Below, piece after piece: positions 1 through 64,000 of a stretch of 64,000 nucleotides of DNA. This DNA comes from Pirellulales bacterium (GTDB lineage Bacteria; Planctomycetota; Planctomycetia; Pirellulales; JACPPG01), in contig DASZWQ010000024.1 of the NCBI GenBank assembly GCA_035546535.1, forward strand, positions 1 through 64,000, read 5' to 3'. Positions within the stretch are counted from its first letter, which is position 1, and every line of letters begins with the position of its first letter. The notes beneath the pieces were generated by a model. It made no database searches, had not been told where the DNA came from, and saw only the letters and a program-made list of their open reading frames with translations. The position numbers were made by a program, and so were the translations under genes.

Positions 1-174
1 ACGGTACCAGTAAGAACCCGCGCCAGCGTCGTTGATCCCGATCGTGTATTCCTCATGGAAGTGCTTCTCTTGGCGGACCGAAAACAAGCGTGACGAATGG
101 AGCCCGATCCCCTCGACGCTCAGGGGACGGAAGAGGCGAATATATTCTCTGCCATGATGGCTTTTGTGACTCAT
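1..174 (-). CDS. AraC-family transcriptional regulator, N-terminal part (cut by left edge)
   Basis: This short reading frame begins at an ATG at 174 and runs off the left end of the window, so only about 58 N-terminal residues are visible. They include HSSRLFSVRQEKHFHEEYTI followed by GINDAGAGSYWYR, which is the pattern of the cupin-like AraC_binding domain at the N-terminus of AraC regulators (a histidine-rich HFHEEY turn, then a Gly-rich strand). An AAGGAAG stretch lies directly before the ATG. The C-terminal DNA-binding domain lies outside the window, so the family call rests on the sensing domain only. The gene lies 310 bp downstream of the TolB-like gene on the same strand and is probably a separate unit. 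Confidence 0.72.
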   Translation of the reverse strand, partial: MSHKSHHGREYIRLFRPLSVEGIGLHSSRLFSVRQEKHFHEEYTIGINDAGAGSYWYR

Positions 175-483
175 CTTCCTTCATCTCTCCCGAAACTTCC
201 TGTCCATTCGAATACTGAATCGGTCGGCGCCCATTCGACGATACCAGAGAAAACGAGGCCCCGCGCACCAGCAAGACCGCTGGGCAAGAAAGGCAGCCAG
301 GCCGTGAATCGTGTCGCTAGCTACATCCGCGGCGCCCCCGGGGACGATCTAGTGCGCGCCAGCGAAACGATGGCCTTTTGCTATGCGCTGATGCCTCTGG
401 TACGTTGTGTTACTCCATTCTCGTCCACAGCACCGTGCCGCCACTCGCGATGTTCAGGCTGCTAAATCCGGTTGTGTGCGGCT
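175..483. other. Intergenic region, no gene seen
   Basis: Open frames here on either strand have poor codon character and no recognisable domains. The region should carry the promoter of the AraC-type gene. I see no convincing terminator or operator. Confidence 0.4.
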
Positions 484-1368
484 TCACGGTAAGGCACTGA
501 CGAGAAACAGATCGTGCTTGCCGGCCCGTTCACCGACGATCACCAGCCGTGCGCCGTCAGGATGCCATTCCGGATAATCATCGCGCTCGACATGGACCGT
601 GACGCGGCGCGGGGCCGATCCGTCGGCGTTCATGATGTAAATCTCGGCGTTGCCGTCGCGGTGGCTCGTGAAGGCGATTTTCTCTCCGTCAGGCGAAAAG
701 CGCGGGCGGATATCTTGCAAGGGGCTGTCGGTCAGTCGCCGCGCGTCGGTACCGTCGGCGTTCATCCGATAAATCTCGAAGTTGCCGTCGCGGCTCGAGC
801 CAAACACGATCGTTCGGCCATCAGGTGAGTACGACGGCCAGTTGTTAATCCCACGCGAATCGGTGAGCATCGTCCGATCCGTACCGTCGGGACGTCCCGA
901 GTAGATTTGCTGAACTCCCTTCTCGGCGTAGGAAAATGCCACGCGAGAGTGATCCGGCGCAACGGCAGGACTGCGAAATCCACAGAATCCTTCGCCCGGC
1001 AAAAACTCGCCCAACTTGCCGCCCTGCCGATCGCACACCATAACGCTCACGTTCAGGGCGCTGCGTGTCTTGAGGAACGCATAGCACTCGTTGTCAGCAG
1101 ACCAGGCCGGCTCGAATTCCGACGTCGCCGCATTGGGGTGCAGCGGTTCATTCGTGCCGTCGGCAAGCACCAGGCGGCGAATTTGGTACAAGCTGGGAGT
1201 CACCAACTCAGCAAATACGAGCTCGCGTCCACCGTCGCGGAACACAGGGCTGAACTTCAGTCGCCCGTCGAACGTCAGCCGCTCGGGTTCCGCCGACATC
1301 GTTATCGATGTCGCCGCCATCAACAGCGCACACAGAGGCGCGAAGAGCGGTCGCCTACAGCAGCTCAT
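484..1368 (-). CDS. TolB-like beta-propeller protein, exported
   Basis: A 294-residue protein with an N-terminal signal peptide (hydrophobic stretch ending near residue 26 at SAEPE) followed by repeated PD40/TolB-type blades. The blade signature is seen in NWPSYSPDGRTIVFGSSRDG, RPRFSPDGEKIAFTSHRDG and YPEWHPDGARLVIVGERAG, together with NADGTDARRLT-type turns. Proteins of this class are periplasmic propellers that usually act as binding or scaffold modules. It lacks the N-terminal domain of genuine TolB, so a Tol-Pal role should not be assumed. Its start overlaps the last 14 nt of the upstream DUF1501 gene in a different frame, which implies translational coupling. Confidence 0.85.
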   Translation of the reverse strand: MSCCRRPLFAPLCALLMAATSITMSAEPERLTFDGRLKFSPVFRDGGRELVFAELVTPSLYQIRRLVLADGTNEPLHPNAATSEFEPAWSADNECYAFLKTRSALNVSVMVCDRQGGKLGEFLPGEGFCGFRSPAVAPDHSRVAFSYAEKGVQQIYSGRPDGTDRTMLTDSRGINNWPSYSPDGRTIVFGSSRDGNFEIYRMNADGTDARRLTDSPLQDIRPRFSPDGEKIAFTSHRDGNAEIYIMNADGSAPRRVTVHVERDDYPEWHPDGARLVIVGERAGKHDLFLVSALP

Positions 1369-2686
1369 CGATCACTTTTCCATTGGCGAGTACGTTCATT
1401 TCGGCACGTGCCTGCGTGTCCATGCCCGCCAGGTGGGCAATCGTCGTCCCGACCATCAAGGGCGACACGATCTCGCCGCGCGGATGCTGACCTCGGGCGT
1501 CGCTGGTGCCGATCACGCGTCCCGGCTGCACCCCGCCGCCGGCCCAGATCGAAAAGTAACACTGGGGCCAGTGATCCCGCGCCGCGCGGCTGCTGATCTT
1601 CGGCGTTCGCCCAAATTCGCCCATCATCACGACCAGCGTGTCGTCGATCAGCCCCCGCTCGTAGAGATCATCCAAAAGTGCCGAGTAAGCGCGATCGAGG
1701 ATGGGACAAAGCTGGTCCTGCAACAGCTCGAAATTGTAAATGTGCGTGTCCCAGCCGAACTCAAAACCAGGATTCAACGCCTCGACGTGGCGGCTGTAGT
1801 TCAATTGCACGTAAGAGACGCCCGCCTCGACCAGGCGGCGGGCCAGCAAACTGCTCTGGCCGAACGTGGTATAGCCGTAGCGGGCACGTGTCGCGTCCGA
1901 TTCCCGCGTCAGATCGAACGCCTCGCGGGCCATCGGATCCAAGAGCAGATCGTAGGCCGACTGCATGTTCCGCGTCCAACCGCGCCCGCCATAACGTTCA
2001 GCCTGGCGCGAGGCGCTGTCGAGCTCAGCCATCAGGCGGCGCCGATCCTGAATACGTAAAGGATTCAGGCCGTCGAGCAATTGAAGCGCCGGCATCTCGA
2101 CTTCGCCGGACTCCGAGCAGCCGACCATGAACGGATCATAGGCGCCCGAAAGCGTGCCGCCACCGTATCCTTCGATCCGCCGTGCGCCGTCCATCACGAC
2201 GCCGCGCGCCACCGAGAAGAACGACGGCAACGTGCCACCTTGCCCGCGATGCTTGGCCACGATCGAACCGAAGTTGGGCTGTGGGGGCGCCGGCAGCTCG
2301 GCAAAACCGGTTAGCGCGACGGTGCCTGCGTCGGGATGGCCGCTGGCCGTCGTGGCGTGGCTGCGGATCAGCGAGAACCGGTCGCTGCGGCTGGCAATCT
2401 GCGGCACCAGCTCGGTAAAGAACACACCGGGCGTCCGCGTAGGAATGACGCCAAACGGCCCGCGGTATTCCCAGGGAGCTTCCGGCTTCGGATCGCACGT
2501 GTCGAGATGGCTCGGCGCGCCCCACAGAAAAACAAAGATGACCGATTTCGCCTTCGGGTTTTGCGAACCCCGAGCGACGCCGCCCGACATCGCAACCCCC
2601 AAGGGCAACGACGTCGCCGCTCGCAAAAACGACCGGCGGCTGATGCCACCGCAGGTTCGCGTTCGCATCGTGCCGACGTCGAGCAT
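1355..2686 (-). CDS. DUF1501 protein (sulfatase-fold), Tat-exported
   Basis: A 443-residue protein with a twin-arginine signal near residues 13-35 (SRRSFLRAAT, then a hydrophobic run). The body has the DUF1501 hallmarks: FLWGAPSHLDTCDPKPEAPW near the start, HATTASGHPDAG, LVEAGVSYVQLNYS, and VVMMGEFGRTPKI near the C-terminus. DUF1501 belongs to the alkaline phosphatase/sulfatase fold and is greatly expanded in planctomycetes, usually beside cytochrome-like PSCyt/PSD proteins; its reaction is unknown. GAGGA lies seven bases before the ATG at 2686, which supports this start. No PSD1 partner lies beside it; the neighbour is the overlapping TolB-like gene. Confidence 0.9.
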   Translation of the reverse strand: MLDVGTMRTRTCGGISRRSFLRAATSLPLGVAMSGGVARGSQNPKAKSVIFVFLWGAPSHLDTCDPKPEAPWEYRGPFGVIPTRTPGVFFTELVPQIASRSDRFSLIRSHATTASGHPDAGTVALTGFAELPAPPQPNFGSIVAKHRGQGGTLPSFFSVARGVVMDGARRIEGYGGGTLSGAYDPFMVGCSESGEVEMPALQLLDGLNPLRIQDRRRLMAELDSASRQAERYGGRGWTRNMQSAYDLLLDPMAREAFDLTRESDATRARYGYTTFGQSSLLARRLVEAGVSYVQLNYSRHVEALNPGFEFGWDTHIYNFELLQDQLCPILDRAYSALLDDLYERGLIDDTLVVMMGEFGRTPKISSRAARDHWPQCYFSIWAGGGVQPGRVIGTSDARGQHPRGEIVSPLMVGTTIAHLAGMDTQARAEMNVLANGKVIDELL

Positions 2687-2987
2687 CGTGCGTCCTCGCG
2701 AGAAGGCGGGCCAGTAACGCGCGGGTCAGAAACAGGCGGGTTTGGGCGTGGCTCTCAGACTACTGCGCCGACAAGGCCGTCGTCCAGTGGCCGGGACCAT
2801 CCGAAGCCCCGGAACGACAACGCACACCTCCGGTCACGGTGCCTGTCTCGGCGTCGGTGGACGGCTTGGGACCGTTCGACCTTGCGCCGTTGAGCCCAGG
2901 TTCAATCAGCTAATACGGATAAGATCGCGACGCGCCGCGGCATCGGGCTCGCTTACCACTCATCACGTCGCCCTCGGAGCACTTCGA
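2687..2987. other. Intergenic region, no gene seen
   Basis: About 300 bp upstream of the DUF1501 gene. The long plus-strand frame that crosses it is the antisense shadow of the isoaspartyl peptidase gene. I see no clear promoter or hairpin. Confidence 0.4.
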
Positions 2988-4004
2988 TCACTTCCCCAGC
3001 TTGATCTCGCGCTTGCCGCTGGAGTCGGCGGCAGCCCGGGCCATGCCGGCGGTGTTGAACTGCATCGAGATATGGCCGTCGTGGTCGACGGCGATCAAGC
3101 CGCCGGTGTCGGGTTCGAGCACCTTGTTGATCGCGTAGCTGACGGCGTCCTCAAGCGACAAGCCTTTGTAAGCCATCAGCGCCGACACGTGAAAGGCGAT
3201 GCTCGAGCGGATGAAATACTCGCCCGTGCCGGTGCAGCTCACCGCGCACGTCGCGTTGTCGGCGTACGTGCCCGCGGTGAGAATGGGCGAATCGCCGACG
3301 CGTCCCCATTTCTTGTTGGTCAAACCGCCAGTCGAAGTGCCCGCCGCCAGATTGCCGTGCTTGTCGAGCACCACGCAGCCGACCGTTCCCTTGTGGGCTT
3401 GAGCGGCCCGCTTCTGCTTTTGCTTTTCGACCGCCTTGAGCCATTCTTGCCGCCGGGCCTCGGTGCTGAAATAACTGTTGGGCACGCGCTCGATCTGCGG
3501 CCGGTCGCGCATCTCGTCGGCAAATCGTTCCGCGCCCGCCCCGATCAACAGCACGTGCGGGGTTTCGGTCATCACCAGGCGGGCGAGGGAAATCGGATTC
3601 TTCACGGTCATCAAACCGGCCACGCCGCCACCTTTGTGCGTGGCGCCGTCCATGATCGACGCGTCGAGCTCGTGCATGCCGGCGCTATTGAAGACGGCGC
3701 CGCGTCCGGCGTTGAACACGGGATCGTCTTCCAGCACGCGGATCGTCTGTTCGACGGCGTCGAGGGAAGTGCTGCCGCCTGCCAGCAACTGGCGACCGAC
3801 GTCGAGCGCCTTGCCGAGCGCTTCTTCAACTTGCCGCCGTTCCTCGGCAGGAATTCGATCCGGTTCGATTCCGGCCCCGCCGTGGATGGCAATCGCGAAC
3901 TCAAGTTTTGGCATGGCTCGCTCGGCAGCGAAGAGGAGAGAAGTCGCCAGGCCCATGACCAGCGCCATGCCCGGCATGACAGCGGTTCGAAGGAAAGCGG
4001 TCAT
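2988..4004 (-). CDS. Isoaspartyl peptidase/L-asparaginase (Ntn hydrolase)
   Basis: A 338-residue member of the plant-type asparaginase/isoaspartyl dipeptidase family, which is made as one chain and cleaves itself before a nucleophilic Thr. Visible landmarks are AIHGGAG near residue 40, [16 protein letters not shown] with the family's NAGRGA signature, and [20 protein letters not shown] with the autocleavage Thr of the family's GTVG motif, then [17 protein letters not shown] signal-like segment (residues 1-27) suggests export. Such enzymes remove beta-aspartyl linkages from damaged peptides and hydrolyse asparagine. The coding strand matches the upstream DUF1501 block but a 300-bp gap makes it a separate unit. 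Confidence 0.92.
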
Positions 4005-4108
4005 AAGTATCCCTGGGCAAGAGTCGTCCTGGTGGCCCGCAGACGGAATGCGCCCAGGGTAACGTCAGCCGGATCGCGGTGCCAGACGATCGTCGCGGCC
4101 CGCTGGCA

Positions 4109-5206
4109 TTAATGCGGCGTGTGCAAGCGCAGGCGATGGCCGTCGATTTCGTAATCGCGGGCCGTAATCCCTACGGAGCGCAAGACGCGGGCGCTCCAAG
4201 TCGGCCATGGTGACCAGAGAGATCGCGTCGACGCGGATACGTCCATCGTGACCCACAGAAAAAGCATTGTCGCGCAGGCGATCGACAAGAACAGAAAGCG
4301 GACATGCAACGGGCCCTCGACCGAGCCCACGGATGGGAAGCGAGACAGCTTCTTTGCGCGGGCAGCCAGGATGGTCGGCGACTCGCCCGTCGCGGAACTG
4401 GCCAGATTCGACCGCACCCGACGGTTGTCGAACTCGGCCAGCGATAATAAAGAGCGCACCAAGGCCGCGGCCTCGCTCGAAGACCTCGCGGCGCGTGTGT
4501 CGCAGGCGAATTCTCGGGCGGCGCTGGCCTGCCGAACTGCCCACCACACGGCCGGATGAAACCACAAGGCCGCCTCCGCCAGGCGCTGAACGAACAACGA
4601 CAAAGGATGCGCAAAAGACAAGTGCGCCAGTTCATGCCGGATGACGGCCGCGATTTCCTCCCCGGAAAATGTCAACACAGACTCAGGCAATACAATGACC
4701 GGCCGATGCCACTGCCAGCAAAAGGGAGTCAGGACGTCCGCCGTCTTTAGAAAGCGGATCGCCATTTCGCCGCCGGGCTCTTCGCCGGAGGCGCGCATCA
4801 CGTCTCGCTCGCCCCACGGTTGTGGCAAATCCCGGGGACTGATCGCGGACGCGCGGCGCAAGAGCAGCCACGCCCGCACGATTCCCAACGCGAGCCGAGA
4901 CAGCAATAACGTTGTGCCGGCGCACCACACGACCGCCAGCCAAGCGAGGAGGCCGGCATGTTCGGCAACTTGCATTCCCATCGCCGGGGCCACGACGCTG
5001 GCTGGCACGGGGAGCAAGCGGAGGTGTGGCAGAGCCAGGTCGCCGCAGCACAGCAATAACAGTGCCACGAAAGAAGCCGTCCACAACTGGTCGCGGGCGC
5101 GGTCCGAGCGACAGGCATAGCGGCCCAGTAGGGCGGCAGCCGACACCAACAGCGTGACTTGCAAAGACAGCGAGCAAACGGTTTCCAGCAGTCGTAGCGG
5201 CGTCAT
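4109..5206 (-). CDS. M56 (BlaR1/MecR1-type) membrane metallopeptidase without a sensor domain
   Basis: A 365-residue membrane protein. Hydrophobic segments cover roughly residues 5-60 and 80-115, and the zinc site HELAHLSFAHPLS (HExxH) lies near residue 190. In BlaR1/MecR1 this cytoplasmic peptidase triggers destruction of the paired repressor. Classical BlaR1 is about 585 residues and ends in a penicillin-binding sensor domain; this protein stops after one more membrane segment (VRFLFLSIACATMLFLWVTM), so the ligand is unlikely to be a beta-lactam bound in the usual way. Its start overlaps the BlaI stop by 4 nt (ATGA), so the two genes form an operon. Confidence 0.88.
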   Translation of the reverse strand: MTPLRLLETVCSLSLQVTLLVSAAALLGRYACRSDRARDQLWTASFVALLLLCCGDLALPHLRLLPVPASVVAPAMGMQVAEHAGLLAWLAVVWCAGTTLLLSRLALGIVRAWLLLRRASAISPRDLPQPWGERDVMRASGEEPGGEMAIRFLKTADVLTPFCWQWHRPVIVLPESVLTFSGEEIAAVIRHELAHLSFAHPLSLFVQRLAEAALWFHPAVWWAVRQASAAREFACDTRAARSSSEAAALVRSLLSLAEFDNRRVRSNLASSATGESPTILAARAKKLSRFPSVGSVEGPLHVRFLFLSIACATMLFLWVTMDVSASTRSLWSPWPTWSARVLRSVGITARDYEIDGHRLRLHTPH

Positions 5207-5577
5207 TTCTTCGGCTCCAAGTCGCGCAAGCTATCTTTAAGTGCCTGGATATCCTCCTGCGAGACGGACTCGTCGGCCATGAGATTCAGAACCAGCGAGG
5301 GCAACGACCCTCCGAATAGCACGTCACGCAGGTCACGGAGTAAATCGCGCGAGACCTCCTCGCGAGAGACGCGCGGCCGATAGACGAATGCGCGGCCACG
5401 CTTGGAGCGGTCAAGAACGCCTTTTTTTCGCTCGAGGATCCCAAGGCTGGTCATGACCGTGGTGTACGCCAGCGGTCGCGAAAGATTCGCGCACACATCA
5501 TGGACGGTCACCTCGCCCAGACGCCACACGACGTCCATGATTTCCAATTCATATCTTGTGAGTTGCCTACCCGCCAT
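5203..5577 (-). CDS. BlaI/MecI/CopY-family transcriptional repressor
   Basis: A 124-residue winged-helix repressor. Landmarks are LTRYELEIMDVVWRLGEVTV at the N-terminus, the recognition region LAYTTVMTSLGILERKK, and RGRAFVYRPRVSREEV before the dimerisation region. BlaI-type dimers bind TACA/TGTA-like dyads and are inactivated by an M56 peptidase, which here is the next gene, overlapping by ATGA. The pair is a complete sense-and-derepress switch with no beta-lactamase nearby. I do not see a full dyad directly upstream, only a TGTAAT half-site overlapping the start. A dyad of the right type exists at 8283-8296, upstream of the PEP-CTERM pair. Confidence 0.92.
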   Translation of the reverse strand: MAGRQLTRYELEIMDVVWRLGEVTVHDVCANLSRPLAYTTVMTSLGILERKKGVLDRSKRGRAFVYRPRVSREEVSRDLLRDLRDVLFGGSLPSLVLNLMADESVSQEDIQALKDSLRDLEPKK

Positions 5578-5646
5578 TACAACCCCTGCAAATCATGAGC
5601 CATGGTCTATCGCGCGCGGCTGTCCGTCGCTGCGCGCACCCATTGT

Positions 5647-6549
5647 TTACCTTGCATCCTCACGGCGCTTGGCCAGTTTTCGATAAGTCTCACCGTCGAC
5701 AGATTCCGAAATGGGGGCCACATGTCCATCGGCCCATAGAAAATTGGCACAGCCTGGATGCCGGCTGGAAAACTCCGTTTCGTCAGAGTCGGGGCGGTTG
5801 GGCGCGGTCATCGCACTACCCAAGACCCGGGCCCCGGCATCTTCGCCGGCGACGGCGAAGCCGATCCATGCCGATGCGCATTTGCTGGCAGTTCGCTCAC
5901 CGACCAGCATCGTGTTGCTCAAGCCGCGCTCCAACTCGACCAGCCGAATGGGCCGCGTATTGATGAATGGTCCGTCGCCAATCGGCGTGGGCACATCGTC
6001 GGGAGCATTGGTGCCAAAGACACCAAGATAATTGCAGGATGCCAGCCACAATAGAATAACGTCCGACCGTTGGCCGCCATCGGCATGCAGCCCGGTCTCT
6101 TGATACAGCGCGAAAAGCGGTTCAACGATATCCGAGGGGCAAAGGAGCATTGGCATGGCAATCTGGCAGGCGGCCTGATTCGTTCTGCTATTCAGCGAAC
6201 AGTGCAGATCGATGGCAGCGTGTACCTGGCTCGCTTCGCTGAATGGCAGCAGGTGTACCAGCCAGCCAAAGGCCGACTTGCCGGTTGTATCCAGTGTCCA
6301 TCCCTGCGGCAGCGTCGCGCGGATTTCGGAATGCGCCTCGATTGCGAGGCCAATCTGGTGCAGGTTATTTGTGCATTGCGTACGCCACGCCGCATTGCGC
6401 GCTTCGTTAATCGCCGGAAGCAACAGCGCAGCGAGCAGCCCCAGAATGGCAACGGCCACGAGGAGCTCAAGAATCGTCAGCCCGTTCCGTCGCATCAAAA
6501 GGCGCGTAAGTGAAGTGCTAGCGTTACCCGATTTCATAGTCCGGCCCAC
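5647..6549 (-). CDS. DUF1559 prepilin-like protein
   Basis: A 300-residue protein with a type IV prepilin-like N-terminus (RRNGLTILELLVAVAILG, residues about 18-36) and the DUF1559 C-terminal signature, here HPGCANFLWADGHV, the H-X9-DG motif near residue 270. This family is highly expanded in planctomycetes, where the proteins are thought to be pseudopilin-like surface or envelope proteins; their individual roles are unknown. The usual Phe before TLVELL is replaced by Leu here (GLTILELL). It ends 69 bp from the BlaI start on the same strand. Confidence 0.9.
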   Translation of the reverse strand: MGRTMKSGNASTSLTRLLMRRNGLTILELLVAVAILGLLAALLLPAINEARNAAWRTQCTNNLHQIGLAIEAHSEIRATLPQGWTLDTTGKSAFGWLVHLLPFSEASQVHAAIDLHCSLNSRTNQAACQIAMPMLLCPSDIVEPLFALYQETGLHADGGQRSDVILLWLASCNYLGVFGTNAPDDVPTPIGDGPFINTRPIRLVELERGLSNTMLVGERTASKCASAWIGFAVAGEDAGARVLGSAMTAPNRPDSDETEFSSRHPGCANFLWADGHVAPISESVDGETYRKLAKRREDAR

Positions 6550-6795
6550 TGCTGCGCACTGCGGAACTCGCTGGACAGACTAGCGATAGCGCCGGTTTCG
6601 CACAATCCGTGGTAGCACTGGATCGGCCCAGCCATTGCAAGCCATGGCGCAAATGTTAGCGGCCGGTTAGCCGTCCCAGGGGAAGACGAGTGAGTACGGC
6701 GTGCGGTGCGACCTGCGGCCCCCAAGAGAAAATCGAAATGATTTGCCTTCTTCCGGATGCCGTGCTGTGCGGCACGCGGCGCAGCATAAACGCGA
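6550..6795. other. Intergenic region upstream of the DUF1559 gene
   Basis: Between the DUF1559 start and the terminator hairpin of the PEP-CTERM gene. It should hold the DUF1559 promoter; no feature is clear enough to call. Confidence 0.35.
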
Positions 6796-6829
6796 AAAGG
6801 CGGAACGCGGCTTGAGGGCCGCGTCCCGC
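6796..6829 (-). terminator. Rho-independent-type terminator of the PEP-CTERM gene
   Basis: On the minus strand a 12-bp stem with a 6-nt loop (arms 6818-6829 and 6800-6811, one mismatch) lies 28 bp after the stop of the PEP-CTERM gene, and the transcript then reads CCTTTT. The T run is short, so this is a moderate candidate. Confidence 0.6.
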
Positions 6830-6856
6830 CGAGAGTTCTTCATCGCGATCGCGAAG

Positions 6857-8131
6857 CTAGGCCTTGCGGCGGCGGTACTTGACGATACCGGCACCAAGAA
6901 CGCCCAGGCCGGCCAACACAAAGGTGCTGGGTTCGGGCGTGGGGACCGTGGCGACGCCACGGAACTGGTCGAACCCGCTGTTGCCGACGATGTGCGTGAA
7001 CGAATTCGCCGGAATAGCGCCGTTGTAGCCCGTCTTGTCCACGTAGGTGTAGATGCCGTTCTGGCCCGATACGGTGATGTCAACCCAGTTCGGGTTCGTC
7101 GGATCCTGCACGGCAATCAACCCGGTGGGATTCGACACGTTGTCGGCACCGGCGGCGAGCGGCACGTTGGTCTGATTGACCCAAGAGGTCCCGTTGAAAT
7201 AGTACTTGGTGATACCGGCTGTGCTCTGGTCCCCAATGGTGTACAGGACGTTCAGACCGTTCTGCGTGTTGGGGTTGCCCGGCACGTTCAGCAGCGCCAA
7301 GGCCGAGGCCGACTGTCCGCCCGGATAGTTGCCCAACTGCGTGTTGTTGCTCAGCGAGTTGCCCAGATTCGTGGTGGGCAGGCCGGTGCTGATCTGGTAG
7401 GGGCCGTGATTGCCAACCGAGCTCGAGCCCGTGCCGCCGTACAACTGCCCGTTCACCGCGATCACATCGCGCCAATCGGCGAACCCTTCCACGGTGGTCG
7501 TGGTCGCGCTGGGACCGGTGCCGCTCACGTAGGCCAAACCGCCGTTGGAGGTCGCGCCGGTGGCCGAATACTTACCGAAAGTCCAGAACTGGTTGCCATC
7601 GGTCGTGAAAGCACCACGAATGTACGGATTCGCGCTTCCGGCGCCGTACGAGTTGACAACCGTCGACGTATCGAGCGAGCTGGCCGTCAGCGAGATCTTG
7701 CCGGCCAATTTGCCGACCGAAGCGTCAATGTTGGCGTCCGACGAACCGACCGTCGAATTGTAGCCAGCAAACGCCAGCCACTTGCCATCCGTCGACAGGT
7801 TTAACACACCCTGATGCTGATTGTCACCGCTGCCAGGCAGCGTGAACGCGCCCGCGCCCGTCGAGGGGATGCTAACGGTGCCGACGTACGTACCCGAGGG
7901 GGTGTACTCGTCGAGGTAGACCGGAACTTGGTTCGTGACACTGCTGCTGTCGGCGTTGGTGGCATCACCCGTGCGCATGACAACCAGATCGCCCGGAGTG
8001 AAGCTCGAAATCGGGGTGAAGCTCGTCGTCACGGTTTGACCGTGCGCGACCGTGGCGACAACCAGCAAGCTTGCCGCGGCGGCGGCGTGCATCGCAAGCC
8101 TGTTGAGCAGGCCGACCAGACTCATTCTCAT
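6857..8131 (-). CDS. PEP-CTERM exported protein, paralogue of the divergent gene
   Basis: A 424-residue secreted protein: signal peptide ending near TVAHG, a propeller-like body, and the C-terminal sorting tail VPTPEPSTFVLAGLGVLGAG followed by IVKYRRRKA. The tail (PEP, membrane span, basic end) is the substrate signal of an exosortase, so the protein is probably cell-surface or matrix bound after processing. The start of the mature body (SFTPGDLVVMRTGD, then VPVYLDEYTPSGTYVGT) is closely similar to the divergent neighbour at 8748, showing the two arose by duplication. Unlike the neighbour it has no dockerin. Start could be ATG 8131 or 8125. Confidence 0.88.
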   Translation of the reverse strand: MRMSLVGLLNRLAMHAAAAASLLVVATVAHGQTVTTSFTPISSFTPGDLVVMRTGDATNADSSSVTNQVPVYLDEYTPSGTYVGTVSIPSTGAGAFTLPGSGDNQHQGVLNLSTDGKWLAFAGYNSTVGSSDANIDASVGKLAGKISLTASSLDTSTVVNSYGAGSANPYIRGAFTTDGNQFWTFGKYSATGATSNGGLAYVSGTGPSATTTTVEGFADWRDVIAVNGQLYGGTGSSSVGNHGPYQISTGLPTTNLGNSLSNNTQLGNYPGGQSASALALLNVPGNPNTQNGLNVLYTIGDQSTAGITKYYFNGTSWVNQTNVPLAAGADNVSNPTGLIAVQDPTNPNWVDITVSGQNGIYTYVDKTGYNGAIPANSFTHIVGNSGFDQFRGVATVPTPEPSTFVLAGLGVLGAGIVKYRRRKA

Positions 8132-8282
8132 TAGTCTCTCGCTTTCGTAGTGGAGTGTCAGAAAGTCGCAACGCGAAACCAGCGTTCTTCGCTGCTCATT
8201 GGCCGGGCACTGTAGGCAACGAATATTAGGAGCGGATTACTGCCGCGTTATTTCCGCAAGTGATTTGCATGAGCCGAGATAG

Positions 8283-8296
8283 ACTACGACCGTAGT
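8283..8296. promoter_or_regulatory. BlaI-like dyad ACTACG-AC-CGTAGT
   Basis: Two perfect 6-bp arms around a 2-bp centre. The outer ACTAC/GTAGT pairs equal those of the known staphylococcal-type BlaI/MecI operator dyad (TACTACA..TGTAGTA class). A further TTGTAGTA half-site follows at about 8303-8310. A BlaI-type repressor is encoded 2.7 kb away. Binding is inferred. Confidence 0.45.
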
Positions 8297-8446
8297 ACGG
8301 AGTTGTAGTAGTTCGACGCATTGCGGTGCGTGCTATGGACCACCACTCGAATCAACCTGTCGCAGCACTTGTCGTGCGACGGTTGCGGCGTGACGAAACC
8401 GCCTTATTGCTCGTGACGCACAGCAGTTTCTTGCAGTGGCGAAACA

Positions 8447-8460
8447 ACTATGCTCATCGT
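8447..8460. promoter_or_regulatory. Degenerate copy of the 8489 palindrome
   Basis: ACTATGCTCATCGT matches the perfect palindrome at 8489-8502 in 12 of 14 positions and starts exactly 42 bp before it, close to four helical turns. The pair looks like two sites for one dimeric regulator. Confidence 0.45.
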
Positions 8461-8488
8461 GCGCGCATGATCGCTGCACTTTGATCCA

Positions 8489-8502
8489 ACTATGCGCATA
8501 GT
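8489..8502. promoter_or_regulatory. Perfect 14-bp palindrome ACTATGCGCATAGT
   Basis: A perfect palindrome about 245 bp upstream of the plus-strand PEP-CTERM start, typical in size for a dimeric repressor or activator site. The regulator is unknown. Confidence 0.5.
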
Positions 8503-8747
8503 AAAACGACCGCATCGCCCAATTCACATGCGCGGCTAATCAACCGCAAATATGCCAGCGCTAGAATTCGCCACTCGTCACGGGCGAGATGGATTCGCGG
8601 GCTTGGATGGAATGACGCGCTCGGTCTCACGTGGAGTTCCAATTCCCGACACGTTGACCTGTTCGCCCATTGGCGTGCGTCGTTGCGCCAGCGAAGCACT
8701 GGCTGCGCACCGCCGATTCAATTCACCAACGGAATGGAGGAAGGGCC

Positions 8748-10226
8748 TTGTTGTCACGCAAACCAGTACTTGCAGCCGTGCTTGCCGTCACTGCCTGGTC
8801 CACGTCCGTGCCCTTCGTGATGGCGCAGAACACGCCGATCACAAGCTTCACGCCAGGTGACCTGGTCGTCATGCGCGGCGGTGACACGACACATTCGCAG
8901 CAGGACTACAGCATCGGCGAAGTGCCCGCCTATCTCGACGAATACACCCCGGCGGGAACGTATGTGGGCACGTACGCCATTCCCACGTCGGTGATGACGT
9001 TGCCCGGCATCGGGCTCAATAGCCACGAAGGGCATCTGAACGTCTCGGGCAACGGCCAGGACATCGATTTCGCCGGTTATCAGCAAGCCGTCGACCCCAG
9101 TACGCCACGCGTGACCGACGGCAGCGGCACGGGCGATTACTACCAGGTCGGCCAGGTGTCGCTGGGCGGCACGTTCACGCACACGGCGCTTGATACTTCG
9201 CAGGCATTTCCTCAGTTCATCCGTGCGGCGTATTCCGTGGACGGTACGCAAATGTGGGTTGCCAGCAAATACAACGGACCGACGGCGAACGGCTTCGGCG
9301 GCGGATTGGAATACATCGCGAACTTCGGCACGGCCACGGCCCACACCACGGCTCTGCAAGGCGGCACCGACTGGCGAACCGTGCAGGTTGTCGGCGGACA
9401 ACTGTACGGCGGCACCGGCTCGAGCTCCGTGGGCGCGCATGGCTTTTATGCGATCGGCCAGGGCGCGCCGACGACGCCCCTTCCGGCTAACACTCTGCTA
9501 TCGCCGATCGGGAACAATTCCGTGACGGCATTCAGCTTCACGACGTTGCCCGGCTCGCAGCCGATCAATGGCGTTGCCGGCACGCCGAACGTGGTCTATG
9601 TGACCGGCGATCCCTCCGGTACCGCATACCTGGGCAAGCTCTACTCGCCCGGCGGCACGCCGCTCGGCGCCAGTAACCTTACGTTCGCATCGACCGCGAA
9701 TTTCTCGGGGCTCGGCACGCCCGAGGGCTTGTCGGTGCGTATCGATCCCACGAACAGCTCGTGGGTGGATATCTTTCTGCAAACGACGACCGGCGTCTAT
9801 TCGGCGATCGACAAGAGCGGAGCGTCGAACGCTGGTTTTGGATCATTGCAATTCACGCAGATCGTGAGCAGCACCAGCGACACGAGCTTTTACGGTTTGG
9901 CGTTGATTCCGACCGCCGCGCAAGTGCTCGTCGGCGACGTCAATCTGGATGGCATCGTCAACAGTCAGGACCTGGCGCTTATCTCGAGCAATTGGCTCGC
10001 AAGCGGAGCCAACGAGGAAGGCGACGTCAACCACGATGGCATCGTCAACAGTCAGGACCTGGCCTTGGTGTCGTCGAACTGGCTGGCCACGGCCCCGGGC
10101 GGCAGCGGAAACGCGGCAGCCGTTCCGGAGCCGGGAACGTTTGTCTTGGCGATCATGGCGCTGCTCGGGTGGCAATTCGGCCGCCGACGTTTTGTCGTAA
10201 CGCGGCCGGCCGCGCCAGGCGGCTGA
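8748..10226 (+). CDS. PEP-CTERM exported protein with dockerin type I repeats
   Basis: About 492 residues from a TTG start at 8748 (or 8751); GGAGGAAG lies a few bases upstream and a clean signal peptide follows (LSRKPVLAAVLAVTAW, cleavage near VMAQN), so I prefer this to the ATG at 8670. The body starts SFTPGDLVVMRGGD and VPAYLDEYTPAGTYVGTYAI, paralogous to the divergent gene. A dockerin type I pair follows at about residues 400-450: GDVNLDGIVNSQDLALISSN and GDVNHDGIVNSQDLALVSSN, each a calcium-loop plus F-helix. The C-terminus is VPEPGTFVLAIMALLGWQFG and an Arg-rich end, an exosortase signal. Surface attachment is inferred from the family. Confidence 0.88.
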   Translation: MLSRKPVLAAVLAVTAWSTSVPFVMAQNTPITSFTPGDLVVMRGGDTTHSQQDYSIGEVPAYLDEYTPAGTYVGTYAIPTSVMTLPGIGLNSHEGHLNVSGNGQDIDFAGYQQAVDPSTPRVTDGSGTGDYYQVGQVSLGGTFTHTALDTSQAFPQFIRAAYSVDGTQMWVASKYNGPTANGFGGGLEYIANFGTATAHTTALQGGTDWRTVQVVGGQLYGGTGSSSVGAHGFYAIGQGAPTTPLPANTLLSPIGNNSVTAFSFTTLPGSQPINGVAGTPNVVYVTGDPSGTAYLGKLYSPGGTPLGASNLTFASTANFSGLGTPEGLSVRIDPTNSSWVDIFLQTTTGVYSAIDKSGASNAGFGSLQFTQIVSSTSDTSFYGLALIPTAAQVLVGDVNLDGIVNSQDLALISSNWLASGANEEGDVNHDGIVNSQDLALVSSNWLATAPGGSGNAAAVPEPGTFVLAIMALLGWQFGRRRFVVTRPAAPGG

Positions 10227-11366
10227 ATGACCACACCTCTCATGCACGAAATGCTTTGCAAGGATCGCATGGCTCGCACCGCTTCGACGCGTGACGATTT
10301 TCGTACAACCGCCTGCCGAGCTTGGCCGGCTGGTTTCACGCTGGTCGAACTGTTGGTCGTGATCGCGATCATCGGGATCCTGATCGGCCTTTTGCTGCCC
10401 GCGGTGCAAGCGGCGCGCGAATCGGCCCGCCGCGCCCAATGCACCAACAATCTGCGGCAGATGGGAATCGCGCTGCACAATCAATTGAGCCGCCTGAACA
10501 GTTTCCCGTGCGGCGTACCCAATGCCGCCAAGAACAAATGGATCACCGGTGGAACGCAAGCCGGCGCCGTTTGTCAGGGACCCAATTGGGCCAGCATGAT
10601 CGCGGGCGACATGGAGGACGCCCACACGATGCAGGATCTCGAAGCCTGTATGGCAATACAGTACAGCGGGTGTGACGATTGCTCGCACCCCGCTTCGTAC
10701 ATTGGTGGCCCCGACTACTTTGACGCCATCGGCGAAACCACGCCGTCCTACCGACTGTGCCCCAGCGCGGAGCCCTGCGAGACGGAGTTCGGGCCGGTTT
10801 GGAGCCTGGAAGGGCTGGGCAAAGGGAATTATGCCGGCAACTGGGGCTCGGCCGATTACAACTCGTACCAGGACAGTACCAAGGCCGGCGTCTTTGGCGT
10901 TGTCGATATAGGTAACTTTGTGACGCAGAACGATCCGCGCTGCCTGGGCATCTGGAAGATGGGATATGGCCGCGGCACGAAAGCCACGGATATTATCGAT
11001 GGCCTGTCGAACACGCTGATGGTCAGCGAGGTGTTGGGCTACGAGAGCTATCGCGATATCCGTGGCTGCTGGGCCGCCAATTCCATGGGTTCGTCGATCT
11101 TCACCGCCATGACGACCCCCAACTCGAAAACCAACGACATCATTCCAATGTGCGAGCCCAATATTCCCGATGGCCACCCGCTGAAATGTAAACAAGATCA
11201 ATCCGACGGACTCGTGAACGCTGCGGCGCGCAGCATGCACCCCAGCGGTGTGGTGACGCTGTTCGCCGATGGATCAGGCCGCTTCACAGCCGATTCGATT
11301 GATCCGACGGTGTGGGCTGCCTTGTCGACACGAGCGGGCGGAGACCTGGCCGCGGGCCAGCAATAG
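10227..11366 (+). CDS. DUF1559 prepilin-like protein
   Basis: A 379-residue DUF1559 protein with a textbook prepilin N-terminus, [20 protein letters not shown], then [20 protein letters not shown], and a C-terminal H-X9-DG motif, [13 protein letters not shown]. The ATG at 10227 abuts the stop of the dockerin PEP-CTERM gene, which would couple translation. ATG 10269, preceded by AAGGA, is an equally good start and leaves a shorter leader before the prepilin segment. The middle is Cys-rich ([20 protein letters not shown]), suggesting disulfides outside the cytoplasm. Confidence 0.9.
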
Positions 11367-11411
11367 CGCCGCGCCACTCTGTGCCGCATTCGGAGGAGCG
11401 CGTCTCTATCG

Positions 11412-11828
11412 ATGACGATTCGATCATTGGGCCTATCCGAGGACACCGTGTCGACGCGGCAAGGTATGGCTGTGCGAGGCGCCGCCCTTTGCGCGGCGGC
11501 TTGTCTTCTGCTCAGTGGTTGCTCGAAGAAGCCCGCGCCGCAACCGAACATGAACCCGTTGGCCAGACCCGTCCAACGACTGGCCGACGCTGCAAATACC
11601 CGCAAGCACTTTGAGCAAATGTTCGCCGGGACGGTTCCGTCTGAGAAGGAGCGGAAGCGCTACGCGGAAGGAATGTACATCGTCAAGGAGATTCGCCAGA
11701 CCTCCGAGACCGAGGGCGAGCTGCGCGTTGACGTGCTCGACGGGGCCGGCAACTCGCGTGGCGAAATGACCTGGACCGTGGTGCAAGAGGAAGGTCGTTG
11801 GAAGCTCAAGGCAGCCCCCTTGCCTTGA
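11412..11828 (+). CDS. Small lipoprotein, function unknown
   Basis: A 138-residue frame with a lipoprotein signal: hydrophobic GAALCAAACLLLSGC and Cys as the lipidation site, then KKPAPQPN. The mature part has two charged helices and a beta segment (LRVDVLDGAGNSRGEMTWTV then QEEGRWKLKAAPLP) that resembles a small DUF4878/SnoaL-like fold; I do not name a family. The exact start is uncertain: ATG 11412, GTG 11448 and ATG 11466 all lie before the signal. It lies 45 bp after the DUF1559 gene and may be co-transcribed. Confidence 0.7.
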   Translation: MTIRSLGLSEDTVSTRQGMAVRGAALCAAACLLLSGCSKKPAPQPNMNPLARPVQRLADAANTRKHFEQMFAGTVPSEKERKRYAEGMYIVKEIRQTSETEGELRVDVLDGAGNSRGEMTWTVVQEEGRWKLKAAPLP

Positions 11829-12108
11829 GGGGCGCAATGCCCAGCCTCTCTGCGGGCGTTTGTTCCGAGCGCCGTGGGCTTTTCACAGCTATCACACTTT
11901 GTCGCTGCCGCGCCGCGGCGATGCTAGCACGCTTGTGCCGGGCGCCGGCGCGAATTCGCCTTGTCCGATGCGCGGCCTTTCGACACAATCCGGCCCGCTA
12001 AGCGGCACATGAAGTCGTTGCACTTGCCGAACGTCAAGACAGCGCAGCGCTGCCCCGCGGCAGTCGTCCGGCGACGATTCGTGCTGCATTCCACACAAGG
12101 AGGTCTCC

Positions 12109-12315
12109 ATGTTTCGTTCGATTGTCTTCCTCGGCATCATCGGCGCGGTTCTCGTGGGCGCCGGCATTCTGCACGTCAACTGGAACAACAGCACCGAAAG
12201 CGCCACGATCTCACTCGATAAGGATAAGGCCAAGCAGGCAGCGGTGAAGCTCCTGGACGAGGCCAAGGTGCTGGAAGCTAACCTGCAAAACAACCAGGCG
12301 CCGGCCACCAAATAA
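12109..12315 (+). CDS. Small single-span membrane protein
   Basis: A 68-residue protein preceded by AAGGAGG seven bases before the ATG, a near-perfect ribosome binding site. Residues 5-25 (SIVFLGIIGAVLVGAGILHV) form one membrane span; the rest is a charged helix, DKDKAKQAAVKLLDEAKVLE. No family recognised. It stands alone, upstream of the receptor kinase and on the same strand. Confidence 0.75.
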   Translation: MFRSIVFLGIIGAVLVGAGILHVNWNNSTESATISLDKDKAKQAAVKLLDEAKVLEANLQNNQAPATK

Positions 12316-12675
12316 CGGCGCGGACCAGCATCGGAAGCCGTCGCTCTGAACTCGGGCCGGCCGGTCCAAATAACCGGTAATGCAGCAGGCGTGCGCGCCG
12401 TGGGCCGGCGCTCACGGCGAATCGGTTATCGGGCCGAATATGCGGGTTGTTCCGGGGTCATGGGACCCCTTGCCGAAAGGTAATCTTCCCCGCCGCGCCC
12501 CCAGTTCCGTGCGGCAATTTGTCCCACCCGCCGGCCAATTGCACCTGTTTTCAACGTCCGCATCCGTGCAGAAATGGTTGCGGCGGCGTGGGCTAGATTT
12601 GCATACATTGCGTAAATGTAGGGAGGAAGCGAGGATAGGCGTCAACAAACGAGTCGAGTTGCAACTCTAGCTGCC
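12316..12675. other. Upstream region of the kinase fusion gene
   Basis: No gene is seen. There is a small hairpin, GGGGTC-ATGG-GACCCC, at 12455-12470. Just upstream of the kinase start a purine-rich GGGAGGAAGCGAGG lies at about 12620-12635, too far from the ATG at 12676 to be its ribosome binding site. Confidence 0.4.
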
Positions 12676-15180
12676 ATGACGACCGATTCTCGCATCAGTG
12701 AGCTGATCGCCCGCTGGGAAGCGCTCAACTTCCAGGGGCAGAATGTCAGCATCGAGCAACTGTGCGGCGACTGTCCGGAACTGGCGGACGAGCTGCGCAA
12801 GCACGTGGCCCAACTCGCGGCGCCATCGGCGCAGGTCAATGAGACGCTGGCCGAGGATTTGACCGCCGGCTCGACGCCTTCGGCAAAGCTGCCCGCCCCT
12901 CCGACGCCCGGCGGTGGTCGTTACCCCAACCTGCCCGGCTACGAAATCGTTAGCGAGTTGGGGCGCGGCGGGATGGGCGTCGTCTACAAGGCGCGGCAGA
13001 TCAAGCTGAACCGGCCGGTCGCCATCAAAACGATCATCTCCGGCGCCCACGCCGGCGCGCGCGAGCGGGCGCGGTTCGCGGCCGAAGCCGAATCGGTCGC
13101 CCGATTGCAGCATCCCAACATCGTGCAGATCTACGACGTTGGCGAGCACGACAGCGCTCCGTACTTTTCCATGGAGTTCGTCGACGGCCCCAGTCTGCAT
13201 CGCCGGCTGCAAGGTCAGCCCGTCGATGAGACCACGGCAGCTACGGTGCTGGAAACCATTGCCTTGGCGATCCAATACGCGCACGAGCGCGGGATCGTGC
13301 ATCGCGACCTGAAGCCCGCCAACATCTTGATGGCTGGCCCCGAGGACGCGCCGCTGCGCGACTGCATTCCGAAGCTGACCGATTTCGGCCTCGCGCGCCA
13401 GTTGGAAGAAGACGTGCGCTTGACGCAGACCGGTGTCGTCCTGGGCACGCCGTGTTACATGGCGCCCGAGCAAGTCGAGAACCCGACGGCCGACATCAAG
13501 CCGGCGGTTGATATCTATGGGCTGGGCGCGTTGTTGTACGAAATGCTGACGGGTCGGCCGCCGTTTTCGGCCGCATCGAATTTCGAAACAATGCGGCTCG
13601 TCGTGACCGAGGATCCGGTGCGCCCGAGCCTCTTGCGGCCTTCGGTGCCGCGGGCGCTGGAGCGCATTTGCCTGAAATGCCTGGCGAAACACCCGGAAGA
13701 TCGATACGCAAGCGCCCAGGCCTTGGCAGACGATTTGGCCCTGTTCCTGGACGGCGAACGTCCCACGGCAGAGAACGAGCGGCAGAGCGTCATTCGCCGC
13801 CGCTCGCAACGAAGAACGACCCCGGCCGGTACCAAGCGCAACGCGCCCTGGCTTACGCGTCACTGGCAACTGGTGACCAATCTGCTGCTGGTCGCGATTG
13901 TGTCCGGAATGGTCCTGGCCGGTTATTGGCACCTGCGCCGCGAAAGCACTGAGTCGGCCGAAGCCGACGTCGCTGCGTCACTGCCCGCGGTGCCGCCCGC
14001 ACCTCCCATCAAAGTCGGCATTCTGCATTCTTTGACCGGCACGATGGCTATCAGCGAACAGGCGGTGGTCGACACGTGCCTGCTGGCCATTGACGAAATC
14101 AATGAGCAGGGGGGCCTGTTGGGGCGCAAGATCGAGCCGATCGTGCGCGATGGCCGCTCCGATCCGCCCACGTTTGCGCGCGAAGCCGAACGGCTGCTCG
14201 CCGAAGATAAAGTCTCGGTGGTCTTCGGCTGTTGGACGTCAGCCGCACGCAAGACGGTACTGCCGATCTTCGAAAAGCATGACAGTCTGCTTGTTTACCC
14301 TGTCGAGTTCGAGGGTTTGGAGCAAAGTCCGAACATTCTCTACATCGGTCCGGCGCCGAACCAGCAGATCATTCCGGCCGTGAAGTGGTGCTACGCCTTC
14401 CTCGATCCGCCGGCGCGACGATTCTTCCTGGTCGGTTCGGACTATGTCTTTCCGCACGTGGCCAACGCGATCATCCGTGACGAGTTGAAAGGTATGGGGG
14501 GCGAGGTGGTCGGCGAAGCGTACATTCCGCTGGGGAGCAGCGACGTTGCCGCCGTAATTCAGGAAATTCGCGATGCCAAGCCCGATGTCGTGCTGAACAC
14601 GGTCAACGGCGACAGCAATATCGCGTTGTTTCGCGGCCTGTTCCTAAGCGGCCTGCGCCCTGACAAACTGCCGGTTCTTTCGTTTTCGGTCGGCGAGCCG
14701 GAACTGCGCAACATGCAGTTGGAGGACGTGATCGGCGACTACGCGGCGCGCAACTATTTCCAGACAATTGATTATCGCGAAAATCAGGAGTTTTTGCAGC
14801 GGTTCTGGGCTCGGTATGGCCGCCAACGCGTCGTCAGCGATGCTATGGAATCGGGCTACGTTGGCGTTCACCTGTGGGCCAAGGCCGTGCAAAAGGCCCA
14901 GAGCGACGATCCGGTCAAGGTGCGCCAATCGCTGCGCGGACTGGAATATGATGGACCGGGCGGCCCCATATTCGTCGACCCGGTACTGCTGAATACTCAC
15001 CGCACGACACGCATCGGCCGCGTGCGTCCTGACGGGCTGTTCGATATCGTGGCCAGCTCCGGTAGCGCCGTCGCCCCGATCATCTTTCCCAAGTCGCGGA
15101 CGCCGGCCGAGTGGGAATCGCTCCTCGAATCGCTCTACAAAAAATGGGGCAACAGTTGGAGCGGGCCGCGGAGCGAGTGA
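12676..15180 (+). CDS. Receptor Ser/Thr kinase fused to a UrtA-like substrate-binding domain
   Basis: An 834-residue fusion. Residues 1-45 are the planctomycete kinase leader (CPELADELRKHV). Residues about 92-360 are a complete Hanks-type kinase: LGRGGMGVVYKA, VAIKTI, IVHRDLKPANILMAG, DFGLAR, MAPEQ. One membrane span follows at about 397-418 (LLLVAIVSGMVLAGYW). Residues about 445-825 are a type I periplasmic-binding fold most like UrtA/AmiC urea- or amide-binding proteins: KVGILHSLTGTMAISEQAVV, DGRSDPPTFAREAERLL, YIGPAPNQQIIPAVKW and GSDYVFPHVAN. The binding domain should face the periplasm and the kinase the cytoplasm, so a small amide or amino-acid-like ligand could control phosphorylation. 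No transporter genes are adjacent. The catalytic HRD, DFG and VAIK Lys are all present. Confidence 0.92.
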   Translation: MTTDSRISELIARWEALNFQGQNVSIEQLCGDCPELADELRKHVAQLAAPSAQVNETLAEDLTAGSTPSAKLPAPPTPGGGRYPNLPGYEIVSELGRGGMGVVYKARQIKLNRPVAIKTIISGAHAGARERARFAAEAESVARLQHPNIVQIYDVGEHDSAPYFSMEFVDGPSLHRRLQGQPVDETTAATVLETIALAIQYAHERGIVHRDLKPANILMAGPEDAPLRDCIPKLTDFGLARQLEEDVRLTQTGVVLGTPCYMAPEQVENPTADIKPAVDIYGLGALLYEMLTGRPPFSAASNFETMRLVVTEDPVRPSLLRPSVPRALERICLKCLAKHPEDRYASAQALADDLALFLDGERPTAENERQSVIRRRSQRRTTPAGTKRNAPWLTRHWQLVTNLLLVAIVSGMVLAGYWHLRRESTESAEADVAASLPAVPPAPPIKVGILHSLTGTMAISEQAVVDTCLLAIDEINEQGGLLGRKIEPIVRDGRSDPPTFAREAERLLAEDKVSVVFGCWTSAARKTVLPIFEKHDSLLVYPVEFEGLEQSPNILYIGPAPNQQIIPAVKWCYAFLDPPARRFFLVGSDYVFPHVANAIIRDELKGMGGEVVGEAYIPLGSSDVAAVIQEIRDAKPDVVLNTVNGDSNIALFRGLFLSGLRPDKLPVLSFSVGEPELRNMQLEDVIGDYAARNYFQTIDYRENQEFLQRFWARYGRQRVVSDAMESGYVGVHLWAKAVQKAQSDDPVKVRQSLRGLEYDGPGGPIFVDPVLLNTHRTTRIGRVRPDGLFDIVASSGSAVAPIIFPKSRTPAEWESLLESLYKKWGNSWSGPRSE

Positions 15181-15330
15181 GGCCGGTCGTCGCATTTCGC
15201 CGATTTTGCGCTGGAAATTGAGCCAGCCCCTTTGCTAGGTTGCAACTTCAGCCGGCGAGACCATCGCTGAGCTCGGTCACCACAAGTTGACCGGGGTATC
15301 TGCAGAGCTCGATCAGGACAGCGAGTATCC

Positions 15331-15391
15331 AAAAGAGCCCACGGCCGTATCCGCGCTTTCGCATGCGCGGGCGGATGTGGGCTCTTTTTTT
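15331..15391. terminator. Bidirectional terminator between convergent genes
   Basis: Arms AAAAGAGCCCAC (15331-15342) and GTGGGCTCTTTT (15377-15388) enclose an inner ATCCGC/GCGGAT stem. T7 follows on the plus strand and the A run at the other side gives T4 on the minus strand. It sits between the kinase fusion and the convergent SDR gene. Confidence 0.85.
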
Positions 15392-15452
15392 GTGCCCGCC
15401 GCATCGGAGAGAATTTTGAGAATTAGCAACTCTAAATCCGCCCCCGGGCGAA

Positions 15453-16253
15453 TCAAAGCTCACCCCATCCGCGTGGGTCGGGCATGCCCGGCAGGCTGGC
15501 GCGCAAGCGCTTCATGCCGCGTAGCCAGCGGTCGTAGTCGTCGGCCTTGCGACGGAAGAATTCGGCCACCTCGGGATGCGGCAGAATCAAGAATTGTTCG
15601 GCCGCGAGCCCCTTCACCACGGCATCGGCGACCTGCTCGGCGTCGATCGCTCCTTCGCGCAGAAACACGGCGATCGGATCCTCGGTCGACATCAGCATGT
15701 TGGTCCGCACGCCCAGAGGGCACAGGCATGACACTTTGATCCCCGCGTCGCCGTAGGTGATCGCCAGCCAATCGGCCAGGCCGACGGCGGCATGCTTCGT
15801 CGCTGAATACGGCGCCGAACTCATTTGCGTCAGCAGCCCGGCCGCCGAGGCCGTTTGCAGCAAGTACCCTCGCCCGCGCGCAAGCATGCCGGGCAGCACT
15901 GCCCGCGCAGCGTACACGTGCGCCATGACGTTCACTTGCCAGATGCGCTGCCAGGCCTCGTCCGGGGCGTCGATCCCGCCGCCGGTCTCGATGCCGGCGT
16001 TCGAACAGAACAGATCGATCGGCCCGAACTTCTTCGTGGCTTGTTCGACGAGCGAAACAAGCTCGCCGGGCACGCTGACGTCGGTGCGCACGGCCAGCCC
16101 GCCGATTTCGCCTGCTACTTCGCGCGTGGCCGCATCATCGAGATCGGCCACGACGATTCCCTTGGCTCCCTCGGCGGCAAAGCGCCTGCACAGTGCCCGG
16201 CCGATGCCATTGCCTCCGCCGGTCACGACGATTACCTGGTCTTTGATCTGCAT
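15453..16253 (-). CDS. Short-chain dehydrogenase/reductase (SDR)
   Basis: From the ATG at 16253 the protein is 266 residues and begins [20 protein letters not shown], the Rossmann TGxxxGIG cofactor motif. Other classical SDR marks are the Asp-Leu-Asp at the end of strand 2 (VVADLDD, favouring NAD), CSNAGIE, and [10 protein letters not shown] with the catalytic Tyr-x3-Lys. This fits the classical SDR family with unknown substrate. An upstream in-frame start at 16319 would add 22 residues without homology character, so I prefer 16253. It converges on the kinase fusion. Confidence 0.85.
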
Positions 16254-16401
16254 GTGCGTGCGCGTAATTGAAGGGAACGAGACCAGCCGCGGGACTGGAC
16301 AAGAAGAAGAGACGCTCAACCCCGGGGTCTAGGCTATCGGCGTGCCGCGCACGAGTCCAGACGCCGGTACCAGTGAGACATCGCAGCCTCAGACGGCGCG
16401 T

Positions 16402-17751
16402 TCAGATGCCTTCGATCCGACCGGTCGAGTCGCCCAACTGCTCGGCGTGGGCGTCGACCCGATCGAGCAGCGAGAGCCACAAATTATTGAGCGGTGTTTC
16501 TTTTTCGAACTCCAGGTGCCGGCCACTCTGAATGGTGCCACCGGCCCGGCCGGCGACCAGGATCGGCAGCTTGTCGTGATTGTGGGCGTTGCCGTCTCCG
16601 AGGCCGCTGCCGTAGGCGATCATCGCCTGGTCCAGAAGCGTGGTGTCCCCCTCGCGGACCGATTTCAGTCGGTCGAGCAAGTAGGCCAGGTTCTTGGTGT
16701 GAAACTGATTGATCAGGCTGATCTTGGCCTGCTTTTTCTCGTCGCCGCCGTGGTGTGACAGATCGTGATGCCCCTCGGGCACGCCGATGAACGAGTAGCT
16801 GCGGTTGCTGCCGTCGTTGCCGAACATGAACGTGGCGACGCGCGTCAAGTCGGCCTGGAACGCCAGCACCAACAGGTCGCTCATCAGCCGCAGATGCTCG
16901 GCATGATCCTGCGGGATACCGTCGGGCCGCTCGTAGCTGGGCAATTCTCGGCGGGCTGATTTCTCGGCGTGCGTGATCCGTCCCTCGACTTCGCGCACCG
17001 CCGTCAAGTATTCGTCCAACTTTCGCTGGTCGGTGGCGCCGAGTTTCTTCTTCAATCGGCTGGCATCGTCGCGCACGAAATCGAGCACGCTCTTCTCATA
17101 TTTCGCGCGGGTGGCGCGAGCCTGATCACTCTCGACGCTGGTGCCCGCGCCGAACAGGCGCTCGAAAACCAGCCGAGGATCGATTTCCTTTGGATTGGGC
17201 TGCGTCGCCGATCGCCACGAAACGTTCGACGAGTACGCGCAGCTGTAGCCCGAGTCGCAATTGCCCGACTGCGCGCCGCGGTCGACACCTAACTCGAGAG
17301 AAGGAAACCTTGTACGGTGCCCGACCAGTTGGGCGGCAACCTGGTCGGCCGAAATGCCGAGCCGAATGTTGGCTCCGTTCGTTTTAAAGGCCTGGCAGCC
17401 GGTCAAAAAGCTCGACAGCGCCCGGGCGTGATCTCCCGGCCCGTCGCCATTGGGGCGTCCTTTGTCCTGCGCTAGTCCGCTGAAGACGGTGAGGTAGCTC
17501 TTGTGTTCCGCCAGAGGGGCGAGAATCGGCGGCAGGTCAAAATCCGCGCCCGTGGCCTTCGGCTTCCAATCGGGGATGTGTACGCCGTTGGGAACGTACA
17601 GGAATGCCAGTCGTCTTGGCAGCACGGCCAGAGCCTCGCTCTCGGCTCGTGCCCGAACCGGCAGCATGCAATCGAACATCGGCAGCGCGAGCGCCGTGCC
17701 TAGCCCCTTCAAGACCGTTCGTCGCGAGACATGTCTGCGCTCGTTCATCAT
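16402..17751 (-). CDS. DUF1552 protein, Tat-type signal
   Basis: A 449-residue protein with an N-terminal twin-arginine-like signal (HVSRRTVLKGLGTALALPMF) and the DUF1552 body: RRLAFLYVPNGVHIPDWKP, LTVFSGLAQDKGRPNGDGPG, YSSNVSWRS and MIAYGSGLGDGNAHNHDKLP. DUF1552 is related to the DUF1501 sulfatase-like fold and is found next to DUF1592 proteins in planctomycetes and Verrucomicrobia. Its start overlaps the stop of the DUF1592 gene by 4 nt, so the two are one operon. Biochemical role unknown. Confidence 0.9.
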   Translation of the reverse strand: MMNERRHVSRRTVLKGLGTALALPMFDCMLPVRARAESEALAVLPRRLAFLYVPNGVHIPDWKPKATGADFDLPPILAPLAEHKSYLTVFSGLAQDKGRPNGDGPGDHARALSSFLTGCQAFKTNGANIRLGISADQVAAQLVGHRTRFPSLELGVDRGAQSGNCDSGYSCAYSSNVSWRSATQPNPKEIDPRLVFERLFGAGTSVESDQARATRAKYEKSVLDFVRDDASRLKKKLGATDQRKLDEYLTAVREVEGRITHAEKSARRELPSYERPDGIPQDHAEHLRLMSDLLVLAFQADLTRVATFMFGNDGSNRSYSFIGVPEGHHDLSHHGGDEKKQAKISLINQFHTKNLAYLLDRLKSVREGDTTLLDQAMIAYGSGLGDGNAHNHDKLPILVAGRAGGTIQSGRHLEFEKETPLNNLWLSLLDRVDAHAEQLGDSTGRIEGI

Positions 17752-20063
17752 TCGGCTCCTCGCGCGCGTCGCATTTGAAACGGTTGGCTGCGAACGATTT
17801 CCAGCACCAAGGCTGAGAACTTGTAGTCCTGCGATTTCAGCCGCTCGGCGATATCGGCCACGGTCTGGGTATCATAAGCTTCCAGTCCGCGCCCTAGGGC
17901 GTAGGTTAGCATTTTCCGCACCAGGCTGCGAGCGAACAATTCGGGACGTGCCGCGAGCAAAGCCCGCAATTCCGTTGCCCCCGAAAAAGTTTTCCCGCCC
18001 GGCAGAACCCCCGACGGATCGATCGGATGATCCTCGTCCTGATCGCGCCAGGCACCGATGGCGTCGAAGTTTTCGAAGGCAAAGCCCAACGGGTCCATGC
18101 GCGCGTGGCACACGGCGCAAGAGGCGTTCGCCCGATGCTGCTCCATCTTCTGCCGCAGTGTCCCTTCGAGCTTTACCTGCTCCAGTTCTTGCACGCCGGG
18201 GGGCGGCGGTGGCGGCGGTGTGCCAAGAATCTGTTCCATGATCCACTTGCCGCGCTTCACCGGCGAAGTGCGCGTGGGATTCGAGGTCACCATCAGCACG
18301 CTGGCCTGCGTCAGCACGCCGCCGCGTCGACGGTCGGTCAATTGCACCCGCCGGAACTCATCTCCTTCGATCCCTTCGATGCCGTAGTGTTTCGCCAGCC
18401 GTTCGTTCAAGAACGTGTAGTCGGCGTCGAGCAAATCGACGATGCTGCGATCCTCGCGCATCACCGACGCGAAGAACAACTCGGTTTCCTTGCGCATCGC
18501 CGTTCGCAAGAACTCGTCGAACCCCTTGAAGCGCTTGCGGTCGGGCGAGGCGATGCTCAGGTTGCGGATCTGCAGCCACTGTCCGGCAAAATTCTCAACA
18601 AGCTGTTGCGAGCGCGGATCGGCAATCATCCGCCGCACCTGCGCGGCCAGCACTTCGTCGTTCGAGAGCCCTCCTTGCTCGGCCAGCCGGAACAATTCTT
18701 CGTCCGGCATGCTGCTCCACAAGAAATACGAAAGCCGCGCGGCCAACTGGTGATTGTCGATCTGCTGCACCAGGGCCTCATCACTGGTATCGGCATCGAG
18801 TTCGACGCGAAACAGGAAATGAGGCGACACGAGCGCCGCCTGCACTGCCAGGCGGATGGCCCGCTCGAACGAGTCGCCGCTGTCGCGCGCCAGCCGCACC
18901 AGTTCCATCAATCGGTCGACTTCCTCGGCGGCGACCGGGCGGCGATACGCGCGCGAGGCAAACCGCGTAAGGATCTCCTCGGCACAAGCTTCTTCATCGC
19001 CGGCCGGTGTGCGGACGATCAATTGCCGATGGGACGGCGGTGCAAGTACCTCGCCATGGGGACCGTCGATTTCCAATGATTCGACGATCAGGTTGCGATC
19101 GCGACGCGTTTCGTCGGGGTTCTCGGGATCGACGAAGTTGTTCAAAAAGGCGGCCGCGATGCGTCGCTTGCCGGTCGCGATATGTGTTCGCGCCTCGTAC
19201 AGGCCGGGGCTGCCGGCCACCGCCAAAACCTCAAAAGTCGCCAGGTCCTTGCCATCGAGCCGCAGCGCCATGCGCGCCGGCTCATCGCCGGCCTGCTCGG
19301 CATGGGCGCGGCAGCGAATGATGTAATCCGCTTCGGCCAGGAACTCGCGCTCGACGTAGACATCTCCTTCTTTTTCCAAGCGGCCGCTGGCCACGCCTTT
19401 ACGACCGCGCTGACCGGAGATCAATTGACCTTCGGCGAACTTGCGAATCTCGGGCTTTGGCGGCCATGGGTCGACAATGGCCCGGGCCGCGATCTTATCT
19501 GCCGCCGCCAGGTACTTTTCCAGCAGGATCGGCGGTAGCGAGAGCACGTCGCCAATGTTGTCGAAGCCGTACCCCACGTCATCTGACGGGAAATCGTCGG
19601 CAGGCTGAAAGTCGACGCCGACCAGGTCGCGCACCGTGTTGTTGTATTCGATGCGATTCAGACGGCGGATGGTCACTCGGCCGGGATCGCGCACGCCGCT
19701 GCCGCCGAGATTGGCCAGTCGAGTACCGATCCAGGCATTGATGCTGGCCACTTCGTCCAAGGTTGGCTGCGGCTGGTCGTCCGGAGGCATGATGCCCGCC
19801 TCGAGATACTCGACCACGTGGGACCAGCGCTCGCGGTTGCCGGCGATCGCGCTTTCGTCCTTGATGATGTCGAATGCCAGGTCCGCCTCGGGGGCTTCGC
19901 CGCTGTGGCAGTCAATGCAGTACTTTTGCAGAAACGGCTGCAGCCGCTCGGCAAAGAATGCCTCCTGCCCCTGAACCGAATCTCCGGTCGTGAGCCATGC
20001 GATACACAACGCCACCGTCGCACGGAGCCAAAAGGTCATCGCTGGCACGAGGTTCTGACGCAT
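17748..20063 (-). CDS. DUF1592/DUF1588 cytochrome-like planctomycete protein
   Basis: About 771 residues from ATG 20063 (ATG 20039 also possible; the 55 residues before lack a signal). After the signal peptide comes a cytochrome-c-like segment with a haem motif, KYCIDCHSGEAPEADLAFD (PSCyt1), then DUF1587 (RRLNRIEYNNTVRDLVGVDF), a carbohydrate-binding-like stretch, DUF1595 (FASRAYRRPVAAEEVDRL), DUF1592 (SPHFLFRVELD), DUF1588 with CAVCHARMDPLGFAFENFDA, and DUF1585 (SLVRKMLTYALGRGLEAYD). Such proteins are exported and presumed redox or polysaccharide-related; function is unproven. The second CxxCH lies in DUF1588. Operon with the DUF1552 gene. Confidence 0.9.
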   Translation of the reverse strand: MRQNLVPAMTFWLRATVALCIAWLTTGDSVQGQEAFFAERLQPFLQKYCIDCHSGEAPEADLAFDIIKDESAIAGNRERWSHVVEYLEAGIMPPDDQPQPTLDEVASINAWIGTRLANLGGSGVRDPGRVTIRRLNRIEYNNTVRDLVGVDFQPADDFPSDDVGYGFDNIGDVLSLPPILLEKYLAAADKIAARAIVDPWPPKPEIRKFAEGQLISGQRGRKGVASGRLEKEGDVYVEREFLAEADYIIRCRAHAEQAGDEPARMALRLDGKDLATFEVLAVAGSPGLYEARTHIATGKRRIAAAFLNNFVDPENPDETRRDRNLIVESLEIDGPHGEVLAPPSHRQLIVRTPAGDEEACAEEILTRFASRAYRRPVAAEEVDRLMELVRLARDSGDSFERAIRLAVQAALVSPHFLFRVELDADTSDEALVQQIDNHQLAARLSYFLWSSMPDEELFRLAEQGGLSNDEVLAAQVRRMIADPRSQQLVENFAGQWLQIRNLSIASPDRKRFKGFDEFLRTAMRKETELFFASVMREDRSIVDLLDADYTFLNERLAKHYGIEGIEGDEFRRVQLTDRRRGGVLTQASVLMVTSNPTRTSPVKRGKWIMEQILGTPPPPPPPGVQELEQVKLEGTLRQKMEQHRANASCAVCHARMDPLGFAFENFDAIGAWRDQDEDHPIDPSGVLPGGKTFSGATELRALLAARPELFARSLVRKMLTYALGRGLEAYDTQTVADIAERLKSQDYKFSALVLEIVRSQPFQMRRARGAE

Positions 20064-20243
20064 GGCACGGGTAGGCGGGGGACGCAGGTGGGACCTGACC
20101 GTGCTCGTCCGGAATGCACGGCGGGCGGGAGACAACGCCTCAATTGTATAAAGAAACGAACATGGGTGCCAATCTCGCGCCACGGCGGAAAATCGCCGCA
20201 GGACGCGACCCCGTAGCGTCGCCGCCATGATTGGAAATGCGAG

Positions 20244-20636
20244 CTAGGCGCGAATCGGACCCGTAGCCGATGCCAGCCCGGCCACCGCGGCATTAACGGC
20301 CTCGAGCAGCGTGTTGGGCTCGAATGGCTTGTCGACCATGCAAAAAATCCGCAACGCTTCGGCCTGGCCGCGTACTATTTGCGTGCCCAGCCCGCTCATG
20401 ACAACTACCTGTAAGTGGGGTAGTCGAGTTCGCAGTTCGGACACCAGGTCGGCGCCGGTCTTTTTTTCGCCAAGCAGCCAATCGACGACCAGGACTTCAG
20501 GCCGAAATCCCTCAGCCTGCTCGATGGCCAACTTCGGTGTCCCGACGGCAACAACTTCGTGCCCGGCACGGCGCAGAAAGAATTCCAAACTTACCCGGTA
20601 GCCAAGTTCGTCGTCGACCACGATTACCTTCGCCAC
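20244..20636 (-). CDS. CheY-like response regulator receiver, single domain
   Basis: A 130-residue receiver domain and nothing else. Landmarks: VIVVDDE with the acidic pair, LVVDWLLGEK with the phospho-acceptor Asp near residue 52, VVMSG, and KPFEP with the conserved Lys. The start is a GTG at 20636 with GGAGG six bases upstream. There is no output domain, so it would act by protein contact. No histidine kinase is near it; it lies on the same strand just upstream of the DUF1592 gene but the nearness may be accidental. Confidence 0.9.
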   Translation of the reverse strand: MAKVIVVDDELGYRVSLEFFLRRAGHEVVAVGTPKLAIEQAEGFRPEVLVVDWLLGEKKTGADLVSELRTRLPHLQVVVMSGLGTQIVRGQAEALRIFCMVDKPFEPNTLLEAVNAAVAGLASATGPIRA

Positions 20637-20940
20637 GTAACACCTCCGCAGGCCGCAGCGCGATACGAGAGGCAGTACGCCCTTCGTTTTCGCGTGCTAG
20701 CAGTTCGTGAAGTGCTTGGGAAGACACACGCGCGATGACACACGGCGAGCCGGCGGTGGAACCACGCTTTCAGAAAGTCGGCTCAACGATCCTTGTACCT
20801 TTTTTCCAGGGGCAATTGCAACAGAATTCGTTCTCCAAACCGCGCATCTTCGTCAAAGCGACCTCGGGCAGACGGTATAGGCGAATCTTGGCTGCCGCTG
20901 ATAAACTGGACGATGGATATGGTCTGTGTCGGAGTTCCGC

Positions 20941-22356
20941 ATGTCCCGCATTTCGTCCTGCGCCTCATGCCATGGCGACATTTTGATCCCCGGCCATGCG
21001 CAGCCGCAGGATCAGATGCGTTGCCCGCTGTGCAGCGCGCCTTTCCGCGTGCAGGATGTGCTGTCCTCGAGCATTCTCGCGCCCCCTGAAGCGATTCCCC
21101 TGCCGCGCCCCGTGGCCGGCGTGGCGGGAGCGAGCAGCGGGCACGCCGGCCAGCCCATGCAGTCCGCCGAACTCGATGCCGAGTCGATTCCTCCGCGACC
21201 CCGCAAGAAACAGCCGGGCGTTCTCTCGCATCTCATTGGCGTCGTCGGAGGTGGGCTCATTGGCCTGTCGCTCGGCTACCTCGGACTTCTGCGCTTCGGA
21301 GGGCCGCGATACGACTTTCTGGAGATCGCCGACAAGTTGCCCCCCTGGGTCACCGCGCCGATTCACCTCCCCTTTCTCCAAGGCAAAGCAAAAAGTGCGG
21401 ACGAGGGAGCGGGCGAACGTGGGCTGACGGATCTTCTCAAACAGCCGGACGCGCCGCCGGCGGTCGAGGTCCCTAACCCACCGCCAGGCGGCCCAGCAGA
21501 CGGCGTCACTTCCCCCTTCGATACGGCGCCGCCGTTTACGCCTGTTGCGCCACCGGCTCCATTTCCGGATAGCGATCCGCCCCCCGCGAGCGATGCGGCG
21601 GCTCCGCCAGCAACCGCGGCGCCACCTCCCGTGAGCACGGAACCCACGTCGCCGCCTCCCATGGCGGGCGCAACTCCGCAGCAGCCAGCACAGACGGGTC
21701 CGCAGCACTTCACAGCGTATTCGGCCGAAGACCTCGCTCTGGCCACTGCCGATATGGCCAGCGCCCTGCGCTGCCCCGCTTGTGACGGCACCGGATACGC
21801 CAAGGCGAACGCATCCGCCGCACAAGGTCCCAGGGCGCAGACCGTGGCGGACCGAAAACTCCCTTGCCATGAGTGCGGTGGTAAAGCGACCGCGAAAATG
21901 ACGCCTGAACTTTACGCCCGGCTGTGCCACCTGGCCGAGGTCGTGACGTTCGTTTCGCGCGGCGATACGAACACCTGGGGACAGCGCGATACCGTGCAAC
22001 AACTGCTGGCCAGCGTTGGTGCTGATGCCCGCGGCGCCGAATCGATTGGCCGCCTGGCGGGCTTTCAATTGGAGCCCCATCGCCACCACCCTTCCGGCAT
22101 CGCGCTGGCCGGCACCGTGCAGGAAATGTCTCAGGTCGGCAGCCTGTATGCCATGAAGGTCGTGCTCTTCGGTCTGCCGAAGGTGGTCACCGTCGTCAGT
22201 TGGCGCCCGGCGCAGCCGGCGATCAACGTTCACGATCGGGTAATTATCCTGGGAAGCATCGTCGACAATCCGGCCGAAAACCTCGTCGGCTACGAGGGAC
22301 GTCAAGACCAGGTCGTATGGGGTGGGCTGCCGGCGAAATTGCCGCCGCAACCGTAA
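20941..22356 (+). CDS. Zinc-ribbon membrane protein with DnaJ-like Cys motifs
   Basis: About 471 residues from ATG 20941 (an in-frame ATG at 20926 is also possible). The N-terminus has two Cys pairs, CASCHGDILIPGH and MRCPLCSAPFRV, a zinc ribbon. A membrane span lies at about residues 95-118 (GVVGGGLIGLSLGYLGLLRF). A Pro/Ala-rich linker of some 100 residues follows, then CPACDGTGYA and CHECGGKAT, pairs of the DnaJ central-domain type, and a C-terminal domain with no family I recognise (SRGDTNTWGQRDTV, VVLFGLPKVVTVVSW). The zinc ribbon should be cytoplasmic. Divergent from the receiver gene. Confidence 0.75.
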   Translation: MSRISSCASCHGDILIPGHAQPQDQMRCPLCSAPFRVQDVLSSSILAPPEAIPLPRPVAGVAGASSGHAGQPMQSAELDAESIPPRPRKKQPGVLSHLIGVVGGGLIGLSLGYLGLLRFGGPRYDFLEIADKLPPWVTAPIHLPFLQGKAKSADEGAGERGLTDLLKQPDAPPAVEVPNPPPGGPADGVTSPFDTAPPFTPVAPPAPFPDSDPPPASDAAAPPATAAPPPVSTEPTSPPPMAGATPQQPAQTGPQHFTAYSAEDLALATADMASALRCPACDGTGYAKANASAAQGPRAQTVADRKLPCHECGGKATAKMTPELYARLCHLAEVVTFVSRGDTNTWGQRDTVQQLLASVGADARGAESIGRLAGFQLEPHRHHPSGIALAGTVQEMSQVGSLYAMKVVLFGLPKVVTVVSWRPAQPAINVHDRVIILGSIVDNPAENLVGYEGRQDQVVWGGLPAKLPPQP

Positions 22357-22687
22357 TCAAACCCGACTGGAAGTGCCCACTTAACGTCGAGCCCAAATTG
22401 AGCCGACGGGGCCCGACAGCGCATCTCATCCTGCGACGAAATCTCGAATCGGAACGGGAAATCGGGCCAATCCTCGCTGCGGAAGCATCCGGCCTGGTAC
22501 ACGGCAAGGAATGCACTCCGCCGCGCAAAGTTCTCACGCCGGCAAGCATTTAAGCGTGAAACACGCCGGTCGCGGCTGCGCTAAGGTCCTTAGCTGCACG
22601 GGCCTCCGGCACGCGGCTTGCGATCGGATGATTGCCGATGCGTCCCCCCCGGCCCCACCGAACCTTCCTCCCACAGAGAGAATTGCC
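22357..22687. other. Intergenic region, no gene seen
   Basis: No frame with plausible codon use. No promoter-like element is clear. Confidence 0.35.
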
Positions 22688-22750
22688 ATGTCCCCCGCCT
22701 ATGTCCTGGCCGGCATTCTGATGAGCGTCGCGATTGTGATGATGCTGTAG
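22688..22750 (+). CDS. Possible 20-residue membrane micropeptide
   Basis: ATG at 22688 opens a 20-codon frame, MSPAYVLAGILMSVAIVMML, which is one hydrophobic span ending at TAG. A purine run AGAGAGAA sits seven bases upstream. A hairpin follows 25 bp after the stop. The size is so small that chance is a real possibility. Confidence 0.35.
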   Translation: MSPAYVLAGILMSVAIVMML

Positions 22751-22774
22751 CTCCCGCCCAGGCGGTAAACTGCT

Positions 22775-22794
22775 GAAATGCCGTCGGGCATTTC
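22775..22794 (+). terminator. Hairpin GAAATGCC-GTCG-GGCATTTC
   Basis: Perfect 8-bp stem with a 4-nt loop, inside a weaker outer GGCGG/CCGCC pair. There is no T run, so it may be a processing or attenuating hairpin and not a terminator. Confidence 0.4.
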
Positions 22795-22893
22795 CCGCCG
22801 GCCTACCGCTGGCATGTCCACGATTTGGCGAATCGTGTTCGCCCTGGCATGCGGGCCGTCGGTGCTTCCGGCATCCACGAGGCAGCCGCCGCA

Positions 22894-23898
22894 ATGACGA
22901 GCGTTCCACCGCCTGACGATCCTGGCCACGCGGCGATCGCGCGCTATCTGCGCTACACGCTATCGCTTCCCGAGCGTGCGCTGCGTTCCGGCGCGGCCGT
23001 GGTGGCTGGCGCGGCCCGCGAGAGCGCGGCGCTACTGGTGCCGCAAGCCTTCCAGGATTCGAAGAGCTATTCGGTAATGATCCGCCAGATGCTCGACTTT
23101 CTGGCCGAGGACGTCGGAGGCACGGCGCGCCGCGAGCCGCCCGACGCCGAGGCGGCGCGCGTCGAGAACTTTGTTGCGCGCAAGGCGGTGGGCAATTTCA
23201 TCGACATGGCCCATCTGGCCACGTTCCACCTGTCACCAGCGCTATTGCTGGCGGTGGTCAGCGACGTCGCCTACGGTTCGCAGGCCTATTTGTCCGAGCT
23301 GGCCGAGGAGTTGAAACGCGACGGCGTGATCGATCCGCAGAGCACGATCCACCACGTGGACGATTTGCTGAGCGCCGTGGCCAGCGCCTCGAACACGACA
23401 GCCGACGCCTTCAACACGCCCCCCTTGTCCGTAAACGGCTTACGTGAAACCGTCGAGCAAACGCGTGAGGCTCTCAAGTCAATCGATCCGGGGAGCGTCA
23501 TCCCGCAAGCCGAGCTCGCCCGGGTGTGGGACGAGATGCGCGCCATCGCCGCGCGTGAAGGGGTGAGCCCATTGGCTATCTCCGGCGCCATGACGCTGTT
23601 CACCCTGTCGCGTATGCACGCCGCGGCGCGGGGGGCCTTGTCGGGCGTGCGCGTCGCGGGGCGCTTGTTCGATCGGCACGTCATTGACCATTACGAATCG
23701 GCCCTGGCCGAAATACGGAAGCGTGGCTTGTACGCAACCGTGCGGGAAACGAGCGGTCCCTACATCGATGCCGTGTGGAACAACTTCTCGACCGACAAAA
23801 CCACGATCACCGAAAACTTGCTCAGCGGTAAGCTTATTGGCCAGGGATGGAGTGCCGTGCGCCGCTGGATGGGCGGCACGGGCGGCGACACTGCGTAG
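22894..23898 (+). CDS. Conserved-looking protein, function not recognised
   Basis: About 334 residues from the ATG at 22894; an upstream start at 22825 adds a stretch that does not look coding. Almost entirely predicted helix: HAAIARYLRYTLSLPERALR at the N-terminus, a stretch AARVENFVARKAVGNFIDMA, and LSGVRVAGRLFDRHVIDHYE towards the C-terminus. Two moderately hydrophobic helices occur near residues 105-130 (HLSPALLLAVVSDVAYGSQA) and 225-250. No signal peptide, Cys pair or nucleotide motif is seen. It could be a membrane-associated helical protein. It is followed by sthA on the same strand with a 192-bp gap. Confidence 0.65.
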   Translation: MTSVPPPDDPGHAAIARYLRYTLSLPERALRSGAAVVAGAARESAALLVPQAFQDSKSYSVMIRQMLDFLAEDVGGTARREPPDAEAARVENFVARKAVGNFIDMAHLATFHLSPALLLAVVSDVAYGSQAYLSELAEELKRDGVIDPQSTIHHVDDLLSAVASASNTTADAFNTPPLSVNGLRETVEQTREALKSIDPGSVIPQAELARVWDEMRAIAAREGVSPLAISGAMTLFTLSRMHAAARGALSGVRVAGRLFDRHVIDHYESALAEIRKRGLYATVRETSGPYIDAVWNNFSTDKTTITENLLSGKLIGQGWSAVRRWMGGTGGDTA

Positions 23899-24090
23899 CA
23901 CCGGTGCGACCGCCCCCTTGGTCGCACGCGGCCGCAACGATTAGAATCAGCGGGCACACCCTCGCCCAATATGTGCCCATGGATTGGTGCCTGGCCCGCG
24001 ACTGCCCTCCTCGGGGGGGCGTTTGCTGCGACGGGAACTTCGACAAAGGATTGTTCGACTCTCTGATTCAACCTGCGCGGCGAGAACCTG

Positions 24091-25488
24091 ATGAGCAAGC
24101 TCCATTTCGACGTGGTAGTGATCGGCAGCGGCCCCGGCGGCGAAGGGGCCGCGATGCAGGCCGTGAAGCATGGCAAGCACGTGGCCCTGGTCGAGCAGTT
24201 CGATCGCGTCGGCGGCGGCTGCACCCACTGGGGAACGATTCCCAGTAAGGCCCTGCGGTACGCCATTTTTCAAATGACCGAGGCGAACCGGAACCCGCTA
24301 TTTCGCGACTCGGGCGTTTCGTGCCATTTCTCCGTGGCCGAACTGCGCCGTTCGGCAAAACGGGTGATCGAGCAGCAGGTCGAGATGCGGACCAGCTTCT
24401 ACGAGCGCAACCACGTGCCGATCTTCGTCGGCCGGGCCCAGTTTGCCGACGCTCATACCGTCGAAGTTTGCGACGGCACGGGCAGCAAGCAGCGTCTCAC
24501 GGCCAACGCGTTCGTCGTCGCGACGGGCTCGCGCCCTTATCGGCCGCCGGACGTCGACTTTGGGCATCCGCGCATCTTCGACAGCGACACGATCCTGGAC
24601 CTGGATTTCACCCCGCAATCGATGACGATCTACGGTGCCGGCGTCGTCGGTTGCGAATATACCTCGATGTTCCGCAACCTGGGCATCAAGATTAACCTGA
24701 TCAACACACGCTCGAAGCTGCTGGAATTCCTCGACGATGAAATCATCGACGCTATGGCGTATCACATGCGCGACCTGGGCGTGCTGATCCGCCATGACGA
24801 ACAATACGAGCGGGTCGAGCCGCGCGACGACGGCGTGGTGCTGCACCTGAAGAGTGGCAAACAGCTGAAAACCGACATCCTGTTGTGGGCCAATGGTCGC
24901 ACCGGCCAGGCTGCGGAGATGGGGCTTGAGGAAATCGGCATCCAGCCCAACCAGCGCGGCCAGTTGGAAGTGAACGGCAACTTTCAAACCGCGGTGCCGA
25001 ATATTTATGCCGTCGGTGACGTGATTGGCTTTCCTTCGCTAGCGAGCGCCGCCTACGTGCAGGGGCGCTTCGCGTCAACGCACATTATCACGGGCCGCAG
25101 CGAATGCGCGTTGATCCGCGACATTCCCACGGGGATTTACACCAGTCCCGAGATCAGCTCGATCGGCCGTACCGAGCGCGAGCTCACGACCGACAAGGTT
25201 CCCTATGAGATCGGCCATTCGCTGTTCAAGCATCTCGCCCGGGCTCAGATCACGGGACGCCAGGTCGGAATGCTGAAGATTCTGTTTCACCGCGAGACGC
25301 TGCAGATTCTCGGCGTGCACTGCTTCGGCAGTAGCGCCTCGGAGATTATCCACATCGGTCAGGCCATCATGGCGCAGCCGGGCGAAGCGAACTCGCTCTT
25401 GTACTTCATCAATACCACGTTCAATTACCCCACGATGGCCGAAGCTTATCGCGTGGCGGCGTTGAACGGATACAACCGGCTGTTCTGA
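24091..25488 (+). CDS. sthA: Soluble pyridine nucleotide transhydrogenase (Si-specific)
   Basis: A 465-residue flavoprotein that moves hydride between NADPH and NAD in the cytoplasm. FAD-binding [18 protein letters not shown] is at residues 12-29, followed by [19 protein letters not shown], the exact SthA signature that replaces the CxxxxC redox disulfide of lipoamide dehydrogenase and so separates SthA from it. NAD(P)-binding [37 protein letters not shown] and the C-terminal interface [18 protein letters not shown] are intact. Length matches E. coli SthA (466). No partner genes are needed. Confidence 0.95.
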
Positions 25489-25517
25489 GATGTCGACCGG
25501 CGACACTGCCGGACGCG

Positions 25518-27134
25518 CTACTCGGGGGCGTCTGCCAGCGGCAGTTCGTAGCAGGCCATCTCCAGGTGATTGCGAACCAGGGCCCGGCCGCGCACCAGCA
25601 CGGGATTGTTCCAGGTCTTGCCATCGATGGCCTGAATACGACCCAGCTCGCGAAACGCTTCGGGCGTGGCTTCGACCAAGGCCAACTCGCCTTTCTCGCT
25701 CAGCACGAGCAACAAGTCACCGGCCAGCAACAACTGGCCATGCCCGTACTGACCGGCCCGCTCCTTCCAGGCGCGTTTGCCGGTCTTCAGGCACAGGCAG
25801 GCGAGAATGCCTTCGTCCAGCCCGTACAGAAAACCGTCGCGGGCGACCGGATTCGCGTAGGAACACTTCATCTGCCGATTGCGCCAGACTTGCGTGGCGA
25901 TCCAATGCCCCTCGGCCAGGGCAAACTCGATCAGTGCGCAGCCGGCTTGCGACGTAATCACGATATGCCGGTCGTCGAGCACCACGGGCTGCGCGGCATT
26001 GATATCAAAATCGCTTGTCCAGGGGACGCGCCACAGCGATTGCCCGCCGGCAGGATCGAAGCCGGCGAGCCCGGCGGCGTCGAAGATGATCAATTGCGGC
26101 ACGCCCAAAAGCGTAGCCAGCATGGGCGACGAATAGCTGGAACGGGCGTTGCCGGCGCGGGTGACGACGCGACCGTCCGCGTCGTCGAACCCCAATACGT
26201 CCGCGCTCGTTTCAGTTCCTTGCTGTGCGCCCGGATTGACGATCACCTGTCCATCCACCACCAGTGGCGAACCGCTCATTCCCCATTCCAGGTTGCCCGA
26301 ACCGTTTTCGGCCAGGATGTTGACGCGCCATTCGAGCTCGCCGGTTGTGAAATCCAGCTTCACCAGATCGCCCGCCGCTCCCAGCGAGTAGACGCAACGA
26401 TCGTGAATGGCGGGGGTGGCGCGCGGGCCGTCGCCCCCGAGCTTTTCGCTGAACATTGCCGGGTAGGCATACTTCCAGCGATGGCGACCGGTAGAAATGT
26501 CGTAGCACACCACGACTTCTTCTGGGCCGCGCTGTTCGAGCGTCACGGCCGAATCGCCGATGACCGCGTACGAAGCGTAACCGCCGCCGCAGGGATGCCG
26601 CCACAAGCAGCGCGGCGGATGCTTCTGCCAATCGCGAGCAAGGGCCGGCCCGACAACGATGCCTGCGGTATTCGCGCCCCGATAGCAAGGAGAATCCTCG
26701 GCGCTTGGCTGTACGACGGCCGTGGAGACAGCGACGATATTCTCACCCTTCTGCTCGCTCGCCAAATACGAATCCAACTTCGCTTCGCGCGAAGTCTGCC
26801 AGCGGAAATCGAACGTCGGCTGCATGTCGCCCGAGAATTCCACGCGACGCAGCGAGCCAAGGAATCCGATCAGAAGTATCAGCAATGCAAGAGCCGTGAC
26901 AGCGCGCGTCCGCCGCGAGACACCCGCCATACCGAAATACCAAACACCAACCACGACAGCCGCCAGCACCGCCGCCAGAAAACTGGAAGTAGTGCGCATG
27001 CCACGGTCGAGGTGCTCGGACGGAAGCGTCCACAGCGCGAGCCAGGCGGCCAACATCAGCAAGACCGCGACGATCGGCACGGCGCGTCGTCGCAAATGCC
27101 ACTCCGGAAATTGAGCGGCCACGTTTTCGGTCAT
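25518..27134 (-). CDS. Membrane-anchored PQQ-type beta-propeller protein
   Basis: About 538 residues from the ATG at 27134 (MTENVAAQFPEWHLRRRAVP); the longer frame to 27281 adds an unlikely leader. Three membrane spans lie in the first 110 residues (VPIVAVLLMLAAWLALWTLP; FLAAVLAAVVVGVWYFGM; ALALLILLIGFLGSL). A large exported propeller follows with PQQ-like blades of the BamB/YfgL type: YDISTGRHRWKYAYP, LDFTTGELEWRVNI, FDPAGGQSLWRVPW and CLKTGKRAWKERAG. There is no quinoprotein active-site motif that I can see, so a scaffold or binding role is as likely as an enzyme. It converges with sthA. Confidence 0.85.
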   Translation of the reverse strand: MTENVAAQFPEWHLRRRAVPIVAVLLMLAAWLALWTLPSEHLDRGMRTTSSFLAAVLAAVVVGVWYFGMAGVSRRTRAVTALALLILLIGFLGSLRRVEFSGDMQPTFDFRWQTSREAKLDSYLASEQKGENIVAVSTAVVQPSAEDSPCYRGANTAGIVVGPALARDWQKHPPRCLWRHPCGGGYASYAVIGDSAVTLEQRGPEEVVVCYDISTGRHRWKYAYPAMFSEKLGGDGPRATPAIHDRCVYSLGAAGDLVKLDFTTGELEWRVNILAENGSGNLEWGMSGSPLVVDGQVIVNPGAQQGTETSADVLGFDDADGRVVTRAGNARSSYSSPMLATLLGVPQLIIFDAAGLAGFDPAGGQSLWRVPWTSDFDINAAQPVVLDDRHIVITSQAGCALIEFALAEGHWIATQVWRNRQMKCSYANPVARDGFLYGLDEGILACLCLKTGKRAWKERAGQYGHGQLLLAGDLLLVLSEKGELALVEATPEAFRELGRIQAIDGKTWNNPVLVRGRALVRNHLEMACYELPLADAPE

Positions 27135-27398
27135 GACAAGATCTTCGAATTCGCGGACGTGACGTCGTTCGCCTGCACGCGCTTGGCGTGCGGCGGCAAG
27201 CCGCTCGCGGTCGCACCGCGGTGACTGCCCTGGGTGGCTATCATACCACACGGGGTCGCGGCGTTGGCACAGCTTTGCCAATGTGGGCCGCTGAATTCGC
27301 GCCCGTGGCCGGCCGGTTTCACTCGCACCAATGGGTGGTTACAATCCTCGCAATCGCCCACCGCAATCCCTCCAGTCGCCCGGTCGAGGAAACATCTC

Positions 27399-28079
27399 AT
27401 GCGTTTTTGCCTGCCGCTTCTCATGTTTGGCGTTTTTTTCGCCACGCCGTTTGCCCGCGCCGCCGACAATGAATTGACCCCCGCAGAAAAAGCCGCCGGC
27501 TGGCAACTGCTCTTCAACGGCCACGACACAACCGGCTGGAAGTGCAACACGGGCACTCCCGTGGCAACCAAGGTCGAGGACGGATCGCTCGTGCCCCACA
27601 AGGCCGGCGGCTACCTGATCATCTACGACAAGCAATTCGGCGATTTCATCCTCAAGTGTGACGTGAAGATGGCGGACGCCGATTGCAATTCGGGCATCTT
27701 CTTCCGCGTCGGCGATCCGAAGAATCCCGTTTATACAGGTTTCGAAGTGCAGGTCTTCAACAGTAATCGAACGGGCTTCCACGATTTTGGCGCGCTGTAC
27801 GACCTGGTCCGGCCGACGAAGAACAACATCAAGCCCGACGATTGGAACTCGGTCGAGATCAAGGCGCAAGGCCCCTTGATCAACGTCAAGGTGAACGGCG
27901 AAGAGGTCTCGAAGATCAACGTCGACGAGTGGAGCGAAAAAGGTAAGCGGCCCGATGGCTCGAAGCACAAGTTCGGCGTGGCGATTAAAGATATGCCGCG
28001 GGTCGGCTATCTCGGCTTTCAGGATCACGACCACAAATGCTGGTACAAGAACGTGAAGCTGCTGGAGCTGAAACCGTAG
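27399..28079 (+). CDS. DUF1080 (3-keto-disaccharide hydrolase) exported protein
   Basis: From ATG 27399, 226 residues: signal peptide MRFCLPLLMFGVFFATPFAR then one DUF1080 domain, with GWQLLFNGHDTTGWK as the opening strand, DFILKCDVKMADADCNSGIF and NSVEIKAQGPLINVKVNGEE. DUF1080 has a concanavalin-like lectin fold; some members hydrolyse 3-keto-glycosides. The family is heavily expanded in planctomycetes. It is the first of two adjacent DUF1080 genes. Confidence 0.9.
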   Translation: MRFCLPLLMFGVFFATPFARAADNELTPAEKAAGWQLLFNGHDTTGWKCNTGTPVATKVEDGSLVPHKAGGYLIIYDKQFGDFILKCDVKMADADCNSGIFFRVGDPKNPVYTGFEVQVFNSNRTGFHDFGALYDLVRPTKNNIKPDDWNSVEIKAQGPLINVKVNGEEVSKINVDEWSEKGKRPDGSKHKFGVAIKDMPRVGYLGFQDHDHKCWYKNVKLLELKP

Positions 28080-28116
28080 GCCGGATCGAGTTCGTCTATC
28101 GACATCCTGGCAATCA

Positions 28117-28160
28117 AAGAATCCTCTCTCCTCGGGAGAGGGCCGGGTGAGGGGGTGAAC
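28117..28160 (+). repeat. REP-like G-rich repeat, first arm
   Basis: TCTCTCCTCGGGAGAGGGCC then GGGTGAGGGGGTG, of the CTCTCC..GGAGAGGGCCGGGTGAGGG type often found dispersed in high-GC bacterial genomes (recalled, not searched). Pairs with the inverted copy at 28214-28253. Confidence 0.55.
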
Positions 28161-28213
28161 CGATCGGCTAGTTTCGACGTTCGGTGAACGAAACATCAAC
28201 TCGCTGCGGAACG

Positions 28214-28253
28214 CGAACACCCTCCCTTAGTCCCTCCCTGGAAGGGAGGGAAA
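28214..28253 (-). repeat. REP-like G-rich repeat, inverted arm
   Basis: On the minus strand this reads CCCTCCCTTCCAGGGAGGG followed by ACTAAGGGAGGGTG, the same layout (small hairpin, then GGGAGGGTG) as the copy at 28117-28160 but in the opposite direction. The two arms together look like a REP doublet between the DUF1080 genes. Confidence 0.5.
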
Positions 28254-28293
28254 TATTGATGACGAGACTTCGACATCCTGCGAGACCGATACC

Positions 28294-29457
28294 ATGCATC
28301 GCCTGTTGAAAATCCTGGTCGCGATCGTCGCCCTGCTGCCACGGGGAGCGAGCGCGGCCGATGGCTATACGATGTCGCTTTTCAACGGTCACGACCTCTC
28401 AGGCTGGCACGTCACGCGCTGCGAGGCCGGGGTCGAAAACGGTGCCCTCGTGCTCCAGGCGGGCAATGGCTTTGTGCGCACCGATCATCGTTACCGCGAT
28501 TTCATCCTCGAACTCGACTGGAAAGCGCGCAACGCCGAGAAGTGGGATTCCGGCATCTACATCCGCTCGGAACTGCCCGGCGAGACGGGGCGCGCCTGGC
28601 CGACGCGCTACCAAATCAATCTCGCGCAAGGGCTCGAAGGGAATATCAAGGATCTGCCCGGCGCCGCAAGCACGGGCCTGGTCAAGCCTGGCGAGTGGAA
28701 CCATTTCAAGATAACCGTCATCGGCAAGAACGCCGACCTCGCGATCAACGGCCAGCCGGCCTGGCACACCGATAAGGTCGCGGCCGCCGACGGATACATC
28801 GGCCTGCAATGCGAAGTTCCCTCGGGCGGGCAGTTCGAATTTCGCAATCTGCAAATCACCGAGCTGGGTTACCACGCGCTGTTGGGCGAGAGTGACTTGC
28901 GCGGCGCCGACGGCTACGGTTGGGAGGCCGGAACCGGCGACGCTTCGAAAACCTGGAAGCTGGCAGACGGTGTTCTGGAATGCACGGGCGAGCGCGGACC
29001 TTGGCTGCGCAGCCTGAAGCAATACGGTGATTTCAATCTCCGCCTCGAATACAAGCTGCAGCCGGGTGGCAACTCGGGCGTGTACGTCCGCGTGCCGCAC
29101 GACGGCGCCCACCGTGAGCTCGAGCCGGGCGAAACACACAAAACCGGCGTCGAAGTACAACTGCTCGACGACGCGGCCGAGCGCTACGCCAAGATCGAGC
29201 CGGGCCAGTTCGCCGCCAGCATTTACAAAGCGGCGCCGGCGACCAGGCATGTGAGCAAGCCGGCCGGCCAGTGGAACACGCTGGAAATTGATTGCCAGGG
29301 GGACGCCTACCGGGTCACCCACAACGGCGTGGTGGTCGTCGATACCGACAGCAAGAAATCGCCCGAGTTGGCCACCCGCGAGCTACGCGGCTACCTGGGC
29401 CTGCAAGACCATCACGAGCCGGTCTGGTTCCGCAATATTCGCATCGTGGAGCGGTAG
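28294..29457 (+). CDS. Double DUF1080 exported protein
   Basis: A 387-residue protein with a signal peptide (MHRLLKILVAIVALL, cleavage near GASAAD) and two DUF1080 domains. Domain 1 (about 25-195) begins YTMSLFNGHDLSGWHVT and contains WDSGIYIRSELPGETGR; domain 2 (about 200-385) has GDFNLRLEYKLQPGGNSGVY, a divergent opening strand and a well kept C-terminal half (YLGLQDHHEPVWFRNIRIVE). Two lectin-like domains in one chain suggests avidity for a polysaccharide or a divided active site; which is not decided by sequence. Adjacent to a single-domain paralogue. Confidence 0.88.
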   Translation: MHRLLKILVAIVALLPRGASAADGYTMSLFNGHDLSGWHVTRCEAGVENGALVLQAGNGFVRTDHRYRDFILELDWKARNAEKWDSGIYIRSELPGETGRAWPTRYQINLAQGLEGNIKDLPGAASTGLVKPGEWNHFKITVIGKNADLAINGQPAWHTDKVAAADGYIGLQCEVPSGGQFEFRNLQITELGYHALLGESDLRGADGYGWEAGTGDASKTWKLADGVLECTGERGPWLRSLKQYGDFNLRLEYKLQPGGNSGVYVRVPHDGAHRELEPGETHKTGVEVQLLDDAAERYAKIEPGQFAASIYKAAPATRHVSKPAGQWNTLEIDCQGDAYRVTHNGVVVVDTDSKKSPELATRELRGYLGLQDHHEPVWFRNIRIVER

Positions 29458-29544
29458 TCACCTGTCACACGATGCAAGGCCAGAGCGGTCGGACTGGGAA
29501 GGGCGAACCGGCGCTTGGGTCCCGGTTGTGCTGATGGTCGCGGG

Positions 29545-29751
29545 TCATTCGCGCGCCCCGAAGATCTCGACAAGGCGGATTGCGGCCACGAAGACCAGCC
29601 CCACTCCGACCATGTTGCCGAAGAGCGCTAACGCTTCCAAGCGGTCGCCGTCCCCCGGGATTCGATATATGGCCGCGAGAATGGCAATGATCGCCACCGC
29701 GATAAGCAAGCTGCGTAATCCGAAACGGAATCGTCGCACTGGATTGTTCAT
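29545..29751 (-). CDS. Small two-span membrane protein, planctomycete type
   Basis: A 68-residue protein with the basic RRFRFGLRSLLIAVAIIAI start that recurs before membrane spans in planctomycete small proteins, a first span at 13-28 and a second at about 43-62 (LFGNMVGVGLVFVAAIRLVE). Its ATG at 29751 overlaps the stop of the preceding tiny gene (ATGA). Last gene of a three-gene cassette. Function unknown. Confidence 0.8.
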   Translation of the reverse strand: MNNPVRRFRFGLRSLLIAVAIIAILAAIYRIPGDGDRLEALALFGNMVGVGLVFVAAIRLVEIFGARE

Positions 29752-29879
29752 GCCCCGATTCTACCGCGACCGGCCGGACCCTGCGCGAAAACTCCCGGCT
29801 CCTGCTTGGTCATGGATTCGGCCAAGATCCGCGCGGCCGTGACGTTGGGGTCGGGGTTGTGGGCGTGGTCGCGGGTCAT
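29748..29879 (-). CDS. Tiny soluble protein in an overlapping cassette
   Basis: A 43-residue frame from ATG 29879, MTRDHAHNPDPNVTAARILA then ESMTKQEPGVFAQGPAGRGR. It overlaps the gene before it by ATGA and the gene after it by ATGA, which argues that it is translated. The DPNVTAARILAES segment looks like a short amphipathic helix; from memory DPN..A..IV/L motifs of this sort occur in small planctomycete proteins, but I cannot confirm a family. Confidence 0.6.
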   Translation of the reverse strand: MTRDHAHNPDPNVTAARILAESMTKQEPGVFAQGPAGRGRIGA

Positions 29880-30037
29880 GGGGTTGTGTGCCTTCTTCGA
29901 CGGATGAAAACGAAAGCCCCGATCGAGACCGCGACTATGAACAATCCGATTCCGACCACAGCGGCCACGACAACAATTGCCAAGACGGCTAATACGCCGA
30001 TCGCGACCGCCAGCAATGCAAAAAACGGCAGACCCAT
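29876..30037 (-). CDS. Tiny membrane protein, first gene of cassette
   Basis: A 53-residue frame from ATG 30037: MGLPFFALLAVAIGVLAVLA, a long run of Ala, Val, Ile and Gly, and a basic end FIRRRRHTTP. One or two membrane spans with a cytoplasmic Arg cluster. Hydrophobic composition and the ATGA overlap with the next gene support it as real. Confidence 0.6.
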   Translation of the reverse strand: MGLPFFALLAVAIGVLAVLAIVVVAAVVGIGLFIVAVSIGAFVFIRRRRHTTP

Positions 30038-30108
30038 CCCCTGATTCTACCGTGCCCACTTCAAAATTTCTTCGATTCAAAGTCTACCACTACCCCTTAA
30101 AACCCCTT

Positions 30109-30137
30109 TTGACGTGGGGCCGCGGACCGGGTACGAT
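30109..30137 (+). promoter_or_regulatory. Sigma70-type promoter of rpsR
   Basis: TTGACG (30109-30114) and TACGAT (30132-30137) with exactly 17 bp between, pointing to rpsR. Transcription should begin near 30144, leaving a leader of about 113 nt. Confidence 0.75.
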
Positions 30138-30159
30138 GGGCGATTCTGCCGGAGGGGGG

Positions 30160-30207
30160 CGGGATGGCCTGGGCGGGCGAAGTGCCTGGGCCAGGCGGCT
30201 CATCCCG
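30160..30207 (+). promoter_or_regulatory. Structured leader of rpsR
   Basis: CGGGATG (30160-30166) pairs with CATCCCG (30201-30207), and GCCTGG (30167-30172) with CCAGGC (30191-30196), leaving a GGCT bulge and an 18-nt loop. Ribosomal-protein leaders bound by S6:S18 are known in other bacteria; whether this hairpin is such a site is inference. Confidence 0.5.
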
Positions 30208-30256
30208 GCGGTTGTCGCGATCAATTCACACTCGTTTTTGTAGTTGGACTGGGAGC

Positions 30257-30517
30257 ATGGGAAAGTTCGTCCCTAAGAAGCGGTCGAAGTTCAGCAGCCG
30301 CGCGAAGAAGAAGGACCCGATCTTTGTCGATGGCAAGCGGCCCCGGCCGATGTACGTCGATTACAAAGACCTGGAGCTGTTGTCGAAGCTGACCAGCCGA
30401 CAAGGCAAGATCATCGGCCGCCGCAAGAGCGGCTGCACCGCCGCCAGTCAGCATGCCGTGACCCGCGCGATCAAGCGGGCACGCTTCATGGCCTTGCTGC
30501 CGTACGTCGCTGAGTAA
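30257..30517 (+). CDS. rpsR: 30S ribosomal protein S18
   Basis: An 86-residue protein from ATG 30257 with GGGAG just upstream. It carries the S18 signature [17 protein letters not shown] at the C-terminus and [20 protein letters not shown] in the middle. The common RITGT..KHQR core reads [20 protein letters not shown] here, a clear divergence. S18 pairs with S6 in the small-subunit platform. It stands alone here, without the rpsF-ssb-rplI neighbours that flank it in many bacteria. Confidence 0.95.
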
Positions 30518-30641
30518 TCGCGCGGCAGGTTTTTGCGCTGCGCGCGGCCGGTCCTTATTGCATCAGGCGGCGCAAGCCGCCTTTCTTGCTGCGCGGCGCC
30601 TCGCGTCGCGATTTCCCGCCAGAGCCCTTGCCTGCGGAGCT

Positions 30642-33600
30642 TTAGCGCGTCGGCGGCTTTCTGTGGTGCGCGGCCAAAAGCGTTGCCAGTTCGCTCGCAA
30701 GCGCGGGGGCAAGATTCTCGGCCGTGGCCGCGTACTCGACCAGGGCTGCATCCCACGCCGCGTCGCGCCACGCGGCGTTCGATGTGCTGCTGTCCGGATT
30801 GGCGCCGTCGAGTGCGGCAGCCGCGGGACTATGAGCAAGCGCGCCCGGCAGAGAGGAAACGGAATCCGTTTGCGCGGGCGATAATGTCGTCGACGAACCG
30901 ATCACGGCCGCCAGACTGGTGCTGGATAGCTGCCCGGAGCTAGCTGCCCTGCCGCTTGCCGTCATAGACGCGGCGGCAAGCATCGTCGCGCCGCCGCTGC
31001 CGTCTTGCACCGTACCGAGGACGGGCGAGCCCGCCGGCGATTGCGACGCAACGGGCGCCGCCGACGAGCCGGTGTTGTCATGCGAGGAGTCGGCGAAATC
31101 ATCAAGCACGTTGCTGACTGCGGCGACCGCCGGTTGGGGCGCGGCAGGTGCAGAACTTGGTACCGCGGCTGCGGCGACAGACGCCGTAGCGTCCGCCGGC
31201 TGCGAAGCGCCACTCGAAAGCGCCGGTGTCGAGCCCGCTGCCATTTCCATCGTCACGGAAGTGCCGGCGGGCTGCGCTGGCAGTCCTTTCGTCCAACTGG
31301 CCGACAAAGTTGCCAGGTCTTGGGCATTGATGATCCCGTCGCCGTTGGGATCGATCCACGGAAATCCGTTGAAGGCGCCGTTTTGCAACGACGCGAGCCA
31401 ACTGGAAGAAACCAGGGCAAGGTCCTGCACGTTGACGATGCCGTCCCGGTTGACGTCGCCGGGCAAGACATTGAACGAGAAGTTGAAATCGCCGCCGGCC
31501 TGGCCATTGCCCGAGGGGTACGCCCTTGCTCCATCGGTCCAATCGCCGTCGAGCGGATTGCCGGATAGATCAGTGACGGCGTTCAGCCCGGTCGAGGCGA
31601 GGTGAATCTGCACGCGATCGGCGCCGATCGGCTTGGACAGCGTCCATACGGCCGAATAATTCGCGGCGTCGTAACTGAAGCCGGTGATCGTATATTGCGC
31701 CACGTTCAGGCCCGTCAGCGTCAGGCTTCCTTGTTGGACGTTGACGGGCTCGTTGAACTGCACGCGAATCTCGTTCAAGCCGCTCCAAGGCAGGGGCGAT
31801 AACTGCGCCGCCCCGCTCGGCAGGGAATATCCGTATAGAGGATTCAGGAACGTCAGTTGCTGTTCAAAGTTCTGCGACCAGCCGGTGCTGTCGACCGCAA
31901 CGTCTTTGATCTCGGGAGGCGACGTAACTTGTGCCGCGATTTGACCAATGCGGACGAAGTTTGCCGGATCGGACGCAATGAGGCTTAACGAGTCCGATCC
32001 GCTAAAGCCGGGAGGCGCTTGATAGGACAAACCATTGGCCGCCGCTAAAGTCGCATTGATCTGGGCGAGCGTCGCCGTGATCGCGATGTCGTGGCTGCCC
32101 AGGAAAGCGACCTCATCGGCCGTGACACCGCCCGGGATGTTCGCGGCCATAAGAATCTGCCCTTGCTGCACCGAAATATCGAGACGGACGTCGTAAGGAG
32201 CGGGCAGGCCTGGATCGCTCAGCGAAACGCCCGAGATCGCCACCGTTTGCCCACCGACCGCGTGCGCGGGAGCTGTTGGTACCGTGATCGTCAACGGACC
32301 GACGTCAATGATCGCGATACTCACGTTGCCGATATTGCCGACGCCGTCATTGGCCGCAACGGTGACGGTGTCTGGCCCGACGTAGCCGTTCGCCGGCTGG
32401 TAACTAAAGTCGAGATCTTCGAGCGTGGTGTTAATCGCATCCAAGGGTGCGGTCACAACGACCATGCTTGTTCCGTTGCCCGAAACCTGGTCGGCCGACA
32501 ACCCGCCGTACATCGACAGGGGAACGGTAATTGTCCCATGAGATGCCGACAATGTGACCGTGACGTTGTTGCCGGTTGGGAAGCCGGGGTCGCTTATCCC
32601 GAGCGAAAGTAACTGATCGCCCTGGGGCGCGACGAGTATCGGCGACGTGGGCACGTTGTTGAACGAGATCGGGCCCGCCAGGCTCAGCTGTACGATGGCG
32701 CTGGCGACATTTTGCAGCGAATCTTCGGCCGTGATGGAAAGTTGATCGGGGCCTGCAGCACCGCTCAGGGGCGCGTACGACAAGCCATGTGCGTCGGCCA
32801 ACGTGGCATTGATTGCCGAGAGTGGCGCCAGCACCGTGACGAGATTCGTACCGTTGCCAAGAATCTGCGCCGCCGTGATTCCGCCAGCAACACTCGTCGA
32901 GAGGGTGAGGCGACCGTGCTCGACCGAGAAGGTCGTTACCACATTGGCCGACGGTGACGCGACCGCTTCCACCAGCGAAATGCCGCCGAGCGGCGTCACG
33001 CCCCCACCGACAGGGACGGGACTCAAGGGAGCCACGATGGAAAGTGGCGGACTGACCGATACCGCAATGCTGGCCGAACCGGTTTCTCCCCCAGCATTCT
33101 CCGCTGAGACGTCTATCTCATCCGAGCCGATGTAGCCGCTAAATGGAGTGTACGACAGCCCATTTGCGGCCGAGAGCGTGGCATTGATCTCGTCGAGTGC
33201 CCCCTGAAACATGACGAACGACGATCCATTGCCAAAAATCTCATTGCTGGTCGCGCCGCCTGGAACGGTTGTCGAGAGAGCGAGAATGCCGTGCGGCGCG
33301 GTTATTGTCACGTCATAAAATTGGTTCGGTTCGTCAGTATTCTGGATGGAAATTCCGGCGATCGGCTGCGACGAGTTTGCGATGACCTGGAGGAAAGGGG
33401 GCGCGGTAACGAAGATACCAGTGCCGAGATTGATTGAGGCCGTCGCGGTATTGCCGACAGGATCGGTGGCCTGGATAAACGCAAAGTCGCGGCCGACGAA
33501 GCCTGCGTCAGGCGTATACGACAGGCCATTAGAGGCAGCCTGTGTATTGTTAATTTGGTACAGGGGCGCCGTGATCGTGACGTTGTTGGTACCGTTTCCG

Positions 33601-36600
33601 GTAATCTCGGCCGGATTCAGTCCACTGATCACATCGGTCGCGACATTGAGCGTGCCATGCAGCACCGATAGCGTCACGGTGACGTTGCTACTATCGCTCA
33701 AGCCAAACTCGGAAACCGTGACACCCGTGATCGGCGTGGGAAGACCCGGAGTTACCGGTAGCTGATTCCGTGCTAATTCGACGGACAGGTCACCAAGGAT
33801 CGAGAACGTCGCCTGCTCCGTGTCGCTGTTGCCCGCGCTGTCGGTCGCAGCGAGGGTTAGTGAATCGATGGCGATGACCCCGATTAATGGCGTGTAAGTC
33901 AGGCCGCTCGCCGCGGCCAAGGTCGCATTAATTTGGCTCAGAGTAGCCGTGACGGTGACACTACCTGTGCTGTTGCCAGTGACTTGGCCGGCCGTGACTC
34001 CACCGGTCACCGCTGTACTGAGCGCGATCGTTCCCTCTGCTGCCGACAAAACAACCGTCACATTGTCGGTGGATGGCAATCCAGGATCGACAATCGAGGC
34101 TCCCGTAACGGTCGTGGAGCTGTTAGCGCGAACGTACGCGCTCGCGGGCAGATTGACGCTTAAGGGGCCAACGACGCTGATCGTTATTGTGGCCGCGATC
34201 GTACTCTGCAGCTGATCGTCTAGCAAAAGTGAGAGCGTGTCCGGGCCGTGGAAGCCGGTGTTGGATCGGTAGCGCAGTCCGTTCAAGGCAGCGAGCGTGG
34301 TGTTGAGCTGCGCCAGCGTTCCGGTCAATGTGACAAGGCCGGAGTTGTTCCCGCTCACATTTGTCACTCCGCCGGATATGTTCGTGGCGACATTGAGAAC
34401 TCCGTGCCCGACGGCGATCCTAAGCGTGACGGCGCCGGCGCTCGACACGGACGGATCGACGAGCGAAATGCCTGTGACGCCAATACCAATCCCGGACGGC
34501 GCTTCGATCGTACTGGGGGCGTTGATCAAGGCCCCGATGGCGATGGAAAACGCGTTCGAGGCGGAATTGCCGAGCTGATCCGTGGCACCGAGATTTACCG
34601 TGTCCGCGCCGCTGTAGCCTGGCGCGGGCGAGTACGTGACGCCGCCGACGGTCGCGATGCCGGCGGGAGCCGCGAGAGTGGCGTTGATTTGGGCCAGGGT
34701 CGCCGTGACGACGACGTTGGCCGTGCCGTTGCCGGTGACCTGTGCAGCCGAAACACCGCCTGACACGCTGGTCTTCAGCAGGATCGTGCCGTGTAAGGCA
34801 CTGAGGCTGAGCGTGACCGTATCGCCGCTGGGTAAGGACGGGTCCGACAGAGACAGTCCGCTAACGGCGAGCGACGTATTCATCGGCGTGGCAAGCGGCG
34901 ACGTGGGCACGCTGATGAGGAAGTTCGTGACCACGGAAAGCGATATGCTTGCCGTCGCTGTATTGCCCAGTGAATCGCTGCTGGCGATCGCGAGGTTATC
35001 CGCGCCGGCGAAGCCGATCGTAGGCGCGTAAACCAATCCATTCGTGGCGGCCAGCGTGGCGTTCGTCGCAGCGAGTGGCGCCGTGATAGTGACGCTCGAA
35101 GTACCATTGCCAGTAATTTGCGCCGCGGTGATGCCTGCCGCGACATTCGTCGGCAGCGTGATCGTGCCGTGGGCGACGCTGAACGTTGTCGTCACGTTGG
35201 CGAAAGCCGGCAGGCCCGCATCGGTAATCGACACTCCCGGAATCGCCAGCGACTGATTTGCCGTAACTTGCTGACTTCCCGGCACCTGCACATTCATGGA
35301 GCCGGTCACGGTGAGCGTGAAGGCCTGCGCGTCGCTCAAGCCGCTATTCCGGTCGTCCGCGTGCGCCACCAGGTTCAAAGTGCCCGAGAAGCCCGCCTTG
35401 GGGGTCAAGGTCACGGTGGCCGTGTTATTCGCCCCTGGCGTGACAGTTACGGTGACGTTCTGCGGCGCGGGGTAGGGAGCCTGGCCGAAGGGGTTCTGGT
35501 CACCGATGCTAAATGTCGGCGAGCCAAGCGTAGCGGCTTCTGTTGCCGAAATCGTGAACTGAACCGACTGCCCCGCTTGCGTCGTGAGATTGCTGATCGG
35601 GTTCAAGGACAGGTATGAATCGCCACTGCTAACAGGCAGGACGCTGACGTTAAACGACTGTTGCTTCGAGGAGCTATCCGAACCCGTGGCGGTAACCGTG
35701 ACCGTCGCGTTGCCCGTGAAGCCGGCCGGCTCCGCGATCTGCAGGACGGCGTTTTGGTTGTCGTTGTTGATGATCGTGGCCGAGGTAATCACGACCGGCG
35801 TATTGGCATAGTCGAGATCTTGTCCTTGTGCCGTCGTCGGCACGTGCTGAATCTTGCTGTACACGCCGCTGGGGTCGTTGAGAAGCTGACCGAAAATCGT
35901 ATAGCCATAATTCAGGAACTGCGGCTCCTGGGCAAGTGGTACGCCCGGTGCCATCACAAAGATCTCGGTGGACGCCGTCTTCTGGCCGGTCAACGGATTG
36001 GTCGACGCCGCCATCGCCAGCACGCCCGGCGAATTGAAGGCGACGTTCACGTTGTATTCGTTCGGCAGCGTGGGGCCTGTGACCGTTGGATTCGTGTTGC
36101 TCGGCGGAAGGAGGCCTCCCTGAATCAACGAGAAGCTCGGGTCGGTCTCCATCCGGTAGAACGACGCGGTGTCGAAGATGCCGTTGTTGACGTCGTTGAT
36201 GATTCCTTGCACCGTCTGCGGGGCCAGATTCTGGAACAGGACGAACGTCAGAGTGCCGCTGAACGCGTGACCCTGCGCATCGGTCCCCGCCACGTTCAAT
36301 ACCAACTCGGGATTGCCGGTAAGCACGGTCGCCGTGACGCTCGAGTTCGTGGTGGTGGCCGTGTACGTGATCGCCTGGCCCGGATCGCTGGCCGTGAGCG
36401 GGACGTATAGATCCTTGCCCGACGGAATGTTGTAGCCCGAGTTGGTCTCGGGCCCCGTGATTTGGTTGAAGGTGACCGTCAGCAGGCGACGATCTTCGAG
36501 CGGTTCGCAGCGGAGCGCGCGGAAGGCGATGCCCGCGGAACCGGGTGCGAAGAGCGCACGGAGTTTGCGAACTCTAGCCTTGCGGAAGCCAAGGATGCCC

Positions 36601-36602
36601 AT
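30642..36602 (-). CDS. Giant surface protein: cyclophilin-like head, nine repeats, dockerin
   Basis: 1986 residues. The N-terminus has a basic segment and the planctomycete export motif CEPLEDRRLLTVTF (residues about 32-45). Residues about 95-280 resemble a peptidyl-prolyl isomerase of the cyclophilin type (FDTASFYRMETDPSFSLIQG then NPLTGQKTASTEIFVM), though catalytic residues look incomplete. After two Ig-like or cadherin-like segments come nine tandem repeats of about 125 residues (435-1557) with the pattern GNGT..VTITAPL..INATLAA, NGLSYTP and a GADTLT.TATD end. An Ig-like segment (1558-1660), two dockerin loops (GDVNRDGIVNVQDLALVSSS, DPNGDGIINAQDLATLSASW) and an Ala/Ser-rich tail close it. 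Likely a cell-surface protein. Confidence 0.88.
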   Translation of the reverse strand: MGILGFRKARVRKLRALFAPGSAGIAFRALRCEPLEDRRLLTVTFNQITGPETNSGYNIPSGKDLYVPLTASDPGQAITYTATTTNSSVTATVLTGNPELVLNVAGTDAQGHAFSGTLTFVLFQNLAPQTVQGIINDVNNGIFDTASFYRMETDPSFSLIQGGLLPPSNTNPTVTGPTLPNEYNVNVAFNSPGVLAMAASTNPLTGQKTASTEIFVMAPGVPLAQEPQFLNYGYTIFGQLLNDPSGVYSKIQHVPTTAQGQDLDYANTPVVITSATIINNDNQNAVLQIAEPAGFTGNATVTVTATGSDSSSKQQSFNVSVLPVSSGDSYLSLNPISNLTTQAGQSVQFTISATEAATLGSPTFSIGDQNPFGQAPYPAPQNVTVTVTPGANNTATVTLTPKAGFSGTLNLVAHADDRNSGLSDAQAFTLTVTGSMNVQVPGSQQVTANQSLAIPGVSITDAGLPAFANVTTTFSVAHGTITLPTNVAAGITAAQITGNGTSSVTITAPLAATNATLAATNGLVYAPTIGFAGADNLAIASSDSLGNTATASISLSVVTNFLISVPTSPLATPMNTSLAVSGLSLSDPSLPSGDTVTLSLSALHGTILLKTSVSGGVSAAQVTGNGTANVVVTATLAQINATLAAPAGIATVGGVTYSPAPGYSGADTVNLGATDQLGNSASNAFSIAIGALINAPSTIEAPSGIGIGVTGISLVDPSVSSAGAVTLRIAVGHGVLNVATNISGGVTNVSGNNSGLVTLTGTLAQLNTTLAALNGLRYRSNTGFHGPDTLSLLLDDQLQSTIAATITISVVGPLSVNLPASAYVRANSSTTVTGASIVDPGLPSTDNVTVVLSAAEGTIALSTAVTGGVTAGQVTGNSTGSVTVTATLSQINATLAAASGLTYTPLIGVIAIDSLTLAATDSAGNSDTEQATFSILGDLSVELARNQLPVTPGLPTPITGVTVSEFGLSDSSNVTVTLSVLHGTLNVATDVISGLNPAEITGNGTNNVTITAPLYQINNTQAASNGLSYTPDAGFVGRDFAFIQATDPVGNTATASINLGTGIFVTAPPFLQVIANSSQPIAGISIQNTDEPNQFYDVTITAPHGILALSTTVPGGATSNEIFGNGSSFVMFQGALDEINATLSAANGLSYTPFSGYIGSDEIDVSAENAGGETGSASIAVSVSPPLSIVAPLSPVPVGGGVTPLGGISLVEAVASPSANVVTTFSVEHGRLTLSTSVAGGITAAQILGNGTNLVTVLAPLSAINATLADAHGLSYAPLSGAAGPDQLSITAEDSLQNVASAIVQLSLAGPISFNNVPTSPILVAPQGDQLLSLGISDPGFPTGNNVTVTLSASHGTITVPLSMYGGLSADQVSGNGTSMVVVTAPLDAINTTLEDLDFSYQPANGYVGPDTVTVAANDGVGNIGNVSIAIIDVGPLTITVPTAPAHAVGGQTVAISGVSLSDPGLPAPYDVRLDISVQQGQILMAANIPGGVTADEVAFLGSHDIAITATLAQINATLAAANGLSYQAPPGFSGSDSLSLIASDPANFVRIGQIAAQVTSPPEIKDVAVDSTGWSQNFEQQLTFLNPLYGYSLPSGAAQLSPLPWSGLNEIRVQFNEPVNVQQGSLTLTGLNVAQYTITGFSYDAANYSAVWTLSKPIGADRVQIHLASTGLNAVTDLSGNPLDGDWTDGARAYPSGNGQAGGDFNFSFNVLPGDVNRDGIVNVQDLALVSSSWLASLQNGAFNGFPWIDPNGDGIINAQDLATLSASWTKGLPAQPAGTSVTMEMAAGSTPALSSGASQPADATASVAAAAVPSSAPAAPQPAVAAVSNVLDDFADSSHDNTGSSAAPVASQSPAGSPVLGTVQDGSGGATMLAAASMTASGRAASSGQLSSTSLAAVIGSSTTLSPAQTDSVSSLPGALAHSPAAAALDGANPDSSTSNAAWRDAAWDAALVEYAATAENLAPALASELATLLAAHHRKPPTR

Positions 36603-37018
36603 CTCTTGTCCCTTGAGAAATGAATCAGCAGAGGCATGAAGCCGCGTCGTTTAACAACGTGCGTGGCGGCGAAGAAATCGACGCGCGACATGCCTGCCCG
36701 CGCGCTGCTCGCGCCGGCCGGCTAAACGCCACGAAGCCCCCTGCCAAGGCTGCCGTGGCATGATCGAAGAACTCTGGCCCGGCCGCGAACCTCCTCACCG
36801 CCACTCGAAGAGCACCCCCATTTACGGGTGGCAGCGAGTGGAATGCAAGTGAAAAGTCTGTTTAGATACAAACGGAAGCGGCAGCCGGGTTTCGAGCATC
36901 ACTGTTAACGCGAATGACTCGGCTCCTGGAGTGGCCTCGTCCCTGTTGCGTTGGGCTGCAAAAGGGCTGTCACACGCTCCAGGGCCGCCGCGCCCGGCAT
37001 CCCACGCGCGATCCCAAA
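36603..37018. other. Intergenic region upstream of the giant gene
   Basis: 416 bp without a gene. It should carry the giant gene's promoter; the purine run CAAGGGACAAGAG precedes its ATG. No terminator with a T run is seen for the lectin gene. Confidence 0.4.
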
Positions 37019-38167
37019 TTAGCGCCGCCTCTGCCCGACGATAAATCCGACCAGACCCAAGAGCGCGACGGCTGTCATGGACCAAGTGCCGGGTTCAGGC
37101 ACCGACGACGAGTAGGCAACAATCTGGCCGTCAAAGGTCTGCGAGACGAAGAGACTGTCAATCGTGAAGTGTATGGGAATCGTCAATTTGTAGCCATTTC
37201 CATAGGGCTGCACGGTGCCTTGCAACGACGCTTGATTCACCGTCGTGGCCCCGGTCAGATTTAGGGACGACGTTGAACCTTGCGCGATATAGTCCAGTCG
37301 TCCTGCCAACGTGCTGAAGGAAAGCCCCGTGGCACTGAAGTTACCCTGCCCGTCGATGGGCATCACCGACGTGGCCGACTGGGAAAAATCGAGGTCGCGG
37401 TAAGCGCCATAAGCCGGTTGCCCGCTGAGAGTGGCAGCGTCGCCAAACTGAGCGGGAGTATTGCCGGGGATGAATGGGCCCGATTGGGGGACCGGCGCCA
37501 CGTGCCCGCCGGCAAACAACGTCAGTTGATTGGCAACCGAGAGGTCGGCGAACAAAGTTCCCTGCAATTGCGTCGTCAGCGAGCCGGGCAGTTGTTCTTG
37601 GATCGTCGTGCCCAAGGCCGTGCCCGACAGCGTAATCGAGCTCTCGGCAGGGCTGATGACGAATTGAGTCGCCGGTACGCTTCTTTCGACGACGCCATAG
37701 ACTGGTCCTACCCAGGGATACAGGGGCGTCGGACTATCAATGATGTCGTGCCACTTCGTAGCATTCTCGCCATTACCGAGATTGCCGCGGGCGATGAAGA
37801 CCCATCGCTCGGGACCGAGGTTGGGTTGGTTGAGTGCCGTGTCCCAATTCGTGTAAGTAACCGGTTCGCCGTCTGCCCAGGTAAAGTTGTTGTCGAAGTC
37901 GCTGTCGTTAAAACCGATCCATAGATTTCGCTGGCCTGCGCTGAACGTGTTAAAGAGCCAAGTGTTTTCGGCAGCGTTTCTGACCGTCGCCAGGTTGCCA
38001 CCCAGCGATTGTGCCTCGGCTTCTGACGCCGACCAGGTGTTAGCACTGAGAAGGTAGTAAACGTGGCCGTTGGCAGGATCGACGGTGGGGCCGCTAATGA
38101 CAGCGGCTGACGAGGAAGAAGCGCAGCACGCCATGAATGCAAGAACCGCGCGGAGTTTAGCGTTCAT
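37019..38167 (-). CDS. C-type lectin-like PEP-CTERM exported protein
   Basis: From ATG 38167 (GGAGGG seven bases before it) 382 residues. After the signal peptide (LRAVLAFMACCASSSSAA) lies a C-type lectin-like domain at about 30-160: GHVYYLLSANTWSASEAEAQ, LGGNLATVRNAAENTWLFNT, LWIGFNDSDFDNNFTWADGE and WHDII. Its calcium and sugar motif positions hold WADGEPVTYTNWD. A 200-residue beta domain follows and the end is VPEPGTWSMTAVALLGLVGF with QRRR, an exosortase signal. Ligand not predictable. Confidence 0.87.
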   Translation of the reverse strand: MNAKLRAVLAFMACCASSSSAAVISGPTVDPANGHVYYLLSANTWSASEAEAQSLGGNLATVRNAAENTWLFNTFSAGQRNLWIGFNDSDFDNNFTWADGEPVTYTNWDTALNQPNLGPERWVFIARGNLGNGENATKWHDIIDSPTPLYPWVGPVYGVVERSVPATQFVISPAESSITLSGTALGTTIQEQLPGSLTTQLQGTLFADLSVANQLTLFAGGHVAPVPQSGPFIPGNTPAQFGDAATLSGQPAYGAYRDLDFSQSATSVMPIDGQGNFSATGLSFSTLAGRLDYIAQGSTSSLNLTGATTVNQASLQGTVQPYGNGYKLTIPIHFTIDSLFVSQTFDGQIVAYSSSVPEPGTWSMTAVALLGLVGFIVGQRRR

Positions 38168-38394
38168 TAGACCCTCCTCTGGAACCAGTAATGTCTGGTG
38201 CATGCGCGCAGCGGCGCGGCACACAGGGACTTGTGAAAAAGAAAACTTGGCGATGTCGCAGCCCGGCGGGGCGCGTGATCATGCACAAGTTCGGGGCGAG
38301 CTCACTAGCGGGCTCCGAGATTACCGCTCATGCGGCCGATGACAAGTCACGGTATGTTAAGTTACCGACTGTCGGTCCGCAAGAAATCGATTGG

Positions 38395-38837
38395 TCAATA
38401 GGGCGGCGGATCGAGAACATTGATCGAAAAGCAGTGCGGGCCGGCCGGGTGGTTCCAGAAGACACGCGCATCGGCCTGACGCTCGCGCGAGAATGTTGCG
38501 CACAGCTCGTACGTCGTCTCGCCCGTTACCGTGAATTGGTACGGCTCGGCGGTTTCCGGGTCGAGCGGATTTAATCGTTGATCACGAGCACGCTCGGCCG
38601 CCTCGACCAGCGTCTTGGGTAGAGGTTCCTTGAGCGTTTTTTTTCTTTGTCGTTTTGATCGACGACCATCAACTGAATTTCTCGGGCGATGGTTCGCAGA
38701 TCGTCGAGGCGTTGCTCGTCAAAGCGTTCGAGCCGGCGCAAGGCAGGCGAACCGGCCAGCACGAATCCCCAGGTAATCGTCGCGGCCACGACCGCCGAAG
38801 CCAGAAGCGCAAAGCCGGCATGGAATCTGGTATTCAT
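38395..38837 (-). pseudogene. DUF5671 partner gene interrupted at an A8 run (frameshift)
   Basis: ATG 38837 overlaps the DUF5671 stop by ATGA. The frame reads through a membrane span (FALLASAVVAATITWGFVLA) to REIQLMVVDQNDKEKK, then stops within 24 codons (88 residues in all). One base back at the A8 run (38637-38644) another frame continues with matching codon use, TLKEPLPKTLVEAAERARDQ, then TVTGETTYELCATFSRERQA and FWNHPAGPHCFSINVLDP, to a TGA at 38395, giving 147 residues in total. This may be a sequencing error, a real indel, or slippage on the A-rich site. Confidence 0.75.
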
Positions 38838-39469
38838 CCCTCGGCCTTTCCTTCCGCGCGCAACGTCAGAGCCAAGTAAATGAACAAGGCGCCGACGACC
38901 ACGAGCAACGCCGCGACCTTGAGCAGGAACCGAACCGTCAGATCCCCCTCGACCACGTAGAACACGACCGTGATCACGTCGGCCATGATCGTGACAGCGC
39001 CGACGAACAGCGTCAGCGACGACAGCCATCGCCGCACGCCGCCTCGCGACTTTTCCGGCGAGTTGCGAATCTCTCCAAGCAGGTACCACCACACCAGCAA
39101 GTACAGCGGAAAGGAAGCAATCAACGTCGCCAGCGCGACGCGGATGCCCGAGAGAGCCGCCTCGATCATGTAGCTCGACGTTCTGGCGGCCGGGTCAGGG
39201 AAGGCAAATTCAATGTACGTGAACAGCAAGTAGATCAGGCTGATCGCCGAGGCATACATCGCCGTGAACACCAGCAGATGAAAGAAAGCGTCGCGGGCTG
39301 AGCCCACGCCTGCGGGTTCGGGAATCGGCGCGGCCAGCTCGCGGGTGGCCAGGGCCTGGGCGATCTCCTTTTCTTTCCAACCCGACGCGCGCAGCAGCAA
39401 AAACACCGTCGAAGCGTCCATGCCGCGCTGCCGCGCGAGATCGACGAACTGCCCTAGCTTATCCGCCAT
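38834..39469 (-). CDS. DUF5671 four-span membrane protein
   Basis: A 211-residue protein: a helical N-terminal region FVDLARQRGMDASTVFLLLR, ASGWKEKEIAQALATREL, then four membrane spans (about 62-83, 105-127, 145-168, 178-200). The spans match DUF5671 in layout. The N-terminal WKEKEIAQAL motif resembles the short soluble helix pair of this family. Its stop overlaps the start of the frameshifted gene by 4 nt, so they form one operon. Function unknown. Confidence 0.82.
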   Translation of the reverse strand: MADKLGQFVDLARQRGMDASTVFLLLRASGWKEKEIAQALATRELAAPIPEPAGVGSARDAFFHLLVFTAMYASAISLIYLLFTYIEFAFPDPAARTSSYMIEAALSGIRVALATLIASFPLYLLVWWYLLGEIRNSPEKSRGGVRRWLSSLTLFVGAVTIMADVITVVFYVVEGDLTVRFLLKVAALLVVVGALFIYLALTLRAEGKAEG

Positions 39470-39630
39470 AAAGGCTCTCGGCTGACACCGGCTACGGTGC
39501 GTCTACGCCACCACCGATCGATCGTGGTGCTCAGGGCGAAGTTACCCGATTTGAGGGAACGGTGTACAGCCTGGTCTCATCCGCAGGACAGCTCCCTTTT
39601 TTGGCGTTTTTTTGGGGGATTGACATGTTC

Positions 39631-39656
39631 CTGGCGGTGCCAGACACTATGGTGTC
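39631..39656. promoter_or_regulatory. Two adjoining small inverted repeats upstream of DUF1559-like gene
   Basis: CTGGC-GGT-GCCAG (39631-39643) runs directly into GACAC-TATG-GTGTC (39643-39656). A TTGACA-like hexamer begins at about 39619. No acceptable -10 at correct spacing is seen, so this is an operator candidate only. Confidence 0.35.
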
Positions 39657-39720
39657 CTGAGGGCTCCCAGGGCTCCCGCGCGAATCGGATGAGGCAGGTC
39701 TTTTTGAGGAGGCCGTTCCC

Positions 39721-40428
39721 ATGACGCTCCTTCATCGAAGGCGGTGCCCGGCGGCTTTCACGTTGGTCGAGTTGTTGGTGGCCATCGCTGTGATGGGAGT
39801 GCTGCTTGCGCTTCTTTTGCCGGCGGTGCAACAGGCGAGACAATCGGCCCGGCGCGTTACCTGCCTGTCGAACTTGCACGAGTGGTCGGTGGCGCTACAA
39901 CACTTTGTCGAGATTCACGACGGCTATTTGCCGCGTCGCGGTCAGGGCGTGCAGCAGACATCGCAACTAACGCGCCCCGATGACTGGTTCAACGCCCTGC
40001 CGACGTACATGGAGCAGCGTCCCTATAGCGAACTATGGCAGCAGGGCATTCAGCCGCGGCCTGAACAGGCCAGCGTTTGGAATTGTCCTGAAGCGCTCGA
40101 CACCGGACAAACGATTTTTTTCGCCTACGGCATGAATATGTGGTTGTCGACCTGGAATGCACCCCAGCCAGACAGCATCGAAAAGGTGGGGCCCACGTCG
40201 ACCATGGTCTTCATGGCGGACGGGCCCGGGCCGTATTGCTCGATTCTTCCCTCGAAGCAGCCGTACAGCCCCGTGGCGCGCCACGGGGGCTTGGTGAACA
40301 TTGCGTTTTTGGACGGGCACGTCACGAGCCTGTCCGGTGATCTGGTCGGCTGTGGCGTCGGTGATCCGCAATTGCCCGACGTGCGCTGGGTCGTCCCGGG
40401 CAGCGTTTGGACCGGCCCTCCGTACTAA
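39721..40428 (+). CDS. DUF1559-type prepilin-like protein, short
   Basis: A 235-residue protein, start ATG 39721 with GAGGAGG upstream. N-terminus [40 protein letters not shown] and a C-terminal H-X9-DG motif, [14 protein letters not shown]. It is shorter than the 300-380 residues of the other two copies here. The last codons and the stop lie inside a 20-bp tandem duplication. Confidence 0.88.
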
Positions 40429-40456
40429 CGGGACTACCTCCGTACTAACGGGACTA
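40417..40456 (+). repeat. Perfect 20-bp tandem duplication at a stop codon
   Basis: CCTCCGTACTAACGGGACTA occurs twice without a break. The first copy contains the final codons and TAA stop of the DUF1559-type gene; the second lies in the noncoding part. Confidence 0.9.
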
Positions 40457-40563
40457 ACCGGGCGTTTGTAAACCATCGAGAAAAGCCACTGCCTCTTTCC
40501 GGTATCCCCGCCCCTCTTAAGGCGCCGCTAATGACCGCTACCTAGCCACCAGGCGATGTGAGT

Positions 40564-40592
40564 ACACGATTGGTGTAACGCACGAATCGTGT
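40564..40592. promoter_or_regulatory. Inverted repeat ACACGATT-N13-AATCGTGT
   Basis: Perfect 8-bp arms, spacing between centres about two helical turns, 250 bp upstream of the tandem PEP-CTERM genes. A possible operator. The rest of the 386-bp stretch before 40843 has no gene. Confidence 0.45.
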
Positions 40593-40842
40593 CGCAGCGC
40601 AGCCCGCTAGGCTACGGCGTCCACGTTTTTGGGGTTTCTCCTTGCCGGCCATTGGTCCGGCATCTCCGCGCGGACTCCGTCGACGGCACAAATCTCGCTT
40701 CGATCAGTTCGATCGACCGCAGTGTGATCCGTGCGCTTGCGCTTCCATCACGCCCCGGCCCGGCAATCACAAAATCGATTTCGAATTCACCACGGAACCT
40801 TACACCACAAGAAGAATTGACCCAGTCAAGGGAGCTAAGCTA

Positions 40843-41670
40843 ATGCAACTTTGGAAACTAACCGTCGCCGTTTTGGGAATTTTTTGCCTGTCGACCTCGG
40901 CGCAGGCCGTGCAAACCATCATCGGCGGCGGCTCGGATTCGAACATCGCCACCGACGTCAAAGACAACACGATCTTTCAAAACAACGTCAATAACAGCGA
41001 TGGCGGCGGTCCTGGCATGTTTTCCGGCACCAACGGCGCCAGCTCGCCGCGTCGCGGGCTGATCGAGTTCAACGTCGCGGGCAACATTCCCGCGGGCTCC
41101 ACGATCACGAGTGTGCAGCTCGTTCTGTTCCTCGGCCAGGTTGCCGGCTCCGGCGGTGGCGGCGGCGGTGGCGGTGGAACCAGCATCGGACTGCACGACG
41201 TTTTGAAGGCATGGGGCGAAGGCACTGCCGGCTCGGGCAACACGAGCATCGGAGGCACGGGCCAAGGCTTTGCGGCCGGCACCGGTGACGCCACCTGGAA
41301 CGCGTCGGCCTTTCCCAGCACCCTGTGGACGAATCCAGGCGGCGACTTCGCCGCGGCTTCGAGTGCCACGATCGCGATCGGCACGACGCTGAATGCGGCC
41401 AACACCTGGGGCTCGACGGCCGCGATGGTGGCCGATGTGCAAAGCTGGTTGGATAATCCGTCCGGAAACTTTGGTTGGGAACTCGTCAACACCAATGAGA
41501 CCAGCCCGACGACGTTCAGCGCATTCTGGACCAAGGAAGCCGTTACGGCAGACCTGCGGCCGCAATTGATCGTGAATTACACGCCCGCGCCTGAGCCCTC
41601 GACCGTAGTGCTCCTGGTGGTTGGCTGCGTCGCCGCTGCAGCCTCGAAAGTGCGGAAGCGCTTTGCCTGA
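40843..41670 (+). CDS. PEP-CTERM exported protein (tandem copy 1)
   Basis: From ATG 40843 (AAGGGAG upstream) 275 residues. Signal peptide MQLWKLTVAVLGIFCLSTSA, then a beta-rich DNRLRE-like domain: DSNIATDVKDNTIFQNNVNN, RRGLIEFNVAGNIPAGSTIT, TSVQLVLFLGQVAGS and a run of nine Gly, GWELVNTNETSPTTFSAFWT. The C-terminal tail is PAPEPSTVVLLVVGCVAAAA then KVRKRFA. DNRLRE-type domains are carbohydrate-matrix stabilising modules in exported proteins. Strongly similar to the next gene, but with no dockerin. Confidence 0.87.
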   Translation: MQLWKLTVAVLGIFCLSTSAQAVQTIIGGGSDSNIATDVKDNTIFQNNVNNSDGGGPGMFSGTNGASSPRRGLIEFNVAGNIPAGSTITSVQLVLFLGQVAGSGGGGGGGGGTSIGLHDVLKAWGEGTAGSGNTSIGGTGQGFAAGTGDATWNASAFPSTLWTNPGGDFAAASSATIAIGTTLNAANTWGSTAAMVADVQSWLDNPSGNFGWELVNTNETSPTTFSAFWTKEAVTADLRPQLIVNYTPAPEPSTVVLLVVGCVAAAASKVRKRFA

Positions 41671-41767
41671 TTGATCGGTTGGTGGACGGCCGCCGGCAGT
41701 CAGGCGGCCGTCCAGTGATCGAAGCGTGCGTTGGTCGTTTGCGGAACAAGGTTGTAGGGAGTCCGTT

Positions 41768-42811
41768 GTGAACTGGTCCTTGCTGAGGAATGTCGCCGCA
41801 CTGGCGATCGCGCTTTCTGCTGCCAGCGTTGCCCAGGCGGCCGTCGCCGTGATCGGCGGCGCCAATGACGTCAATATCGATACAGATGTTCGCGATGCGA
41901 CCATTTTTGGGAACCCGCTCGACGTCAACAACAGCAACGGCGCCGGTCCAGGAATGTTCGCCGGCACCGACGGTAACGGGGCGACGTTGCGAGGATTGAT
42001 TCAGTTCGACATTGCTGACAATATTCCGGCCGGCGCCACGATTTTCGGAGTGCAATTGGATCTTTCACTCGGGAAGGTGGCCGGTTCAGGGGGCGGCGGG
42101 GGACCAGGCGCAGGCACGGCAACCTCAACCATTGGCCTGCATAAACTTTCCACCGCATGGGGAGAGGGAACGACCGGAGCAGGGCTCACCCAGATCGGCG
42201 GCACCGGTCAAGGCTTTCCGGCCGGCCCAGGCGATGCCACCTGGAATGGCCCGAGCTTCCCCAACACATCGTGGACGACGCCCGGCGGAGATTTTTCGCA
42301 AACCATCAGTGCTAGTGTGACGGTAGGAACGGTCGTCAACACCGTGTCCACTTGGACGTCGCCGACGATGACGGCCGACGTGCAAGGTTGGCTCAACAAC
42401 CCGTCGACCAATTTCGGTTGGGAATTGGTGAATTCCGACGAGACCGATACGCGAACGTTCCGCGCATTCTGGACGAAAGAAGCGGCGGACCCCACGACAC
42501 GCCCACAACTGGTCGTGACTTACGCCGCGCTTGCCGGAAACGTGAACGGTGATGGCATCGTCAATTCCCAAGACCTGGCCCTGATCTCCAGCGCCTGGTT
42601 GAACACAGGCGTAGGGGGGCCGGGCGATGCAAATTTTGATGGAATCGTCAATTCACAAGACATCGCCCTTGTTTCGTCGAACTGGCTGGCGACCTCGCAG
42701 CAGGGGGCTACGGTGCCGGAGCCCTCGACGATCGTCTTGAGCGTACTTTGCGCGCTAGCTTTCCTGCCAGCGCCCAGGCGATTTGCAAGTCGTCGACGGG
42801 CCGCATGGTGA
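41768..42811 (+). CDS. PEP-CTERM dockerin protein (tandem copy 2)
   Basis: From GTG 41768 (AGGGAG upstream), 347 residues; an in-frame ATG at 41726 lies before it but would extend the signal peptide. The body is paralogous to the previous gene (DVNIDTDVRDATIFGN, LRGLIQFDIADNIPAGATI, GWELVNSDETDTRTFRAFWT) and has a Gly-rich loop in the same place. After it comes a dockerin pair, NGDGIVNSQDLALISSAW and NFDGIVNSQDIALVSSNW, then VPEPSTIVLSVLCALAFLPA. The dockerin module appears to have been gained or lost after duplication. Confidence 0.88.
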   Translation: MNWSLLRNVAALAIALSAASVAQAAVAVIGGANDVNIDTDVRDATIFGNPLDVNNSNGAGPGMFAGTDGNGATLRGLIQFDIADNIPAGATIFGVQLDLSLGKVAGSGGGGGPGAGTATSTIGLHKLSTAWGEGTTGAGLTQIGGTGQGFPAGPGDATWNGPSFPNTSWTTPGGDFSQTISASVTVGTVVNTVSTWTSPTMTADVQGWLNNPSTNFGWELVNSDETDTRTFRAFWTKEAADPTTRPQLVVTYAALAGNVNGDGIVNSQDLALISSAWLNTGVGGPGDANFDGIVNSQDIALVSSNWLATSQQGATVPEPSTIVLSVLCALAFLPAPRRFASRRRAAW

Positions 42812-43096
42812 TGGGCAAGTGCGCGATGGTTTTTGTGACTTCAAGAGATTGAAGGCTTATTCACTTGATTCGCGCCCAGCGCGATCTGTAACATACTCCT
42901 TCTATCGTAACGGCCTGGCGCAAGAGCTGCCGGGTTATCAGGGGCGGAGCAAGCTACTGAGCCACATCTAACAGCGGGCAGTGGGTCGTCGATCGGTTTA
43001 TCGCGCCCAGGGCAAGCTTCTTGCGGCCAATTTGGCTGCGGCATCAGCTCGATCGAAGCATCGTGCCATTCATTTCCTTCCTACGGAGCAGAGAAT

Positions 43097-44011
43097 ATGC
43101 GGGCAGGTCCCATCGTTCTCATTTTGACGGCGCTCGTTGTTTCGAGGGCAAGCGGCGTCACTTACACCACGCTCGACAATCCCGCGGGAACGAGTACCAC
43201 ATTGACGGGAATCTCGGGCAACAACATCGTCGGCTTCTACGTCGACTCCTCCAACGTCAATCACGGCTTCCTCTACAACGGTTCCACCTTTACGCCGCTC
43301 GACGACCCACTGGCGGGAACCGGTGCGTCACAAGGCACGTTCGCCGAGGGCATCGACGGCAACAACATCGTTGGATATTACGTCGACTCCTCCAATGTTG
43401 ATCATGGCTTCCTCTACGACGGCTCAACCTACACCACGCTCGATGATCCCGCGGGTACCGGGACTCAGGCCTATGGCATCTCGGGGAACAAGATCGTGGG
43501 GGCTTCGAACGTCTCCAGCTTGTTCAGCGTGAGCGGGTTCCTCTTCGACGGCACGAATTATTCCCCCATCAACGACCCGCAGGGCCTCGAGGGAACGATC
43601 GCCTACGGCATCTCAGGCAGTACGATCGTCGGCTCGTTTCAGCCCTTTCAACGTGGATTCACGTACGACGGTTCGACGTACACGACGATTAACGGTCCCC
43701 CGTCGGCTGACTTGTCGCAGGCGCGCGGCATCTCGGGCGATAAAATCGTCGGCAGTTATTTAGACAATCCAACCGCCTTCGGATTTGTTTACGACGGTTC
43801 CCACTACACGAAGGTGGCCGACCCGCTCGCCACGGGCGATACGCAGGCTCTCGGCATCTTTGGGAATACGGTGGTTGGATTTTATGAGGTAGGAAACGTC
43901 GACCACGGCTTCATGGCAACGGTGCCCGAGCCGTCGACGGCTGCGCTCTTGATTCTCGGTGCGCTGGGCGTGGCCACCTTGATGCGTCGAAAGCCAAGAC
44001 CAATTATCTAG
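43097..44011 (+). CDS. HAF-repeat PEP-CTERM exported protein
   Basis: A 304-residue protein with a signal peptide (AGPIVLILTALVVSRASG) and about six repeats of some 40-47 residues in the pattern GISGNNIVGFYVDSSNVNHG then FLYDGSTYTTLDDPAGTGTQ, the HAF type of extracellular repeat that builds a small propeller. C-terminal tail VPEPSTAALLILGALGVATL with MRRKPRP, an exosortase signal. GGAG precedes the start. Confidence 0.88.
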   Translation: MRAGPIVLILTALVVSRASGVTYTTLDNPAGTSTTLTGISGNNIVGFYVDSSNVNHGFLYNGSTFTPLDDPLAGTGASQGTFAEGIDGNNIVGYYVDSSNVDHGFLYDGSTYTTLDDPAGTGTQAYGISGNKIVGASNVSSLFSVSGFLFDGTNYSPINDPQGLEGTIAYGISGSTIVGSFQPFQRGFTYDGSTYTTINGPPSADLSQARGISGDKIVGSYLDNPTAFGFVYDGSHYTKVADPLATGDTQALGIFGNTVVGFYEVGNVDHGFMATVPEPSTAALLILGALGVATLMRRKPRPII

Positions 44012-44053
44012 CCGCATAACCGGTCGCCATGAACCAGTTAACGGAGTGGAAAG

Positions 44054-44383
44054 ATGGATCACTCGCTGACGACGACGGCCTTCACACTGGATGGGTATCA
44101 GATCGTCAAGAATCTTGGAGTGGTGCGCGGCATCGTGGTGCGTTCGCGATCCGTGTTCGGCACCCTGGGAGGTTCGTTACAAACCCTCTTCGGTGGGAAC
44201 ATTACCCTCTTCACGTCGCTGTGCGAGAAAACCCGTTCCGATGCCTTCGAGATGATGGTCGAGCACGCCGAACAACTGGGGGCGAACGCCGTGATTGGAA
44301 TTCGCTACGACGCCACCGAACTCATGCAAGGCGTCTCGGAAGTGCTGTGCTACGGAACAGCCGTTCGCGTGGAACGCGGTTGA
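44054..44383 (+). CDS. YbjQ family protein (UPF0145)
   Basis: A 109-residue protein with the YbjQ pattern: [39 protein letters not shown] and [12 protein letters not shown]. The family folds as a pentameric barrel; a metal-binding role has been suggested but is unproven. It stands alone, 42 bp downstream of the HAF protein. The start could be 44054 with AACGGAGTGGAAAG upstream. Confidence 0.88.
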
Positions 44384-44427
44384 AAACAGCGGTGTCGGCT
44401 CCGCCCATAAATGGGGTAGATATTTCA

Positions 44428-44913
44428 CTACAGGTGCCGGTCGCGGCTGGCCTGGCGGCGGTGCGTGCTTATCGGATTTGACTGGATCAGTTTACCATGT
44501 TCCGACCGGTTCGGCTGCTTCATACGCAATCGCCGCGAGAGAAGGAAATTGAATCGCGCGATCGTTAGTAAAGTCCGCACGAGGAGCAATTGAACAACCG
44601 TCGCTAGAACAAAGTCGAGTGCGCCGAGCGGTGCCACTACCCCGCGCATCATCTCGTCAGCCAGGTGATATGCAAAGGCGAGGTACGTCGGACCGAAAAG
44701 CGCTAAAAACACAAGTGCGAGCATCCACAGCCCCGGCTCGCGCCTCCATCGTTGAAACGTTGCGCCGCACGCGCCCAGTGCGACAAGGAAAATACCAGCC
44801 GCTCCAAAGGATTCGGTGCAGACGCCGACGACAAGCAAGATCGCCCCAAGAACCATGCACCAGCGATAGTGCCTCACGAGAAAATCGAGCGTAAGTGGCT
44901 GTGCAAGAATCAT
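44428..44913 (-). CDS. Small membrane protein, unknown
   Basis: A 161-residue protein with four or five hydrophobic segments (WCMVLGAILLVVGVCTESFG, AAGIFLVALGACGATFQRW, LWMLALVFLALFGPTYLAFA, GALDFVLATVVQLLLVRTLL) and a polar basic C-terminus. No family recognised. It lies downstream of the ACP fusion on the same strand. Confidence 0.65.
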   Translation of the reverse strand: MILAQPLTLDFLVRHYRWCMVLGAILLVVGVCTESFGAAGIFLVALGACGATFQRWRREPGLWMLALVFLALFGPTYLAFAYHLADEMMRGVVAPLGALDFVLATVVQLLLVRTLLTIARFNFLLSRRLRMKQPNRSEHGKLIQSNPISTHRRQASRDRHL

Positions 44914-44990
44914 AGTCCCCCGGCGCGTGGATGACGCTTATTCCGATCCTCATCCTAACCGGCACTGCTTCGATCGAAAGCAGTTAGTGT

Positions 44991-45371
44991 TTATTCGCCG
45001 GGCTGACCACGTCTGCGCTCCTCGATATAGCGGATGGCGTCGCCGATCGTGGTTATCCGTACCGCCGCCTCGTCGGGAATATCCAGGTCGAATTCCTCTT
45101 CCAATTCCATGATGAGTTCCACTTGATCGAGCGAGTCCGCGCCCAAGTCATTGAAGCGCGTGTTCGCGGTGATAAGATCCGGAGCCACATTGAGCGACTC
45201 TGCAAACCGGTTTTGGAATTGCGAAAGAAGGGCCGCGGACTGCCACAAGAGCTGCCCACAACTGGGACAGGGGGCATCGCCGGCCGGATCGGAGTATTCG
45301 AGGTTCGTGACAGCACCGCACAGCGAACATCGGCTCGGCAATCCCTCCGGCGTGCGCGAAGAAATGGTCAT
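44991..45371 (-). CDS. Acyl carrier protein with N-terminal zinc ribbon
   Basis: A 126-residue protein. Residues 15-42 form a four-Cys zinc ribbon (CSLCG ... CPSCGQLLW). Residues about 50-118 are a carrier protein domain of four helices with [20 protein letters not shown], where Ser of GADSL is the phosphopantetheine attachment site, followed by [20 protein letters not shown]. The start has GAGGTG seven bases ahead. ACPs carry acyl chains for fatty acid or polyketide enzymes; none are adjacent. The ribbon is an unusual addition and may target the carrier. Two unrelated membrane proteins flank it. Confidence 0.88.
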
Positions 45372-45449
45372 GGCTGTTCACCTCAAGCCGCCAACTAACA
45401 CTGTCCCAAACCGGAACCCGCGGCCGGTGTGTTTCGGTGCTGTGGGCAT

Positions 45450-45911
45450 TCAAGCGGTTCTTCCCACGCTTAGCCAATGCGCGAGTATACGCAGCAGTTC
45501 TGTTACCAGGTTTACGAGTCCGGTCAGGCAGAGGAACAGGCAGCTAGCCGCGCCTGCTAGTAGCGGAACGAACACGAGCGGCAACATGAGGAATGCTCCG
45601 ACAACGACCGCCACGATCATCACCAGGTAAACCGCCGAGCAAACTTGAATCACCCGGCGCTTTAGTTTGATCGGAGATTCTAAATGACAGATAACTGTCG
45701 TGCGCTCCGGGCCAAAGAACGGTGACGCCACGAGGAGACCGAGGCATAGACCTTGAAAGATCGCCAAAGGCGCGCCGGCAACGCACCACACGATAAATCC
45801 GCTCACGCCGCCAACAATGGTAAAGCGAGGAATCGGAGTTAGCAGGGGCGGTGGAATCGTCAGCAACTCATAGTCGAGAAGGCGCTGCACTCGCGCGAGT
45901 GGCGACCACAT
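45450..45911 (-). CDS. Small membrane protein, unknown
   Basis: A 153-residue protein with spans at about 30-60 (FTIVGGVSGFIVWCVAGAPL), 85-115 (VYLVMIVAVVVGAFLMLPLV) and 118-140 (LLAGAASCLFLCLTGLVNLV). No family recognised. Same strand as and upstream of the ACP fusion, with a 78-bp gap. Confidence 0.65.
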   Translation of the reverse strand: MWSPLARVQRLLDYELLTIPPPLLTPIPRFTIVGGVSGFIVWCVAGAPLAIFQGLCLGLLVASPFFGPERTTVICHLESPIKLKRRVIQVCSAVYLVMIVAVVVGAFLMLPLVFVPLLAGAASCLFLCLTGLVNLVTELLRILAHWLSVGRTA

Positions 45912-46069
45912 TGTTCACGTCTCCAGTCGAGTAGCGGAGAAACGCGATCCACCGCCACCAATTCTACCAACTCGATGCGGTACGAGTGCCCCGCGCTGGA
46001 TGACTCGACGGCTGACCTGCATCCCTTGTGGCCCCGCCCAGGCTGCCGTATTCTAGCCGGTAGCTGCAC

Positions 46070-46143
46070 GCGCCCGTGGCGCAACTGGATAGCGCATCGG
46101 TCTTCGGAACCGAGGGTTGCAGGTTCGAATCCTGCCGGGCGTG
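46070..46143 (+). tRNA. tRNA-Arg, anticodon TCG
   Basis: Complete cloverleaf of 74 nt: acceptor GCGCCCG/CGGGCGT (one G-T pair), D stem GCGC/GCGC, anticodon stem TCGGT/ACCGA with loop CTTCGGA, so anticodon TCG (codon CGA), and T arm GCAGG-TTCGAAT-CCTGC. No CCA encoded. The start of an unrelated reading frame overlaps it. Confidence 0.95.
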
Positions 46144-46216
46144 CTTCGACGTTCGTCTTGCTTCCATGCCAAGCGGGCGCTGTCGGCTTGGGATCTTTTC
46201 ATCAAAGAGGCCTCGC

Positions 46217-47494
46217 ATGGCAACGACCCTCGCCTCGCCTTCGCCCGCCCCCGTGCCATCGCAGCCGGCGCCCGATACAAAGCGCTCCGACTCGATCCGC
46301 ACCCAGCCCAACGAGCGTCTTTTATCGCTGGACGCTTACCGCGGCTTCATCATGGCGGTGCTGGCAGGAGGTGGGTTCGGCATTTACGACGTGGCCCGCA
46401 AAAGCTTTCCCGATGATCCCACCTGGCAGACGCTCGGCTATCACTTTCACCACGTGAAATGGTTGGGCTGCGCGTTCTGGGACTTGATCCAGCCGTCGTT
46501 CATGTTCATGGTCGGCGTGGCGATGGCGTATTCGTACGCCGCCCGCCAGTCGCATGGGCAGCCGTATTGGCGGATGCTCGTACACGCCATGACCCGTTCG
46601 GTGGTGCTGGTGCTGCTGGGTGTTTTTCTTCGCTCGGGAGGCGGCACGCAAACCAACTGGACGTTCATGGACGTCGTGTCGCAGATCGGGCTCGGCTATA
46701 CGTTCTTGTTTCTGCTGTGGGGCAAGCCGCGGCTATGGCAAGGCGCGGCGGCCGCCGTGATCCTGGTCGGCTATTGGCTGTTCTTTGCCGTGTATCCGCT
46801 GCCGGCCGAGGATTTCGACTACGCGTCGGTCGGCGTCGCGGCCGATTGGCAGCACCTGGAAGGTTTTCGCCAGCATTGGGACAAGAACACGAATCCAGCC
46901 GCCAGGTTCGACGTCTGGTTCTTGAATCTCTTCCCGCGCGCCAAGCCGTTCGCCTACGAGTCGTCGGGCTATCCGACGCTGAACTTCATTCCCTCGCTGG
47001 CCACGATGATCTTTGGGCTGATGGCGGGCGAGTTTTTGCGCGGCGCACTGCCGAAGTGGAAGAAGTTTTTGATTCTCGCCGGGCTGGGCGTGGCGGCACT
47101 GGCGGTAGGCAAAGGGCTCGACCTGGCCGGCATCTGTCCGATCGTGAAAGTCATTTGGACGCCCAGTTGGGCCATCTTCAGCACCGGCTGGACGCTGCTC
47201 TTGCTGGCCGGCTTCTTCGGCGTGATCGACGTCCTGGGCTTGCGCCGCTGGAGCTTTCCGCTGGTGGTCCTGGGCATGAACTCGATCCTGGTGTACGTCA
47301 TGGAGAGCATGCTCAGCGGCTGGTTCCATACGCGGCTGAAAATCCATTTCGGGCAGGACATCTTCGCGCGCGTTTCGGACGCGTTGCACCTGGGCGAAGC
47401 CTATGTGCCGATCGTCGAGCACGCTATGGTGCTCTTGGCCATGTGGCTCGTCTGCTTCTGGTTGTATCGGCAGAAAATCTTTGTGCGGATCTAG
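46217..47494 (+). CDS. HGSNAT-like (DUF5009) membrane acyltransferase
   Basis: From ATG 46217, 425 residues; a start inside the tRNA (46076) is rejected. The N-terminus is NERLLSLDAYRGFIMAVLAG, the opening signature of the heparan-alpha-glucosaminide N-acetyltransferase family, followed by about ten membrane spans and LGCAFWDLIQPSFMFMVGVA with conserved polar residues. GMNSILVYVMESMLSGWF lies near the end. These enzymes move acetyl groups across the membrane to sugars; the substrate here is unknown. Confidence 0.85.
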   Translation: MATTLASPSPAPVPSQPAPDTKRSDSIRTQPNERLLSLDAYRGFIMAVLAGGGFGIYDVARKSFPDDPTWQTLGYHFHHVKWLGCAFWDLIQPSFMFMVGVAMAYSYAARQSHGQPYWRMLVHAMTRSVVLVLLGVFLRSGGGTQTNWTFMDVVSQIGLGYTFLFLLWGKPRLWQGAAAAVILVGYWLFFAVYPLPAEDFDYASVGVAADWQHLEGFRQHWDKNTNPAARFDVWFLNLFPRAKPFAYESSGYPTLNFIPSLATMIFGLMAGEFLRGALPKWKKFLILAGLGVAALAVGKGLDLAGICPIVKVIWTPSWAIFSTGWTLLLLAGFFGVIDVLGLRRWSFPLVVLGMNSILVYVMESMLSGWFHTRLKIHFGQDIFARVSDALHLGEAYVPIVEHAMVLLAMWLVCFWLYRQKIFVRI

Positions 47495-47509
47495 CACGCC
47501 TTTTTCTGG

Positions 47510-47585
47510 TGCAGGCGTCCCGCCTGCCACCCTACCGCACCGGGGCGAACGCTGCACAGACAGATTCGCGGGCGCGACGCCTGCA
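47510..47585. repeat. Inverted repeat TGCAGGCGTC ... GACGCCTGCA
   Basis: Ten-bp perfect arms 76 bp apart end to end; the left arm is extended into its own hairpin GCAGGCG-TCC-CGCCTGC. Similar GCAGGCGTCCCGCCTGC motifs are, from memory, frequent in planctomycete noncoding DNA. It lies between convergent genes. Confidence 0.55.
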
Positions 47586-47701
47586 CGACAAGAAATGGGC
47601 TCTGGATGCCCCGCCAGTGCGGCATTGCCACCGAGCGTGGCCCTGGCCCCGGAAATCAGCATCAATTGTGTGACAAAACAGTTAGCGGTCTCAATCGCCG
47701 C

Positions 47702-50700
47702 TCAGTGATGCACGCTCTTCGAGAATTCCGACGTGTTGTTGGCGGAGCTCGTGGCCGTGGCGGTGAAGTACCGTATGCCTGACGGTAATCGGGGCACGGC
47801 AATCGTGAACGTGGCCATCCCGACGTTATTCGTGCGAACCGTCACCGAGCCCAGGTACACCTGCCCGTTGGATCCGCCGGAGCTGCTGCCGAAGAGTTCG
47901 ATGGTGAACGTCGCATTCGGGGTACTTCGCAGGCTGCCCGAGATCTGCACGCCGAAGAAGAACGACCTCACGGTGTTCAGCACGGGCGCCGCCTGGTTGG
48001 CGTTGGCGCCCGGCGCCAGGTCGATGCCTAGACCGGCGTTGCTGTAGATCGAGTTTTCGCGCAGGGCATTACCCGTTCCCGACGCAATAGCGACGCCGTC
48101 TCCGCCACTGTAAGCGATGACGTTATGAGGAATGGCAGACGACGTACTGCCGATTGTGTTATTCGAACTGGCGACGATTAAGATGCCATTGCCGCCGTTT
48201 CCCAGCGCCGCGCCGCCGATGCCAATACCGACGTTGGTGTTGATGATGGTGTTGCCCTGCGAGTTGCGAATTTCGATGCCGTTCCCTGTGTTGCCGCTGA
48301 CGAACGTCTGCAGTCGCGGGTCGGGCGAGCCGATCGTGTTGCCGGACGTGCCCGATCCCAGCAAGATGCCGTCCAGCGCGTTGGGTCTGGCGGCTGTTCC
48401 AGAAATTTCTGTGCCAATGTCGGTGAAACTGATCGTGTTGCCGTATGAGTTGCCGGTGACCGCGATGCCGTTGGCGCCGTTTGCAGAAACGACATTGTGG
48501 GGGATGACATCAGCTTTTGATTGCGGGCCGCCGATGATGATGCCGTGAGCGTTGCCATCGATCTCGATGCCGTTCTTCACGTTGCCCATCGGCGTGCCGG
48601 TGGTGTACAGTCCGATGATTTCGCCAACGACGCGCACGCTCGATGCGTTGCCGCCGATTTCGATGCCGTCATTGCCGTTCTCGGTTATGACGTTGGTGCG
48701 CAGCAGAATGTTATTACCCGTCGAGGTAATGAGTATCCCGTCATGCGCGTTACCAAAATTCGGGTCATCATTGAAGGCGGCCAGGCCAACGAACGAGTTG
48801 TACGAGACGAAGTCGCTGGCGGTATCGCGAATCTCGATGCCGTTCTGCCCATTCGTGGCGGTGACGTTCCCCAAGGGGATCTCTCCACCCATCACCGTGC
48901 CGGCCGACGATCCGGCGATGAGCACGCCGTCGAGCGTATTGCCTACGGCCGTGGCGTTGTTCGCGCCCATGCCGAAGAAGTTGCCCTGAATCGTCGTATC
49001 GTTCGAGTTAAAGACGCGCAGGCCGTTGCCGATGTTACCGCTGATGACGTTATAGAAGACGAACGGGCTTTGGCTGGCGAAGCAGCCCACCAACGAGTTG
49101 TTGTTGGCGTTGACGATGGCTACGCCGTCTTTCTCGTTCCCCAGCGCCGAATTGCCGGACGCCGACGTGCCGATGTAGTTGCCGCTGAGTTGGTTTTGCG
49201 TGGCCCCGCTGGCGATGAGGACGCCGTCCATGTCATTTCCCGAAATGACATTGCCCTGTGGCGGCTGGACGAACACGCCGTTGGTCGGGCTGTTGCCGCC
49301 CGTGGCTTGTCCGCCGATTATGTTGCCTGCCGAAAGCGCGGCCACCATGATGCCGTTGGCCGCGTTGCCGAGGTCCACCGTGCCGGTGATATCGGTGCCG
49401 ATGTAATTCATCGTAATCTGATTGTTGTTCGCGCCGGAAAGCTCGATGCCATTGCTGCCGTTGCCGCTAATGACGTTCGAGAGCTCGAAGTTGGGGTTGA
49501 CCAGCGCCTGATATCCGGGCGGAGATGTGCCGCTGAGCACGCCGACCACCGCATCGCCGTAAACCGAATTGGCCGTGGTGTTCGTTCCCGCCGGATTATC
49601 GAGCGGCGCCCAAGTCGTATTTCCAAACGTTCCGTCGGCATTTCGAATGACCGTCACCAGGTAACCCTGCACAGGATCCGTCGTCGTTCCGGGCGCAGCG
49701 GACGCCGCTAACGTATAGACGCCTTGTTGCGTGCTGCTGATCCCTTCGAAATGCGTAACCAGATCAGGGCCGCCGGGCACGCTGAAGGAGGTCCAATGCG
49801 AGAACATGCCGGTGGCGGAATCGTAGTCGACCATGAACCCGGTCGAGAGCGGCTGGTTCTGATTCGTGAGATTGTTGACGAATCCCAGGCTGTAGCCGCC
49901 GCAAATTGTGTAGCTGGTGCCGCCGTTGTACCAGATGCCATAGGCGCTATTCGATTTCGAGCCCGGGAACGTAATGTCGGTTATGAACTTGTTCTGGGCG
50001 ATGCTGTAGATAAAGGCGTGCCCCGGACCGAGCGGGATATTGTCTTCGCCATGGTCGACGGGGTTATCGTAATTGCCCACGATCAAGCCGCCTGCCGTGC
50101 TGTGCGCGTACGTGTATGTGGCGCCGGGATAGACGATCGACTGATAGTTCGCCGCGGTCCCAAGATCTGCGATCGTTCCCTGAAAGAGAAAGCTGTTGAC
50201 GTTGTCGCTCGTGGAGTTGGCATTCTTGTAGGTTCCCACGAGTTGCAACGTCGTCGAATTCAGGACGTTCGGACCATAGACGTTGGTGATATACGTGTTC
50301 GTCGACCCGTCGAGGTAATTGACGGGGTAACTGGTGCCGACGCCGTCAATAGTTCCTTGGAACAGCAAGCCTTCGGCGCCCGAGTCTCCGGTGATGTAGT
50401 ACTGGCCCGCCGTTCCCGTGCCGCGGATGCCGGTTTCGCCCGAGGGCGTGATCGGCATGTTGCTGGTGTCGTAGTACGAAATGTTATTCGCCTGTCCGAT
50501 GACGTTGGCATTCGCGTTGTCGAGCTTGACGCCGTCCAGCCCATTGCCGATCGCTTCATTGCCGGCGGCATTCGTGCCGATCAGGTTGCCGTTGACGAAA
50601 TTTTGGCTTGAGCCGGAATTGATCAGCACGCCGTCGGCGTTATTTCCAGAGATCACATTCGGCGTGCCGATGGCGCCGATCCGGTTTCCCGTGGATGCGC

Positions 50701-51385
50701 TGGTGATCAGGATGCCGTTCTGGCCGTTGGGTACTGCGGCGTTTCCCGTCGCGTCGACCCCCAGAAGGTTGCCGGTGACCAGATTGTCGTCCGAGCCGCT
50801 TAGATTGATGCCGTTGCCGGCGTTTCCACTGATGACGTTGCCCGCGATGGTGTTGCCGTCCGAGTTATCGAGCTCGAGTCCGTCGCCGGTATTGGCCGGT
50901 GCGGTGGCGCCACCGATACCGATGCCGATGTAGTTATTGGCGATCGCGATGTTGCCGCCGCCGTCGAGCGTTACGCCCGCCCCGCTGGCGCCGACGATCG
51001 CCAAAGAGGTCAGCGCAGCACCGGTCGCGCTCGAAGCAAATTCGAGCCCGCCAAAGCCGTTGCAATCCACTTCGACCACGGGCGCCGCCGAAAAGTTGGG
51101 CGCTGTATTGCCCTGAATGTCGATGGCATTGGTGATCGTGGGCAGGGCGCCCGAGGTCAGCTCAATCGTGCCCGAGACGCTGAAGTTGATGATTTCACTG
51201 CCCCCAGCCGCCTCGGCGTCGAGAATCGCTTGGCGCAGTGAGCCGCTGCCACTGTCATTGAGATTGAAGACGGAAAACGTGCTGAGCGCGAAGCGGCTCT
51301 CGAGGTTTTCGACGGCAAAAAAACGCTTCGCTGGTTTTTGTCGCGCGACTTTCTTACGAATACGCGACCAGAACTGGCGGAACAT
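47702..51385 (-). CDS. Beta-helix surface protein with an inserted HAF-like domain
   Basis: 1227 residues. N-terminus has a basic segment and the export-type motif VENLESRFALSTFSV, then SGSGSLRQAILDAEAAGGSE, typical of the start of beta-helix proteins (CSLREA-like). Residues about 90-300 and 640-1130 are parallel beta-helix with NxI.GN.ISGN-type rungs such as NTIAGNVISGNAGNGINLSG. Residues about 308-635 interrupt the helix with repeats in another style (FLFQGTIADLGTAANYQSIV, GPGHAFIYSIAQNKFITDIT) that resemble HAF repeats. The C-terminal 90 residues are a beta-sandwich. No PEP-CTERM or dockerin. Confidence 0.85.
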   Translation of the reverse strand: MFRQFWSRIRKKVARQKPAKRFFAVENLESRFALSTFSVFNLNDSGSGSLRQAILDAEAAGGSEIINFSVSGTIELTSGALPTITNAIDIQGNTAPNFSAAPVVEVDCNGFGGLEFASSATGAALTSLAIVGASGAGVTLDGGGNIAIANNYIGIGIGGATAPANTGDGLELDNSDGNTIAGNVISGNAGNGINLSGSDDNLVTGNLLGVDATGNAAVPNGQNGILITSASTGNRIGAIGTPNVISGNNADGVLINSGSSQNFVNGNLIGTNAAGNEAIGNGLDGVKLDNANANVIGQANNISYYDTSNMPITPSGETGIRGTGTAGQYYITGDSGAEGLLFQGTIDGVGTSYPVNYLDGSTNTYITNVYGPNVLNSTTLQLVGTYKNANSTSDNVNSFLFQGTIADLGTAANYQSIVYPGATYTYAHSTAGGLIVGNYDNPVDHGEDNIPLGPGHAFIYSIAQNKFITDITFPGSKSNSAYGIWYNGGTSYTICGGYSLGFVNNLTNQNQPLSTGFMVDYDSATGMFSHWTSFSVPGGPDLVTHFEGISSTQQGVYTLAASAAPGTTTDPVQGYLVTVIRNADGTFGNTTWAPLDNPAGTNTTANSVYGDAVVGVLSGTSPPGYQALVNPNFELSNVISGNGSNGIELSGANNNQITMNYIGTDITGTVDLGNAANGIMVAALSAGNIIGGQATGGNSPTNGVFVQPPQGNVISGNDMDGVLIASGATQNQLSGNYIGTSASGNSALGNEKDGVAIVNANNNSLVGCFASQSPFVFYNVISGNIGNGLRVFNSNDTTIQGNFFGMGANNATAVGNTLDGVLIAGSSAGTVMGGEIPLGNVTATNGQNGIEIRDTASDFVSYNSFVGLAAFNDDPNFGNAHDGILITSTGNNILLRTNVITENGNDGIEIGGNASSVRVVGEIIGLYTTGTPMGNVKNGIEIDGNAHGIIIGGPQSKADVIPHNVVSANGANGIAVTGNSYGNTISFTDIGTEISGTAARPNALDGILLGSGTSGNTIGSPDPRLQTFVSGNTGNGIEIRNSQGNTIINTNVGIGIGGAALGNGGNGILIVASSNNTIGSTSSAIPHNVIAYSGGDGVAIASGTGNALRENSIYSNAGLGIDLAPGANANQAAPVLNTVRSFFFGVQISGSLRSTPNATFTIELFGSSSGGSNGQVYLGSVTVRTNNVGMATFTIAVPRLPSGIRYFTATATSSANNTSEFSKSVHH

Positions 51386-51603
51386 TCTGCGATCCCCCCG
51401 GAATGCGTTGTTGAAGCGACTTGCAATTGTGCGCCATCAACGCGAACATGCCGGGCGAAGTGGGCCCGCCGCGGAAAAAATGCCGCGGCGCCGGTAACCG
51501 CGACAAAATGCCAGCTCGCGGCTAACCGAGAAAACGCGTTAGGGTCGGTCTGGCTCCGAACTGGTTGAAGCGGCTGCGCAATTCTTGACCAGCTCCGTCG
51601 TCG

Positions 51604-52113
51604 CTATTTCCGGCACAGAATGAGCGGCAGCACCACGCCGAATCTCTCTTGCAAACGCTCCATGTCCGCCAGGTCCGATTCCGTCGGCGCATAACCCTGA
51701 CCGTGACATTGCACTTGTGCTTCCGGCGACAAGCAGCGGACGCGCCGCGGGCCGATCGAACCCGTCGCGGCAAAGGCTGACGGCGGAAACGGCCAACGAC
51801 GACCGTCGGGCAGAACAAAGACGCCGAATCCTCGCGCGTCGAACTCAATCGCATGCACGTCGACCGCGCCGAGGCCGTCACGCGCCATGACAAAGTTCGT
51901 CGCCGATCCATCGGGACTTCTACGAAATCCCAAGGCGCGAAGCGGCTCTTCGAGCCGCCCGGCGTTCTCGCGGGCGATGATCACATCGAGATCGCCGTGC
52001 TCGCGGGTTTGCTCCCCGAGCAGCGCATCCACACCCCATCCGCCGTCGATCCAGAGGTCGATGCCAGCCGACTCGCAGGCCGCGAGAACAACCAGCACGG
52101 CTTGCGCGTTCAT
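51604..52113 (-). CDS. Nucleotidyltransferase, lincosamide/aminoglycoside-type (Lnu/ANT-like)
   Basis: A 169-residue protein with the start IDLWIDGGWGVDALLGEQTR followed by EHGDLDVIIARENAG, the nucleotidyltransferase signature of the lnu/ANT(2'')-type enzymes (GG..VDAL then D-x-D). A later acidic region AVDVHAIEFDARG fits. Whether it adenylates a drug or another small molecule cannot be told from sequence. It sits between two exported proteins with no mobile element, so it is more likely an ordinary chromosomal member. Confidence 0.75.
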   Translation of the reverse strand: MNAQAVLVVLAACESAGIDLWIDGGWGVDALLGEQTREHGDLDVIIARENAGRLEEPLRALGFRRSPDGSATNFVMARDGLGAVDVHAIEFDARGFGVFVLPDGRRWPFPPSAFAATGSIGPRRVRCLSPEAQVQCHGQGYAPTESDLADMERLQERFGVVLPLILCRK

Positions 52114-52250
52114 GATTTCCCCAACGACCGAGAATGCCTGTCAGAGGCTGACAATCGTCGGCCGGATGAGGTTCGGCGCAAACGCGCACGACGAAACCTT
52201 CTGCGATAGTAGGGTTGCCAGTACCGACCGGCAGAACGGCCGCCGCCCGC

Positions 52251-53225
52251 CTATTTCACCAGTTCTTTATCGAACCAGTCGCAGACTTCTTTCACTTCTT
52301 CATGGATCGTGGGCCACGGATGACCGCCCCCCGGCTTGACGATCAATTCCGCCGGCACCCCCTCTTTCTTGAGGACCGCCACGAGCAACTCGGACTGCTG
52401 CAGCGGAACGAGCGGGTCCTTGTCGCCGTGATAAACCAGAAACGGCGGGAATTGGCCGGTGACTTGATGCGCCGGTGAAATCTTCTTGATCTGCTCGATC
52501 ACTTCCTCGTCGCTCTGCGTCGTCACTCCTCCCAGGTACAGCAAATTGCCGACCATGCGGCCCGTCACATCCAGCTTGCCCGGCTCGACCTTCAGCTTCC
52601 CCCAGTTTGTGAAATCCGTGGGCGGAAAGAAGACCGAGACCGCTTTGACGCGCGTGCTCGCGCGATTCAGCGGGTTGCGATCGTCGGGATTTCCGTCGTC
52701 GGCCGTGGCCGCGCACAAGCAGGCCAGGTGACCGCCCGCCGAAGCGCCGGTGAGGCCGAGGCGATCCGGATCGATCTTGTAATCCTCGGCGTGCGTCTTG
52801 ACCCAGCGAATGCCCGTCTTCAGGTTCTGCAGCATTTCCAGCGCGGTAAACCGGCCGCGCGAGCCCGGACGAACGGCGAAAACCGTATAGCCGCGACCGC
52901 AGAAGGTATCGAACATGCGGGCCCGCTTGTGATCGTTGATCTTGCCGCGGTCCGAATACCAGGCGCCGCTGGCCACGTCAACGATCCCCAGCCCATTGCT
53001 CTTTCCGGTCGGCGTGAAAATATCCATCAAGAGGCCGATGCCGTCGATGTCGGCGAACACGACGTCCTGTTGCTGCTTGTACGGGGACTCTGCTTTTGCC
53101 GGCGCGTCGGCCAGCCGCGCAACACCGCCAGGGGCGTCCTCTGCCGAGCAGACGCGGTTCGACGACAAGGTGACGAGTGCGGCGGCTACAAGCAAATAGG
53201 CGACGGGCGAGAAAGTGCGTTTCAC
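52251..53225 (-). CDS. Alpha/beta-hydrolase, exported esterase-like
   Basis: From GTG 53225, with GGAG seven bases upstream, 324 residues; the frame to 53306 adds a leader without signal character. Signal peptide KRTFSPVAYLLVAAALVTLS. Body: DGIGLLMDIFTPTG, RLGLTGASAGGHLACLCAAT with catalytic Ser in GASAG, FPPTDFTNWG, and the later YHGDKDPLVPLQQS with Asp and VKPGGGHPW with His. Family: BD-FAE/esterase D-like alpha/beta hydrolases. Likely a periplasmic carbohydrate ester or xenobiotic hydrolase. Confidence 0.87.
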   Translation of the reverse strand: MKRTFSPVAYLLVAAALVTLSSNRVCSAEDAPGGVARLADAPAKAESPYKQQQDVVFADIDGIGLLMDIFTPTGKSNGLGIVDVASGAWYSDRGKINDHKRARMFDTFCGRGYTVFAVRPGSRGRFTALEMLQNLKTGIRWVKTHAEDYKIDPDRLGLTGASAGGHLACLCAATADDGNPDDRNPLNRASTRVKAVSVFFPPTDFTNWGKLKVEPGKLDVTGRMVGNLLYLGGVTTQSDEEVIEQIKKISPAHQVTGQFPPFLVYHGDKDPLVPLQQSELLVAVLKKEGVPAELIVKPGGGHPWPTIHEEVKEVCDWFDKELVK

Positions 53226-53592
53226 GGCGGGGCTCCTGCAAGGGCGGTAAGAGGCCAAGGGCATGGGGTAAATCGCCCGATCGCCCGGTCCCGCAAAAGC
53301 CGGCAATCAAGGCAGTGGAACAGTATTGTGAATGATCGTCTCCGGCGGGTCAAATCGCCCCCTGCTAGGGCTGAAAGGGCTCATCAGTGCTCCGACGCTC
53401 GCTGGCTTCCCATCGTTCCGCGGTCTGCCCATCCGTCGATGCCCTCGGGATCGATCCAGGGGGTTAATCTTTGGCAAGCTGTGTCGGTCTTTCGTGTCGC
53501 AACACTTGCCGCCGCATCCGGGGCAAGGTACCAAGGTAATTGTCGCACCGTGATTCAGTCGGGGCGTGTATATATGGTTAGGGATTCTACGC
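53226..53592. other. Divergent intergenic region
   Basis: 367 bp between the esterase and the DUF1805 gene, holding both promoters. Frames crossing it lack coding features. A TGTATATATGG stretch near 53568 is AT-rich but lacks a spaced -35. Confidence 0.35.
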
Positions 53593-53928
53593 ATGACCAG
53601 CAAGACGCTGCCGACCGCGCGCAATGAGGTATTGCACACCCCGCACGGCGATGTGCTCGGCACCAGCTACCGGTGGCCGGGCGGACAATACTGTGCCATT
53701 CACACCAACCGCGGCCTGGTCGGTTGCGGCATTTATGACGTGGCGATTGCCGGCGAGTTCGGCCTGGCCGTGGCTATCGCCCGTGGCACCCCCACGAAGC
53801 CGCTCTGCGAGCCCGAGGACCTGTACCACGCCAAGATTGTCGAAGTCAGCGAGCCAGCAAGGCAGATGGGCATCGAACCCGGCATGACCGGCTTGGACGC
53901 GCTGGCCAAACTGCTGACCGCCCGCTAG
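53593..53928 (+). CDS. DUF1805 (YunC-like) protein
   Basis: A 111-residue protein from ATG 53593. Matches DUF1805: a region with GDVLGTSYRWPGGQYCAIHT, then GLVGCGIYDVAIAGEFGLAV, which forms the small alpha/beta core, and the ending EPGMTGLDALAKLLTAR. Bacillus YunC is the reference; biochemical role unknown. Stands alone upstream of the lyase gene. Confidence 0.8.
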   Translation: MTSKTLPTARNEVLHTPHGDVLGTSYRWPGGQYCAIHTNRGLVGCGIYDVAIAGEFGLAVAIARGTPTKPLCEPEDLYHAKIVEVSEPARQMGIEPGMTGLDALAKLLTAR

Positions 53929-54023
53929 AGTCCATCGTCCTGCCCGGCAACACGTTATATTGCACACACTCCCGCCGCGAATCCGAACACCGACCATTCA
54001 ACTCTCTTCGGTTTACGAAATCT

Positions 54024-54998
54024 ATGAAGCGCTCACCGGTCCGACTGATTGCTGCCCCCTACACGCCGTTTACCCGCAATCGCGAGCTCAATCTCAGCGT
54101 GATTGACGAGCAGGCGGAACTGTTCGCTACGAATGAGCTGTCGGGCGCGTTTGTCTGCGGCACGACGGGCGAGAGCATGTCGATGACCATCGCCGAGCGC
54201 TGCCAGGTGGTCGAGCGCTGGATCAAGGCCGCGGCCGGTCGCTTTCAGATCTTCGTACACGTGGGGCATACTTGCCAGCGCGACTGCATCGAGATGGCCG
54301 AGCATGCCGTGGCGCACGGCGCCGCCGCGATCGCGGCGATGGGACCTTGCTTTGCCAAGCCGGCCGATGCCGAGATGCTGGCCGATTTCTGCGCGCCGAT
54401 CGCGGCCGCGGCGGCCGACTTGCCCTTCTACTACTATCACATTCCGGTCATGACCGGCGTGAGTATGCCGATGGCGCACTTCATGAAAGTCGCCGGCCGA
54501 CAGATCCCGAACCTCGTGGGCCTGAAATACAGCCACGACGACCTGGTCGACCTGGCCGCGTGCGTGTCGCTGGACGATGGACGTTTCGAGGTGCTGTTCG
54601 GCAAGGACGAAATCCTGCTGGCGGCCCTGTCCCTGGGTGTCCGCGGTGCGGTCGGCAGCACTTACAATTTCATGACGCCCCTGTATCAGCGGGTGATCCA
54701 CGCCTTTGACGCGGGCGACATGACCTTGGCGCGCCGCGAGCAGATGCGCGCCGTAGAATTAGTCAGAGCCTTGTTGCGTTTCGGTCCCTCGTTCATGGCT
54801 GCCGGCAAGGCCGTCATGAGCCGGTTGGGAATCGATTGTGGTCCGGTCCGTTCGCCCTATCGGCCCTTGACTGCCGAACAGCTAAGCCAGCTTGACGAGC
54901 AACTGACGCGGCTGGGCTTCGACGACTATTGCTCCAGGACGACCTCTACGCCGCCGCGCAGCGTCGCCCGACCGACGCGGTCCGTCAGCGCGAACTAG
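54024..54998 (+). CDS. NAL/DHDPS-family class I aldolase
   Basis: A 324-residue TIM-barrel of the dihydrodipicolinate synthase/N-acetylneuraminate lyase family. AAPYTPF at the N-terminus, FVCGTTGESMSMTIAERCQV with the GTTGE pocket motif, FYYYHIPVMTGV with the catalytic Tyr, and VGLKYSHDDL with the Schiff-base Lys near residue 168. The HIP motif favours the sialic acid lyase side of the family (YNIP in NanA), but the substrate is not certain. The last 20 residues are Arg/Ser/Thr-rich. Confidence 0.85.
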   Translation: MKRSPVRLIAAPYTPFTRNRELNLSVIDEQAELFATNELSGAFVCGTTGESMSMTIAERCQVVERWIKAAAGRFQIFVHVGHTCQRDCIEMAEHAVAHGAAAIAAMGPCFAKPADAEMLADFCAPIAAAAADLPFYYYHIPVMTGVSMPMAHFMKVAGRQIPNLVGLKYSHDDLVDLAACVSLDDGRFEVLFGKDEILLAALSLGVRGAVGSTYNFMTPLYQRVIHAFDAGDMTLARREQMRAVELVRALLRFGPSFMAAGKAVMSRLGIDCGPVRSPYRPLTAEQLSQLDEQLTRLGFDDYCSRTTSTPPRSVARPTRSVSAN

Positions 54999-55063
54999 AT
55001 CGACTGCATGGTTTGCGAAATGCTGGCAAGCGCCGCGTGGTGGCTCAGCGAGGCGAGGAAACC

Positions 55064-55912
55064 ATGAGGCAGCCAGCGCCCCGATCAGCGGCGAACGCCC
55101 CCAAGGATCAGGCTCCAACTGTCCAAGGGGCCGGCAGCGGCGCCGCATCGCTCGTCACACTCGAGACGATTGACCGCGTGGCAATCCTGACGTTGGCCAA
55201 TCCCGCGCGTCGTAATGCTCTCAGTCGCGAGGTGCTGACGGCGCTCGGCGATCGTCTTCGTGCTATCGGCAAGGACTCTGCCATCAAGTGCGTGATTCTG
55301 CGTGCCACGGGATCGGTTTTCAGCTCGGGGCACGACCTGCGCGAAGTTGCCGCCGCCAACCGGCAAGAGGCGGAATCGCTCTTCGCGTTGTGTTCCGAGG
55401 TCATGGAATTGATCCCCAGGCTGCCGCAACCGGTAATTGCGGAAGTCGATGGGCTGGCCACCGCGGCCGGCTGCCAGTTGGTCGCCACGTGCGACCTGGT
55501 GGTTGCCGCCGAGACGGCTTCTTTCGCCACGCCCGGCGTGCGGATCGGCCTGTTTTGCTCGACGCCCGCCGTAGCCTTGTCGCGCGCCGTGAATACCAAG
55601 AAGGCGATGGAGATGTTGCTCACGGGCGAAGCGATCTCGGCGGCCGAAGCGGAGCGCATCGGACTTGTGAACCGCGTGGTGCCACGCGAGCGGCTTGCCG
55701 ACGAAACGCTACGGCTCGCACTGCACGTTGCCACGGCCAGCGGAGAAACGCTGGCCCTGGGGAAGCGGACTTTTTACGAGCAACTGCCGCTTGATCGGCG
55801 GCAAGCATATGCGGTGGCTGAGCGCGCGATGGTCGAGAACGCTGCTCTACCAGATGCCCACGAAGGCATTGGCGCGTTTCTGGAGAAGCGCGCGCCGCAG
55901 TGGCGCAGCTAA
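55064..55912 (+). CDS. Enoyl-CoA hydratase/isomerase family protein
   Basis: From ATG 55064, 282 residues (GGCGAGGAA precedes it). Crotonase fold: AILTLANPARRNALSREVLT, GSVFSSGHDLREVAAANRQ with the oxyanion-hole turn, EVDGLATAAGCQLVATCDLV and ISAAEAERIGLVNRVVP. The acidic catalytic residues of classical hydratases are not both visible (FATPGVRIGLFCSTPAVALS); it is closest in style to ECHDC3-like members. CoA substrate unknown. Same strand as the aldolase. Confidence 0.85.
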   Translation: MRQPAPRSAANAPKDQAPTVQGAGSGAASLVTLETIDRVAILTLANPARRNALSREVLTALGDRLRAIGKDSAIKCVILRATGSVFSSGHDLREVAAANRQEAESLFALCSEVMELIPRLPQPVIAEVDGLATAAGCQLVATCDLVVAAETASFATPGVRIGLFCSTPAVALSRAVNTKKAMEMLLTGEAISAAEAERIGLVNRVVPRERLADETLRLALHVATASGETLALGKRTFYEQLPLDRRQAYAVAERAMVENAALPDAHEGIGAFLEKRAPQWRS

Positions 55913-56114
55913 GACGCTATTCAGGTTGGGTGCCCCTGGTGACTTGCCCACCAGTGCGGATCCTAGATAAACACTGGTAGACAAGCTGCCAGCGGCACGC
56001 TTGTCGGTCGCCGTACATGCACGCCCATAGCTAGCGCTGTATCATGATGGGCGTGTCCCAGCATGGCCCATTGACAACCCTCTTTCATTTTTCCGTGGCG
56101 GAAGGATGACTTCG

Positions 56115-56933
56115 ATGATCAACACCGATCCGGCAACGATCGTTCGCAATCAGGTCGCAGAGAACAACGCGGAAAAGGAATGGGTCCTCGAGATCGCCAA
56201 TTCCGCCGAGGCTCGCCGGGAGCGGGTCAAGCTGGCGGCGGCATATCGCATCATCGCCCGGCACGGGCTCGACGACGGATTGGCCGGCCATATCAGCTTG
56301 CGCGTGCCCGGCGCTCCCGATTACTTCTGGGTTAACCCGTTCGGCAAGATGTTCAGCGAAGTGACGGCCGAGAATCTGGTGCTCGTCAATAAAAAGGGCG
56401 AAATCATCGACGGCTGGCCCATGATCAATCAGGCCGGCTTTTGCATTCACGCGGCCATTCACCATGCGCGGCCCGACGTCAACTGTGCTTGCCACACGCA
56501 TCCGCCAGCAGGCTCGGCCTATAGCGCGCTGGGAATTCTGCTCGATCCGCTCGAGCAGACCGGTTGCTCGTTTTTCGAAGACCACGCTATCTACGTCGAT
56601 TACACGGGCATCGTGCTCGACGAGAAGCAGACCGTCGACATCACGACGGCGCTCGGCAACAAACGGGCCTTGATACTGGCCAACCACGGATTGCTGACGA
56701 CAGGCCCATCGGTCGAGCAAGCACTGCTCGACATGCTCGACATGGAACGCACCTGTGCCGTGAATCTTCGCGCCATGGCCACGGGCCGGCCGCTGCAAGT
56801 CGTTCCGCCCGAGGTGGCGCGGCAAAGCCGCTCGGTGTTAACGCAGCCCATGCGCTACCCATTCCAATGGGAAGCCGTCGTGCGGCAGCTCGATCGTCAC
56901 GAGACGGACTACGACCCATGGCGGGCGAAGTAA
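56115..56933 (+). CDS. Class II aldolase/adducin-family protein
   Basis: 272 residues from ATG 56115 (GGAAGG nine bases upstream; the ATG at 56106 leaves no spacing). Landmarks: HGLDDGLAGHISLRVPGAPD, YFWVNPFGKMFSEVTAENLV, the metal-binding HTHPPAG in NCACHTHPPAGSAYS, and LILANHGLLTTGPSVEQALL with the second His. Zinc-dependent class II aldolases of this sort act on sugar phosphates or 3-keto acids; the substrate is unclear. Confidence 0.85.
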   Translation: MINTDPATIVRNQVAENNAEKEWVLEIANSAEARRERVKLAAAYRIIARHGLDDGLAGHISLRVPGAPDYFWVNPFGKMFSEVTAENLVLVNKKGEIIDGWPMINQAGFCIHAAIHHARPDVNCACHTHPPAGSAYSALGILLDPLEQTGCSFFEDHAIYVDYTGIVLDEKQTVDITTALGNKRALILANHGLLTTGPSVEQALLDMLDMERTCAVNLRAMATGRPLQVVPPEVARQSRSVLTQPMRYPFQWEAVVRQLDRHETDYDPWRAK

Positions 56934-57006
56934 TCTCCTCGGCTAGCTCGGCTTCGAAGAAACTAGCCACAGAGGTGTCAGAGTGCACCAAGAGAAACGC
57001 AAAAGG

Positions 57007-57093
57007 ATGCAGAATGATGAACAATGTGATGAACAATGAGCGAGGGCCCTTCCTCGTGACTCATCATTTTGCATGCATCATTCTGCATTTTTT
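57007..57093. terminator. Long stem-loop, bidirectional terminator
   Basis: Thirteen-bp perfect arms (57007-57019 and 57076-57088) with a second inner hairpin CGAGG/CCTCG (57041-57056) and flanking ATGAG/CTCAT. The plus strand then reads T6. It lies between the convergent aldolase and purE genes. The arm includes ATGCAGAATGATG, and GATGAACAATG is repeated in tandem inside it. Confidence 0.75.
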
Positions 57094-57588
57094 CTACGGC
57101 AGCGTTTCGCTCAAGACTTTCTTGGCTTGTTCGGCGCGGTAGTCGTGCAGCTTCTTCGTTAACTCGGGCCGGCTCGTTGCCAGAGCCGCAACGGCCAAGA
57201 GCGCCGCATTGATGACGCCCGGCTTGCCGATGGCCAGCGTCCCCACCGGGATGCCGGCCGGCATTTGCACGATCGCCAGGAGCGAATCAAGACCATTCAG
57301 GGTCGTGCTCGGGATCGGCACACCAAGCACGGGGCGAACCGTGTGCGCGGCCACGACCCCCGCCAGGTGCGCGGCACCGCCAGCCGCCGCGATCCACACT
57401 TCCACGCCGCGCTTTTCGGCGTCGGCCATGTATTCCCGCAACTGATCGGGCGTGCGATGAGCGGACAGCACCCGGCACTCGTGCGCGACGCCGAACTCGG
57501 CCAACGTTTCGTCGGCGTGCTTCATCAGCTCCCAGTCCGACTTGCTCCCCATCACGATCGCGACCAGCGGTTTTTCCACGGCGTGCAT
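57094..57588 (-). CDS. purE: N5-carboxyaminoimidazole ribonucleotide mutase
   Basis: From ATG 57588 (GAAGGA upstream), 164 residues. PurE class I signature: [40 protein letters not shown] with the catalytic His, [40 protein letters not shown] and [20 protein letters not shown]. This enzyme converts N5-CAIR to CAIR in purine synthesis in the cytoplasm. purK is not adjacent. Confidence 0.95.
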
Positions 57589-57796
57589 AGAGTCCTTCCT
57601 TCGGCGAGCAGAGAAATCAAGCGCCAACAGACGCGCCGGCCCAGGGCAATAGACGCGCGGGCGAAGCAAGCGGCGCGGCTGAGTATCGCACAAATGCCAG
57701 CGCTGACAAGGGGGCAGGCGCACAAGGCCGGCGCCGATCGATATGGTCGCCTACTGACCACTACCGATAAGATGGCCGAAGGCCCGAAGCCGATTT

Positions 57797-58801
57797 TTGC
57801 TTAGCAACGAGATACCCGCCACAAACCAGAACGAAGCACTCGTGACCGCCCCGCCAACGACGCCGCGATTTCTGCTCATCGGCTCCACCGGCCAGGTGGG
57901 GCGCGAACTGGTACGAATGCTGTCGCGCTTGGGCCCGCTCGTCGCCACGGCTCGAGCGCCGGGCCAAACCGCCGAGGCCGGGGCTACAATCGGGCTCGAC
58001 GTTACTGACCTTGCCGCGCTCCGCCAGGTGGTGCGCGACGTGCGACCGTCGATCGTGATCAATGCCGCCGCATACACCGCGGTCGATCGGGCAGAAACCG
58101 AGCAAGACACAGCCTCGCAGGTCAACGGCGTGGTGCCGGGCGTGCTGGCCGAGGAAGCGCGGGCGATCGGCGCGGCGCTTGTACACTTTTCGACCGATTA
58201 CGTCTTCGACGGTTCCGGCACGCGTCCCTGGCGCGAAGACGACCTGGTCGGCCCTTTGAACATGTACGGCCGCACCAAGCTGCAGGGGGAAGAGGCGATC
58301 CGCGCTTCGGGCGCCGCGCATTTGATTCTGCGCATTTCCTGGATCTACGCGCCTCACGGCGCCAACTTCGTGCGCACCATGTTGAAGCGGGGGCGGGAAC
58401 GAGCCGAGCTGCGCGTGGTCGACGATCAAATCGGCGCGCCGACGCCGGCTTCCTGCGTAGCGGCCGCGACGGCACAAATCGTGGCACGCGCATCCGCCGG
58501 GCCGGTCGAGTTCTTTAACGAGCAAGGAGGTACTGTCCACCTGCCCTGCGCCGGCGAGACGAGTTGGCACGGCTTTGCGGAAGAAATCTTTCGTCTGGCG
58601 CGTGCCGCCGGATTGCCGCTGATCGTCGAACACGTGACGCCGATTCCAACCAGCGAATATCCCACACCCGCCCGCCGGCCGTTGAATTCACGGCTGGATG
58701 GCGCGCGGGCTGCCGAGCGCTTCGACGTGCGGCTTCCCGATTGGCGCACGGCGCTGGCTGCCGCCTTTCCCGCGATTGTCATCGCGAACCGTAAAACCTG
58801 A
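57797..58801 (+). CDS. dTDP-4-dehydrorhamnose reductase family
   Basis: 334 residues from TTG 57797, or 319 from GTG 57842; the start is not decided. RmlD/RfbD features: FLLIGSTGQVGRELV cofactor motif, INAAAYTAVDRAETEQDTAS, VHFSTDYVFDGSGTRPWRED and MYGRTKLQGEEAI with the catalytic Tyr-x3-Lys, RISWIYAPHGANFVRTML. It reduces the keto sugar in dTDP-L-rhamnose formation for surface polysaccharide. The other rml genes are not in the window. The next gene begins 54 bp after it. Confidence 0.9.
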   Translation: MLSNEIPATNQNEALVTAPPTTPRFLLIGSTGQVGRELVRMLSRLGPLVATARAPGQTAEAGATIGLDVTDLAALRQVVRDVRPSIVINAAAYTAVDRAETEQDTASQVNGVVPGVLAEEARAIGAALVHFSTDYVFDGSGTRPWREDDLVGPLNMYGRTKLQGEEAIRASGAAHLILRISWIYAPHGANFVRTMLKRGRERAELRVVDDQIGAPTPASCVAAATAQIVARASAGPVEFFNEQGGTVHLPCAGETSWHGFAEEIFRLARAAGLPLIVEHVTPIPTSEYPTPARRPLNSRLDGARAAERFDVRLPDWRTALAAAFPAIVIANRKT

Positions 58802-58854
58802 TGGACTCGCCTCCGTATAATGCGCCGGAAACCCCGTCCCATTGAACGTCCGCG

Positions 58855-60273
58855 ATGAGTAACCGCACGACCAACGTCCGGCAAAGCCTTGGCTTCATGG
58901 TGCGGTCGCTGCGCCACCGCAACTTCGCGTTATTCTTCAGCGGCCAACTCGTGTCGCTCGTCGGCACCTGGCTCAGCCTGGTAGCGACCAGTTGGCTGGT
59001 CTATCGGCTGACGCGCGATTCCGCGTCGGGGCACTCCGCGTTCATGCTGGGCGTGGTGAATTTCGCCGCTCAGATACCCATCTTTCTGCTGGCGCCCTTG
59101 GCCGGCGTGTGGCTCGACCGCTGGAATCGCCACCGGGTGCTGCAGGCCACTCAGACCTTGTCGATGGTACAGTCCTTCGCGATGGGGTACCTGGTGCTGT
59201 CGGAGCACATCACGCTGGTTCAGATCATCGCCTTGAGCATCTTTCAGGGCATCGTGAACGCTCTGGATATTCTCACGCGGCAATCGTTCCTCGTGCAGAT
59301 GATCGACGAGCCCGAGGACCTGAGCAACGCCATCGCGCTGAATTCGTCGATGGTACAGGCCGCGCGCCTGGTGGGCCCGGCCGTGGCGGGCTTCTTGATC
59401 TACGCGTTCGGCGAGGGACTGTGCTTCGTGATCGACGGTTTCAGCTTTCTGGCCGTGCTTGGCGCCCTGTTGGCCATGCGCATTGCGCCGCGACCGGCAA
59501 CACAAAAACATTTGCCGGTGACTTCGGCGCTTTGGCAGGGCCTGGTGTATGCCTTCGGGTTCGCACCGATTCGTGCGCTACTCTCGATCGTCGCCATCGT
59601 CAGCTTGATGGCGATGTCACAATCCGTACTCATGCCAATCTATGCCAACCAGATCCTCGGCGGGAACGAGCGCACGCTCGGCATTCTGTTAGGCAGTGCC
59701 GGGATGGGCGCTTTGGCGGGCGCTATTTACCTCACCTCACGCCGCAGCGTGCTGGGACTGGGGCGCGTGATCGTGATCGGCAGCGTCGCGCTGGGCGCGG
59801 CAATGATCGTACTCGCGTCGTCGAGCCATCTTGTTCTGTCTTTGGCCGCGCTCGTGGTGGCCGGTGCGGCGATGTTGGTTCAGGCCGCTTCGTGCAACAC
59901 GCTGCTGCAAACGATTGTCGACGAAGACAAACGCGGTCGCGTGATGAGCCTGTTCGCCATGGCCTTCATGGGCATGGCTCCGTTCGGCAGTTTGCTGGCC
60001 GGCAGCGTGGCCACGGAACTGGGCATCCGCTGGACGCTGGCCTTGGCCGGCCTGGTGTGCGTAACCGCTGGCGGCATTTTTGCCCTGCATCTGCGTGCGA
60101 TTCGTCCGCTCATTCGGCCGATTTATATTGCCAAGGGCATCCTGCCCGCCGTCGTCGCTGATCCCCAAGCGGCTACCGACATTCCGGCCGACGAACTCGC
60201 GGCGCTCAGCGAAGCGGGCGCCCTCAAGAGCGCGGCTGTCGAGCGAGACTCTGCCGCGAATCGCAGCGATTAG
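58855..60273 (+). CDS. MFS transporter (EntS-like exporter)
   Basis: A 472-residue protein with about twelve membrane spans. Signature AGVWLDRWNRHRVLQATQ (MFS motif A in the 2-3 loop), QSFLVQMIDEPEDLSNAIAL with NSSMVQAARLVGPAVAGFL, typical of the EntS/DUF894 type exporters. The C-terminal 50 residues are a polar cytoplasmic tail (VADPQAATDIPADELAAL). Substrate unknown. It lies directly downstream of the reductase. Confidence 0.9.
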   Translation: MSNRTTNVRQSLGFMVRSLRHRNFALFFSGQLVSLVGTWLSLVATSWLVYRLTRDSASGHSAFMLGVVNFAAQIPIFLLAPLAGVWLDRWNRHRVLQATQTLSMVQSFAMGYLVLSEHITLVQIIALSIFQGIVNALDILTRQSFLVQMIDEPEDLSNAIALNSSMVQAARLVGPAVAGFLIYAFGEGLCFVIDGFSFLAVLGALLAMRIAPRPATQKHLPVTSALWQGLVYAFGFAPIRALLSIVAIVSLMAMSQSVLMPIYANQILGGNERTLGILLGSAGMGALAGAIYLTSRRSVLGLGRVIVIGSVALGAAMIVLASSSHLVLSLAALVVAGAAMLVQAASCNTLLQTIVDEDKRGRVMSLFAMAFMGMAPFGSLLAGSVATELGIRWTLALAGLVCVTAGGIFALHLRAIRPLIRPIYIAKGILPAVVADPQAATDIPADELAALSEAGALKSAAVERDSAANRSD

Positions 60274-60287
60274 CGTCGCTACATCCC

Positions 60288-61109
60288 TCAATCAATAAAG
60301 AAATCGGGCTGCAGTTGGTTGCCCGGCTCGGTGGCGTATTGATCGAAGTCGGTCACGCCGCGGGCACGGAGCAGGTCTTCGTCGATAAAGAAGTTGCCCG
60401 TGCATTTTCGGCTGTCGCTGGTGAGGATCGCATAGGCCGCGTCTCCCATGATTTCTGGCTTGCGACAGAAAGGCCGCGCGTGCGGGGCCAGCAGGTTTTC
60501 GACCGCCGCGGTCCAGATCACGGTGCGCGGCCAAAGGGCGTTGGCGGCGATCCCCTGTTCGGCCAGTTCGGCCGCCATGCCCAAGACGCACATGCTCATG
60601 CCGAACTTGCTCATCGTGTAAGCCACATGGCCGGCGAACCACTTGGCTTCCATATTCAAAGGGGGCGAGAGGTTCAAGATGTGCGCGTTGTCGCTCTTGG
60701 CCAGGTGCGGAATGCACTTCTGCGAGCAGAGGAATGTCCCGCGCACGTTGACCTGGTGCATCAAGTCGTAACGCTTCATGGGCGTGGCCGTCGTGGGCGT
60801 CAACGAAATTGCGCTGGCGTTATTGACGAGGATGTCGATGCCGCCGAATTTCTTGACCGCTTGCTCGACGGCATCGGCCACTTGCTCCTCTTGGCGCACG
60901 TCGACCGCCAAAGGCAGAGCTTGCCCGCCCGCCGCCACCATCTCTTCTGCGGCGGTGAAGATCGTTCCGGCCAGCTTGGGATGGGGCTCGGTGGTCTTCG
61001 CCGCGATGACGATATTCGCGCCGTCACGCGCGGCGCGCAGGGCGATCGCCTTGCCGATCCCACGACTGGCACCGGTGATGAACATGGTTTTGCCGCGCAA
61101 ATTGGGCAT
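60288..61109 (-). CDS. HSDL2-like short-chain dehydrogenase
   Basis: A 273-residue SDR: KTMFITGASRGIGKAIALRA, IVIAAKTTEPHPKLAGTIFT which marks the HSDL2-type cofactor loop, LVNNASAISLT, and YTMSKFGMSM with catalytic Tyr and Lys. HSDL2-like members usually keep NLSPPLN at the Ser position, as here. Human HSDL2 acts on unknown lipids. It converges with the MFS gene, only 14 bp apart. Confidence 0.88.
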   Translation of the reverse strand: MPNLRGKTMFITGASRGIGKAIALRAARDGANIVIAAKTTEPHPKLAGTIFTAAEEMVAAGGQALPLAVDVRQEEQVADAVEQAVKKFGGIDILVNNASAISLTPTTATPMKRYDLMHQVNVRGTFLCSQKCIPHLAKSDNAHILNLSPPLNMEAKWFAGHVAYTMSKFGMSMCVLGMAAELAEQGIAANALWPRTVIWTAAVENLLAPHARPFCRKPEIMGDAAYAILTSDSRKCTGNFFIDEDLLRARGVTDFDQYATEPGNQLQPDFFID

Positions 61110-61184
61110 GGGATGCTCCGCGCTTGGTTTTCGGTTTGAGTCCGCCCCTCGCCGCCGAGAGTTCGGTTATACGGCCACGGTCAG

Positions 61185-62351
61185 CTACTGCTCCACATTG
61201 TCGGGGTCCCAGATCGTGGCCGCAATATAGCGATCGCTTTTCGGTTGATCGTGATAGTAGTAGGTCGTTACCACGTGCCCGTCGGCGCGCTGCACACTAC
61301 GTGGATAGCCGACGTCCCGACCGCCGCCATCCTCGCGGAGAATGATCTCCTTACCCCAACTGCGGCCCCCGTCGCTGCTGAGACGGGCGCGCATCCCGTA
61401 GGGGGCCTTGCGATAGCCGTACGTCAGGCAGACGCGGCCGTCTTTCAGCCGGATCATGCTGGCTGGGTTTCCTTCGCCCGTGTCCGGCGCGCCGATGCCG
61501 GCCGACTGCCAGCTTCCGCCGTCATCGAGCGATCGGTAGAGGTCGATCCACTTCTTCGGCCCCTCGTGATGTCGCAACGCTGTCAGCAGCTCGGCCGGGC
61601 CCAGCCGCACGGTCGAGGGCATGATCGAAAAGCCCGTCGGCTCCGGCCCGACCCACGAGACAAAGTTCCAGGTCTTACCGCCATCCTTCGTGCGGGCGCA
61701 GAGCACGCGCCCTTCCTCATGATCCGTCTTGGCGGCAGTCAGGAAAAGCAAGCAGTCGTCCCGGCCGTTGACGATGTAATCCGTTCGAGCAGCGATCTCG
61801 AGACCCGTGTTGTTGGCTAGCACCAGGCGGAATGGTCCCTTCCAGGTATGACCACGGTCCGTCGAATAGTGGAAGCGCGATGGCCCGATGTCCGCATCGG
61901 TCATGCGCAGCGTCATGGCAAAGTCGGGATGCGTGAAATCGATCCCGCCGGGACAGTCTTGCCACGGCTTTTCCACCAGGCCGGGCGGCGTGACTCCGTG
62001 GAGCGCCTTACCAACCGGGATCAACACGCCTTGCTCGGCGGGATTCTCGATCTTCCAGGTACGGCCGCCGTTCAGACTGCGAGCGAGCAAATGCTCCTCG
62101 GGCTTGCCGTGATCGATGTTGTGCCGCTCGGGGCCAAGGTCCTGATAATACCCGGCGCCGAAGCCAACGAGAATTTCGTCGCCCCACGACCAGATGCCGT
62201 GATTGGCCGGCCAGCCTCCGAAGCGACCGGGCACGCGATAGACGTCAACGTTTTCGACTTCGATGGCCGCCGCATCCTGCGCAGCGAGCACTACGAACAA
62301 GGCGAAACAATTGGTAGCGATTGTCACGAGCGGTCGCATCATGAGAAGCAT
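61185..62351 (-). CDS. Sialidase-fold (BNR repeat) exported protein
   Basis: A 388-residue protein; signal peptide near residues 5-29 (LVTIATNCFALFVVLAAQDA). Asp-box (SxDxGxTW-type) repeats: SLNGGRTWKI, STDRGHTWKG, TKDGGKTWNF, SLDDGGSWQS, SSDGGRSWGK. These mark a six-bladed sialidase-like propeller. The catalytic Arg triad and Tyr of true sialidases cannot be fixed by eye; an early RVPGRFGGWPANHGIWSWGD might hold the first Arg. Start: ATG 62351, 62342 or 62339. Confidence 0.85.
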   Translation of the reverse strand: MLLMMRPLVTIATNCFALFVVLAAQDAAAIEVENVDVYRVPGRFGGWPANHGIWSWGDEILVGFGAGYYQDLGPERHNIDHGKPEEHLLARSLNGGRTWKIENPAEQGVLIPVGKALHGVTPPGLVEKPWQDCPGGIDFTHPDFAMTLRMTDADIGPSRFHYSTDRGHTWKGPFRLVLANNTGLEIAARTDYIVNGRDDCLLFLTAAKTDHEEGRVLCARTKDGGKTWNFVSWVGPEPTGFSIMPSTVRLGPAELLTALRHHEGPKKWIDLYRSLDDGGSWQSAGIGAPDTGEGNPASMIRLKDGRVCLTYGYRKAPYGMRARLSSDGGRSWGKEIILREDGGGRDVGYPRSVQRADGHVVTTYYYHDQPKSDRYIAATIWDPDNVEQ

Positions 62352-62460
62352 TCCCTCGTCGAGATTGGGATCAAGGCTGCACCTACCGCCTACATAGAAT
62401 GCGAGCCGCGACTTGTGCGGTCAAGGTGCGGCTGTCCGCTTGGATGGTTCAGGAGATTGC

Positions 62461-64000
62461 TCAGACCAGATACTGTTCGAGGTGAGCGAGCAGGGCAGCC
62501 CCGGAGGCAGGTTGACCACGGAAGCCGACGTATCCGTCGGGCCGGATCAAAAAGAGCGTGTTGGCGCCGGCTCCGTAGGTTTCCTGCATGTGACGCTCGG
62601 AATCGATGAGTATCGTCGCAGCGGCGGTCCTCGAATCAAGGATGTGGGGTAAATCGCGCGCGCTCTGGGGTGTCAGAACGAAATGCATTTTAACGATACC
62701 CGGAAAGCGGCTTTCGACAGCGTCTGGAATGGCCAGCAGGTCGTCGTTTGAGAGGTTATCTGTCAGCAGAAGCAGAATGTGCTGCGAGCCGCGCAAGAGG
62801 TCGAACAATCGCAGCCGCGGGCCGGTGGCAAGTTCGGCAAACTCGACGTCGGGCGCGCGATCGCCGGCATGCACTCCTCCCTCCCACAGGCGCGTCGCGG
62901 CATTCCAGAAACCGCCGTTCTCACCCGTAATCGGGCCGTGGCGATAGTGGATCGACACCTCGGCCAGAGCATTGCTGAGTCCGCGCTGCACGACTTCGAG
63001 CGATCCGAACAGTTTGTATGCCCCGTCGCGAAGCCCCTGCGCCAGCGGGTTGCGCAGCGTCGCGGCGGTAGTCATAAGGCCGGCGTTGCGAAGCACCGCG
63101 CGGCCAATGGCGCTGCGCTCTTGCGAGTAACTGTCGAGCAACACATCCTTCGCGCGACCCTTGTGAACCAGTGCCAGCTTCCACGCCAGGTTCCAGGCAT
63201 CCTGCATGCCAGTGTTCATCCCTTGTCCGCCGGCGGGGCTATGAATATGCGCCGCATCGCCGACAAGGAACACGCGACCGTGGCGATACTCGGCGACCAT
63301 CCTCTCGTGAATGCGAAAACCCGCCAACCAAACCGGATCGCGGACCGTCAATTTGCCTGGGCCGCGCTGGTCGATCATGGCTTGCACTTCGGCGAGCGTT
63401 GGATCAGGGGGACGGTCGACGTTCTTGACCAGCCCGAGGTCGGCGATCACGCGAAAGCGACCACCGACGATGGGGAAGAAGGCGAGCACACCCTGCGTGT
63501 GAAAGAAAATGCTGATCTCATCCGACGGCAATGTTCCTTCGAGATGAATATCGGCCAGCATCCAATCGTTCGGCTCGGCATCGCCGGCGAACGGCACGCC
63601 AAGAACATGGCGCACAGTGCTATGGGCGCCGTCACAGCCCACCAGCCAGCGACTGCGCAGCTGCTCCTTCTGTCCGTCCACAGAGCATAGTTGGCTCGTT
63701 ACGCCGGTTTCGTCCGCAGAAAACTCAGTAAGTGCAAGCGACCGCTCGACTCGCACGCCAAGGCGACCGGCGTGTTCCGCCAGCAGCCGCTCCGTAACGT
63801 TTTGGGGGATCAATAACGCATAGTTGTAAGGACTGTCGATTGCCAACGCGATGTGCAGCAACCGCTCTCCCTGCGTGTAGAGATTCACCCCGCGACCGCG
63901 CAGCCCGGACGCGACAAAGGAAGGAGCAATGCCGATGGCGTCGAGCATTTCCATACTGCGACTCCACAGCACGAGGGCTTTCGACTTGTCGGTAGGGGTC
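62461..64000 (-). CDS. FAD-dependent aromatic monooxygenase, C-terminal part (cut by right edge)
   Basis: About 512 residues are visible; the frame is open to the window edge (TPTDKSKALVLWSRSMEMLD), so the N-terminal FAD motif lies outside. Landmarks: WLVGCDGAHSTVRHVLGVPF, VFLVGDAAHIHSPAGGQGMN with TGMQDAWNLAWKLALV, the GD motif of PheA/TfdB-type phenol hydroxylases, and a thioredoxin-like C-terminal domain (about the last 150 residues, ending SGAALLAHLEQYLV). It hydroxylates an aromatic ring with NADPH and O2. Substrate unknown. Confidence 0.87.
   Translation of the reverse strand, partial: TPTDKSKALVLWSRSMEMLDAIGIAPSFVASGLRGRGVNLYTQGERLLHIALAIDSPYNYALLIPQNVTERLLAEHAGRLGVRVERSLALTEFSADETGVTSQLCSVDGQKEQLRSRWLVGCDGAHSTVRHVLGVPFAGDAEPNDWMLADIHLEGTLPSDEISIFFHTQGVLAFFPIVGGRFRVIADLGLVKNVDRPPDPTLAEVQAMIDQRGPGKLTVRDPVWLAGFRIHERMVAEYRHGRVFLVGDAAHIHSPAGGQGMNTGMQDAWNLAWKLALVHKGRAKDVLLDSYSQERSAIGRAVLRNAGLMTTAATLRNPLAQGLRDGAYKLFGSLEVVQRGLSNALAEVSIHYRHGPITGENGGFWNAATRLWEGGVHAGDRAPDVEFAELATGPRLRLFDLLRGSQHILLLLTDNLSNDDLLAIPDAVESRFPGIVKMHFVLTPQSARDLPHILDSRTAAATILIDSERHMQETYGAGANTLFLIRPDGYVGFRGQPASGAALLAHLEQYLV

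Follow-up and report, generated by a model that had tools for sequence, protein, structure and literature searches.

To our knowledge, a small-molecule ligand has been identified for few bacterial Ser/Thr kinases. Animal receptors combine a type I binding fold outside the cell with a kinase-like domain inside, and the architecture of the planctomycete protein described here parallels them, in the opposite chain order. Bacterial Ser/Thr kinases fused to solute-binding domains have been known since 2005, when a survey described two examples, in Nostoc and Streptomyces (PMC1262709). These place both domains in one chain, as the protein described here does, but their sensors are ANF-receptor-like (branched-chain amino acid) and Glu/Gln-type and were not described as UrtA type, and neither is planctomycete; the UrtA-type planctomycete form is a new variant. 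In the GlnH-GlnX-PknG system of Actinobacteria, genetically supported in Corynebacterium, the solute-binding protein GlnH acts through the membrane protein GlnX on the kinase PknG (PMC9769921), so that here too an outside binding protein controls an inside Ser/Thr kinase. It uses three separate proteins, however, and senses Asp/Glu, and is thus a split counterpart of the fusion. PASTA kinases (e.g. PknB and Stk1) share the kinase fold, the cytoplasmic kinase, the single span and an extracellular sensor, but have PASTA repeats in place of a Venus-flytrap domain.

The closest relatives of the sensor itself are UrtA of ABC transporters (8tg1, 7s6e, 7s6f, 8hic; TIGR03407) and, more distantly, AmiC, the amide receptor of Pseudomonas (1pea, 1qo0, 1qnl). 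Nine residues of Prochlorococcus UrtA are in the immediate vicinity of bound urea, and the hydrogen bonds to the ligand are made by Ser122, Gln144, Tyr190 and Asn246; Gln144 contributes two of the six (one side chain, one main chain), Trp120 positions Asn246, and replacing any of these five residues with alanine weakens or abolishes urea binding (PMC10392092). Gln144 has been described as strictly conserved in UrtA. AmiC uses the same fold for signalling rather than transport, but it is only 30% identical to the sensor described here, has another pocket, and controls AmiR without a kinase. No report of an UrtA-type receptor kinase was found in the open-access literature searched, and the main text of a 2024 survey of planctomycete kinases mentions neither urea nor ABC transporters. 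Within the literature searched, the original prediction's remark that no case had been characterised is therefore borne out, although database product names for the kinase-UrtA architecture may exist.

The protein is encoded on the forward strand at positions 12676-15180 of the window – the whole 64,000-nucleotide stretch of Pirellulales DNA that was analysed – and has 834 amino acids and an ATG start. Comparison with orthologues from three genomes of the genus reveals protein-coding constraint on both the kinase domain (dN/dS 0.04-0.28) and the periplasmic-binding domain (dN/dS 0.10-0.19); these values, well under 1, rule out a chance reading frame, and the gene is confirmed as genuine and intact, far beyond chance. 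Residues 1-88 (12676..12939) form a putatively cytoplasmic N-terminal segment, helical at 5-48 and disordered thereafter as judged from AlphaFold2 secondary structure and pLDDT, with a start region kept in the genus alignment. Residues 89-352 (12940..13731) match the Hanks-type Ser/Thr kinase domain (Pfam PF00069, Pkinase, 188.5 bits). The motifs GRGGMGV at 96, VAIK at 115, HRDLKP at 209 (HRD 209-211), DFG at 236-238 and APE at 263-265 are intact, and K118, E137, D211, N216, D236 and E265 are invariant in an alignment of 39 sequences, so that the Gly loop, VAIK Lys, alpha-C Glu, HRD Asp, DFG Asp and APE Glu of a Hanks-type receptor kinase are all present. The best structural matches of the kinase domain in Foldseek are the PASTA kinases PknB and Stk1.

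A single transmembrane helix is predicted at residues 394-420 (13855..13935), around the sole hydrophobic peak of the protein (399-417). In the full-length AlphaFold2 model (pLDDT 84.8; pTM 0.54, so that relative domain placement is unsure) one helix runs from 394 to 434 and reaches the first strand of the binding domain at 445. Of 69 family members, 60 have a hydropathy value above 1.6 for a 19-residue segment ahead of that domain, and Lys and Arg are in excess on the kinase side of the span in 49 of the 69 and lower there in eight. The span is thus predicted to part a cytoplasmic kinase from an extracytoplasmic sensor. Pfam matches, motifs, hydropathy and AlphaFold2 agree with the original prediction in finding a kinase, one membrane span and a full type I periplasmic-binding domain in one chain, and hydropathy, charge bias and the model likewise favour its assumption that the span places the two domains on opposite sides.

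The predicted extracytoplasmic sensor occupies residues 445-808 (14008..15099), where Peripla_BP_5 (PF13433) matches with 474.4 bits (E 3e-142); the NCBIfam UrtA model TIGR03407 matches residues 445-804 with 453 bits, just below its cut-off of 492.75. It had been placed at 445-825, and while its start and complete fold stand, its end does not: the match stops near 808 and is followed to about 830 by a helical tail (residues 809-834, TPAEWESLLESLYKKWGNSW; 15100..15177) that is conserved in the alignment consensus of relatives and modelled as a helix at 810-823. An AlphaFold2 model of the isolated domain (pLDDT 96.7, pTM 0.94) has the urea-binding proteins 8tg1, 7s6f, 8hic and 7s6e as its top Foldseek matches, with 46-51% identity, TM 0.91-0.92 and rmsd 1.2-1.6 Å for the best chains against the predicted model (8tg1: TM 0.92/0.97, 51% identity). 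AmiC follows at 30% identity and then more distant binding proteins. The domain is thus UrtA-like, as proposed, and of the two comparisons suggested originally that with UrtA is close and that with AmiC is not. It differs from UrtA in sitting behind a kinase and a span, in falling below the model cut-off, in lacking a detectable UrtC partner, and in one residue of the pocket.

Aligned to 8hic, the pocket consists of W520, S522, Y541, E544, E546, Y590, F592, N644 and S671. The protein shares eight of the nine pocket residues with Prochlorococcus UrtA, Trp120, Ser122, Tyr190 and Asn246 among them (seven of the eight W120, S122, Y141, Q144, E146, Y190, N246 and S274, plus Phe192), but Gln144 is replaced by Glu544 (14305..14307). 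Loss of the ligand-contacting pocket residues had been named as one finding that would refute the original prediction, and the outcome on this point is mixed. Because the Q144A mutation weakens or abolishes binding (PMC10392092) and Gln is described as strictly conserved in UrtA, it cannot be taken for granted that this copy binds urea. AmiC-type specificity is rejected on pocket residues (AmiC YSYPEYYVT, window protein WSYEEYFNS), AmiC having Tyr, Pro and Val where the window protein has Trp, Glu and Asn. The window copy may still bind any of the ligands first proposed – urea, an amide or a related compound – though for roughly half of the family at large the support for urea is good.

We propose that this is a single-pass receptor Ser/Thr kinase whose UrtA-type domain probably senses urea or a close analogue as a signal and not for transport. 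That an extracytoplasmic ligand controls the kinase is the most secure part of this proposal and probable. For the window copy, the ligand is somewhat more probably than otherwise urea or a small urea- or amide-like molecule; that it is urea itself is a tentative suggestion, below an even chance. Outside the inner membrane the UrtA-type domain would close on the ligand, and closure of the flytrap would shift the membrane helix. This shift, probably acting through a kinase dimer, could alter trans-autophosphorylation inside, presumably as activation rather than inhibition, and the kinase would then phosphorylate putative cytoplasmic targets. The sensor would derive from an ABC-transporter-type binding protein and now act without any transporter.

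A different account of the pocket is that the Gln144-to-Glu change shifted the specificity of the window copy, either to another urea-like molecule (e.g. a cationic guanidine or amidine) or to urea at altered affinity. Glu is found at this position in the window protein and in two orthologues from the genus (G002 and G003), with Gln in a third (G001), and the domain tree indicates that the change most likely arose within the genus. Only four of 69 kinase-fused domains have Glu there, and no standalone domain among 43 does; other paralogues also have remodelled pockets, among them the second receptor kinase of the same genome (WSYTEGYSK). However, none of the remaining eight residues of the pocket has changed, the oxygen-binding Ser122/Tyr190 pair fits urea or an amide better than guanidinium, and Glu could still accept a hydrogen bond from a urea nitrogen. 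We regard such a shift as possible, though on the unlikely side.

That second receptor kinase (contig C167, L129:3330-6206) has a longer linker, recurs in three further genomes of the genus, and is 46% identical to the window copy in the sensor domain; from its pocket residues it very likely binds something other than the ligand of the window copy. Apart from these two, no Peripla_BP_5/6 protein was found in the genome.

Across the class Planctomycetia, a strong PF13433 match was found in 118 of 298 sampled genomes and the kinase-fusion layout in 62 of the 298, fusions being counted here by frame length (PF13433 in a frame of at least 776 aa). Within the genus, the fusion is also present in each of the other four genomes. 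Of the fetched domains, 69 distinct ones were taken as kinase fusions, 65 with an HRD-type motif and the other four with a Pfam Pkinase match. In a phylum-wide sample, strong PF13433 matches outside the class lay in short frames with the sole exception of G275, whose 1642-aa frame has no kinase domain and was rejected as a fusion; none of the 80 loci picked by kinase-motif patterns in a scan of named genomes had an UrtA-type domain. On the domain tree, whose root and deep branches are unsure, the Ser/Thr kinase-fused domains cluster, with two label changes against 37.8 when labels are shuffled, which points to one or a few fusion events.

All five urea-critical residues are kept in 36 of the 69 Ser/Thr kinase fusions; the same holds for 29 of the 43 standalone domains and for each of the four histidine-kinase fusions. 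On the tree, this trait requires at least nine changes among the Ser/Thr kinase fusions. Pocket columns are conserved above the domain average in the fusions (0.81 vs 0.60, permutation p 0.003) and likewise in the orthologues from the genus (p 0.024). When the comparison is restricted to columns that standalone UrtA conserves, the pocket is not significantly better kept in the kinases than the remainder (0.87 vs 0.75, p 0.23). These patterns bear on the idea that the domain has moved past small-molecule sensing and now mediates dimerisation, anchoring or protein interaction. Several family members lack most pocket residues (e.g. SPYIEDGAV, GRYNEQEVR), but the above-average conservation of the pocket and the retention of every urea-critical residue in those 36 fusions make such a role improbable.

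A receptor for urea or a close analogue can be placed in a wider setting, in which the class uses a family of urea/amide receptor kinases, derived from the urea-binding protein of a transporter and diversified, with tandem copies having different pockets, so that small nitrogen compounds would serve as signals in bacteria lacking urease or a urea ABC transporter; we rate this broader picture only just short of an even chance. Proteins in which urea binding is known at atomic detail are the source of the fold and, for about half of the family, of the whole pocket, so that signalling from ligand to kinase is directly testable, and relatives with intact pockets, alongside the window copy, are the best subjects for study.

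Two or three receptor kinases with differing pockets lie in tandem at three loci (L095 of G482, L097 and L110), the pockets at L095 being WSYHEYYNS, MSFSELSNS and WSYQEYFNS, which suggests paralogues specialised for different ligands. Among the standalone UrtA-type proteins another pocket, WSYAEYWVS, recurs (7 of 43) and probably receives a different ligand. Four hybrid histidine kinases (L098:2907-6146, L099:4914-7799, L117:3249-6104 and L120:3255-6125) have an N-terminal UrtA-type domain followed by HisKA, HATPase and two receivers, one also with Hpt; they form one clade on the tree and show the UrtA domain recruited for sensing a second time, separately from the Ser/Thr kinases.

The genes around 12676-15180 encode DUF1559, SDR, DUF1552 and planctomycete cytochrome-type proteins, with a DUF1592 protein also in the region, a gene content that points to the class Planctomycetia; none of the nearby genes belongs to a transporter or to urea metabolism. 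Urease, UrtC and formamidase/acetamidase (FmdA) were not found in the genome, although a gene may have been missed in an assembly of 210 contigs with 97% completeness; three BPD_transp_2 permeases are present. The claim that no transporter lies nearby thus holds, both among the neighbours and in the genome-wide search for UrtC. An all-against-all comparison of reading frames at 81 loci gave no widely shared neighbour family, the largest groups being, by our reading, the fusion gene itself and frames overlying it. Although UrtA ordinarily works as part of a transporter (PMC10392092), a kinase that partners a urea ABC transporter and monitors uptake as its fused substrate-binding subunit is highly improbable, with no UrtC in its own genome, UrtC at E<=1e-60 in only four of 298 class genomes (one of them with a kinase fusion), and no conserved transporter gene nearby; membership of an UrtABCDE transporter finds no support in the lack of UrtC and of shared neighbours.

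A link to a urease operon was also rejected, there being no urease in the genome, no co-occurrence and no shared neighbours. Urease was found in 5 of 62 fusion genomes and 37 of 237 others (p 0.15), and genomes with PF13433 proteins not fused to a kinase are strongly enriched in it (25/53 vs 17/246, odds ratio 12); both statistics ignore kinship, and the tables total 299 genomes, one above the 298 sampled, which does not affect the outcome. A connection of the fusions to urea as a nitrogen source is therefore not supported. Since standalone UrtA tracks urease, yet UrtC is so rare, many standalone copies may function outside a UrtABCDE transporter of the classical kind, unless the permeases that serve them are divergent. 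The urea carboxylase model passed its cut-off in no genome; its matches fell mainly within positions 1-440 or so, the pattern expected of biotin carboxylases. Elsewhere in the window, a 1986-aa protein that combines cyclophilin, bacterial Ig and dockerin domains is encoded at 30645-36602 on the reverse strand and another dockerin protein at 8670-10223 on the forward strand, and the only tRNA gene detected in the window, for tRNA-Arg (tcg), lies at 46070-46144 on the forward strand.
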